NCBI RefSeq assembly: GCF_024490875.1
Contig: NZ_JACCLX010000009.1
Coordinates: 1 to 42,124 of the forward strand
DNA from: Methanocaldococcus sp.
Lineage (GTDB): Archaea > AGJL01 > Methanococci > Methanococcales > Methanocaldococcaceae
Direction of reading: 5' to 3'
DNA: 42,124 nt
Shown here: piece by piece, positions 1 through 42,124 of the stretch
How the letters are laid out: each line of letters starts with the position of its first letter
Numbering within the stretch: position 1 is the first letter of the stretch
Notes under the pieces: model-generated
Told to the model about the DNA's origin: nothing
The model's input: the letters and a program-made list of their open reading frames with translations, nothing else
Database searches by the model: none
Translations under genes and position numbers: made by a program

Positions 1-128
1 GTGTAGAAAGCTTCTTCTCCCTCCTTAAACGAAAAACTAAGTCCTTCTATAATAGATTCCCTAATAATTCCAAATTTATTACCATTATCTCCTGGCTTAA
101 TTCTTTCGCCTCCATCTATAACTACCTC
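1..128 (-). other. Open frame entering from the left edge, possible 5' part of a minus-strand gene
   Basis: Read on the minus strand, positions 128 to 1 form an uninterrupted frame of 42 codons whose translation looks protein-like (it contains [19 protein letters not shown]). It follows directly on an in-frame TAA at 129-131 and has no ATG, GTG or TTG start, although a GAGGT ribosome-site-like sequence lies at 124-128. It may be a gene with an unusual start, a gene broken by a frameshift just upstream, or a chance frame. I do not recognise the family, and the rest lies outside the window. Confidence 0.3.
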
Positions 129-163
129 TTATCCTTATCTTGACAATCTCAAGTGTGATACTT

Positions 164-1594
164 ATGAAAACATACATTGGAAAGATTCACTTGAAGTGGT
201 GTGAAAATTGTAATGTTCCATTATTGGGCAAAGTTTGCGAAGTTTGTGGCTCTAAATCTAAGGATGTGAAACTAACTCCCCCAGGAGATCCAAGATTAGG
301 TTTTCAGTATGATATTGATTTTATAAACAAAGTCATTGAGGAAGAATTTGGTGCAAAAAATGTATTAAATGGGAAAATAATTTTATTAAATAAACTGCCC
401 GGAAATGAAGAGGCATATGAAGTTATAGTTGATGGAGAAGCTAAATATATCTTATACTTTGATGAAAATAAAGAAAAATGGAAAATTAAATTAAAATTAA
501 GTGGAGCGAGAGATTTAATAGAAAAGAGTGCATATAAAAAAATAGTCAAAATAAAAAACGATATCGTTGATATTTTCAAAAATAGAAAAGGTTCTATTTT
601 AAAGCCCGGAATCGTTGAATTTACTAATGATATTGAAGAAAAAGATGATGTTATTATATTAGATGAAAATAACAGAGTAGTTGGTGTAGGTTTATCAGTA
701 GTTTCTTCTGAGAAAATTAAAGAGATGGAAAAAGGCAAAGTTGTTAAGGTTCGATTTTTTATTAAATCTGATAATGAAAATTATGAACCTAAAAAGATTT
801 ATAACAGTTTAGAGGAAGCATTTAAAATAATGGTTGAGGCTAATAAAGGAGTTATTGAATCCTATGAAAAAAATGCCATTGGATTTATAAAAAATACCTA
901 TAAAAAATTAAAAAAGCCAGTTATGGTAGCGTTTTCTGGCGGAAAGGACAGTTTAGCAACATTAATTTTAACTTTAAAAGCATTAGAAAAAAATATTGAT
1001 GTTATGTTTATAGATACTGGCTTAGAGTTTGAGGAAACTTTAAAAAATGTTGAAGAAGTAGAAAAATATTATAATATTAAAATTATAAGATTAAAAGGCG
1101 AAGATTTTTGGGAGAAAGTTAAAGAATACGGAATCCCTTCAAGAGACGATAGATGGTGTTCTAAAATTTGTAAATTGGAACCTTTAAAAAAATTTATTGA
1201 AGAAAATTATAAAGATGATGTTTTAGCATTTGTTGGAATTAGAAAGTATGAAAGTTTTAGTAGAGCAAAAAAAAGAATGATTTATAGAAATACTTACATT
1301 AAAAAACAGATAAATGCTTTACCGATATATCATTGGAGTTCTTTACACGTTTGGATATATTTGTTAAAGGAAAATGCCCCTTACAATAAACTGTATGAAA
1401 AAGGCTTCGACAGAATCGGATGTTTTATATGTCCAGCTATGGAAATGGGTGAAATGGATAAAATTAAAAAAGAATTTCCAGAGTTATGGGTAAAATGGGA
1501 AAATATTTTAAAAGAATATGCTAAAAAGAATAATTTAGGAGAAGAATGGATAAAAAAAGGACTATGGAGATGGAAGTATAAGATGGTGAATTAA
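164..1594 (+). CDS. PP-loop PAPS-reductase-like protein with zinc ribbon and PUA-like region
   Basis: Likely a PP-loop enzyme of the phosphoadenosine-phosphosulfate reductase superfamily; the true substrate is unknown. An N-terminal zinc-ribbon-like CxxC pair (Cys13/16 and Cys25/28) is followed by a middle region resembling a PUA domain (about residues 142-202). The C-terminal half carries the PP-loop motif SGGKDS at 258-263, which binds the adenine nucleotide. Downstream Cys motifs (WCSKIC and GCFICP) could hold an Fe-S cluster or zinc. I chose ATG 164, giving 476 residues, because a GTGTGAT ribosome site precedes it; an in-frame TTG at 140 is the longer alternative. The added zinc-ribbon and PUA-like parts suggest RNA or tRNA sulfur chemistry rather than plain sulfate reduction. 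The next gene starts at the base after its stop codon, so the two are coupled. Confidence 0.85.
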   Translation: MKTYIGKIHLKWCENCNVPLLGKVCEVCGSKSKDVKLTPPGDPRLGFQYDIDFINKVIEEEFGAKNVLNGKIILLNKLPGNEEAYEVIVDGEAKYILYFDENKEKWKIKLKLSGARDLIEKSAYKKIVKIKNDIVDIFKNRKGSILKPGIVEFTNDIEEKDDVIILDENNRVVGVGLSVVSSEKIKEMEKGKVVKVRFFIKSDNENYEPKKIYNSLEEAFKIMVEANKGVIESYEKNAIGFIKNTYKKLKKPVMVAFSGGKDSLATLILTLKALEKNIDVMFIDTGLEFEETLKNVEEVEKYYNIKIIRLKGEDFWEKVKEYGIPSRDDRWCSKICKLEPLKKFIEENYKDDVLAFVGIRKYESFSRAKKRMIYRNTYIKKQINALPIYHWSSLHVWIYLLKENAPYNKLYEKGFDRIGCFICPAMEMGEMDKIKKEFPELWVKWENILKEYAKKNNLGEEWIKKGLWRWKYKMVN

Positions 1595-2695
1595 ATGAAA
1601 ATAGGGATTGTTGTTCATGGTCCAGAGATTGTTGATAGAGGATATGCATTAAAAATTATAAATTTATTAAAGAAATTTGGAGAAGTTAAGGCTAAGTTAG
1701 GAGGAACAATGGGAAGAGTGGCAGTTATAGATAATGAATTGGAAGATATTATAGACATTTCTGAAAAATTAATGCCTTCTCAATCTTTAAAGAAGTTATC
1801 TGACAGTGATATTTTAATATTAATGAACTATGGAAAGTTAAAGATTACTGGACATACTTTTGGAAAAATTGTAGTTGAAAGAGCAAATATAGATAAACCA
1901 ATTATTCAAATTGAAAGACCTGGGGAAAAAGATGGAACAATAATAATTTGGAATGATAATGGCTCAAAAATTGTAAAAGATATTGCTAACTATCTATCAA
2001 AAGAATTAAATCTGAGAATTGAAAGATGTATAAGTAAGGGATTAGAAATTTGGGAGAATGGGAAGAGAGTTTATAGAAAAGTTCATGGTGTAGATGTTGG
2101 AGAATCGATATTGATTAATGGTATCGTTATAGGAAAAGCAAATAGTAATGAAGTTATTTTAGTTTCTGAGAATGGAAAAATTGTTGATATTATTGGAGGA
2201 GAATTAAAAAAAGAAGGAATAAATAAATTAAAAAATATTGATTTAAAAAAGGCTGTAATAAAAACTGGAATTTTAAGGAGACATCCAACAAAACCAAAAA
2301 TTGTTATTAAAGATTTAAATGAAGGATATGTTATTTTTGTTAATCACTCTGGGGAAGATGTCTTAAAGATGATTAAAGATAAGGATGTTATATGTGCTAT
2401 AACAATAGGAGATGATACTACAACAGTATGTGGAGATATATTATCAAGATTTGGAATAAAAATTTTGGGAATTACAGATGGAGATAGAGATGAGATATTA
2501 AAAAATCCAACAATATTAAATGGCTCTGTAATATTTTTAATAAAAAATATAAGAGATGATGATGCTGGAAGAATTTTAAAGGATAATATAGATTTAAATA
2601 AAAAATATAGTTATGGAGAGATTTTAAACACTGTTGAAAGTATATTTAAAAATAACAATGTTGAGTATGAGAAATATTGTTATAAAATTTCATAA
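1595..2695 (+). CDS. DUF2117 family protein
   Basis: A 366-residue soluble protein that matches the DUF2117 family of methanogens as I remember it. The start MKIGIVVHGPEIVDRG looks like a Rossmann-type beta strand and loop, and the C-terminal third contains another nucleotide-binding-like stretch (ICAITIGDDTTTVCGDI). No catalytic function is established that I know of. ATG 1595 directly abuts the TAA of the PP-loop gene, so both are probably translated from one mRNA. Its 3' end overlaps the convergent threonylcarbamoyl-AMP synthase gene by 16 bases. Confidence 0.75.
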   Translation: MKIGIVVHGPEIVDRGYALKIINLLKKFGEVKAKLGGTMGRVAVIDNELEDIIDISEKLMPSQSLKKLSDSDILILMNYGKLKITGHTFGKIVVERANIDKPIIQIERPGEKDGTIIIWNDNGSKIVKDIANYLSKELNLRIERCISKGLEIWENGKRVYRKVHGVDVGESILINGIVIGKANSNEVILVSENGKIVDIIGGELKKEGINKLKNIDLKKAVIKTGILRRHPTKPKIVIKDLNEGYVIFVNHSGEDVLKMIKDKDVICAITIGDDTTTVCGDILSRFGIKILGITDGDRDEILKNPTILNGSVIFLIKNIRDDDAGRILKDNIDLNKKYSYGEILNTVESIFKNNNVEYEKYCYKIS

Positions 2696-3303
2696 ATTTC
2701 AGACATCTTTATAACTCCCTCTCTAATTGGTATTATTTTATTATCTTCTATTTTAATAATTGTAGATGGCTTAGAATACTTACACTTTCCAATATCTACA
2801 ACATAATCTACTTTATCTAAAACTTCTTTATCTATCTCTTCCATAGATGTAGGACTCTCTTTTCCAGATATATTTGCTGATGTTGTTGTTAAAGGAACTA
2901 TTGATAACTCTCTAATTGTTGGTTCATCTGGAACTCTTATTCCAATGTATTCCTTAGAAACTATATCTGGAATTAAATCTTTTTTCTTTAAAATTATAGT
3001 TAAAGGTCCTGGTAAAAAATTATCAATTATCTTTTTAGCCAAATCATTTACATATGCGTATTTTTCAATATCTTCTTTATCTTTAACGCAGATTGATAAT
3101 GGCTTATTTAAATCTCTTTTTTTTATTTGATAAACTTTTTTTACTACTTTTTCATCTAACGCGTTTGCAGATATTCCATATAATGTATCCGTTCCACAGA
3201 TAATAATTTTTCCTTTTAGTATCTCTCCTTTTAAAAAATTTAATATATTTCCTCTTTCCTTTTCATCAAGTTCATAAATTTTTATAATTTTGTTTAATTT
3301 CAT
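2680..3303 (-). CDS. Threonylcarbamoyl-AMP synthase (YrdC/Sua5 family)
   Basis: Makes threonylcarbamoyl-AMP from threonine, bicarbonate and ATP for the universal t6A37 modification of ANN-decoding tRNAs. The 207-residue protein is a single YrdC domain without the extra C-terminal Sua5 domain. Visible family motifs are the N-terminal CGTDTLYGISANA, the basic KKRDLNKPLSI loop, the FLPGPLTIILKK segment, and the TTSANISGKESPT region that binds nucleotide and substrate. The ATG start has a GGGAGA ribosome site. It is the last gene of a minus-strand run behind the ferredoxin (21-base gap). Confidence 0.92.
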   Translation of the reverse strand: MKLNKIIKIYELDEKERGNILNFLKGEILKGKIIICGTDTLYGISANALDEKVVKKVYQIKKRDLNKPLSICVKDKEDIEKYAYVNDLAKKIIDNFLPGPLTIILKKKDLIPDIVSKEYIGIRVPDEPTIRELSIVPLTTTSANISGKESPTSMEEIDKEVLDKVDYVVDIGKCKYSKPSTIIKIEDNKIIPIREGVIKMSEIYEIL

Positions 3304-3324
3304 TGTTTCTCCCTTTTTAATATA

Positions 3325-3585
3325 TCATCTATAAAGGATTATAGCTCCATATCTACATATTCTTACACATTCTCCACATTTTGTACAATTTTTTTCATTT
3401 TTTACAACAATTCTATTATTTTCAATGTCAAAGACATTATTTTTACATACTCTATAACACGACAAACAATTTTTACATTTATTATAATCAATTTCAATGA
3501 TTTTATGTGATTTATTATTTATGGATTTTTTAATATCTTTTTTATTATTTTTTCTACTAAAAATACTTAAAATTTTAGATAGCAA
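3325..3585 (-). CDS. Small 2[4Fe-4S] ferredoxin-like protein
   Basis: An 86-residue protein with a lysine-rich N-terminus (about 30 residues) followed by two classical cluster motifs, CKNCLSCYRVC and CTKCGECVRIC, expected to bind two [4Fe-4S] clusters for low-potential electron transfer. It begins with TTG at 3585, supported by a well-placed GGTGAT ribosome site at 3589-3594. It lies between the methylthio-nucleoside phosphorylase (15-base gap) and the threonylcarbamoyl-AMP synthase on the same strand. Its redox partner cannot be told from the sequence. Confidence 0.9.
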   Translation of the reverse strand: MLSKILSIFSRKNNKKDIKKSINNKSHKIIEIDYNKCKNCLSCYRVCKNNVFDIENNRIVVKNEKNCTKCGECVRICRYGAIILYR

Positions 3586-3600
3586 ATTATCACCAAATTA

Positions 3601-4359
3601 TTATCCTATGATTGCATGTTTTAGAGATTCTTTACATATACAGTTTCTTTCTCCAAAATCATAATTTATAAATTCTTCAACAACTTTTAAAATTTTGTCT
3701 TCCATTTCTTTTATAGTTTCTAAGACTTCATCAACAGTTAAGATATTTTTTGATATTCCACACGCATAGTTTGTAATATTACACAGAGATACATAACATA
3801 TTTCTAACTCTCTCGCTAAAACAACCTCTGGATAGCCAGTCATTCCTACAACATCACCCCAATTTTTATAAATTTCTATTTCTTTCTTAGTTTCAAATCT
3901 TGGCCCTTCTGTACAAACATAAATACCTTCTCCATAGGCAAAATTATTTTTATTTAGAATATCTTTTAAAATTTTCCTAAGTTCTGGGCAATATGGCTCT
4001 GTCATATCTATATGAACTACTTTTCCCTCGTCATAAAAAGTTTCCTCTCTTTTCTTTGTAAATTCAATAAAATCGTTTGGAATAAAAAACATTCCGGGCT
4101 TTAACTCTTCTTTTAAAGAACCAACTGAATTTATTGCCAATATTCTCTCAACACCTAATTTTTTTAATGCGTAAATGTTTGCTCTATAATTTATTTTATG
4201 TGGAGGAATTTTATGATTATCTCCATGCCTAAATAATAAAACCACATCACTTTCTTTCTCGATCATAACTTTTGCCTTTCCATATTTAGTTTCTATTATC
4301 TCTTCTTTGTTTCCTTTTAATATACTACTAATTCCAGTACCTCCAATTATACCAATCAC
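3601..4359 (-). CDS. 5'-methylthioadenosine / methylthioinosine phosphorylase
   Basis: Phosphorolysis of a 5'-methylthio-purine nucleoside to the free base and methylthioribose-1-phosphate, part of methylthioadenosine salvage. The family signature is clear: GIIGGTGISSI at the N-terminus (phosphate-binding loop), LFRHGDNHKIPPHKINYRAN, and the trimeric PNP/MTAP block TEGPRFETKKEIE followed by VGMTGYPEVVLARE. The frame is open upstream to 4479, but the real start is probably GTG 4359 (252 residues), which sits behind GGTGATATA and opens directly with the conserved VIGIIGGTG. As I recall, the M. jannaschii enzyme prefers methylthioinosine after a deaminase step, so that activity is plausible here. 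Confidence 0.9.
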   Translation of the reverse strand: MIGIIGGTGISSILKGNKEEIIETKYGKAKVMIEKESDVVLLFRHGDNHKIPPHKINYRANIYALKKLGVERILAINSVGSLKEELKPGMFFIPNDFIEFTKKREETFYDEGKVVHIDMTEPYCPELRKILKDILNKNNFAYGEGIYVCTEGPRFETKKEIEIYKNWGDVVGMTGYPEVVLARELEICYVSLCNITNYACGISKNILTVDEVLETIKEMEDKILKVVEEFINYDFGERNCICKESLKHAIIG

Positions 4360-4432
4360 TATATCACCATTTAAATTATTAAAATAACAAAAATAACACT
4401 TATACAGTAAAGAAATAAAAATAGAAAATAGG

Positions 4433-4783
<351 letters not shown>

Positions 4784-4877
4784 TTACTTTTATTTCTTTT
4801 TACTTTTTATAATTTATTTTTCTAACTTTATTTTATTTATTATTTATCTTTATCTTTATTTTTATCCCTGTTCCTCA

Positions 4878-4895
4878 AAGGAAGGTAATTTCCTT
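4878..4895. promoter_or_regulatory. NrpR-type nitrogen operator between glnK and amt
   Basis: The 18-base palindrome AAGGAA-GGTAAT-TTCCTT fits the GGAA-N6-TTCC operator bound by the methanogen nitrogen repressor NrpR. It lies in the 230-base gap between divergent glnK and amt, just upstream of the amt TATA box. One site could therefore repress both genes. A second, imperfect copy, GGAA-N10-TTCC, lies at 4959-4976. Confidence 0.8.
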
Positions 4896-4903
4896 CCGTA
4901 GTA

Positions 4904-4917
4904 AAATATATATTTAA
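4904..4917 (+). promoter_or_regulatory. Probable TATA box of amt
   Basis: AAATATATATTTAA lies about 85 bases before the amt start and about 8 bases downstream of the NrpR-type palindrome. A repressor on the palindrome would be expected to interfere with TBP/TFB binding here. The assignment rests on sequence and position only. Confidence 0.5.
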
Positions 4918-5000
4918 TTATAATACTTTTGTTTTTTAAAGGCATAAGGAAGTAGGGTGGAAGGTAAGTTTGTTCCTACTAAAACTTTGAGGTGAAAATT

Positions 5001-6161
5001 ATGAATGTTATGAGTGGTGTTGATGTGTTCTTCTTTATGTGGGCGGCATCGTTGATATTTTTTATGAAGGCAGGGTTTATTGCGTTAGAGATTGGACAGT
5101 TTAGAGCTAAAAATGTTGCGTATCACTGTGTTTTGAAATTGTTAGACTTAGCGGCTGTATTTATTGCATATCTTTTTATTGGATATGGAATTTCTTATGG
5201 TTTAGAAAATATAATGCCTCTAATTACTGGAACTTTTAATGCTTACTTAGGAGCATGGTTTTTAAAAATGGCAATGTTTGCCGCTGCGGCGGTTACAATT
5301 ATAACTGGTGGTGTTGCTGAAAGAATAAAAATTCTTCCATATTTTATTGGAGCATTGTTAGTTGCTGGAATTTTATACCCAATTGTTGAACACTTAGCAT
5401 GGGGAGGAGGATTTGCTAATTTGGGAATAAACTATCATGACTTTGCAGGTAGTGGTGTAGTTCATTTATTTGGAGGATTAGTTGGATTAATGGCGGCATA
5501 TGTTTTAGGACCAAGAATTGGAAAATACATTAATGGAAAACCTCAGGCAATTCCTGGGCATAATATACCCTTAGCAGTTTTAGGGGCATTTATTTTAGCA
5601 TTTGGATGGTATGGGTTTAATATAGGTAGTGCAACAGGAGTTAGTAATGGTGTAACATTGGCAAGTGTAGGAATTGCTACAACTATGGCTCTTGCTGGGG
5701 GGATAATTGGAGGAGCGTTAAGTTCAAAAAACGATCCACTATATACTGCAAATGGAATGTGTGCTGGTTTAGTGGCTGTTTGTAGTGGTGTTGATTTATT
5801 TACACCAATAGGAGCATTTATAGTAGGTTTAATAGCAGGATTTCAACAGCCATATACATATAAATTTATAGAGGAAAAATTAAAAATAGATGATGTCTGT
5901 GCAATTGGTCCAGTTCATGCTATGAGTGGTTTTATTGGAGTTATTTGTGCAGGAATTCCATTCTTATTAAAATCTGGGGCAAATGTTTCATTAATTGGCC
6001 AAATAATTGGTGCAATTGTTATATCAATAATAGCGATTGTTGGTGGATTCATAATTTATAAAGGATTAGATATAACAATAGGTTTAAGAGTTCCAGAGGA
6101 AGTTGAAAAAACTGGATTAGATGAGGCAGTATTACAAGTAAGGGCTTACTCAGAAGAGTAA
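5001..6161 (+). CDS. amt: Ammonium transporter Amt
   Basis: An 11-helix trimeric ammonium channel of the Amt/MEP/Rh family, regulated by GlnK. The 386-residue protein has the pore twin histidines His155 (GSGVVHLFGG) and His306 (GPVHAMSGF), the GGVAERIK motif and a short charged C-terminal tail ending near QVRAYSEE, the region that couples to GlnK. The frame opens at GTG 4992, but this GTG is part of the GAGGTGA ribosome site, so ATG 5001 is the start. It lies divergent to glnK under a shared NrpR-type operator. Confidence 0.95.
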   Translation: MNVMSGVDVFFFMWAASLIFFMKAGFIALEIGQFRAKNVAYHCVLKLLDLAAVFIAYLFIGYGISYGLENIMPLITGTFNAYLGAWFLKMAMFAAAAVTIITGGVAERIKILPYFIGALLVAGILYPIVEHLAWGGGFANLGINYHDFAGSGVVHLFGGLVGLMAAYVLGPRIGKYINGKPQAIPGHNIPLAVLGAFILAFGWYGFNIGSATGVSNGVTLASVGIATTMALAGGIIGGALSSKNDPLYTANGMCAGLVAVCSGVDLFTPIGAFIVGLIAGFQQPYTYKFIEEKLKIDDVCAIGPVHAMSGFIGVICAGIPFLLKSGANVSLIGQIIGAIVISIIAIVGGFIIYKGLDITIGLRVPEEVEKTGLDEAVLQVRAYSEE

Positions 6162-6312
6162 AATTATAGTTTTTTAAAATATGCTTCTTAATATATGATA
6201 AAAGTATTTATATAATTTTAATTATCTTTTTTTAAAGAAATTAAATGTCATTTAAATGAATTATTAATTTTAATGATTTTATAATATTCTACAATTTTAA
6301 ATATGTGATAAT

Positions 6313-7590
6313 ATGGAACTTATGATGGCTATAGGTTATTTAGGGTTAGCATTAGCATTAGGAGCTTTTGTAGCAAAAATATCTGAAAAGTTAAAAATCC
6401 CAGATATTCCTTTATTATTACTGTTAGGTTTAATTATAGGACCATTTTTACAAATTATCCCTTCTGAATCTGCTATGGAGATTTTTGAATATGCTGGACC
6501 TATCGGCTTAATATTTATTTTGTTGGGAGGAGCATTCACAATGAGAGTTTCTTTATTAAAAAAAGTAATAAATACTATTATTCGTTTAGATACTATAACT
6601 TTTTTAATTACTCTGTTTATTTCAGGATTAATTTTTAATATTGTTTTAAATCTTCCTTACACATCTCCAGTAGGGTATTTATTTGGGGCAATTTGTGCTC
6701 CAACAGATCCAGCCACACTAATTCCAGTATTTTCAAGGGTAAAAACAAATCCTGAAATTGCTATAACCTTAGAGGCAGAGAGTATATTTAACGACCCCTT
6801 AGGAATTGTTTCTGCAAGTGTTGTCTTAGGATTACTTGGAGTTTCATCAACTATAAAAAATCCAGTAATTGATATATTATCCCTATCTGTTGGAGCAATT
6901 ATCATAGGATTAATGTTAGGTAAAATATACGAAAAAATTATTGTGCATTGTAATTTTCATGAATATGTAGCCCCATTAGTTCTTGGTGGGGCTATGATTA
7001 TTTTATATATTGGAGATGAACTATTACCCAATGTTATTGGCTATGGATTTAGTGGATATATGGCTATTGCAATAATGGCTCTATATTTAGGAGATGTTTT
7101 ATTTAGAAGGAAGATATTTGAAAGTTATGAAAATATAGTAAGATTTTGCGACGATTTATCTTTATTAGCAAGGATATTTATATTTGTATTCTTAGGAGCG
7201 TGTGTTGAATTAAGTATGTTTAAAAACTATCTAATTCCTGGTTTATTAGTTGCCTTAGGTTCTATATTTATAGCTAGACCTATTGGAGTATTTATTGGTT
7301 TAATTGGAACAAAATATTCGATTAAAGAAAAGTTATACTTTGCCTTAGAGGGGCCGAGGGGTGTAGTTCCAGCGGCATTGGCGGCAACTGTTGGAGTAGA
7401 AATTTTAAAAAATGCAGATAAAATTCCAAAGGAGATAACTAAATATATAACCCCAATAGATATTGCTGGAACTATACTAATTGGAACTTTTTTAACAATA
7501 CTGTTGAGTGTTATAATAGAGGCATCTTGGGCTGAGATATTGGCTTTAAAGTTAATTGGTAACTATAAATCAAAAGGTGGAAATTTATGA
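6313..7590 (+). CDS. Monovalent cation/proton antiporter (CPA1, NhaP-like)
   Basis: A 425-residue membrane protein with about 12 predicted helices that exchanges Na+ or K+ for H+. The ion-binding region is recognisable: [12 protein letters not shown] with the unwound-helix TDP motif, and SIFNDPLGI with the Asn-Asp pair typical of electroneutral CPA1 antiporters. A late arginine-containing helix ([15 protein letters not shown]) is also conserved. There is no large cytosolic TrkA-like domain. Its stop overlaps the ribK start (ATGA), so it is translationally coupled to riboflavin kinase; a functional link is not obvious. Confidence 0.88.
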
Positions 7591-7985
7591 TTTTAGAGGG
7601 TACAGTTGTCTCTGGATTTGGAGAAGGGAAATATTTTTTATCAATTCCACAATATAAAGAATCTTTTAAAAAAATTTTAAACTTCGAACCTTATGAGGGA
7701 ACATTAAATTTAAAAATAGACAATGAGTTTAATATAAATAAATTTAAATATATTGAAACAGAGGATTTTGAATACAATGGTAAAAAGTTTTTTGGAGTTA
7801 AAATATTGCCAGTAACTATATTAATAAATAATGAAAAAATATATGGAGCAATCGTATGTCCAAAAAAAACACATCATAGTAAAGATATTATAGAAATAAT
7901 TGCTCCAATAAATTTAAGAAAAAAATTTAATTTAAAAGACGGAGACACTATAAAAATATTAATCAAGGGAGATAAAGATGAATAA
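7587..7985 (+). CDS. ribK: CTP-dependent riboflavin kinase
   Basis: Phosphorylates riboflavin to FMN using CTP, the archaeal replacement for ATP-dependent flavokinase. The compact 132-residue protein has the family's opening [21 protein letters not shown] (first glycine-rich loop), [12 protein letters not shown], the CTP/flavin segment [11 protein letters not shown] and the C-terminal [15 protein letters not shown]. It overlaps the antiporter stop by 4 bases and the following ribB start by 8, so the two flavin genes are expressed together. Confidence 0.93.
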
Positions 7986-8661
7986 TGTAGAAAAAGCATT
8001 AAATGCCTTAAAAAAAGGAGAATTTATTTTAGTTTATGACTCAGATGATAGAGAAGGAGAGACAGATTTAGTTGTTGCCTCTCAATTTATAACACCAGAA
8101 CATATAAAAAGGATGAGAAAGGATGCTGGAGGTTTAATTTGCACTGCTATACATCCAGATATATGTAACAAGTTAGGAATACCTTTTATGGTCGATATTT
8201 TAGAGTTTGCCTCTCAAAAATTTAAAGTTTTGAAAGAGTTATATCCAAATGACATACCTTATGATGAGAAATCGTCGTTTTCAATCACTATAAACCATAG
8301 AAAAACATTTACTGGAATTACTGACAAAGATAGAGCATTTACTATAAAAAAATTAACTGAATTAGTTAAAGATAATAGATATAATGATTTTGGTAAAGAA
8401 TTTAGAAGTCCAGGACATGTTATTTTGTTGAGAGCATCAGAAGGTTTAGTAAAAAATAGAAGAGGGCATACTGAGATGACTGTTGCCTTGGCAGAGATGG
8501 CTAATCTTATTCCTATAACAACGATATGTGAAATGTTAGGAGATGACGGAAATGCTATGAGCAAAAACGAAACAAAAAAATATGCTGAAAAGCATAATTT
8601 AGTTTATCTTAGTGGGGAAGAAATAATTAATTATTACTTAGAAAAATATTTAAAAGAGTAA
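7978..8661 (+). CDS. ribB: 3,4-dihydroxy-2-butanone-4-phosphate synthase
   Basis: Converts ribulose 5-phosphate to 3,4-dihydroxy-2-butanone 4-phosphate plus formate, giving the four-carbon unit of riboflavin. The 227-residue monofunctional enzyme lacks a fused GTP cyclohydrolase II, as usual in archaea. Visible motifs are the metal/substrate loop [21 protein letters not shown], the TGITDKDRA region and [14 protein letters not shown] with the metal-binding His. It overlaps ribK by 8 bases. Confidence 0.95.
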
Positions 8662-8667
8662 GAAATT

Positions 8668-9126
8668 TTACTCTTTACTTTCAATTAATTCAATTACAGC
8701 CTTCTTTAATGATTTTCCATTAGGGCAGTTGATTTTTTCATTTATAACATTTTTTATTTTGAATTTTTCTCCTTCTTTTATGAATTCTGGTTTGCAAAAA
8801 TTATAATATTTACAATTGAAATTATCGCAATTTATTGGTTCGTAGTTTAAAATAACCCCTTCAATAGCTTTTTTTGATTCTACCATAATTGTTAAATCTG
8901 CCAAAACTACTTCAACTACTTTAACTCCATCCTCATGAACTGGACAAGGATGATTTGCTGACCTAACTGAAATTATTTTATACAATCTTCCTACTTCTAA
9001 GTTTCCATGGCATAATCTTTTAAACTTGCAGTTATTACATTCTTCAATCATTCCTAAGTATATAAATTCCTTCCCAGTTTTTGCTAACCTACTACCTATC
9101 AGTGTTATCTTACGCTCTTTTTCCAT
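8668..9126 (-). CDS. UPF0179 family cysteine-rich protein
   Basis: A 152-residue soluble protein of the archaeal UPF0179 family; function unknown. It is rich in conserved cysteines: [10 protein letters not shown] near residues 30-39, a HPCPVH motif near 58-63, then [12 protein letters not shown] and a late INCPNG. The spacing suggests a metal or Fe-S site. It converges with ribB (6-base gap) and lies downstream of the ABC-class ATPase on the minus strand. The ATG start carries a weak GGGAT ribosome site. Confidence 0.8.
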
Positions 9127-9171
9127 AATTATCCCAAAAATCTATTTGTTATTTAAATCCTTACTTTTTGT

Positions 9172-10527
9172 TTATCTATTTTTTAAGTTAAAGATTTTTG
9201 CTGCTAACTCTAAATAAAATTTTCCTAACTCCTCTCTAAAATAATCCAAATCAAGATAATGAGCTTTATGATTCTCTAAATAAATAGCTCTATCTCCCAA
9301 GGCAGTTAATAAATCTAATGAACTCGTAACAATTATAAATGAACTATCTCCTAACTTTTCTCTGTCTTCCATAATTATTTCTGATAAAGATTTAACTCCT
9401 TCAAACCACTTACTTAAAACTCCACTAACGAGTAGATTTACAGCAGAGTTATCTTCATCAATTAATATAACCTTAATTTTATTTTTTATTGCTCTCTGTA
9501 TTTGATAAGCCATATACATTGAACCAGAGGCAGTTCCATAAACTGATTTTGGACTTCCTTTAAGTCCTGGTGGCAATTTTTGAAAAAATAAACTTATATC
9601 CTGCCCACACATTTCCATACTTCCAGTAGATGCCTTAGATAAACTTTTAGTAGTAATTATATATTCTCTTCCATCTCCAATTAAGTGATCATCCATTCCA
9701 CTCTCAATTGCCTGTAATAGGGTAGTTTTTCCCTGAGCATTTCTCCCAGTAATTATAAAAATCTCCTTCTTTTTAATTCCTAAACCTTTAACTCTTTTTC
9801 CATATTTTAACTCTATTTCTATTGGCTCTAATTCTTCAGGACATTCGAAGGGAATATTTACTTCCTTAGGTCCAGCAATTCTGTAATGCTTCCTAACCTC
9901 AGTATATTTTCTTGCTGGCTTTGAGTTGTTGCCAATAAAACACACTAAATTAAGATTATCCAAAAGATTTCTAAGATATTTTTGATTTATTATATTTTTT
10001 GCCTCTTCTATTAATAAATTAATTGGAATGTTTTTAATAAATTCATTTAGTTCGATACATAAATTATTTATTTGATTAGCAATAGATTTAGCATCTTTTT
10101 CTTTAAAAATCATTCTTAAAAGTAAATATATTTTATCTTTTTCAATGTAATTGTAGTTATCAACTCTCCACAAATCATAACCTAAATTTAAGTCGCAATT
10201 AACTACTGTAAGTGGCTCATACAACGCTTTATATATTCTACCAAAATAACCTGCTAATGGGAGAAACCTCTTTTTTTTAATAATTTCTTGTTTTATTTCT
10301 TCAATAACTCTCTGAGTAGATCCTTCAATTCCATCAATATATTCAGAAAGTTTTAAAAAATTTTCATTTTTAAAAATAAACGGTAGAACAACCTTTATAT
10401 TACCATCTGGCTGTCTTACTGCATAATATACTCTATTTTTATTACTTTTAGTTAAAAGAGATGAATTTAAGAATTCATTTTCTTTTAAATTATTTATAAT
10501 CTCATCTATTAGCATGGTAATTCCCAT
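9172..10527 (-). CDS. Predicted ATPase of the ABC class (pfam09818-like)
   Basis: A 451-residue soluble ATPase resembling the 'predicted ATPase of the ABC class' family; cellular role unknown. Its N-terminal half has no clear motif. Walker A GRNAQGKTT lies near residue 260, and a probable Walker B, VILIDEDNS, near 355. Between them are MCGQDISLFFQ and GTASGSMYMAYQ, which fit a signature-like region. ATG 10527 is the listed start; ATG 10515 (MLIDEIINN) is an alternative. A C/D box sRNA gene sits directly upstream on the same strand, ending about 18 bases before the coding region, so the two may share a transcript. Confidence 0.75.
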   Translation of the reverse strand: MGITMLIDEIINNLKENEFLNSSLLTKSNKNRVYYAVRQPDGNIKVVLPFIFKNENFLKLSEYIDGIEGSTQRVIEEIKQEIIKKKRFLPLAGYFGRIYKALYEPLTVVNCDLNLGYDLWRVDNYNYIEKDKIYLLLRMIFKEKDAKSIANQINNLCIELNEFIKNIPINLLIEEAKNIINQKYLRNLLDNLNLVCFIGNNSKPARKYTEVRKHYRIAGPKEVNIPFECPEELEPIEIELKYGKRVKGLGIKKKEIFIITGRNAQGKTTLLQAIESGMDDHLIGDGREYIITTKSLSKASTGSMEMCGQDISLFFQKLPPGLKGSPKSVYGTASGSMYMAYQIQRAIKNKIKVILIDEDNSAVNLLVSGVLSKWFEGVKSLSEIIMEDREKLGDSSFIIVTSSLDLLTALGDRAIYLENHKAHYLDLDYFREELGKFYLELAAKIFNLKNR

Positions 10528-10544
10528 ATACCATTATTTAAAAT

Positions 10545-10610
10545 GGTGCGTCTCAGTTAGTGCCGATTTCTTCATCAATGTCAGTGGGGGTAACTTTCAT
10601 CATCGACGCC
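10545..10610 (-). ncRNA. C/D box sRNA (2'-O-methylation guide)
   Basis: The minus strand shows a complete archaeal double-guide layout: C box GATGATGA (10604-10597), D' box CTGA (10584-10581), C' box TTGATGA (10578-10572) and D box CTGA (10556-10553). A closing stem GCGTC/GACGC joins the ends. The guide before D' reads AAAGTTACCCCCA and the guide before D reads AGAAATCGGCACTAA. By the fifth-nucleotide rule they would direct methylation of a G and a U in targets complementary to these stretches, presumably rRNA or tRNA; I did not identify the targets. Confidence 0.88.
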
Positions 10611-10744
10611 TTTATAATTATTAAATTCAATATTAATTTAAATCTATTTCTAATTTAACAAAAAATCAATATATTTGGAAATTATCTTCAATAGATTCTT
10701 ATTCAATAAAATTATTTTATTAGTAACCATAATAAATATAACTG

Positions 10745-10924
10745 ATGACTATGAAGTTTAGAGACATTGCCTTTGAATTTGTCTTTTGTATAGTTATGGG
10801 TATTATAGTTGGTTATATTATAGGAAAAGATACTAACAATATGGTTTATGTGGTTATTGGTTTATTAGTTGGTGTCTTAGTAGGATTTGTAAGGTTTTTT
10901 AAATTTGTAAAGAGTTATAAGTAG
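10745..10924 (+). CDS. Small AtpZ/AtpI-like two-helix membrane protein
   Basis: A 59-residue ORF with two hydrophobic helices (about residues 9-26 and 32-49) separated by a short KDTNN loop. The glycine pattern GIIVGYIIG...GLLVGVLVGF followed by a basic tail resembles the small AtpZ/AtpI-type proteins linked to ATP synthases, but the match is by eye only. The stop lies 10 bases before the cbf5 start, and the gap holds the cbf5 ribosome site, so the two genes are co-transcribed. ATG 10751 is an alternative start; neither has a clear ribosome site, so the mRNA may be nearly leaderless. Confidence 0.6.
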   Translation: MTMKFRDIAFEFVFCIVMGIIVGYIIGKDTNNMVYVVIGLLVGVLVGFVRFFKFVKSYK

Positions 10925-10934
10925 TGGTGAGATT

Positions 10935-11924
10935 TTGAGTAAAAAAACAAAGATTGAGGATGAATTAATAGTAAGAGAAGAGGCAGAAACTAATTGGGAT
11001 TATGGCTCTAATCCATATGAGAGAAAGATAGAGGATTTAATAAAGTATGGAGTAGTTGTAATAGATAAACCGAGGGGTCCAACATCTCACGAGGTTTCTA
11101 CTTGGGTAAAAAAAATATTGAATTTAAATAAGGCAGGACATGGTGGGACATTAGATCCAAAGGTTACTGGTGTTTTGCCAGTGGCATTAGAGAGAGCGAC
11201 AAAAACAATTCCTATGTGGCATTTACCTCCAAAGGAGTATGTTTGTTTGATGCATTTACATAGAGATGCTTCAGAAGATGATATATTAAGAGTATTTAAA
11301 GAATTCACTGGCAAAATTTACCAAAGACCTCCATTAAAGGCGGCAGTTAAAAGAAGATTAAGGATAAGGAAGATTTATGAATTAGAATTATTAGATAAAG
11401 AGGGGAGAGATGTATTATTTAGAGTTAAATGCCAATCTGGGACTTATATAAGAAAGCTATGCGAAGATCTTGGAGAGGCTTTGGGGACATCTGCACATAT
11501 GCAAGAACTAAGGAGAACTAAAAGTGGATGTTTTGAAGAAAAAGATGCTGTATATTTACATGATCTATTAGATGCTTATCATTTTTGGAAAGAGGATGGA
11601 GATGAGGAAGAGTTAAGGAAAATAATTAAACCTATGGAGTATGGTTTAAGGCATTTAAAGAAGGTTGTTGTTAAAGATTCAGCAGTAGATGCTATTTGTC
11701 ATGGAGCAGATGTTTATGTTAGAGGAATCTCTAAGTTAAGTAAAGGTATTGGGAAGGGAGAGACAGTTTTAGTTGAAACTCTAAAAGGGGAAGCTATTGG
11801 TGTAGGAAAGGCTTTAATGAGCACAAAAGAAATATTAAAGGCTGATAAAGGCGTTGCTGTGGATATGGAAAGAGTTTATATGGACAGAGGAACTTACCCA
11901 AGAATGTGGAAGAGGAAGAAATAA
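10935..11924 (+). CDS. cbf5: tRNA/rRNA pseudouridine synthase Cbf5 (TruB family)
   Basis: Catalytic subunit of the archaeal H/ACA RNP, which converts uridine to pseudouridine in rRNA and in tRNA position 55. In the 329-residue protein the catalytic aspartate is in GHGGTLDPKVTGVLPVALE, other conserved pieces are KAAVKRRLRIRKIYELE and CQSGTYIRKLCEDLGEALG, and the last 80 residues form a PUA domain (VVVKDSAVDAICHGADVYV). Translation starts at TTG 10935, behind GGTGA at 10926-10930. The small membrane protein gene just upstream is probably in the same operon. Confidence 0.96.
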   Translation: MSKKTKIEDELIVREEAETNWDYGSNPYERKIEDLIKYGVVVIDKPRGPTSHEVSTWVKKILNLNKAGHGGTLDPKVTGVLPVALERATKTIPMWHLPPKEYVCLMHLHRDASEDDILRVFKEFTGKIYQRPPLKAAVKRRLRIRKIYELELLDKEGRDVLFRVKCQSGTYIRKLCEDLGEALGTSAHMQELRRTKSGCFEEKDAVYLHDLLDAYHFWKEDGDEEELRKIIKPMEYGLRHLKKVVVKDSAVDAICHGADVYVRGISKLSKGIGKGETVLVETLKGEAIGVGKALMSTKEILKADKGVAVDMERVYMDRGTYPRMWKRKK

Positions 11925-11928
11925 TGTA

Positions 11929-11961
11929 AAAATTTTTTATTTTAATTTGTCTATTTTTTTA
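11929..11961 (+). terminator. T-rich transcription terminator region after cbf5
   Basis: Two T-runs (TTTTTT at 11933-11938 and a seven-T run near 11954-11960) follow the cbf5 stop, as expected for archaeal intrinsic termination. Only 63 bases separate cbf5 from the next operon, so that operon's promoter must overlap this region or it relies on read-through from cbf5. Confidence 0.4.
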
Positions 11962-11987
11962 TTAATAATTTTAGTAGGTGTGCATTT

Positions 11988-12920
11988 ATGAAAATTGGAA
12001 TTACTGCTATAATACCACCAGAAATTATTTATTCTGCAGGTCATACATCTATAGACCTAAATAATTTAGTTCCACAATCGAAAATTTATCCTAAAAATAA
12101 ACTATGCGCATGGACTGCAACTTGGAGAGAATTAATTTTAAAAGATGAAATTAAAATTGATAAGTTAATTGTTGTTGCTGGTGGAGATTGTCAAAATTCT
12201 CTTGTTGATGCCGAAAAAATAGAGCTAAAGAAAAAAATACCAACATATTATTTTTTTTATCAATTTGGGGATAAAAAACATTTTAAAAATGAAATAAAAA
12301 AACTTATTGATTTTTTAGGTGGAAATATTGATAAAACTACTTTAAGAGAAGTTTATCAAATAAAAAAACTTGCGAAAAAAGTAGATGAATTATGCTATAA
12401 AGATAAAATAAATGGAAAAGATACCTTTTATATTACAATTTCTGCAAGTGATTTAAAAGGAGATTTAAATGCATACAAAAAAGAAATCTATAACATATTA
12501 AACAAAGATGAAAACATTGAATATAGTCATAGGATTGCTTTAATAGGAATCCCACCAATTTTTAGTGATTTTTATGAATACTTAAATGAAATAAATGTAC
12601 ATTGTGTTTATAATGAACTTGCTTATGAATTTGTAAGAATGGGAGGCGATTCAATAAAGAATATAGTAAATAGTTATTCTACATACAGTTTTGCAAATCA
12701 TATAACTAAAAGAATAAAAATCATAAAGAAAGAATTAAAAAGACGGAAAGTTGATGGTGTAATTCACTATACCCAAATGAATTGTCACCATAAATTAGAA
12801 GATGAAATTCTTAGAGAATTTATTGATTATCCTATGCTAACAATAGAAGGAGATATTCCCCAAAAAACACCAGAACAAACAAAGTTAAGAGTAGAAGCAT
12901 TTATAGAGCTATTGGGATAG
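11988..12920 (+). CDS. 2-hydroxyacyl-CoA dehydratase / BcrB-like Fe-S protein (HgdB-like), first gene of the island operon
   Basis: A 310-residue relative of the HGD-D family (2-hydroxyglutaryl-CoA dehydratase, benzoyl-CoA reductase and double-cubane reductases), which hold a [4Fe-4S] cluster and receive one electron from an ATP-driven activator. Likely cluster cysteines are Cys40 (LCAW), Cys68 (GDCQNS), Cys206 (VHCVY) and Cys266 (MNCHH). The C-terminal KVDGVIHYTQMNCHH and TKLRVEAFIELLG match the same segments of the paralogue at 31473-32591, but the family's longer N-terminal helical region is missing. The activator follows after 2 bases. Ribosome site AGGTG at 11976-11980. The substrate is unknown; presence in an operon with a base-exchange enzyme makes a nucleobase or its precursor a possibility (inference). 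Confidence 0.8.
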   Translation: MKIGITAIIPPEIIYSAGHTSIDLNNLVPQSKIYPKNKLCAWTATWRELILKDEIKIDKLIVVAGGDCQNSLVDAEKIELKKKIPTYYFFYQFGDKKHFKNEIKKLIDFLGGNIDKTTLREVYQIKKLAKKVDELCYKDKINGKDTFYITISASDLKGDLNAYKKEIYNILNKDENIEYSHRIALIGIPPIFSDFYEYLNEINVHCVYNELAYEFVRMGGDSIKNIVNSYSTYSFANHITKRIKIIKKELKRRKVDGVIHYTQMNCHHKLEDEILREFIDYPMLTIEGDIPQKTPEQTKLRVEAFIELLG

Positions 12921-12922
12921 TT

Positions 12923-13603
12923 ATGATAGGTATTGATGTAGGTTCAACAAATATAAAAATTGTAGATGGGAAAAGCTTTAAAAAATATCCCATAATTAAA
13001 TTGAATGAAATATTAGAAAAATATAATGATAAAGATGTTTTTGCAACAGGATATTTTAGAAAGAGATTTAGAAATCACATAACTGAAATTACTGCTGCTA
13101 TATACGGTGTTGATAAAGAAGTTGAAGTTATAATTGATGTTGGAGGACAAGATACAAAGATAATAAATACAAAAACATTAGAGTTTGTAATGAATGATAA
13201 ATGTGGAGCTGGTACTGGACTATTTTTGCAAACTATAGCAATGTATTTAGATGTTCCTATAGAGAACTTTGGAAAATATTACTCAAAAAATCCATTAAAA
13301 TTAAATAATACTTGTGCTGTTTTTTCGATTTCTGAAATAATTAACTATCTTGTGAATGGATATTCCGTCAAAGATATTATATCATCTGTAAATTACACTA
13401 TAGCAAAAAAAATAGATAACATGAACCCATTTGACTGCGACACTATTGCTTTAATTGGAGGAGTTGCAGAAAATAAGGCATTCGTGAAATATTTTAAAGA
13501 AATTACTGAAAAAGATATTTATGTTCCTAAAAATCCACAATTTATAAATGCAATAGGGGCGAGAAAATATGGGCTTGAATACGCAACAAAAAATAATCTT
13601 TGA
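12923..13603 (+). CDS. ATP-dependent activator / archerase of the HgdC (BadF/BadG/BcrA) type
   Basis: A 226-residue ASKHA-fold ATPase. Homologues form a dimer with one bridging [4Fe-4S] cluster and use ATP hydrolysis to push an electron at very low potential onto the partner protein. The phosphate-binding loop GIDVGSTNIKIV, second phosphate loop IDVGGQDTKII, and the two cluster cysteines Cys94 (DKCGAGTG) and Cys131 (NTCAVFSISEI) are all present, as is the adenosine loop LIGGVAENKAF. It should therefore be active with the HgdB-like protein encoded immediately upstream. The 3' end is overlapped by the GNAT gene by 35 bases. Confidence 0.88.
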   Translation: MIGIDVGSTNIKIVDGKSFKKYPIIKLNEILEKYNDKDVFATGYFRKRFRNHITEITAAIYGVDKEVEVIIDVGGQDTKIINTKTLEFVMNDKCGAGTGLFLQTIAMYLDVPIENFGKYYSKNPLKLNNTCAVFSISEIINYLVNGYSVKDIISSVNYTIAKKIDNMNPFDCDTIALIGGVAENKAFVKYFKEITEKDIYVPKNPQFINAIGARKYGLEYATKNNL

Positions 13604-14144
13604 AATTTATGATTTATATAAAAAATTTGAATTAATTGGAAGTAACAACAAAAATAAAAAGTCATCAAAACAAATAGAAAAAATTAAAAATAAAATTATA
13701 GTTAAAAATATTGATAATGTTAATTATGTTGACAAGGTTCAAGAGATATTGTTAAGTTATGTAGATATTTGGGGCTTTGTTTATAAATCATCAATAAAGC
13801 AATGGATTACGACTTCTAAAACTATAAATGTAGCAGGAATTTTCTATAAAAATAATTTGATTGGAGTTGTAGTTTATGGAGAAAAACCAAATTATCTAAA
13901 AATTAATTATATTGCAATAGACAAAAAATTTAAAAATAAATCTCTTGGTGTATACTTTATTGACTTTTTGGAAAAAAAAGCTAAAAAATTAAAAAAGAAA
14001 AAAATATATGCCGAGGTTCCTAAAGATAATGAAGGAGGGCTTAGATTTTTTATAAAAAATGGTTTTATAATTGAAGGTATTTTAAAAAACCATACAAGAG
14101 GTAATAAGGATTTAGTATTAATGGCTAAATATTTAGAGGGGTGA
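13569..14144 (+). CDS. GNAT-family N-acetyltransferase
   Basis: A 191-residue protein whose C-terminal 100 residues have the GNAT layout: an INYIAIDKKFKN strand and loop (motif A), the NKSLGVYFIDFLEKKAKK helix, and the motif B segment NEGGLRFFIKNGFIIEG. The acetyl-CoA pyrophosphate loop is weak (NKSLGV in place of the usual RGxGxG/A), so activity is likely but not certain. The N-terminal 70 residues are lysine/asparagine-rich and unlike known domains. It is tightly overlapped on both sides (35 bases with the activator, 4 bases to the GTG within the next gene's ribosome site), so it belongs to the operon. The acetylated target is unknown. Confidence 0.7.
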   Translation: MGLNTQQKIIFEIYDLYKKFELIGSNNKNKKSSKQIEKIKNKIIVKNIDNVNYVDKVQEILLSYVDIWGFVYKSSIKQWITTSKTINVAGIFYKNNLIGVVVYGEKPNYLKINYIAIDKKFKNKSLGVYFIDFLEKKAKKLKKKKIYAEVPKDNEGGLRFFIKNGFIIEGILKNHTRGNKDLVLMAKYLEG

Positions 14145-14146
14145 AT

Positions 14147-15070
14147 ATGGTAGAATTTTATGCATCATTGACAATTTCACCAGGTCAAATTAGAAAAATG
14201 GTTGAACTTTTAAAGAAACATGAGCCAAAAAAATGGGCATTTGAAAATGTAATCTTTACTCCGATAGTTTCATCAGAAGGAACTATTCAAGAAATCAAAA
14301 ATTTAAAGAAAAAATATAAAACAACTGTTATGTTTGATAGTGGAGGATACTATGTTCAACAAGGGAAGTTTGAAATACATCAACTATTTTCATTTTTGAG
14401 AAAATTTTATGAACATAATAAATGGGGAGAGTGGTATGTTTTACCAGATTCTCCACCAGTTTCATCTGATAGTGTAGAGACTGCTTGGGGAAAAGTTTAT
14501 GAGACAGTTTATTTTGCAAAGAGTTTTGCTGAAGAGTTTAACGGAAAACTAGAAAAAAAATTTGTTCCTGTAGTTCAGGGAATTAATAAAGAGATGATAT
14601 ATTATTGTGTTAAAAATTATGCAGATTTAAATGTTAGACGATTAGGTTTTGGAAGTTTTGGGACGTGTGGAAAAAATAATCAAATTAACCGATTAACTAA
14701 AGAAAGTTTAGAAAATTTGAAATATTTATCAATATTAGCAAAAGATTATGGATTTGAATTACATGCTTTTGGAATTGGGGGTCCAAGTTCTATAAATAAA
14801 ATTAGGGAATATATAGATAGTTTTGATAGCAGTAGTTGGAAAAAAGCTGGAGGCTTTGGGGATGTATTTTTACCGAATCAGCGAACAATCAATATCACGG
14901 GGAAAAGCTCAAGACGAGCTAAAAACTATATTGGTTATGACTATAAATTTGATGAATTAAGAAATGGACATGTGTGCTATTTTTGTAATCCAATAGATAA
15001 ATTGAAAAAATATGAAATTAATAGATGGTTACATAACATTATTGTATTATATGATATGGTGAAAAAATGA
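14147..15070 (+). CDS. tRNA-guanine transglycosylase-like base-exchange enzyme (DpdA-like)
   Basis: A 307-residue member of the TGT superfamily, which swaps a guanine for a 7-deazaguanine in a nucleic acid. The general acid/base aspartate is Asp64 in VMFDSGGYYV (TGT: TDSGGFQV). The VPVVQGINKE strand matches the substrate-binding VQGG loop. The second catalytic region HAFGIGGP...YIDSFDSSSW places a nucleophile candidate at Asp227. The zinc site reads His275-x-Cys277-x2-Cys280 with His296 downstream, so the first of the three usual cysteines is His. It lacks the PUA and other C-terminal domains of archaeal tRNA TGTs. With PglZ and HerA in the same operon, DNA is the likely substrate, as for DpdA enzymes (inference). 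Start ATG 14147 behind GGGGTGA. Confidence 0.82.
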   Translation: MVEFYASLTISPGQIRKMVELLKKHEPKKWAFENVIFTPIVSSEGTIQEIKNLKKKYKTTVMFDSGGYYVQQGKFEIHQLFSFLRKFYEHNKWGEWYVLPDSPPVSSDSVETAWGKVYETVYFAKSFAEEFNGKLEKKFVPVVQGINKEMIYYCVKNYADLNVRRLGFGSFGTCGKNNQINRLTKESLENLKYLSILAKDYGFELHAFGIGGPSSINKIREYIDSFDSSSWKKAGGFGDVFLPNQRTINITGKSSRRAKNYIGYDYKFDELRNGHVCYFCNPIDKLKKYEINRWLHNIIVLYDMVKK

Positions 15071-15783
15071 AAGGTAGTTTTCATATTCAAGAATCAGCAA
15101 AACCCAAAATTATAAGGATAATTTTAGAGAATATTAAATACGGTTGTGATTTACCCGACGATATTAAAGCAAGCACTATTAGAGCTAATAACATTATAAA
15201 AAATAAAATAATATCCGATAGTGAAGTTGAATTCCTTTTAGAAATGGATGAAATCACCTTTAACAATTATTTACATTATAAAATGTATTCATCAGAAGAG
15301 CCTATTGGATGGTCATACCGAAATGTAATAGATATACTTTACAATGAATACATTGAAAGAAAAGTAAATTATCAAGATATTGAACAAAAGGTAAAAGAAA
15401 GGGCTTATGAAGAAGGGTTAGGAAGCATTTCATTTAGTCAAAAAAGTGTCATAGGAGCTTTGAACTTCATTAAGTCACTTTATCCATCTCCAATTAATGA
15501 AAATAATGTATTCAATCTCAGAGATTATTGTCAGCCACATCTATTATTATGGGGTATTGATTACCTATATAAAAAACAGTGGGGAGAGGAATACGGTTCA
15601 TTAATGCTTTTAGATGAGAATAAAATTGAAGAACTCTGTAAGTTTTGTTTGATTGAAGAGAATACGATAGATAATCTCTTGAAAGATCTTGATTTCATCT
15701 ATGACTTCGTTGAGATTTCAATAAAAATGTTTGGAAAGTATGTGCGATTAAAAAGAACATGGACTTTTGAAGATGTGTTATAG
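15067..15783 (+). CDS. Uncharacterised island protein, 238 residues
   Basis: I do not recognise this protein. It is soluble and helix-rich by appearance, opens with MKGSFHIQESAKPKIIRIIL and contains scattered cysteines and no nucleotide-binding motif. A helical block near residues 80-120 (WSYRNVIDILYNEYIERK) could form a DNA- or protein-binding bundle. Its start overlaps the TGT-like stop by 4 bases (ATGA), and the small P-loop gene begins 9 bases after its stop, so it is a fixed part of the operon. By position it could be an adaptor between the modification enzyme and the ATPases, but this is only inference. Confidence 0.75.
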   Translation: MKGSFHIQESAKPKIIRIILENIKYGCDLPDDIKASTIRANNIIKNKIISDSEVEFLLEMDEITFNNYLHYKMYSSEEPIGWSYRNVIDILYNEYIERKVNYQDIEQKVKERAYEEGLGSISFSQKSVIGALNFIKSLYPSPINENNVFNLRDYCQPHLLLWGIDYLYKKQWGEEYGSLMLLDENKIEELCKFCLIEENTIDNLLKDLDFIYDFVEISIKMFGKYVRLKRTWTFEDVL

Positions 15784-15791
15784 GGGAGACT

Positions 15792-16289
15792 ATGGATTAT
15801 ATTTCTTTAATAAATTATATCAAAAGTAATTATTCATATGATTGGCTAACTTATAACCAAAAAAAAGCATATAAAAAATTGAAAGAATTTCTTATTTATG
15901 ATGATGTTATTAATCTTTATGGAAAAAAAGGGGTTGGAAAAACATTTTTAGGATGGGTATTTGCAAAAGATAACAACTTTATATATTTTGAAAATGAAGA
16001 AATATTTAAAAATCATAATGCAAGAAATATAAATACAATTATTGATAATGGAACTTTAGATGACTGGAGAGAAGTTAGAAGAATGGTTTCACTAAAAGCA
16101 AAAAAAGTAATATATATCTCAAAAGAGAAAATTTTAGATTATGGAGTAGAGTTAAAATTGAATTTATATGATGTGAAACAAGTGTTAAATAATTTATCTC
16201 CAATTATTGGAAAAAATATAAATGTTAATATTCAAAATTCGAATATTGATTTATGGAAAATTTTTAGAGGGAGGATATATGGATATTAG
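15792..16289 (+). CDS. Small P-loop NTPase of the island
   Basis: A 165-residue protein with a clear Walker A, LYGKKGVGKTFLGW (residues 42-55), and a possible short Walker B, NINTIIDNG, near residue 80. The length corresponds to a truncated AAA-type core without a lid domain. It precedes the very large ATPase and overlaps its start by 11 bases, so the two may act together, as paired ATPases often do in BREX-like systems (inference). The ribosome site GGGGAGA precedes ATG 15792. Confidence 0.75.
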   Translation: MDYISLINYIKSNYSYDWLTYNQKKAYKKLKEFLIYDDVINLYGKKGVGKTFLGWVFAKDNNFIYFENEEIFKNHNARNINTIIDNGTLDDWREVRRMVSLKAKKVIYISKEKILDYGVELKLNLYDVKQVLNNLSPIIGKNINVNIQNSNIDLWKIFRGRIYGY

Positions 16290-19200
16290 TGTATTAGAAC
16301 ATATAATAAATAAAAGTCCTGTAGTTGATACACAATCAGCTGAAAGTTTAATATATAATCCTGATTTAGTCGTAGATAAATATGAGAAACATTTAAAAAC
16401 ATACATAAGAGTTGATGATGAAGAATTTGATCGTAGATTTGTAAAAAAAATTAAAAAAGGAAAAACTGTTAAGGGATATATTTCCGCTCCTTATGGTTAT
16501 GGAAAGACAAGTAAAGCTCTAAGTTTATGGGAATATTGTAAAAATAATAATATATTAGCTGTTCCACCATTTAAGTTTGATAGAAAACTTGATACAATAA
16601 TGGATGCTGTCTATGGATGGACAAAACATGTTTATAAACATATATATCCTGAATATGTAGAAAAAATTGAAGAAATTTATAGAAAATATAAAACATTAAG
16701 TATAGAAAAAGAGATAGATGAACTGGCAAAAAAAGAACACTTAACAAAAGATGAAGCGAGAAGAATAATTAATAGTTTCATAGAAAGAGGTAAATTAATT
16801 ATGTCAATAACTCCAAAAGACCTAATGAACTTTCTAAAGGAAATATATGATCTTATAAAAGAACATTATGACGGATTAGCAATTTTTGTAGATGAAGTGC
16901 AAGGTATAAATAATATGGAAATTATTAACGATTTAAGAAACTTTATTTTTGAACTTAGTATTAGTAATATAGGATTAGGTATATTGTTCATAATTCCTGA
17001 TTATCAATTAGAAGATTTAAGCATAAGAGCTGGGGATTTAATTGACAGATTACGAAAAGATGGATTCTGTTTAAATTTAGCAAATATATATAATGTAGAT
17101 TTTGCAGAAAAATTATGGAAAAAATATGGCGAACTTTTAGGGTTTAATCCTTATGATATTATAACAAAGGATTGTTTAAGAAGTATTGGTGAGATATCTT
17201 CAAGAGATGATTTAGGTAAAGGTCCAAGAACGGTTATTGGAGCATTTAAGTGTGCTTGTATAAAATATAAAGAAAAATTAGAACCCTATTCTCTATTTGA
17301 TTTTGTTGACGATATCTTAAATGGCAAAATTGCATATATACAACAAAAATATTTAGATGCCTTAAATGAAGGTTTATCTTTGAATAAGGTTAATTCTGAA
17401 GAAAAAAGGAAAGTTATTAAATTGTTGGGTGCCTTTCCAAGAGGAGTTTCTGATGATATAATAAAAAAGTATGGTTTATATAAAGAGTTTGAAGAACTTT
17501 CAGATGCTTACTATGGAACTGAAATTCTTTATGCTATTGAAGGGTATTCATTAAAGGGTTTATTAGATGAGAGTTCTAATGATTATGTTGAACAACATAT
17601 AAGAAAATTTAGACATGTATTTAATGAATCATGGGAAGATGAAATGATTGATGCATTTGTAAATCATTTATTGCCTAAAATCTTTCCAAGAAGAAAAGGT
17701 CCTCAAATTATAGGATGGTCATTTAGTCCAGGAATTCCTATAAACTATGGATATTATCATCGATTAATTGGAACTTTTAATAAGAAATATCCTAATAGAA
17801 TAGTTAGTGTATATTCTTTAAAGAAAGAACCTGGAAAAAGAGATCTGGAGTTTATTAAAAATTTAGTAGGCGATATTTCATCAGATATTGAATTTAAATT
17901 TATATTAGATAAAAATATAGACAATAGTGATTTAATAATTAATTACAAAAAAGGAGAGGTAATTTTTAAATTTAATGTTTTAAAAAGAGTTGGAGAAAAT
18001 AATTTACCTGGTGAGTTAAAAAAACTTCAACAGTATGTTAAACCACAAGAAGTTACACCTATGTTTATGCTATGTTTATTAGATTATTTTGGTAAATTAA
18101 AAGAAAAAGAAGGAGAGTATATAAAATATGAAGGTGAGATTAAATTCCTAAGAGATATTCTTATAAAATATTTAAAAAGATTTTTGTTTTCTGATGAATT
18201 AGCAGAAAAGCATGAGATAAAAGCAAGATCAGAAAAGATGGTTGAAGAAATATTTAATAGAATCTGTGAATATAAATTTAAAGATTATAAAACATTAATT
18301 CATTCTACAAACTGGCAAAAAGATTTAGAGAGATATAGAATGTTATTAGAATCTCTACCAATTTCAAAGAGAAGAGGAGATAAATTTGAAACTACTAAAA
18401 AGAACTTAGTTTCTAAATTAACTGGTAGTAAAAATCCAAGTGTTGCAGGATTTGACGAAGAATGTAAAAGCGGAAAATGGAAGGATTTAATACACTTAGA
18501 AGAGTGGGGTAAAAAAGATAAAATTGTTGTTAGATTAAAAAAACATCCTCTTGAAGAAAAAATATTAAAAAATTTTATTGAAAAATGGACGCAACCAATA
18601 CATATTGATGAAATAATTAATTATGGAATGACCTTAGGATACACTCGAGAAGAAGTTGAAGAAATTTTAAAAATCCTTGAAAGTAGAAGATACATTGAAA
18701 TTAAAAAAGACTATATATTTAAGCTTGAGGAGATAACAAATACTGATGTTTTAAATAAATTTGATGAGGTTGAAAAACTTGCAAAGGATGTAGTAAATCT
18801 CTATAAAAAATATGGAAAGGATATTCCAAAGATTCCTATAAATCTATCTAAAAAAGAAGAGATTCTGAATCAGAAAAATTCTGATTTATTATACAAGGAC
18901 TTAGAACTTTTAGAAAGTTGGGAAAAAACTTTAAGAGGTTATTACGAAATAATTAAAAATGAAATAACTAAAAATAAGGAAGAATTACTAAATGAAATCT
19001 TAAAAACAAGAGAAAAAACTGATGAACTAAAAAGAAAAATAGAAGATTTAAAAGAGGATATTACAAAGACACATTATGCATTAAGTGATGTATCAAAACA
19101 TCTAAAAGAACTATTAATGAGAACAAAAAAGAAATGTAATATACTATCAAAAGAGTTATTAGAATTAAGAGAGATTATAACATCTTCAAGGAATCTTGAA

Positions 19201-20118
19201 GCTCTAGCAGAGATTTTAAAAACTGCTAATAAAAAAATGAATGAATTAAAAAAAGAATATGTCGATATTAATGAGAAATATAATAAGTTTAAATCCTGGT
19301 TAGCTATTCTTAGAAAATTGGAAAAATTATATGAAAAAATAGACACTTATAAAGAATATCTTGATATTGACAAAGAATATGAAAGATTCAACGAATTATT
19401 AAATGAAATAATAACTAACTTTGCAAGGGATGGTGAAAACTACCTGTATATGGATAAAGATGTTGAAAAAGACATTGAATTAATTGAAAGTAATATAAAG
19501 AAAAAAGAGAGTAATTTAAGAAATGAATTTAATAGGATTCAAGACGAAATAAAAACAAAAATGAACTTTTTATCTAATTCATTAAAATTGTTGGATATCC
19601 CTTCATATTCATACAGAGAAGCATTTAGTATTGAAGATAAAGAGACGGCATATCAAAATCTTGTAAGAAATGTAAGAACGTATCTTCAAGATTATGTTCT
19701 AAACAGAATATATGATTACATAGTATCATTAAAGACAGACGTAGAAATAAAATTGGACAATGATGAAAACTATCTAAAAACACTAAATGAGATAGAAAAT
19801 AAATTAAACAGCATAGATCTTGATGTTATAAATAATATCGAGAACATAGTAGATATTGTTGAAGAAGTGAAATCTAATATACTTGAAATATGGGGGGAGA
19901 TAGATAAAGTTAGAAAAGAGATAAAGAGAGAAATTATTGAAAAAAATAAATCTGATAAGCTAAAAGAAGAAGAAAGGAGAATAATTGAAGTATTAAATAA
20001 ATATGGTGAAATTTCAATTAAAGAACTTGCAAAACATCTAAATATGTCTATTGAGGGGACATTAAAATGTCTATTGAATATGGAGGAGAATATAAAAATA
20101 ATTGTAAGGAAGAAATAG
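16279..20118 (+). CDS. Giant AAA-type ATPase with coiled coil and C-terminal winged helix (BrxC/PglY-like)
   Basis: A 1279-residue protein, the scaffold-like ATPase of the island. Walker A is SAPYGYGKTSKAL (about residues 69-81) and Walker B AIFVDEVQ (201-208), with a RLRKDGF segment possibly acting as sensor or arginine finger. The middle is a long alpha/beta region without motifs I know. Residues about 860-1220 are strongly heptad-like, charged coiled coil. The last 45 residues resemble a winged helix (IIEVLNKYGEISIKELAKHLN). Size and architecture recall the BrxC/PglY ATPases of BREX systems, but I see no direct signature and call it only similar. The start is ATG 16279 behind GGGAGGATAT; the frame is open further upstream inside the previous gene. 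Confidence 0.78.
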   Translation: MDISVLEHIINKSPVVDTQSAESLIYNPDLVVDKYEKHLKTYIRVDDEEFDRRFVKKIKKGKTVKGYISAPYGYGKTSKALSLWEYCKNNNILAVPPFKFDRKLDTIMDAVYGWTKHVYKHIYPEYVEKIEEIYRKYKTLSIEKEIDELAKKEHLTKDEARRIINSFIERGKLIMSITPKDLMNFLKEIYDLIKEHYDGLAIFVDEVQGINNMEIINDLRNFIFELSISNIGLGILFIIPDYQLEDLSIRAGDLIDRLRKDGFCLNLANIYNVDFAEKLWKKYGELLGFNPYDIITKDCLRSIGEISSRDDLGKGPRTVIGAFKCACIKYKEKLEPYSLFDFVDDILNGKIAYIQQKYLDALNEGLSLNKVNSEEKRKVIKLLGAFPRGVSDDIIKKYGLYKEFEELSDAYYGTEILYAIEGYSLKGLLDESSNDYVEQHIRKFRHVFNESWEDEMIDAFVNHLLPKIFPRRKGPQIIGWSFSPGIPINYGYYHRLIGTFNKKYPNRIVSVYSLKKEPGKRDLEFIKNLVGDISSDIEFKFILDKNIDNSDLIINYKKGEVIFKFNVLKRVGENNLPGELKKLQQYVKPQEVTPMFMLCLLDYFGKLKEKEGEYIKYEGEIKFLRDILIKYLKRFLFSDELAEKHEIKARSEKMVEEIFNRICEYKFKDYKTLIHSTNWQKDLERYRMLLESLPISKRRGDKFETTKKNLVSKLTGSKNPSVAGFDEECKSGKWKDLIHLEEWGKKDKIVVRLKKHPLEEKILKNFIEKWTQPIHIDEIINYGMTLGYTREEVEEILKILESRRYIEIKKDYIFKLEEITNTDVLNKFDEVEKLAKDVVNLYKKYGKDIPKIPINLSKKEEILNQKNSDLLYKDLELLESWEKTLRGYYEIIKNEITKNKEELLNEILKTREKTDELKRKIEDLKEDITKTHYALSDVSKHLKELLMRTKKKCNILSKELLELREIITSSRNLEALAEILKTANKKMNELKKEYVDINEKYNKFKSWLAILRKLEKLYEKIDTYKEYLDIDKEYERFNELLNEIITNFARDGENYLYMDKDVEKDIELIESNIKKKESNLRNEFNRIQDEIKTKMNFLSNSLKLLDIPSYSYREAFSIEDKETAYQNLVRNVRTYLQDYVLNRIYDYIVSLKTDVEIKLDNDENYLKTLNEIENKLNSIDLDVINNIENIVDIVEEVKSNILEIWGEIDKVRKEIKREIIEKNKSDKLKEEERRIIEVLNKYGEISIKELAKHLNMSIEGTLKCLLNMEENIKIIVRKK

Positions 20119-21020
20119 AAAAAATAAAGACTCCATGTTACTTAAAAATAAAACATAAACTTTCTCTTCTATTTTTTGATTTTGAAGACATCTCTTATAA
20201 TGATTTTTGGTCGATGGTAGATAATCCAAATAAAAAACTTCCTCAGAAAAAATTTGTTATAACTGATAAATTTGACTATAGACTACCTATTTATGAAATA
20301 GATCATAATCCTTTTACGCCAGAATTAAATAAAATTATTAATGAAAAATATCATTTAATTGAGAAATATGTTAGGACACAAAAAGATATTAAGGATTTTA
20401 TCATTAATTATGTAAATACTAAAACCCCAAAAACTGTTATCTTGTATCTTATTGATGGATTATCTTATTGGGATTACATAAATGCAGAGATAAATTATAG
20501 TGCTGAACCTATATTTGTTAATGGAAAAACAACAACTGAAAATGGACTTAAAAATATAGTTTATGGAAAAAATGATATACCTATCGCAAAGGAACTTTAT
20601 AAATTTGGATATAAAGGATATGGACAAACATATTGGAATAGAAAAAATAAATTAACGGACATTTTATTTAGATACATAAGTGAAAAGAACATTTTTTATT
20701 ATGATGAGGATATATACAACATCATCACAGAAAATAAATTATTAAAAAAATATATTCAAATTTATAAGATTGGATTAGATGATGATGCACATAAGTTAAG
20801 AGAAGTTAGTAAAAAAAGCATAATTAATAGAATAAAAGAAATATTTGAGAATGTAAATATCTTAATAGATCATCTAAATAAAACTGATCAGTCCTATCTC
20901 ATAGTAATTACTGCTGACCATGGTATAAAGTGGGACTTTACAAAAAAATATAAAAAAGGTTCTCATGGGAATATATCATTTGAAGAGTGTTTTGTGCCTT
21001 TAATTATAATTGAGGGGTAG
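20067..21020 (+). CDS. Compact PglZ-like protein (alkaline phosphatase superfamily)
   Basis: A 317-residue metal-dependent hydrolase-like protein. The two-metal ligand set of the alkaline phosphatase fold is visible: Asp130 in LYLIDGLSYWD, a nucleophile threonine in GKTTTENGL (155-157), GLDDDAHK with Asp238-240 and His242, ITADHG with Asp284/His285, and SHGN with His300. PglZ proteins of BREX and phage-growth-limitation systems have this core, but are usually 700-900 residues; this one is the core with only a 120-residue N-terminal extension. It overlaps the giant ATPase by 52 bases, and a GAGGGG ribosome site lies inside that gene. HerA follows after 2 bases. Confidence 0.85.
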   Translation: MSIEYGGEYKNNCKEEIEKIKTPCYLKIKHKLSLLFFDFEDISYNDFWSMVDNPNKKLPQKKFVITDKFDYRLPIYEIDHNPFTPELNKIINEKYHLIEKYVRTQKDIKDFIINYVNTKTPKTVILYLIDGLSYWDYINAEINYSAEPIFVNGKTTTENGLKNIVYGKNDIPIAKELYKFGYKGYGQTYWNRKNKLTDILFRYISEKNIFYYDEDIYNIITENKLLKKYIQIYKIGLDDDAHKLREVSKKSIINRIKEIFENVNILIDHLNKTDQSYLIVITADHGIKWDFTKKYKKGSHGNISFEECFVPLIIIEG

Positions 21021-21022
21021 TT

Positions 21023-22183
21023 ATGTTATTTATTGGGAGAGAAAAACTAAAAGATAGGTTAGGTGAAGAGGTTTATATTGATGCTTCAAAATCTCATGCA
21101 ATTTTTATTTGTGGTAAAAGAGGTAGTGGTAAAAGCTATACATTGGGAGTTTTAGTTGAAGAACTTCAAGAAAAACATCCTGATTATTTAAAAATTATTA
21201 TTGATCCGATGGGAATATTTTGGACTATGGTAGAACCAAACGAAGAACAAGAAGAAAACCTTTGGGATTGGGATTTATATCCAGAAAGATATTCTATAAA
21301 ATTAATAGTTCCTGGGGAAATAGACAAAAGATTTGATGAAGATGTTATAAGAGAAATGAAAAATAGAGGAGTAGAATTCAAAAAACTTTTATTAAATCCT
21401 TCTGATATTTCAGCTGAGGGTTGGTGTGATTTATTTAATTTGAATATAAATGAAATGATGGGAATTGCGTTATATAGAGCAATTGATAATATTGGGAAGG
21501 ATTTTTTTACAATTGATGATATTATTTATGAAGTAGAAAGGGACACAAAATCTAAAGAAACTACAAAAGAAGCATTAATTAACCGTCTAAATATGGCAAA
21601 AAAATGGGGTATTTTTTCAAATGAATATATACCAATAGAAGAAATTTTTGAAAGAAACACAATAAATGTTATTGATTTGAGTGTTATTGAAAGTGGAAGA
21701 TATGGATTGAGAGATTTAATTGTATCGATAATTGCAAAATATTTATTTAACCAACGATTGAAATCAAGAAAAAAAGAAATGTTAAATTTACCATCAAAAA
21801 TGCCAAAAGTCTGGTTATTTATAGATGAAGCCCATAATTTTATTCCTTCTGGAAAATCAACATTGTCAAAAGAAATACTAATAAGATGGGCAAAAGAAGG
21901 TAGACAACCAGGATTAAATTTAGTCATAGCTACTCAACAACCCTCAGCAATTGATAATGAGGTTTTAAGTCAGTGTGATATTATTTTTGCACATAAAGTA
22001 ACAAATAGGGAAGATATAAATGCATTAAATAAACTTAACCAGGAGTATATGGGAAAAGAATTAAAAGTGTATATTAAAGATTTAAATAAAGGAGAATGTG
22101 TATTTATTGATGATGAAAAAGAATTTCTAAAAATAATAAAGATAAGACCTAGAAAAAGTAGGCATGGTGGAGGAGAAAAATAA
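21023..22183 (+). CDS. HerA/FtsK-type hexameric DNA translocase
   Basis: A 386-residue HerA-like ATPase expected to form a hexameric ring that moves along double-stranded DNA. Walker A CGKRGSGKSYT (residues 30-40), Walker B WLFIDEAHNF (264-273), sensor ATQQPSAI (303-310) and the arginine-finger region RWAKEGRQPG (288-297) are complete. It lacks the N-terminal HAS-barrel of the chromosomal HerA that partners NurA. This matches the shorter HerA versions in defence operons, where they pair with nucleases or other effectors. It is the last gene of the operon; no nuclease gene follows. Ribosome site GAGGGG before ATG 21023. Confidence 0.92.
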   Translation: MLFIGREKLKDRLGEEVYIDASKSHAIFICGKRGSGKSYTLGVLVEELQEKHPDYLKIIIDPMGIFWTMVEPNEEQEENLWDWDLYPERYSIKLIVPGEIDKRFDEDVIREMKNRGVEFKKLLLNPSDISAEGWCDLFNLNINEMMGIALYRAIDNIGKDFFTIDDIIYEVERDTKSKETTKEALINRLNMAKKWGIFSNEYIPIEEIFERNTINVIDLSVIESGRYGLRDLIVSIIAKYLFNQRLKSRKKEMLNLPSKMPKVWLFIDEAHNFIPSGKSTLSKEILIRWAKEGRQPGLNLVIATQQPSAIDNEVLSQCDIIFAHKVTNREDINALNKLNQEYMGKELKVYIKDLNKGECVFIDDEKEFLKIIKIRPRKSRHGGGEK

Positions 22184-22400
22184 TTTTTTTGGTAATAATC
22201 ATTAGTATGTTAGTCAAATTTTTAACCTACTTAATAAATTTTCTTATTTTTTATTTTATTTCTTTTCATTCATATATTTCTATAATCACATTTTACATTT
22301 AAAGAAAATTTTTTATAGTATTAACAACATAAATATATTTTATATTATAATAAATTTTAAAACACTATTTTAAGTAAATTTAAAAAATTAAGGTGAAATG
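22184..22400 (+). promoter_or_regulatory. Intergenic region between the island operon and the DUF505 gene, with probable TATA box
   Basis: This 217-base gap ends the island. It is T-rich just after the HerA stop (probable terminator) and holds a TATA-like AAATATATTTTATA at 22331-22344, about 57 bases before the DUF505 start. The AGGTGA ribosome site is at 22391-22396. I see no direct repeat or integration site marking the island boundary. Confidence 0.4.
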
Positions 22401-24125
22401 ATGTTTTTAAAGAAGAGACATCTTGAAATTTTAAGAGAAATGAAAAAAACAGATGTTCAAGAGGAAATTAGAAAGAAATTACCAGAAGACTTTAAAAGTA
22501 GAATCCTTGAATTGTTTATCTTAGGATTTGTAGAATTAGAAGATGGAAAAATAACATTTACAGATGCTGGAAAAAAGCTTATGGAAATCGTTGATAAATT
22601 AAACATTGAAGAATTACCAGATGTTTTCGTCGATACTGAGATAATAAAGATATTACAACTATTTGAGGAAACTAATTACATTCCAGAAAATTGGAAAGTT
22701 TTACTGAAAGAAAGACAGATGTTAGATGAAAATGAAAATTTAAATGAAATTGGAAAAGAAATACTAAAAATATTTACAGAAACACATCCAGTTCTATACT
22801 TAACAAAAGAAATTATTGACTTTATAAATAAAATTCCTAAAATTAGTACATTAGAAGAGTTGATTACTCACAAAAACACTGTAGAATATGGAGATAATAT
22901 TGTTAATGCACTCCAAGCAATGAGAATGCTCTATATATCTCCAAGAACTGAAAGAGGGCAGGCATATACAACAACAAAAACAGCAGATTTAGCATTAAAA
23001 ATATTGTCTTATGTTAAAGTATTTAATAGACCATTAATTTTAAAGGGTAGTGATATTGAATTATTAAGATCGGGAGGAACTTCAAAAGAACTTGATGAAA
23101 TGGGTTTCCATGATGAGAGTGGAGTTACAGAATTAGGTAATGCGATGATAGATACTTATGAATCTATGGGAATTGTTGAAAAAAAGACATTGCCAATTTA
23201 TGTATTAGACGATGAGATAAAGGTTTTAGAAGGATTGCTTAAATTAGAGGAGATTAATAAACATACTCCCGATATCTTACCAACATACAGTGAAATTCAG
23301 AGAAGAGTAGATGTTGAAGATCTTGGAGAAATTTTGCACACTCTTGAATCTAAAGAACTAATAGAAAGAAAGTTTATGAAAAATAAAGATACATACTGGG
23401 TTACAAACTGGGGTAGAACAATAGTAGAGTTAGGAGTCGTTACAACTGAGGGAATAAAGGCAATAACTTATGCATTGAGTGGAGATGTTCCAATAGCTGA
23501 GTGGGTTTTAGCAGGTAAAGAAGAAGGTTTAATAAAAAAAGGAGTTACTCAAAAAGGACATACAATGATTAAATTCTCAAAGAGTATTAAGAGAAAGCCC
23601 TATTTAACTAAATATGATATTGCAATACTTTTAAAAGTTCCTAAGGGGAAATATATACATAAAGATGAAGTTATAAAATTAGTCCAAGATCTTGTAGGAG
23701 GAGATGAAAAGGCTATAATTAAGGCTATTGGAGAAGCAGAATCTAAAGGGTTCATTGTAGAATTACAAAATAAAATTATAAAACTTACAGACCTTGGAAC
23801 TGATGTTAAGACAGCAATAGAATCTGCAAAAATTAATGAACTATTATCAACAAAGTTTGGTATAACTCCAACAACGTTCAACATATTAAAAGTAATTTAC
23901 AATAATTTAGATAAATTTAATAAAATTTGGAAGGAAAGTAGAGAAGAGAGAGGTTATAAGGAGGATGAAGTAAAACTCATTAAGAAGTATCTAAGTTTAA
24001 GTGATGAAGAAATTCACAAAGCTCTTGTTATTTTAAGAGCATTAGGATTCCTTGGTAAAAAAAGTATTACAAAAGCAGGAGAGATCTTAGTTAAGGCTTA
24101 TGAAAAATTATATTCTTCCTCATAA
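22401..24125 (+). CDS. DUF505 family protein
   Basis: A 574-residue soluble protein that resembles the DUF505 family of methanogens; function unknown. It reads as several repeated helical units with winged-helix flavour, for example FTDAGKKLMEIV, VTELGNAMIDTY, VTQKGHTMIKFS, LTDLGTDVKTAI and ITKAGEILVKAY. Each is a 'T-x-x-G' turn followed by a helix, as at the end of wHTH domains. This suggests a tandem array of DNA- or RNA-binding-like modules. ATG 22401 fits the ribosome site better than the adjacent ATG 22398. It lies outside the island operon, with its own promoter. Confidence 0.75.
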   Translation: MFLKKRHLEILREMKKTDVQEEIRKKLPEDFKSRILELFILGFVELEDGKITFTDAGKKLMEIVDKLNIEELPDVFVDTEIIKILQLFEETNYIPENWKVLLKERQMLDENENLNEIGKEILKIFTETHPVLYLTKEIIDFINKIPKISTLEELITHKNTVEYGDNIVNALQAMRMLYISPRTERGQAYTTTKTADLALKILSYVKVFNRPLILKGSDIELLRSGGTSKELDEMGFHDESGVTELGNAMIDTYESMGIVEKKTLPIYVLDDEIKVLEGLLKLEEINKHTPDILPTYSEIQRRVDVEDLGEILHTLESKELIERKFMKNKDTYWVTNWGRTIVELGVVTTEGIKAITYALSGDVPIAEWVLAGKEEGLIKKGVTQKGHTMIKFSKSIKRKPYLTKYDIAILLKVPKGKYIHKDEVIKLVQDLVGGDEKAIIKAIGEAESKGFIVELQNKIIKLTDLGTDVKTAIESAKINELLSTKFGITPTTFNILKVIYNNLDKFNKIWKESREERGYKEDEVKLIKKYLSLSDEEIHKALVILRALGFLGKKSITKAGEILVKAYEKLYSSS

Positions 24126-24251
24126 TCTAATTTTTTTATTCTTAAATATAATTTATATATTTAAATATGTTATTCGTATTAAGCATTCATTAATAAAGAG
24201 AAATATAAGAGTTATAAATATGCTCATTTGATAAAAATTGAGATGATAACT

Positions 24252-24623
24252 ATGAAAATTATAAAAAGTGAATATGACAAAATTAAACCATACATTACTA
24301 AGGATGGCTCAATAATTAGAGAACTAATACATCCAAATACCCATGGAGATGTAAAACAAAGTTTAGCAGAGGCTATAGTTCCAGTAGGTTCTAAAACTTT
24401 ACTACATAGACATCATAATTCAGAAGAAATATATTACATTTTGGAGGGTAGAGGATTGATAACTTTGGGAAATGAAAAATTTGAAGTCAAAAAAGGAGAT
24501 GCTATAGTTATTCCTCCAAAGACCCCGCATAAAATTGAAAATATCGGTAATGTTCCATTAAAAATATTATGTTGCAGTTATCCTCCTTACTCTCATGATG
24601 ATACAGAAATAATAAAGCCATAG
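24252..24623 (+). CDS. Single-domain cupin protein
   Basis: A 123-residue cupin with both conserved motifs: motif 1, HRHHNSEEIYYILEG (metal-binding His, His and Glu), and motif 2, GDAIVIPPKTPHKIENIG. Small cupins of this kind may be isomerases, dioxygenases or ligand-binding proteins, and nothing here narrows the substrate. The frame opens at TTG 24228, but ATG 24252 has the best-placed ribosome site (GATGAT). It is separated from its neighbours by about 100-base gaps on both sides, so probably monocistronic. Confidence 0.85.
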   Translation: MKIIKSEYDKIKPYITKDGSIIRELIHPNTHGDVKQSLAEAIVPVGSKTLLHRHHNSEEIYYILEGRGLITLGNEKFEVKKGDAIVIPPKTPHKIENIGNVPLKILCCSYPPYSHDDTEIIKP

Positions 24624-24725
24624 AGGTTCTTTATTAAAACTACAAAGTTATATATAGTTGTGTGTAAAAGTGTGTAATTTGCATCCATATTATTTGAAAA
24701 TATAAAAAATTAAAGGAGGGTAAAA

Positions 24726-24938
24726 ATGAAGGTGGATATAAAGATAAACGAGGATTTTTGTAAAGGTTGCGAGATTTGTATAGTAGTATGTCCAAAAAAA
24801 GTTTATGAAAAATCAAAAAAATTAAATAAAAGAGGTGTCTATCCTCCAATCCCTGTAAATGCTGATAAATGCACATTATGTAACTTATGTATATTACAGT
24901 GTCCAGATCAGGCTATATCTATTGAGGTGCAAAAATAA
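24726..24938 (+). CDS. 2[4Fe-4S] ferredoxin, KorD/PorD-like
   Basis: A 70-residue ferredoxin with cluster motifs CKGCEICIVVCP and CTLCNLCILQCP. The spacer segment KRGVYPPIPVNADKC resembles the delta subunit of 2-oxoacid:ferredoxin oxidoreductases (KorD-type), although no alpha, beta or gamma subunit genes are nearby. A strong AGGAGGG ribosome site precedes the ATG and a TATA-like AGTTATATATAG lies at about 24647-24658. Confidence 0.88.
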   Translation: MKVDIKINEDFCKGCEICIVVCPKKVYEKSKKLNKRGVYPPIPVNADKCTLCNLCILQCPDQAISIEVQK

Positions 24939-25064
24939 CAAAAATATTCTTATAGATTTTTATTTATAAATTTATCAATTACAATTTAACAATTAGAAAA
25001 GGATATAATTAAGTTACTGACTTAAATTTTTATTATTATCAAATATATTATGAGAGATGAGATA

Positions 25065-25871
25065 ATGATTCAAATAACCGTTATTCAGATAGACAATTAC
25101 GGACCTTGGACAGTTACTCCAAATCCAAGGAGAGAAAGTGATTTGCAAGCATTACAGAGTAGATTATATGCAGATTTAAATCTTATGTTTGGAGCACATA
25201 AAGGACTTGTATTTTATACAAGATTTGACAACTTAATTGCCATAACAAATGGAATTGATTTAATTACTCACAAAAGAATTCAAGAGAGTATAAGGAATAG
25301 GTATCCTTTTACTGTTAGTATGGCTATTGCATCAGCAGAAACACCCTATGAGGCTCAAAAGTTGGCGACAGAAACATTACAAGAGTATGGAAGTGCTCAG
25401 GATGAAAATAGAAAAGAGGTTTTAGATGTAGCCAATGAGTTTGTTGTTGATGGATATGTTCAAATAGCCCATATTGACATAAACAACATTACAGGAACCT
25501 TTACAGACATTGTTAGTGCTTATGATACTTATTTAAATGTAAATAAGGTTAAATTGTATCTTATGGAGGAACTATTAAAACATAAGGCTTTACTATTTTT
25601 TATAGGTGGAGATAACTTTATGGCTCCATCAAATGGTATGGATGAAGAGGATTTCCTAAAAATTTTTGATAAAATTAAAAATAAATACAATATTGAATTA
25701 AAGGCAGGAATTGGAATTGGAAAAACTGCTGAGGATGCTTCAAACTTGGCTGACATTGGATTAGAAAAGATAAGAATGAAGTTAGTAAATAAAAATATAT
25801 GCGTTTTAAGACAAGAAGATATTATAGAACAAAATTTATCAACTAAAAAGTTATGTGAATTACAAAGGTGA
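25065..25871 (+). CDS. gch3: GTP cyclohydrolase III
   Basis: Opens GTP to the formylaminopyrimidine ribosyl phosphate (FAPy) that feeds archaeal riboflavin and coenzyme F420 biosynthesis. The 268-residue sequence closely resembles what I remember of the characterised M. jannaschii enzyme MJ0145: [33 protein letters not shown], and the second cyclase-like domain with [14 protein letters not shown]. The fold is two tandem domains related to GGDEF/adenylyl cyclases. ATG 25065 is preferred over 25050 because it matches the known N-terminus and follows GATGAG. Confidence 0.97.
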
Positions 25872-25879
25872 ATATTACA

Positions 25880-26656
25880 ATGAATAAAGATATATTACTT
25901 GAATTAAATAAAAAAGTTGTTTTAGCACCAATGGCTGGAATTACTGATGGAGATTTTTGTATGCAATTTAAGGATTTGTTTGGCATTGTGACAATTGGAG
26001 GATATAATTTAGATTCCTTAACTTATGAGGCAAGTATAAAAATGGAAAAAAGAGGAAGAAAAGAATTTATAATAGATTTGAATGAATTTAATGATTATAT
26101 TATAAATGAAATAAAAAAGGCAAGAAATAGTAATTCATTAGTGTCAGTTAATGTTAGATTTGTCAATATAGACGAAGCATATGATAGATTATTGACTATC
26201 TCAAAATATGCTGATATTATAGAATTAAATTGCCATTGTAGGCAGAAGGAGATAACTTCATTAGGAATTGGGCAGGAGTTAATGAGAAACAAATCTCTTT
26301 TAAAAGAATTTTTATCCATAATGAATAATTTAAATAAACCAATATTTTTAAAAATCAGATTAAATTATATTCCTTTAAGCAAATTAATAGAAAATTTAGA
26401 CTATGTTAGAGACTATTTTGATGGATTACACATTGACTGTTTTTATCCAGGAAAGCCATATGCAGATTTAAACTCATTAAAAATCTTATCAGAGAATTTT
26501 AAAGATAAAATAATTATTGGAAACAATTCAGTAGATTCACTAAATAAAGCCTTGGAGATGCTAAAATATTCTAACCTTGTGTCTGTTGCAAGATGTGTAT
26601 TAAAGGGAAATATTGAATGGATAAAAGAGTTAAATAAAATTAATTTCAGTTATTAA
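25880..26656 (+). CDS. Dus-like TIM-barrel flavoprotein
   Basis: A 258-residue protein of the dihydrouridine-synthase-like TIM-barrel group. The barrel opening VVLAPMAGITDGDFC is the FMN-binding start of Dus proteins, IIELNCHCRQ takes the place of the usual 'NxGCP' loop, and C-terminal LHIDCFYPGKP and GNNSVDSLNKALEMLKYSNLVSVAR fit the phosphate-binding end. The active-site cysteine loop and the C-terminal tRNA-binding helical domain of true Dus enzymes are altered or absent, so tRNA reduction is doubtful. It starts 8 bases after gch3, with the AGGTGA ribosome site overlapping the gch3 stop, so the two are coupled. It converges with hemA (11-base overlap). Confidence 0.75.
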   Translation: MNKDILLELNKKVVLAPMAGITDGDFCMQFKDLFGIVTIGGYNLDSLTYEASIKMEKRGRKEFIIDLNEFNDYIINEIKKARNSNSLVSVNVRFVNIDEAYDRLLTISKYADIIELNCHCRQKEITSLGIGQELMRNKSLLKEFLSIMNNLNKPIFLKIRLNYIPLSKLIENLDYVRDYFDGLHIDCFYPGKPYADLNSLKILSENFKDKIIIGNNSVDSLNKALEMLKYSNLVSVARCVLKGNIEWIKELNKINFSY

Positions 26657-27812
26657 CATTTTTTAAATGCTTTGCTAACTTTTCAAAAATTTCTTCATCT
26701 TCAATATTTTCAAATATCTTTATTAAGTCGTAAATTATCTTTTTGCACATAGCCTTTGAAAAGTCATCTAATACTTTATCAACAGGCTTATTTTTATTTT
26801 TTAGTATTTTTAAAGCCTTTTCCACCTCTCTTTTTCTTATATTTTCAATATACTGCCCAAATTGTTGTATTACATTTTCAAATTTCATTTTGTCGAGAAT
26901 TTCCTTTAAATTTCTTAGTTCTTCCTCAATAATTAACTCTACCTTTGGAATCTCATCCTTTCTCTTTTTTAGATTTTCCTCTGCCACCAATCTTAAATCA
27001 TCTATTGTAAATAAAAATATATCTGGTAGTTCTCTGATGTCATCTGTTGTATCCCTTGGATTCGCTATATCAATAATAAATGTCTTTCCAGCGTTTTTTA
27101 ATCTCTCCTTATTTAAAATTGGATGTGGAGCCCCAGTGGCGGAGATGACAATATCAGCATATCTCAAAGCCTCCTCCAATTTATCAAAATTTATGGCAAT
27201 TCCTCCGAGTTCTTTTGCCAATTTCTCAGCCTTTTCATAAGTTCTGTTTGCTACAATTATCGCCTTAATATTCTTTTCTTTTAACGCCTTAATAACTAAG
27301 GTAGCCATTTCTCCCGCTCCAATTAATAGAACATTTTTTCCCTCTAAACCAAAGATTTTTTCAGCCAGTTCAACAGCCGCAGAACCAATTGAAACTCCTC
27401 CCTTATTTATATTTGTTTCTACTCTCGCCCTTTGCCCAGTATGAATTGCCTTTAAAATTATCTTCTCTAATTTTTTTGATATTTTTCCTTTCTCTTTTGC
27501 CTTTAGATATGCATTTTTCAACTGTCCTAATATTTGGTCTTCTCCCACAATCATTGACTCTAAGCCACAGGCTACTCTAAAAATATGCTTTATTGCTTCA
27601 TCTCCATATAGAATGTCAAATTTCTCCAAATCAATATTTTCAATTCCTCTAATTTCATCTAAACTGTCAGCGTCAAAAATTAATTCTACCCTATTGCAGG
27701 TTTGTAAAAGTATAGCGTTGTCAAACATCTTATAAAATTCCTCTTCATCAAATCTAAGTTTTTCTAACTCAGAGACATTGTATTTTTTATAATCTGCCTT
27801 TAATATTATCAT
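26646..27812 (-). CDS. hemA: Glutamyl-tRNA reductase
   Basis: Reduces glutamyl-tRNA(Glu) to glutamate-1-semialdehyde with NADPH, the first committed step to tetrapyrroles (F430, cobamides, sirohaem, haem). The 388-residue protein shows the catalytic cysteine Cys39 in LLQTCNRVELIF, the CGLESMIVGEDQILGQ block, the NADPH-binding VLLIGAGEMATLVIKAL, and a long C-terminal dimerisation helix. It overlaps the 3' end of the precorrin-2 dehydrogenase gene by 26 bases, so the two tetrapyrrole genes are coupled. Confidence 0.96.
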   Translation of the reverse strand: MIILKADYKKYNVSELEKLRFDEEEFYKMFDNAILLQTCNRVELIFDADSLDEIRGIENIDLEKFDILYGDEAIKHIFRVACGLESMIVGEDQILGQLKNAYLKAKEKGKISKKLEKIILKAIHTGQRARVETNINKGGVSIGSAAVELAEKIFGLEGKNVLLIGAGEMATLVIKALKEKNIKAIIVANRTYEKAEKLAKELGGIAINFDKLEEALRYADIVISATGAPHPILNKERLKNAGKTFIIDIANPRDTTDDIRELPDIFLFTIDDLRLVAEENLKKRKDEIPKVELIIEEELRNLKEILDKMKFENVIQQFGQYIENIRKREVEKALKILKNKNKPVDKVLDDFSKAMCKKIIYDLIKIFENIEDEEIFEKLAKHLKNVNN

Positions 27813-28428
27813 TTTTCTCCCGTTCCCACTTTTTTATCAAATTTTTTAGTTCTTCTCTAAATCTTTCATCTTCAAAAATCATTTTTAATATTTTTTTTCT
27901 ATCCTTTTGATTTGGATAATTTTCTTTTAAAAATTCTCTAATATTTGCTATTAAATCAATATCTTTTGATTTTAAATAATTTTCAACGAAAATTCTTATA
28001 TTTTTTGCAATTAGAGGGCTTTTTCCTTTCGTGTATATGCTAAATATTACTTCATCCACTTCTGTGTATGCAGGGATTATAAAATTAACTCCTTCAACAT
28101 TTGTTGAAGAATTTACGAACTTATTTAACTCCTTAGAAATTTTAACTATTCTTCTATTAATTTCATCGTTTATAGCAGAAACTATAAAGTCATAATTACT
28201 TATAATGTTTTTTAGTTCATCATCACTTAATTTATTAATATCTATTTTAATTAACTTCAAGTTTTTATTATTTTCTTTTAACTTTAAAATTTCTTCATCA
28301 AATTCCTTAGAATAAATATCAACAATGCCCCCATTTTTTAATATTTTTTTTGCTCTCCGTTTTCCAACCTCTCCACATCCAAATATAGCAATTTTTTTAC
28401 CTTCAAAAGATAATAAAACAGGAAGCAA
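27787..28428 (-). CDS. Precorrin-2 dehydrogenase / sirohydrochlorin ferrochelatase-like (Met8/CysG-B)
   Basis: A 213-residue protein that oxidises precorrin-2 to sirohydrochlorin with NAD+, the branch point to F430, sirohaem and cobamides. The N-terminal Rossmann motif KKIAIFGCGEVGKRRAKKIL and the conserved FVNSSTNVEGVNFIIPA and FSIYTKGKSPLIAK segments are typical. Translation begins at TTG 28428 behind a GGGGGGAT ribosome site that overlaps the end of the radical SAM gene. Confidence 0.93.
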   Translation of the reverse strand: MLPVLLSFEGKKIAIFGCGEVGKRRAKKILKNGGIVDIYSKEFDEEILKLKENNKNLKLIKIDINKLSDDELKNIISNYDFIVSAINDEINRRIVKISKELNKFVNSSTNVEGVNFIIPAYTEVDEVIFSIYTKGKSPLIAKNIRIFVENYLKSKDIDLIANIREFLKENYPNQKDRKKILKMIFEDERFREELKNLIKKWEREKNDNIKGRL

Positions 28429-28429
28429 T

Positions 28430-29932
28430 TTAATCCCCCCATAATATCCCTTCTAAATATTTTTTATATGCCTTAATTATTTTAACTTTTTTTATTTTTC
28501 CAATATATTGAGATCCATTTTTAACAACAACCATTAATCCACTATCTGGGAGATAGCCAATAGCGTCATTTTTGTTTTTAAAGTGCCTTTCTGATATTAT
28601 AACCTCCAAAATTTTTCCAATATATTTTTTCTTTATTTCTAAGTTTATTTTGTTGGCAGTTTCTTTAATTAATAATGAATACTTTGAAATGTTCGGCTTA
28701 AAATTCTGAAATGCAGATATTGGAAGAGGTCTAAACTTATAGACGGTTATTTTATCAATGTAATTTTTAATTTTGTGCATAAAATTAATTGTATTCTTTA
28801 CAGTTCTTTCAGTTTCTCCCGGTAATCCGTAAATAAAATAAACTTGCACCTTTAAATTATATTTTTTTGCTAATTTCACAGCTTTAAAAACATCGTTCGG
28901 AGTTGTTGGGCGTCCTAACAATCTACAATGTTCTTCATCTCTACTCTCACAGCCAATATATATTGAAGTTTTTAAATATTTACTGAATATTTTTGCCACT
29001 CTTTCATTAAATAAATTTGCCTTTATATTTTCAACTAATATATTTGCCTTATACTTATCAGCCAATTCTTTGCATTTAGATAACAATGACTCAATTGCCT
29101 CATAATTTGGTTCTGGATAGTATGGATTTATTAACTTTTCCCCTCTCTTATAATCTAAAAAATCAGGAGCAGATAAAACTATCTTTTTTACCCCTTCTTT
29201 TAATAACTCTTCTATCTCTATTAATATATCTTCTTCATCTCTACTCCTTGCATAACCAAAAACTGATGGGACAGAGCAGAAACCACAACCCGGATTTATA
29301 TTTAAAGGACATTTTAATGTTCCATTTTTACATAAATTACATTTTTTATTGGTGCATAGTAATAGGGGTCTTTTAAAATTACTACAACCTCTAACAACTT
29401 CCACATATACTCTTGCAGAAAAATAGTTTTTGTAATCTTTAATTTCAGTTGATGGTGTAATTAATTTTAAATCAGTTAAAATTTCTCTTAGTGGATTTAT
29501 TTTTAGTTCATCATTATCATAATCCCAGTATGTAGTTCCTTTAACTCCTTCAGCATTAAAATCTTTTTTTATCAATTCTCTTATAGTAATCTCTCCCTCT
29601 CCTACTATGCTAATATCCCCCTCTATTTTTTCTAAAAGATATAAATCATTAGCTATTGGACCTCCAATAATTATTTTACTGTTAGTTTTTAATTTAAGTT
29701 TTTCAACTAACCTTTTAATACATTTAAAATCTGATGTCATCGCACTGATAAAAATTACATCGTATTTTTTAGTTTCATTAATGTTTAAATCTTCTATTGG
29801 TATAATTTTGGCGTTAATACCTTCGTTTTGTAAAATTCCTTTAACAGTTCTCGGTCCTGCTCCTATGACATCTCTCGCTAAAACTCTTTTTCCATCTATA
29901 TAGGCTAAGCAGTCAATAATTAACGATTTCAT
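28430..29932 (-). CDS. B12-binding-like radical SAM protein with Cys-rich insertion and TRAM-like C-terminus
   Basis: A 500-residue radical SAM protein. The N-terminal 120 residues resemble a cobalamin-binding-type Rossmann domain (IIIGGPIANDL, GDISIVGEGE). The SAM cluster motif is unusual: after VEVVRGC come about 30 residues containing CTNKKCNLC and then CPLNINPGCGFC, so the standard CxxxCxxC is interrupted. The rest of the core is recognisable (EELLKEGVKKIVLSAPD, LYGLPGE-like YFIYGLPGETERT). The last 60 residues (KKYIGKILEVIISE...GQ-like strand pattern) look like a TRAM RNA-binding domain. This suggests an RNA-modifying enzyme, in a run with tetrapyrrole genes. Substrate unknown. Confidence 0.82.
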   Translation of the reverse strand: MKSLIIDCLAYIDGKRVLARDVIGAGPRTVKGILQNEGINAKIIPIEDLNINETKKYDVIFISAMTSDFKCIKRLVEKLKLKTNSKIIIGGPIANDLYLLEKIEGDISIVGEGEITIRELIKKDFNAEGVKGTTYWDYDNDELKINPLREILTDLKLITPSTEIKDYKNYFSARVYVEVVRGCSNFKRPLLLCTNKKCNLCKNGTLKCPLNINPGCGFCSVPSVFGYARSRDEEDILIEIEELLKEGVKKIVLSAPDFLDYKRGEKLINPYYPEPNYEAIESLLSKCKELADKYKANILVENIKANLFNERVAKIFSKYLKTSIYIGCESRDEEHCRLLGRPTTPNDVFKAVKLAKKYNLKVQVYFIYGLPGETERTVKNTINFMHKIKNYIDKITVYKFRPLPISAFQNFKPNISKYSLLIKETANKINLEIKKKYIGKILEVIISERHFKNKNDAIGYLPDSGLMVVVKNGSQYIGKIKKVKIIKAYKKYLEGILWGD

Positions 29933-30058
29933 TATCTCACTAGGTTATTAATTTTTTAAAAGTAAAGGTTAAATAATCAAAACAATGCAATGAACCATAA
30001 ATGAGGTTATTGTTAAAAAATTTTTAGTTTTTATATAATTTAATTATTTGGTGAGAAT

Positions 30059-30808
30059 ATGAACATTTTAGGGATAGATGTAGGTTCAACCACTACAAAA
30101 TTAGTTTTAATGGAATATAAGAAAATAGTGGATTACAAAATAGAAAATATTGGTGTTGCTGTTGATGAAAGAGATATTTTAAAGATGGTTAATGAGTTTG
30201 AAAAAAAATATAATATAGATAAAGTAGTTGCAACAGGATATGGAAGGCATAAAATAACTTTTGCTGATAGAGTAGTTCCAGAGGTTATTGCATTAGGTAG
30301 AGGAGCAAATTATTTCTTTAAGGAGGCTGATGGAGTTGTTGATATTGGAGGGCAGGACAGTAAGGTTATAAAGATAGATAAAGAGGGAAATGTTGTAGAT
30401 TTTATACTATCTGATAAATGTGCGGCTGGAACTGGCAAATTTTTAGAAAAATGCATAGAGATTTTAAAAATTGATGATGATATAAATAAATATAAATCAG
30501 ATAGAATTGCTAAAATTTCTTCAATGTGTGCCGTCTTTGCAGAGAGTGAAATCATCTCCTTATTATCTAAAAAAACTCCAAAAGAAGATATTTTAATGGG
30601 AGTTTATGAAAGTATTTGTAATAGAATCGTCCCAATGATAAATAGATTGGGAATAAACAATATTGTATTTAGTGGGGGTGTGGCTAAAAATAAAGTTTTG
30701 GTAGAGATGTTAGAGAAAAAGTCAAATAAAAACATCTTAATTCCAAAAGAACCTCAAATTGTTTGCTGTGTTGGAGCTATATTGGAAGCGGATAGGAAGG
30801 GATTTTAA
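30059..30808 (+). CDS. HgdC-type ATP-dependent activator (housekeeping copy)
   Basis: A 249-residue ASKHA ATPase of the BadF/BadG/BcrA group. The phosphate loops GIDVGSTTTKLV and VDIGGQDSKVIK, the cluster cysteines Cys121 (DKCAAGTG) and Cys157 (SSMCAVFAESEI) and the adenosine loop FSGGVAKNKVL are complete. It should energise the HgdB-like protein encoded at 31473-32591. In the sequenced methanococci I recall, such a pair is common, which makes this the conserved copy and the one at 12923 the accessory copy. Ribosome site GGTGAG before ATG 30059. Confidence 0.92.
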   Translation: MNILGIDVGSTTTKLVLMEYKKIVDYKIENIGVAVDERDILKMVNEFEKKYNIDKVVATGYGRHKITFADRVVPEVIALGRGANYFFKEADGVVDIGGQDSKVIKIDKEGNVVDFILSDKCAAGTGKFLEKCIEILKIDDDINKYKSDRIAKISSMCAVFAESEIISLLSKKTPKEDILMGVYESICNRIVPMINRLGINNIVFSGGVAKNKVLVEMLEKKSNKNILIPKEPQIVCCVGAILEADRKGF

Positions 30809-30824
30809 AATATTTGGTGGAAAG

Positions 30825-31322
30825 ATGAAAGGAAAGAAAATTGCTATTGTCGCTCACTGCATATTAAATCAGAATAGTGTTGTTAATGGCTTAGAGAGAG
30901 CAGAGGGAGCATTTAATGAAATTATAGAATTGCTTTTAAAGAAAAATTATGCCATAATTCAACTCCCATGCCCAGAGATGTTGTTTTTGGGAATAGATAG
31001 GAAGGGGAGAACAAAGGAAGAATATGATACTGATGAATATAGGAAGCTTTGTAGGGAAGTTTTAAAGTCAATAATAAAATATTTAAAAGAATATAGCAAA
31101 GAGGAATTTAAATTTATTTTAATTGGGATAGAGGGTTCCCCAACATGTGGAATTTTTAAAACTGTAACAAAAGAGGGATTGATAGATGGAAGTGGAATTT
31201 TAATGGAGGAATTTTTAAAAATGTTAGAAGATAACAAAATACATATTAAAAAATTTGATTTTCCAGTAAATATGAATAAATACAACAAATTTTTAAAAGA
31301 ATTAGAAAGATTGTTAAGGTAA
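30825..31322 (+). CDS. DUF523-like / TudS-like cysteine protein
   Basis: A 165-residue protein resembling the DUF523 family, some members of which are Fe-S-dependent thiouracil desulfurases (TudS). The three family cysteine positions are visible: HCILNQN near the N-terminus, LPCPEMLFLGIDRKGR, and GSPTCGIFKT. The start is ATG 30825 behind GGTGG, 16 bases after the activator stop. Its position between HgdC- and HgdB-type genes suggests shared Fe-S chemistry or shared substrate, but this is inference. Confidence 0.75.
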   Translation: MKGKKIAIVAHCILNQNSVVNGLERAEGAFNEIIELLLKKNYAIIQLPCPEMLFLGIDRKGRTKEEYDTDEYRKLCREVLKSIIKYLKEYSKEEFKFILIGIEGSPTCGIFKTVTKEGLIDGSGILMEEFLKMLEDNKIHIKKFDFPVNMNKYNKFLKELERLLR

Positions 31323-31472
31323 AATCTTTTTTACTTAATGATATTAAAAATTCTAATCACTAAATTATTATTAAAATTTTAAATGATAATGTTTTTATAT
31401 TCTTATGTTTCAAAAAATTTTGATGATTTTCAAAAATATGTTATTAAAAAATCTAATAATCTGGGTGATATG

Positions 31473-32591
31473 ATGGAATTAAATGCTATAAAAAAATTAA
31501 AAGAAAAATTTGCTAATAGAAAAGAACAACTTTACAAACAAAAAGAGGAAGGAAAAAAAGTTTTTGGAATGTTCTGTGCGTTTGTTCCAATTGAGTTAAT
31601 ATTAGCAGCAGATGCTATTCCAGTTGGTTTGTGTGGAGGTAAAAACGACACAATTCCAATTGCAGAGGAAGACTTACCAAGAAATCTCTGCCCTTTAATA
31701 AAATCATCCTATGGATTTAAGAAGGCAAAGTCATGCCCATACTTTGAAGCGTCTGATATAATTATTGGGGAAACTACATGTGATGGTAAGAAAAAGATGT
31801 TTGAGTTATTGGAAAGAATGGTTAAAATGCATGTGATGCAACTTCCATATATAAAAACAGAAAAATCTAAAGAATTGTGGATTGAGGAAGTTAAAAAACT
31901 AAAAGAATTAATTGAAAATGTAACTGGAAATAAAATTACCGAAGAAAAATTAAAGGAAAGTGTTGAAAAAGTAAATAGAATGAGAGAATTATTCTATAAA
32001 TTATATGAGTTAAGAGCAAATAAACCAACACCAATAAAAGGAATTGATGTTTTAAAGTTATTCCAATTAGCATATTTGTTGGATATTGATGATACGATAG
32101 AAATTTTAGAGGAGTTAATTAAAGAGTTAGAAGAAAGAGTTAAAAAAGGAGAAGGTTATGAAGGTAAAAGAATATTAATTACTGGCTGTCCAATGGTCGC
32201 AGGAAACACAAAAATCGTTGAATTAATTGAAGAAGTTGGAGGAGTTGTTGTAGGAGAGGAAAGTTGTACAGGAACAAGGTTCTTTGAAAATTTAGTTGAA
32301 GAACCAACTATTGAAAGTATAGCAGAGAGATACTTAAAAATACCATGTGCATGTATGTTCCACAATGATGAGAGAATTGAGAATATTAAAAGATTAGTCA
32401 AAGAGTTGAAAGTTGATGGAGTAGTATATTACACTTTACAGTATTGCCACACTTTCAATGTAGAGGGAGCAAGAGTTGAAGAAGAACTTAAAAAAGAAGG
32501 CATTCCAGTTATTAGAATTGAAACTGACTACTCTGAAAGTGATAGAGAGCAATTAAAAACAAGATTAGAGGCATTTATTGAGATGATTTAA
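31473..32591 (+). CDS. 2-hydroxyacyl-CoA dehydratase / BcrB-like Fe-S protein (housekeeping copy)
   Basis: A 372-residue full-length HGD-D family protein. It has the helical N-terminus missing from the island copy, then cysteines in [54 protein letters not shown] and QYCHTF, enough for a larger cluster such as a double cubane. The C-terminal [15 protein letters not shown] and RLEAFIEMI align with the island paralogue. The frame opens at 31383, but GGGTGAT at 31463-31469 supports ATG 31473. Reaction unknown; by family an ATP-driven low-potential reduction or dehydration. Confidence 0.9.
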
Positions 32592-32713
32592 AATCTTTTA
32601 CTTTTTTCTTTATTAAATTTTTAATTAATGTATGTATCTATTTTTAAATTTAAAACAGTTAGATTTATAAAGTATATTTTATTAAAATAGAATTAGAATT
32701 ATAGAATAATTGA

Positions 32714-33442
<729 letters not shown>

Positions 33443-33449
33443 AAAATTT

Positions 33450-33746
33450 TTATTTTATTCTTATTCCAAAAGCAAATAAAAATATCCAGACAATCATTAA
33501 TATTGTTATCAATATAGAGAGTATAATTAACCCTGGAGAATTACCAAATACTATTGGTATTGGACCTATCATTATAATTCCAGAATATTCAACATTACTT
33601 TTTTCATTTTCATTATTATATTCGTTATATTTCTCATAATTCTGATTTTCTTGTATCTGAGAACTTGGTAGTATTAATCCCAAAGTAACAATAAAGAATC
33701 CGATAAACATTAAAATAATTCCTAAAAATATTAATATTGGCTTCAT
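33450..33746 (-). CDS. DUF131 family two-helix membrane protein
   Basis: A 98-residue membrane protein with hydrophobic helices at about residues 3-27 and 72-96. A hydrophilic, Asn/Glu-rich linker leads into the family block SGIIMIGPIPIVFGNSPG, which is characteristic of the archaeal DUF131 (TIGR00304) proteins. Function unknown. It converges with birA (7-base gap) and precedes guaB's 3' end on the same strand. GGGGAA ribosome site. Confidence 0.8.
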   Translation of the reverse strand: MKPILIFLGIILMFIGFFIVTLGLILPSSQIQENQNYEKYNEYNNENEKSNVEYSGIIMIGPIPIVFGNSPGLIILSILITILMIVWIFLFAFGIRIK

Positions 33747-33771
33747 AATTCTTCCCCTATATATACAATTT

Positions 33772-35268
<1,497 letters not shown>

Positions 35269-35412
35269 TTATCAACCTTTTTAACTATATTTAGAGAGGG
35301 ATTATATATACTTTTTTTATTTTTTTATTTGAGTTAAAACATAAAGAATATAATTTGAAATATAATAAACAACTATTAGGAAAATACCTTATAAATAATA
35401 AAAGGTGAAATA

Positions 35413-36843
35413 TTGAACATTTTAAATAAAAAAGATATTGAAGGAATATTAAATATATTGGGTGGAATTATTGCTATTATAGGATTATTTACATTGGTTC
35501 CTTGTATTATTGCATTTTATTACAATGAAAATACTATTTTTAATTTTTTAATTCCTGGAATATTTTTTACTATTTTTGGTTGCATATTGAAAAAAATTAC
35601 AAAGCCAAGAAATTTAAAATTACATCACAGTATGATTGCATCTGCATTAGCCTGGTTAATAGCCTCTTTAATTGGGGCTATCCCCTTATATCTTTCTATT
35701 CCATATTTTTCCTATGTAGATGCAGTTTATGAAAGTATGTCTGCCTGGACTACAACAGGAATGACCTTAATACCAAATGTTGAAGTTTTACCAAAATCTG
35801 TTTTATTTTGGAGAAGTTTTCAGCAGTGGATTGGAGGGGTTGGAATTTTAGTTTTATCAGCCCTTGTTTTAGCAAGATCTGGAACTGTTGCTTATCTTTT
35901 ATATGCCTCTGAAGCAAGGCAAGATAGAATAATGCCAAGTGCTATAAGCACAATAAAAACTATTGTGTGGATATATACATTATATACTATTTTAGGAATT
36001 CTCTTATTATATTTATCAGGGTTAAGTTTTTGGGAATCTATGAATTTAACAATGACTGGACTTAGTACTGGGGGAATGAGTGTAAGTAATTACAGTTTTC
36101 CATACAACGATTTAGCAAAAATTGTTATGATATGGATAATGATGGTTGGAGGGGTTATATCATTCTCAATCCATCATAGGATCTTAACTGGAAAGTATTT
36201 TAATGATATTCAAACTAAGTATGCTATAATTGTTATAACCATTGTCTCAATAATAATTTCTATAAAAGACCATATATCTATAATCGACTCTTTATTTACA
36301 GTAGTTTCTGCTATGACTTCTACAGGATTTACTACTATCAATATTGCTAATTTATCAAATCTTTCTTTATTTTTAATTATATTTTTAATGTTTATAGGGG
36401 GAGGAGCAGGAACTACAACTGGAGGAGTTAAGATAATTAGATTTTTAGTTATATTAAAAACAATGTATTATGAAATAAAAGAGGTTATATATCCAAAATC
36501 AGCAGTAATTTATGAACATCTTGATAATATTGAATTAAATTATAAAATAATTAGAGAAGCATTTGTAATATGCTTTTTATATGGAATAACCTCATTTTTT
36601 ATAGCATTAATATTTATATTTTTAAGTTATGGTCCATACAAATCTATATTTGATGCAGTTTCTTTTGTTTCAAACATTGGAATGTCTTTAGGTGTTGTTA
36701 CCTTAAAAACTCCTACAATTGGAAAAATCGCAGGAATTATAGGTATGTGGGTTGGTAGATTAGAATTTATACCAGTCCTTGTTTTACTTGCATCATTATC
36801 ATTAAAAATTCAGAAATTACTCAAAAATAAAAAGTTAAATTAA
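35413..36843 (+). CDS. trkH: Trk-type potassium uptake membrane subunit TrkH
   Basis: A 476-residue channel-like subunit with four pore repeats. Selectivity-filter-like segments are visible: TTTGMTLIP, GLSTGGMSVSNY, TSTGFTTIN and the last repeat SNIGMSLGVVTL. No trkA gene is adjacent, so the regulatory ring protein must be encoded elsewhere. The start is TTG 35413 with GGTGAAA ribosome site. It lies divergent from guaB and converges with the aIF6 gene (9-base overlap). Confidence 0.93.
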   Translation: MNILNKKDIEGILNILGGIIAIIGLFTLVPCIIAFYYNENTIFNFLIPGIFFTIFGCILKKITKPRNLKLHHSMIASALAWLIASLIGAIPLYLSIPYFSYVDAVYESMSAWTTTGMTLIPNVEVLPKSVLFWRSFQQWIGGVGILVLSALVLARSGTVAYLLYASEARQDRIMPSAISTIKTIVWIYTLYTILGILLLYLSGLSFWESMNLTMTGLSTGGMSVSNYSFPYNDLAKIVMIWIMMVGGVISFSIHHRILTGKYFNDIQTKYAIIVITIVSIIISIKDHISIIDSLFTVVSAMTSTGFTTINIANLSNLSLFLIIFLMFIGGGAGTTTGGVKIIRFLVILKTMYYEIKEVIYPKSAVIYEHLDNIELNYKIIREAFVICFLYGITSFFIALIFIFLSYGPYKSIFDAVSFVSNIGMSLGVVTLKTPTIGKIAGIIGMWVGRLEFIPVLVLLASLSLKIQKLLKNKKLN

Positions 36844-37515
36844 TCCTAAGGCATCTTCAATTATCAAAAGTTCTGGCCCAGTAGTGTCTCCTCCAACTAT
36901 TGCTCCCTTAGAATTCGCAATTATACAAGCACCAACAGATGTAGTTCCTTTATTTGCTGTTCCTTTCCCTATGTATTCAACTTTAAATAAGTTTTTTAAA
37001 AATTCAAGTTCTTCATCTTCAACCAATGGATGAGTTAAACAACCTTTATTAGTTACTACTGCATTACTTCCAACTGTTGGAAGATCAGCAATAGTTCCTA
37101 CTTCAACTTCAACATTTAAAGCATCTTCAATATCTCTTTTAAATTCTTTTAATTCTGGAGAAATTAATGCTCCATTATCATTAGTTAAAATTAAATTGCC
37201 TAAGGCAGTGTTCTTTGATTTTATAATTTTAATATTCAAATCTAAATCATTTTCTTTTAAAAAATTTTTTATTATATTTAATTCTTCATCATCTATAATT
37301 TTTGGTAATAATAGGCTATATTTATTTCCAACTGACAAAGAACCAAGTAGAGAACTACCTCCTATATTAACTTGAAGACATTTAGTTTTTAAAACTTCAG
37401 AAACTTCTTTAACATCATTTTTATCAAGAAATATTGGTAATAAGGTTATGTCTTCAGTAGTCATTGCCAATACTCCAATAGTTGAAATTCCTGAAAAGTA
37501 TTTTCTTATTATCAT
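36835..37515 (-). CDS. eif6: Translation initiation factor aIF6
   Basis: Binds the 50S subunit near the L14/sarcin-ricin region and prevents premature joining with 30S. The 226-residue protein shows the five-fold pseudo-repeat of the family, with recurring units such as STIGVLAMTTED, GSSLLGSLSVGNKYS, TALGNLILTNDNGALISP, PTVGSNAVVTNKGCLTHP and GTTSVGACIIANSKGAIVG. The frame opens with GTG 37524, but ATG 37515 is the better start. It forms an operon with the L31e gene upstream (27-base gap). Confidence 0.95.
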   Translation of the reverse strand: MIIRKYFSGISTIGVLAMTTEDITLLPIFLDKNDVKEVSEVLKTKCLQVNIGGSSLLGSLSVGNKYSLLLPKIIDDEELNIIKNFLKENDLDLNIKIIKSKNTALGNLILTNDNGALISPELKEFKRDIEDALNVEVEVGTIADLPTVGSNAVVTNKGCLTHPLVEDEELEFLKNLFKVEYIGKGTANKGTTSVGACIIANSKGAIVGGDTTGPELLIIEDALGLI

Positions 37516-37542
37516 AATTATCACTTTTTAATAAAAATAAAT

Positions 37543-37791
37543 TTACTCTGCAAGAGTAGCAATAACTACATTATCCTTTTTAACTGCTTTTACTCTAACT
37601 CTTGCAGGAGGTTTTTGAATACCTCTCTCCCAAATCTTCTCATTTAATTCATTATCTATCTTAACAATTTCTGCCTTCATATGTCTCATTAAAAATCTCT
37701 TAATCTTCTTTATAGCTCTTGGGGCTCTTTTAGTTCTAACAGATTTGTTTATAACATCTCTCAATGGAATAGTATATATTCTCTCTTCCAT
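37543..37791 (-). CDS. rpl31e: 50S ribosomal protein L31e
   Basis: An 82-residue basic protein of the large ribosomal subunit near the tunnel exit. It has the family sequence [21 protein letters not shown] at its N-terminus and [12 protein letters not shown] in the middle. The ATG 37791 start is fixed by a perfect GGAGGTG ribosome site. It leads the aIF6 operon; the L39e gene that often precedes it in archaea is not visible upstream. Confidence 0.95.
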
Positions 37792-38117
37792 TATTAACAC
37801 CTCCAAAATAGTTAAAAAATATAAAAGTTCTTATAAGACATAACATTTTAAAATAGTATATTTAAAGATTACGGTATCAATTTAAAAATTATAGAATAGT
37901 GAAATTTGGAAGATTTTATATCCCACATAAGAAACTATTATATACTAATTATAGCATTATAGATTATTTGAATTCCTGCTTTTGTGATACATTATAATAT
38001 TTAAATATCTTTATTTTTATTTGAATTTAAAAAGATAAAAATTTAGATTTATATAATTTACAGAATTTTAATTATTAAATTTAAATAAATTATAATAAAT
38101 ATAATGAAGTGATGATT
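37792..38117. promoter_or_regulatory. Long divergent promoter region between rpl31e and mutS
   Basis: This 326-base AT-rich gap holds the divergent promoters. On the minus strand a TATA-like CTTTTATATTTTTT lies about 25-40 bases before the rpl31e start. Towards mutS several TATA-like runs (about 38045-38100) lie before the GAAGTGAT ribosome site at 38106-38113. I found no small ORF, tRNA or C/D sRNA in it. Confidence 0.4.
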
Positions 38118-40583
38118 ATGGCAAATCTAACACCTATGATGAGGCAATATTATAGAATTAAGGAGAGATACAAAGATGCTTTATTGTTTTTTAGAGTTGG
38201 AGATTTTTATGAATTATTCAATGAAGATGCTAAAATTGCTTCAAAAGAGCTTGGCATTGTATTGACATCAAGAGATAAAAAGCATCCAATGGCTGGTGTT
38301 CCTCATCATGCAGTATTCCCATATATAAAGAGGTTGATTGAGAGAGGTTATAAGGTGGCAATATGTGAGCAGGTTGAAGACCCTTCAAAGGCTAAAGGTT
38401 TAGTTAAAAGAGAGGTTGTTAGAGTAATAACTCCTGGAACTTTAATTGAGGAAGAATTATTGTCTAAAGAGAACAACTATTTAATGTCTATATATAAAGG
38501 TTGCAAGTATGGAATTGCCTTGATAGATGTATCTACTGGAGAGTTTTTAACTACAACCGTAGATACATTTGATGAAGTTATTGCTGAAATTTTAAAATTC
38601 ACCCCTGTTGAATGTATAATTCCAAAAGACTTTGAGAATATTGAGGAGATTAAGAAAAACATTCCAGTAGTTCATCCACTATCTTCTGATTATTATAATA
38701 AGGAGGAATGTATTAACCTTCTTAAAGAGTGCATAACAAACTTAAATGATGTTGATATAGAGAAAGAGTCAATATTTGCGTGTGGTTCCGCCTTAAAGTA
38801 TGTTATTGAGTCATTATTGGTAAAAGACATTAAATTGAGATTACAAAAGTATATCAGTAAGGAGTATATGATTTTAGATTCAACAACTTTAAAAAATCTT
38901 GAAATTTTCAAAAATTTAATTGATGGTAGTAAGAGAGGTTCTTTAATTGAAGTTTTAGATAAAACAGTAACATCTATGGGTAGTAGATTGTTAAAGAGAT
39001 GGATTCAGAGACCTTTAATAAATGTTGATGAAATAGATAAAAGATTGGAGGCAGTTGAAGAACTTTATGAAAAAAGTTTTTTAAGGCAGAATCTTAGGGA
39101 GATTTTAAAAGATGTTTATGACCTTGAGAGGATAGTTAGTAGAATAGAATATAAAAAAGCCACTCCAAAGGATTTAGTTGCTTTAAAAGATTCTTTAAAG
39201 TCAGTTGAAGAAATAAAAAACTTTAACTTTACTTCTCAAAAACTCAGTAAAATAGTTGAAGAATTAAAAACATTAAATGATGTTGTAGAACTTATATATA
39301 ATGCTATTGTTGAAAATCCTCCTTTAAGTATAAAGGATGGAGGAATAATTAAAGATGGATTTTGTGAAGAGTTAGATGAGTTGAGAGAACTTAAAGAAAA
39401 TCACGAAAAGTTTATTAAAGAGATTGAAGAGAGAGAAAGAAAAAATACTGGAATAGAGAAATTAAAAGTTGGCTATAATTCAGTAATTGGCTACTATATA
39501 GAAGTTCCAAAGTCAAAAATTAAGTTAGTTCCAAAACATTATAAGAGAAAGCAAACTCTATCAAATGTTGAAAGATATACAATAGAGGAATTGGAATCAA
39601 TAGAAGATAAAATTTTGGCGTGCGATGAAAAAATAAAAAATTTAGAGTATGAACTCTTTATAAAAATTAGAGATAAAATTGCCGAAAGAATTGATGAAAT
39701 CAGAGAAGTTGCCTTAAAAATAGCAGAGTTAGACGTATTAGCAACATTTGCTGAGGTTTCTGTATTGTATAATTATACTAAACCTAAGGTAAATAACGGT
39801 TATGACATAATTATTAAAGATGGAAGGCATCCAACTGTTGAACTTAATACTAAATTTGTCCCAAACGATGTTACATTAAATAAGGATAGTAGAATTATAT
39901 TAATAACTGGCCCTAATATGGCAGGTAAATCAACATATCTGAGAATGACTGCCTTAATAACTATAATGGCTCAAATTGGTTGCTTTGTTCCAGCAAAATA
40001 TGCTGTCATTGGAGTAGTAGATAGAATATTCACAAGGATAGGAACAGTAGATGATATTACAAGGGGTTATAGTAGTTTTATGGTTGAAATTGCAGAAGTA
40101 GGGCAAATACTAAAAAATGCAACGAGTAAAAGTTTAATTCTATTGGATGAAGTTGGGAAGAGTACTGGAAGTAGAGACGGGACAAGCTTAGCGTGGGCTA
40201 TTGTTGAATACATACACAAAATAGGATCTAAAACATTATTTGCTACTCACTATCATGAACTGGCAGAACTTGAAAGTATCTTAGAAGGCGTTAAGAATTA
40301 TCATTTTAGAATTATAGAGGGAGAAACCTTAGAGTTTGATAGAAAGATTAGGAGAGGAGTTAGTAAAGAAAGTTATGGAATAAAGATTGCTGAGTTAGTT
40401 TTACCTAAGGAGGTTGTTGATAGAGCATATGAAGTTTATGAAAATTTAAATAAAGAAATGAATGGCAGTGTAAAAAGTTTATTGAAAGAAATTGCCAATA
40501 TAAATACTAACAACTTAACTCCAATACAGGCATTGATAGAGTTAGATAAAATTGTGAAAAAATGCAAAGAGATGAAACTTTAA
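38118..40583 (+). CDS. mutS: DNA mismatch repair protein MutS (MutS1 type)
   Basis: An 821-residue complete MutS1 that should recognise mismatches and act as a sliding clamp. The mismatch-probing Phe-x-Glu is Phe30 and Glu32 in GDFYELF. The connector, core and clamp domains follow, and the ABC ATPase has Walker A TGPNMAGKSTYL near residue 600, Walker B LILLDEVGKST, TSLAWAIVEY and the His loop LFATHYHEL. It ends soon after the ATPase, without a long C-terminal tail. As far as I recall, MutS1 is not typical of Methanocaldococcus or hyperthermophiles in general, and no mutL lies in this window. Its 3' end overlaps a nuclease-like gene by 22 bases. Confidence 0.95.
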   Translation: MANLTPMMRQYYRIKERYKDALLFFRVGDFYELFNEDAKIASKELGIVLTSRDKKHPMAGVPHHAVFPYIKRLIERGYKVAICEQVEDPSKAKGLVKREVVRVITPGTLIEEELLSKENNYLMSIYKGCKYGIALIDVSTGEFLTTTVDTFDEVIAEILKFTPVECIIPKDFENIEEIKKNIPVVHPLSSDYYNKEECINLLKECITNLNDVDIEKESIFACGSALKYVIESLLVKDIKLRLQKYISKEYMILDSTTLKNLEIFKNLIDGSKRGSLIEVLDKTVTSMGSRLLKRWIQRPLINVDEIDKRLEAVEELYEKSFLRQNLREILKDVYDLERIVSRIEYKKATPKDLVALKDSLKSVEEIKNFNFTSQKLSKIVEELKTLNDVVELIYNAIVENPPLSIKDGGIIKDGFCEELDELRELKENHEKFIKEIEERERKNTGIEKLKVGYNSVIGYYIEVPKSKIKLVPKHYKRKQTLSNVERYTIEELESIEDKILACDEKIKNLEYELFIKIRDKIAERIDEIREVALKIAELDVLATFAEVSVLYNYTKPKVNNGYDIIIKDGRHPTVELNTKFVPNDVTLNKDSRIILITGPNMAGKSTYLRMTALITIMAQIGCFVPAKYAVIGVVDRIFTRIGTVDDITRGYSSFMVEIAEVGQILKNATSKSLILLDEVGKSTGSRDGTSLAWAIVEYIHKIGSKTLFATHYHELAELESILEGVKNYHFRIIEGETLEFDRKIRRGVSKESYGIKIAELVLPKEVVDRAYEVYENLNKEMNGSVKSLLKEIANINTNNLTPIQALIELDKIVKKCKEMKL

Positions 40584-41071
40584 AGGTTAAAGATAGGATA
40601 TTAAAGATTATAGATGAGCTTAATGAGATAAATAGGGAGTTGAAAAATAAAGCAATAGAAAAGGCAATAGAAAATTTAAAAATTGCTGTTTATGCAGATA
40701 AGATTGGCTCAGAGGGTTTTTATCACAATTATATGAGGGAAAAGTTATTGGAAATGTTTCAAGGTAGTCAATATATTGAATCCTCTGGAACTAAAATATC
40801 TAATTTAGGTTTTAGACCTGATTTAGTTATTATAAATAAAAAAGAATTAATAATTGCTGAAATAGAAACTAATAATAAGAGGGCTTTAAGAAAAATGGAA
40901 AAAATCGCAAAAGTTTTAGATAAATTAAAAAATCTTCCAATTGCAACAAATAGAAATGTTAGAATAATATTCTGTTTGTTAGAGACAAATGATAAAATCA
41001 TCACTAAGGCAAAAAAGCATAACTTTGAGATATTTGTTTTAGACAATTTTGAGATTAAAAGATTAATATAA
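40562..41071 (+). CDS. PD-(D/E)xK nuclease-like protein coupled to mutS
   Basis: A 169-residue protein with a nuclease-like core: Pro86-Asp87 in GFRPDLVII, then a strand ELIIAEIETNN with Glu100 and Glu102, and Lys107 beyond. This is the PD-x(n)-(D/E)xK layout with the lysine moved downstream, as occurs in some family members. N-terminal helices (about residues 5-65) contain a conserved-looking Glu60. The assignment is by eye. It starts inside mutS (22-base overlap, no strong ribosome site), so it is translationally coupled. A nuclease acting with MutS in place of MutL is a reasonable inference, unproven. Confidence 0.6.
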   Translation: MQRDETLKVKDRILKIIDELNEINRELKNKAIEKAIENLKIAVYADKIGSEGFYHNYMREKLLEMFQGSQYIESSGTKISNLGFRPDLVIINKKELIIAEIETNNKRALRKMEKIAKVLDKLKNLPIATNRNVRIIFCLLETNDKIITKAKKHNFEIFVLDNFEIKRLI

Positions 41072-41081
41072 TTTTTACAAA

Positions 41082-41293
41082 TTTTCATATTTTTATAATA
41101 TTTACTTTTGGGACTTGATAATATCAAATCGTAAAAAAATTTTGTTTTTTATTATAATAATATTACAATTTTAAAATTTTTTATATTACTGTAATATTTT
41201 TTTGTCATTTATATGATTTTATAATATTCAGATCAAGATTTTCCCGAGGTTCGTTATTACTTTTAAAAAAGATGTGAATATAGAAATTTATGA
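41082..41293. repeat. Long tandem element, copy 1
   Basis: A 212-base AT-rich non-coding element that recurs at a constant offset of 321 bases (41403-41614) without visible insertions or deletions and roughly 85-90 percent identical by eye. Conserved blocks include TTGATAATATCA, ATTATAATAATATTA, the GC-containing TTTTCCCGAGG (41239-41249) and AAAAAAGATGTGAATAT. It contains an inverted repeat AATATTACA (41159-41167) / TGTAATATT (41190-41198). It lies between the mutS operon and the CRISPR array. Confidence 0.8.
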
Positions 41294-41402
41294 GTTTAAT
41301 AGGAAATAAAAGATATTTTGCTCTTCTTTTATACTTAAAAGATTATAGATAAATTAAAAAATTTAAATTTATGATATATATTCGTAATATTATCCTTATA
41401 GA

Positions 41403-41614
41403 TTTTCATATAAGCATATTATTCATTTTCGAGATTTGATAATATCATATCATAAGAAAATTCTGTTTTTTATTATAATAATATTATGATTTTAGAATTT
41501 ATCATATTACTATAATATTTTTTTAGTATTTTTATGATTTTGTAATATTCAGATAGAGATTTTCCCGAGGGCCGTTATTACTCTTAAAAAAGATGTGAAT
41601 ATAAAAACTTATAA
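41403..41614. repeat. Long tandem element, copy 2
   Basis: Second copy of the 212-base element, ending 36 bases before the first CRISPR repeat; TTTTCCCGAGG recurs at 41560-41570. The inverted repeat is kept with paired changes: AATATTATG (41480-41488) / TATAATATT (41511-41519), where the C-G pair of copy 1 is T-A here and the next A-T pair is G-T. The 109 bases between the copies are unrelated to it. It may correspond to the long repeat described next to short repeats in M. jannaschii; this is from memory and untested. Confidence 0.8.
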
Positions 41615-41650
41615 ATATTTTATGTTATTAAAAAAATAAAGAATTTAAAT

Positions 41651-41821
41651 GCTTTTATCCCCTTTGGGGCCTGATTTTAAACTGAACGATTTCGATAGAA
41701 ATAATTTAGCTAAAAAGATGTTTCCATCCCCTTTGGGGCATGATTTTAAACACTTCTTATTCCTGTTATGCCATCTATTATACATCCATGTTTCCATCCC
41801 CTTTGGGGCATGATTTTAAAC
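41651..41821 (-). CRISPR. Short CRISPR array, three repeats and two spacers
   Basis: Three 32-base repeats lie at 41651-41682, 41720-41751 and 41790-41821, with spacers of 37 bases (41683-41719) and 38 bases (41752-41789). The two right-hand repeats are identical; the core is CATCCCCTTTGGGGCATG, in which CCCC-TTT-GGGG forms a hairpin stem. The leftmost repeat is degenerate at its left end (CTTTTA for TTTCCA) and at one inner base. Read on the minus strand the repeat ends in ATGGAAAC, like archaeal 5' crRNA handles. With the degenerate copy on the left, this places the leader on the right and transcription to the left. No cas gene is in the window. Confidence 0.93.
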
Positions 41822-42124
41822 AGGACACAATTTGAAGAGATAATTTTCTAAAATTACTTTATTATTCTCCTTTATATAGGGGTTATAGTTCGGAGGGTCA
41901 ATTACCCTTGTTATTTATATACCTCCGAACTTATATATAAATTTTTCTATTCTTAATAATTACTTTAAAAATCCTTAAAATTTTTAATATTAACCTAATT
42001 ATCGAGGAAAATTAAAGATAAAAATAAACTATAAAAATCTCCAAAAAATCTCAATAATTTAATAAAATTAAATATTCAAATTAATCAAAATAGAAGACCC
42101 TTCGAAATTTCATAAAAATTTTTA
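41822..42124 (-). promoter_or_regulatory. Probable CRISPR leader with inverted repeat
   Basis: The 303 bases to the window edge hold no ORF. On the minus strand a TATA-like element AATTTATATATAAG (41943-41930) could start transcription near 41905, leading into the array. A perfect 10-base inverted repeat AGTTCGGAGG (41887-41896) / CCTCCGAACT (41922-41931) spans the expected start site and encloses a smaller GGGT...ACCC hairpin. This could be an operator or an integration-factor site. The rest is featureless AT-rich sequence. Confidence 0.55.

Follow-up and report, generated by a model that had tools for sequence, protein, structure and literature searches.

The window, by which we mean the whole 42,124-nt stretch analyzed, is contig 9 of a 1.47-Mb Methanocaldococcus genome. 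The gene cbf5 is located at 10935-11924, and behind it are nine closely packed genes in the order HgdB, HgdC, GNAT, TGT-like, a 238-aa gene, small NTPase, BrxC-like ATPase, PglZ-like, and HerA. The features of this operon are as follows, with the BREX-Related Capture system abbreviated as BRC.

11988..12920, + strand: short HgdB-like reductase subunit of 310 aa, putative preQ0 nitrile reductase (Pfam HGD-D)
12105..12107, + strand: codon of C40, first conserved cluster cysteine of HgdB (at least 97% of 53 short HgdBs)
12189..12191, + strand: codon of C68, second conserved cluster cysteine of HgdB (at least 97% of 53 short HgdBs)
12783..12785, + strand: codon of C266, third conserved cluster cysteine of HgdB (at least 97% of 53 short HgdBs)
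12923..13603, + strand: HgdC-like ATP-dependent activator of 226 aa (TIGR00241 above curated cut-off, match to 4EHT, motifs)
13569..14144, + strand: GNAT acyltransferase, candidate acylase of the preQ1 amine (Acetyltransf_1)
14141..15070, + strand: TGT-like base-exchange enzyme of 309 aa (weak Pfam TGT/DpdA matches; TGT fold by Foldseek)
15067..15783, + strand: 238-aa BRC gene, at the position of the DUF4007 (BrxA-like) gene in the BRC paper
15792..16289, + strand: small P-loop NTPase, at the position of the BrxB-like STAND NTPase of BRC (weak nSTAND3/AAA matches)
16276..20118, + strand: BrxC-like ATPase of ~1280 aa (haloarchaeal ortholog in L047 above the Pfam BrxC_BrxD cut-off; ortholog in G007 69% identical)
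20067..21020, + strand: PglZ-like protein (weak Pfam PglZ match, under cut-off)
21023..22183, + strand: HerA-like translocase ATPase (Pfam DUF87, E=3e-13; PADLOC HerA, E=1e-27)

The hgdB/hgdC pair is real and intact. The HgdB ORF matches Pfam HGD-D (E=5e-30, 105.6 bits; cut-off 28.4), and the HgdC ORF matches Pfam BcrAD_BadFG (E=6e-24) and scores above the curated cut-off of TIGR00241. HgdC has the ASKHA motifs and two cluster cysteines, with GIDVGS, IDVGGQD, DKCGAGTG (C94), NTCAVF (C131), and GGVAEN all intact, and alignments indicated that C40, C68, and C266 of HgdB are the cysteines common to the rest of the family. The two genes are 2 bases apart, hgdC overlaps the GNAT gene by 35 bases, and the GNAT gene overlaps the TGT-like gene by 4. 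Pfam, TIGR00241, motifs, and coordinates thus agree with the original prediction, which had placed at the head of the operon a pair with intact cluster cysteines and ATP loops, joined by a 2-base gap or overlaps. The AlphaFold2 model of HgdB (m4040fb12faa4) has a pLDDT of 92.7. In Foldseek, only HadBC, benzoyl-CoA reductases, and DCCP (the double-cubane protein) match it strongly in the PDB. The alignments show that the HgdB of the operon lacks the extra cluster cysteines typical of double-cubane proteins, and its score against the double-cubane reductase model NF040772 (44 bits) is far under the cut-off of 350. The N-terminal extension of ordinary Methanococci HgdB is also missing. An ordinary Methanococci HgdC (30059-30808) and HgdB (31383-32591) are also present in the window, apart from the operon, and this copy carries the extra double-cubane cysteines.

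The original prediction of a base-exchange enzyme in the operon is borne out by the TGT fold found by Foldseek, for which the structure was predicted from an alignment built from the loci without the rows of plasmid records, and by the conserved residues D66, D103, and D229 together with the zinc-type residues H277/C279/C282/H298. The score of this protein against the DpdA model NF041059 is 16.9 bits (cut-off 200), and no further Dpd proteins were matched in the operon by Pfam, NCBIfam, or PADLOC.

Without HgdBC, the operon matches by gene content the published BRC system (Rakesh and Krishnan, 2026; PMC12839542), which comprises TGT, GNAT, BrxC-like, PglZ-like, HerA, small NTPase, and BrxA-like genes. 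As in BRC, the genes for TGT, GNAT, and HerA are all within one operon. The putative defense operon of the original prediction has therefore already been published, but the main text of that paper names neither HgdBC nor QueF, whereas the window operon has HgdBC; the mark was suggested there to be perhaps dPreQ0 alone (PMC12839542). PADLOC gave HerA/mad8 matches for one protein and otherwise marginal matches, and neither the 238-aa gene nor the small NTPase gene, each at the expected position, has a significant Pfam match. A scan of the genome collection with a TGT profile identified 33 further loci, mainly from Chloroflexi, Cyanobacteria, and Firmicutes with one from a haloarchaeon, besides one viral contig and two plasmids. 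The TGT, 238-aa, and BrxC-like genes are common to most of these loci (the 238-aa gene to nearly all), and the small NTPase (found in 16 BRC loci), PglZ-like, and HerA genes are often present too. No relatives of the TGT-like protein were found in phage records or, with a single sequence as the query, in viral contigs, and the profile search found one viral locus.

Several features adjoin BRC-type genes elsewhere. In a viral contig (L081:3195-5243), a SAVED-domain gene is followed directly by genes for a GNAT and a BRC-type TGT. Sigma-70-like proteins recur beside bacterial BRC-type loci (L053:290-2857, L070:18702-20051, and relatives; 23 loci), and one of these proteins has RNA polymerase alpha C-terminal domains. 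In the Desulfotomaculum BRC locus, an Mrr_N-domain protein is encoded between PglZ and HerA (L059:11674-12339).

The identical nine-gene set is found at the same site behind cbf5 in a second species (genome G007, locus L043), with 85%, 81%, and 69% identity to the window for HgdB, TGT, and the BrxC-like protein, respectively, which argues that the operon is more than a chance arrangement. Two other Methanococci, one of them of another family, retain no more than the beginning of short hgdB directly behind cbf5: G003 (L045:10510-10728), where the fragment contains a stop codon, and G034 (L044:9901-10116). Both fragments are likely vestiges of the same operon, lost or disrupted at this site, although the G034 contig ends close by. 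A third archaeal pair occurs in G764, a Halobacteriota archaeon with a 4.6-Mb genome, where the genes for short HgdB and HgdC immediately follow HerA in a BRC locus and the genome has no QueF. Two lineages thus retain the pair at different ends of the operon, at the head in the window and G007 and behind HerA in G764.

QueF reduces the nitrile of preQ0 to the amine of preQ1, and the synthesis of archaeosine in archaea does not require it. All five Methanococci tested have QueC, make preQ0, and lack QueF. PF14489 (QueF) has no match in G000 or G007, the window pair having the HgdB fold instead, and QueF was not matched in any archaeal control genome. Among the Halobacteria, the BRC TGT is present in eight of 394 genomes, and QueF is found in all eight of these vs. 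three of the other 386 (Fisher p=1e-14, with kinship ignored). In seven of the eight, QueF is directly 5' of the TGT gene, and the gene order is QueF-TGT-238aa-NTPase-BrxC-PglZ-HerA-GNAT; in the eighth, QueF adjoins GNAT. The BRC locus of a Haloplanus plasmid again includes QueF, with queC/E/D nearby. The NADPH-binding motif, which we take to mark true QueF, is matched strictly in six of 10 QueF copies and nearly in three more; this result disfavors the amidinotransferase QueF-L as the identity of these copies. Of the three haloarchaeal QueF genes outside BRC, one is followed by a TGT/DpdA-type-looking gene and then a PCNA-like gene (L099:1291-3225; G319), and this locus is possibly a provirus.

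The archaeal BRC slot thus holds either QueF or short HgdBC. The conversion of preQ0 to preQ1 by HgdBC is supported by the presence of QueF in this slot in haloarchaea and of HgdBC in the operons where QueF is absent (the window, G007, and G764), as well as by the folds and intact cluster motifs of HgdB and HgdC. A different action on the 7-deazaguanine mark, such as reducing or removing it, or a role as a redox sensor for defense with the amine coming from elsewhere, would fit the description of double-cubane relatives as reducing several small molecules. Such roles are highly improbable, as they leave unexplained why the haloarchaeal loci have QueF, an enzyme dedicated to reducing the preQ0 nitrile, in place of the pair, and why QueF and HgdB exclude each other in Firmicutes, as described below.

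The GNAT gene points to the same product. It is present in 31 of 38 BRC loci, fused on one ORF with TGT in 11 of these, and the seven loci without it are all cut by contig ends. An acyltransferase of this family requires an amine acceptor; preQ0 has no aminomethyl group, whereas preQ1 has an amine. The near-constant presence of GNAT is readily understood if the product is preQ1, and its demand for an amine acceptor supports the reduction of preQ0 by HgdBC. Based on these patterns and on comparisons with more than 600 other genomes, short HgdBC is quite likely an ATP-dependent Fe-S preQ0 nitrile reductase that takes the place of QueF and, in BRC, supplies preQ1 for a DNA mark made by GNAT and TGT. 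HgdC would use the energy of ATP to deliver low-potential electrons to the [4Fe-4S] cluster in HgdB. HgdB would add four electrons to the nitrile group of 7-cyano-7-deazaguanine (preQ0), yielding the primary amine found in preQ1. The TGT-like enzyme would then swap preQ1 for guanine in DNA. GNAT would probably acylate the amine, before or after this insertion, resulting in an acylaminomethyl-7-deazaguanine self-mark, and the BREX/HerA-like genes would act upon unmarked DNA. Our inferences are the chemistry itself, what GNAT acylates, the sequence of events, the role in defense, and DNA as the target, the last because of the BRC context and the resemblance to Dpd. The base dPreQ1 is known in DNA from HVTV-1 and phage Dp-1 (PMC6884629).

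Relatives of the short pair in bacteria provide a second line of evidence. In 260 genomes from the phylum of G057 (Firmicutes), searched for short HgdB, QueF, and QueC with a composite profile and four candidates scored per genome, short HgdB occurs in at least 51 genomes and QueF in at least 42 among the matches listed, with both in none. Among the same matches, 58 genomes have QueC, and 57 of these carry either short HgdB (40 genomes) or QueF (17 genomes) but not both. Where all candidates in a genome were scored, short HgdB is found in 14 genomes and QueF in 24, with zero overlap. This mutual exclusion supports the reduction of preQ0 by HgdBC, but it is partly due to shared ancestry, of which its p-values take no account, and this counts against the proposal. 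When 57 genomes were arranged in a QueC tree, the QueF and short-HgdB labels clustered and required at least ~4 changes, suggesting a few switches rather than dozens.

The gene neighborhoods in these genomes are mixed. Three operons combine hgdBC with queuosine genes and thereby support the proposed reaction: the gene order in G889 is hgdB-hgdC-queC-queD-queE, a queuosine-precursor transporter gene (QPTR; TIGR00697 above cut-off) overlaps the hgdB start in G804, and a QueT transporter gene follows hgdC in G805. No QueC was found in G804 or G805 (of these two, every candidate was scored only in G804), which fits the uptake of preQ0 followed by its reduction. Most Firmicute pairs adjoin unrelated genes, often those for methylaspartate ammonia-lyase, methylaspartate mutase E, murI, or MBL hydrolase, and this counts against the proposal, as does the lack of a preQ1 riboswitch near 34 HgdBC-bearing loci. 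In L156 (83-1489), L173 (2-1492), and similar loci, an MBL-fold hydrolase gene accompanies hgdBC together with the gene for either methylaspartate ammonia-lyase or mutase E. A constant link between the short pair and the TGT-like gene, which the original prediction had proposed to check, is not borne out, since most of the at least 51 Firmicute copies are located elsewhere. Its relatives do lie mostly in unrelated operons, a pattern that the original prediction had set against itself, yet three adjoin genes for queuosine precursors. The central suggestion that the pair reduces a 7-deazaguanine precursor is strongly supported at the level of gene content by QueF in the haloarchaeal operons and the Firmicute exclusion.

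These neighborhoods, together with the clustered labels on the QueC tree, could also be explained if the pair were a metabolic reductase unrelated to 7-deazaguanines, with its position in BRC and its exclusion of QueF being coincidences of lineage. However, this explanation is unlikely, as it must account at once for the QueF swap in BRC loci and the pair at both ends of archaeal operons, and also for the three operons with queuosine genes and the exactly-one pattern in 57 of 58 QueC-positive genomes among the matches listed. The same operons bear on the timing of the reduction. Archaeal TGTs normally take preQ0, and the genes of the BRC operon are tightly coupled, such that HgdBC may reduce dPreQ0 already in DNA rather than the free base, with GNAT then acylating the DNA base. 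The active site of the HgdB family is buried, and members of the short clade also sit among ordinary preQ0 genes (G889) or next to transporters of the precursor (G804 and G805), an arrangement that suits the free base. These points make reduction within DNA unlikely, although the same question is left open for the viral QueF (PMC6884629).

Among bacterial BRC carriers, G047 and G057 have short HgdB and QueC without QueF, and their HgdB genes are outside the BRC loci. Eighteen other carriers have neither QueF nor short HgdB, which counts against the proposal; these would need salvage or another route, and G061 among them still has QueC. The genome-wide picture for QueF in bacterial carriers is mixed and not informative, since the enzyme also has a role in tRNA modification in these organisms.

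In the phylogeny, 53 short HgdBs and 26 ordinary Methanococci HgdBs fall on either side of a fully supported split. Residues conserved in at least 97% of the short HgdBs include C40, C68, C266, D23, N25, N26, W42, G66, D67, N70, E76, S154, D155, E210, Y230, H260, Q263, and D272, among others. The three BRC HgdBs cluster together inside the Firmicute set on a long branch, such that this placement may be wrong. The long branch counts against the proposal and, with ~30-36% identity to the Firmicute short HgdBs, suggests that the function of the BRC proteins could differ.

Taken together, these findings suggest that HgdBC probably serves tRNA modification in many anaerobic bacteria. With somewhat less confidence, we favor the broader reading that short HgdBC is a widespread second preQ1 synthase of anaerobic Firmicutes that was recruited to archaeal BRC, giving an N-acyl-dPreQ1 mark. 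If so, a gene pair can be assigned to the step from preQ0 to preQ1 toward queuosine in anaerobes without QueF, nitrile reduction joins the reactions of the HgdBC superfamily, and the expected BRC DNA mark shifts from dPreQ0 to acylated dPreQ1 of predicted mass. The literature searched, with subscription journals and preprints outside its scope, describes no HgdBC-type preQ0 reductase by title or abstract, and no paper joining queuosine and hydroxyglutaryl-CoA dehydratase was found.

Compared with known systems, the pair shares with QueF/QueF-II (TIGR03139, PF14489; NADPH-dependent) the proposed preQ0-to-preQ1 reaction, the place in the BRC operon, and the co-occurrence with QueC. However, QueF is an unrelated protein that uses a cysteine thioimide and NADPH, whereas HgdBC has the HgdB fold, an Fe-S cluster, and an ATP-driven activator. 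The HgdB fold, the partner ATPase activator, and the conserved cluster cysteines are shared with DCCP/DCCP-R (6ENO, 7YYL) and HadBC/HgdC, but DCCP has extra double-cubane cysteines that the window HgdB lacks, and the N-terminus of the latter is much shorter. Finally, the Dpd system (DpdA and partners) resembles the TGT-like gene of the operon in the proposed TGT-type insertion of a 7-deazaguanine into DNA, but the window protein scores far under the DpdA models and no other Dpd gene was recognized in the operon.
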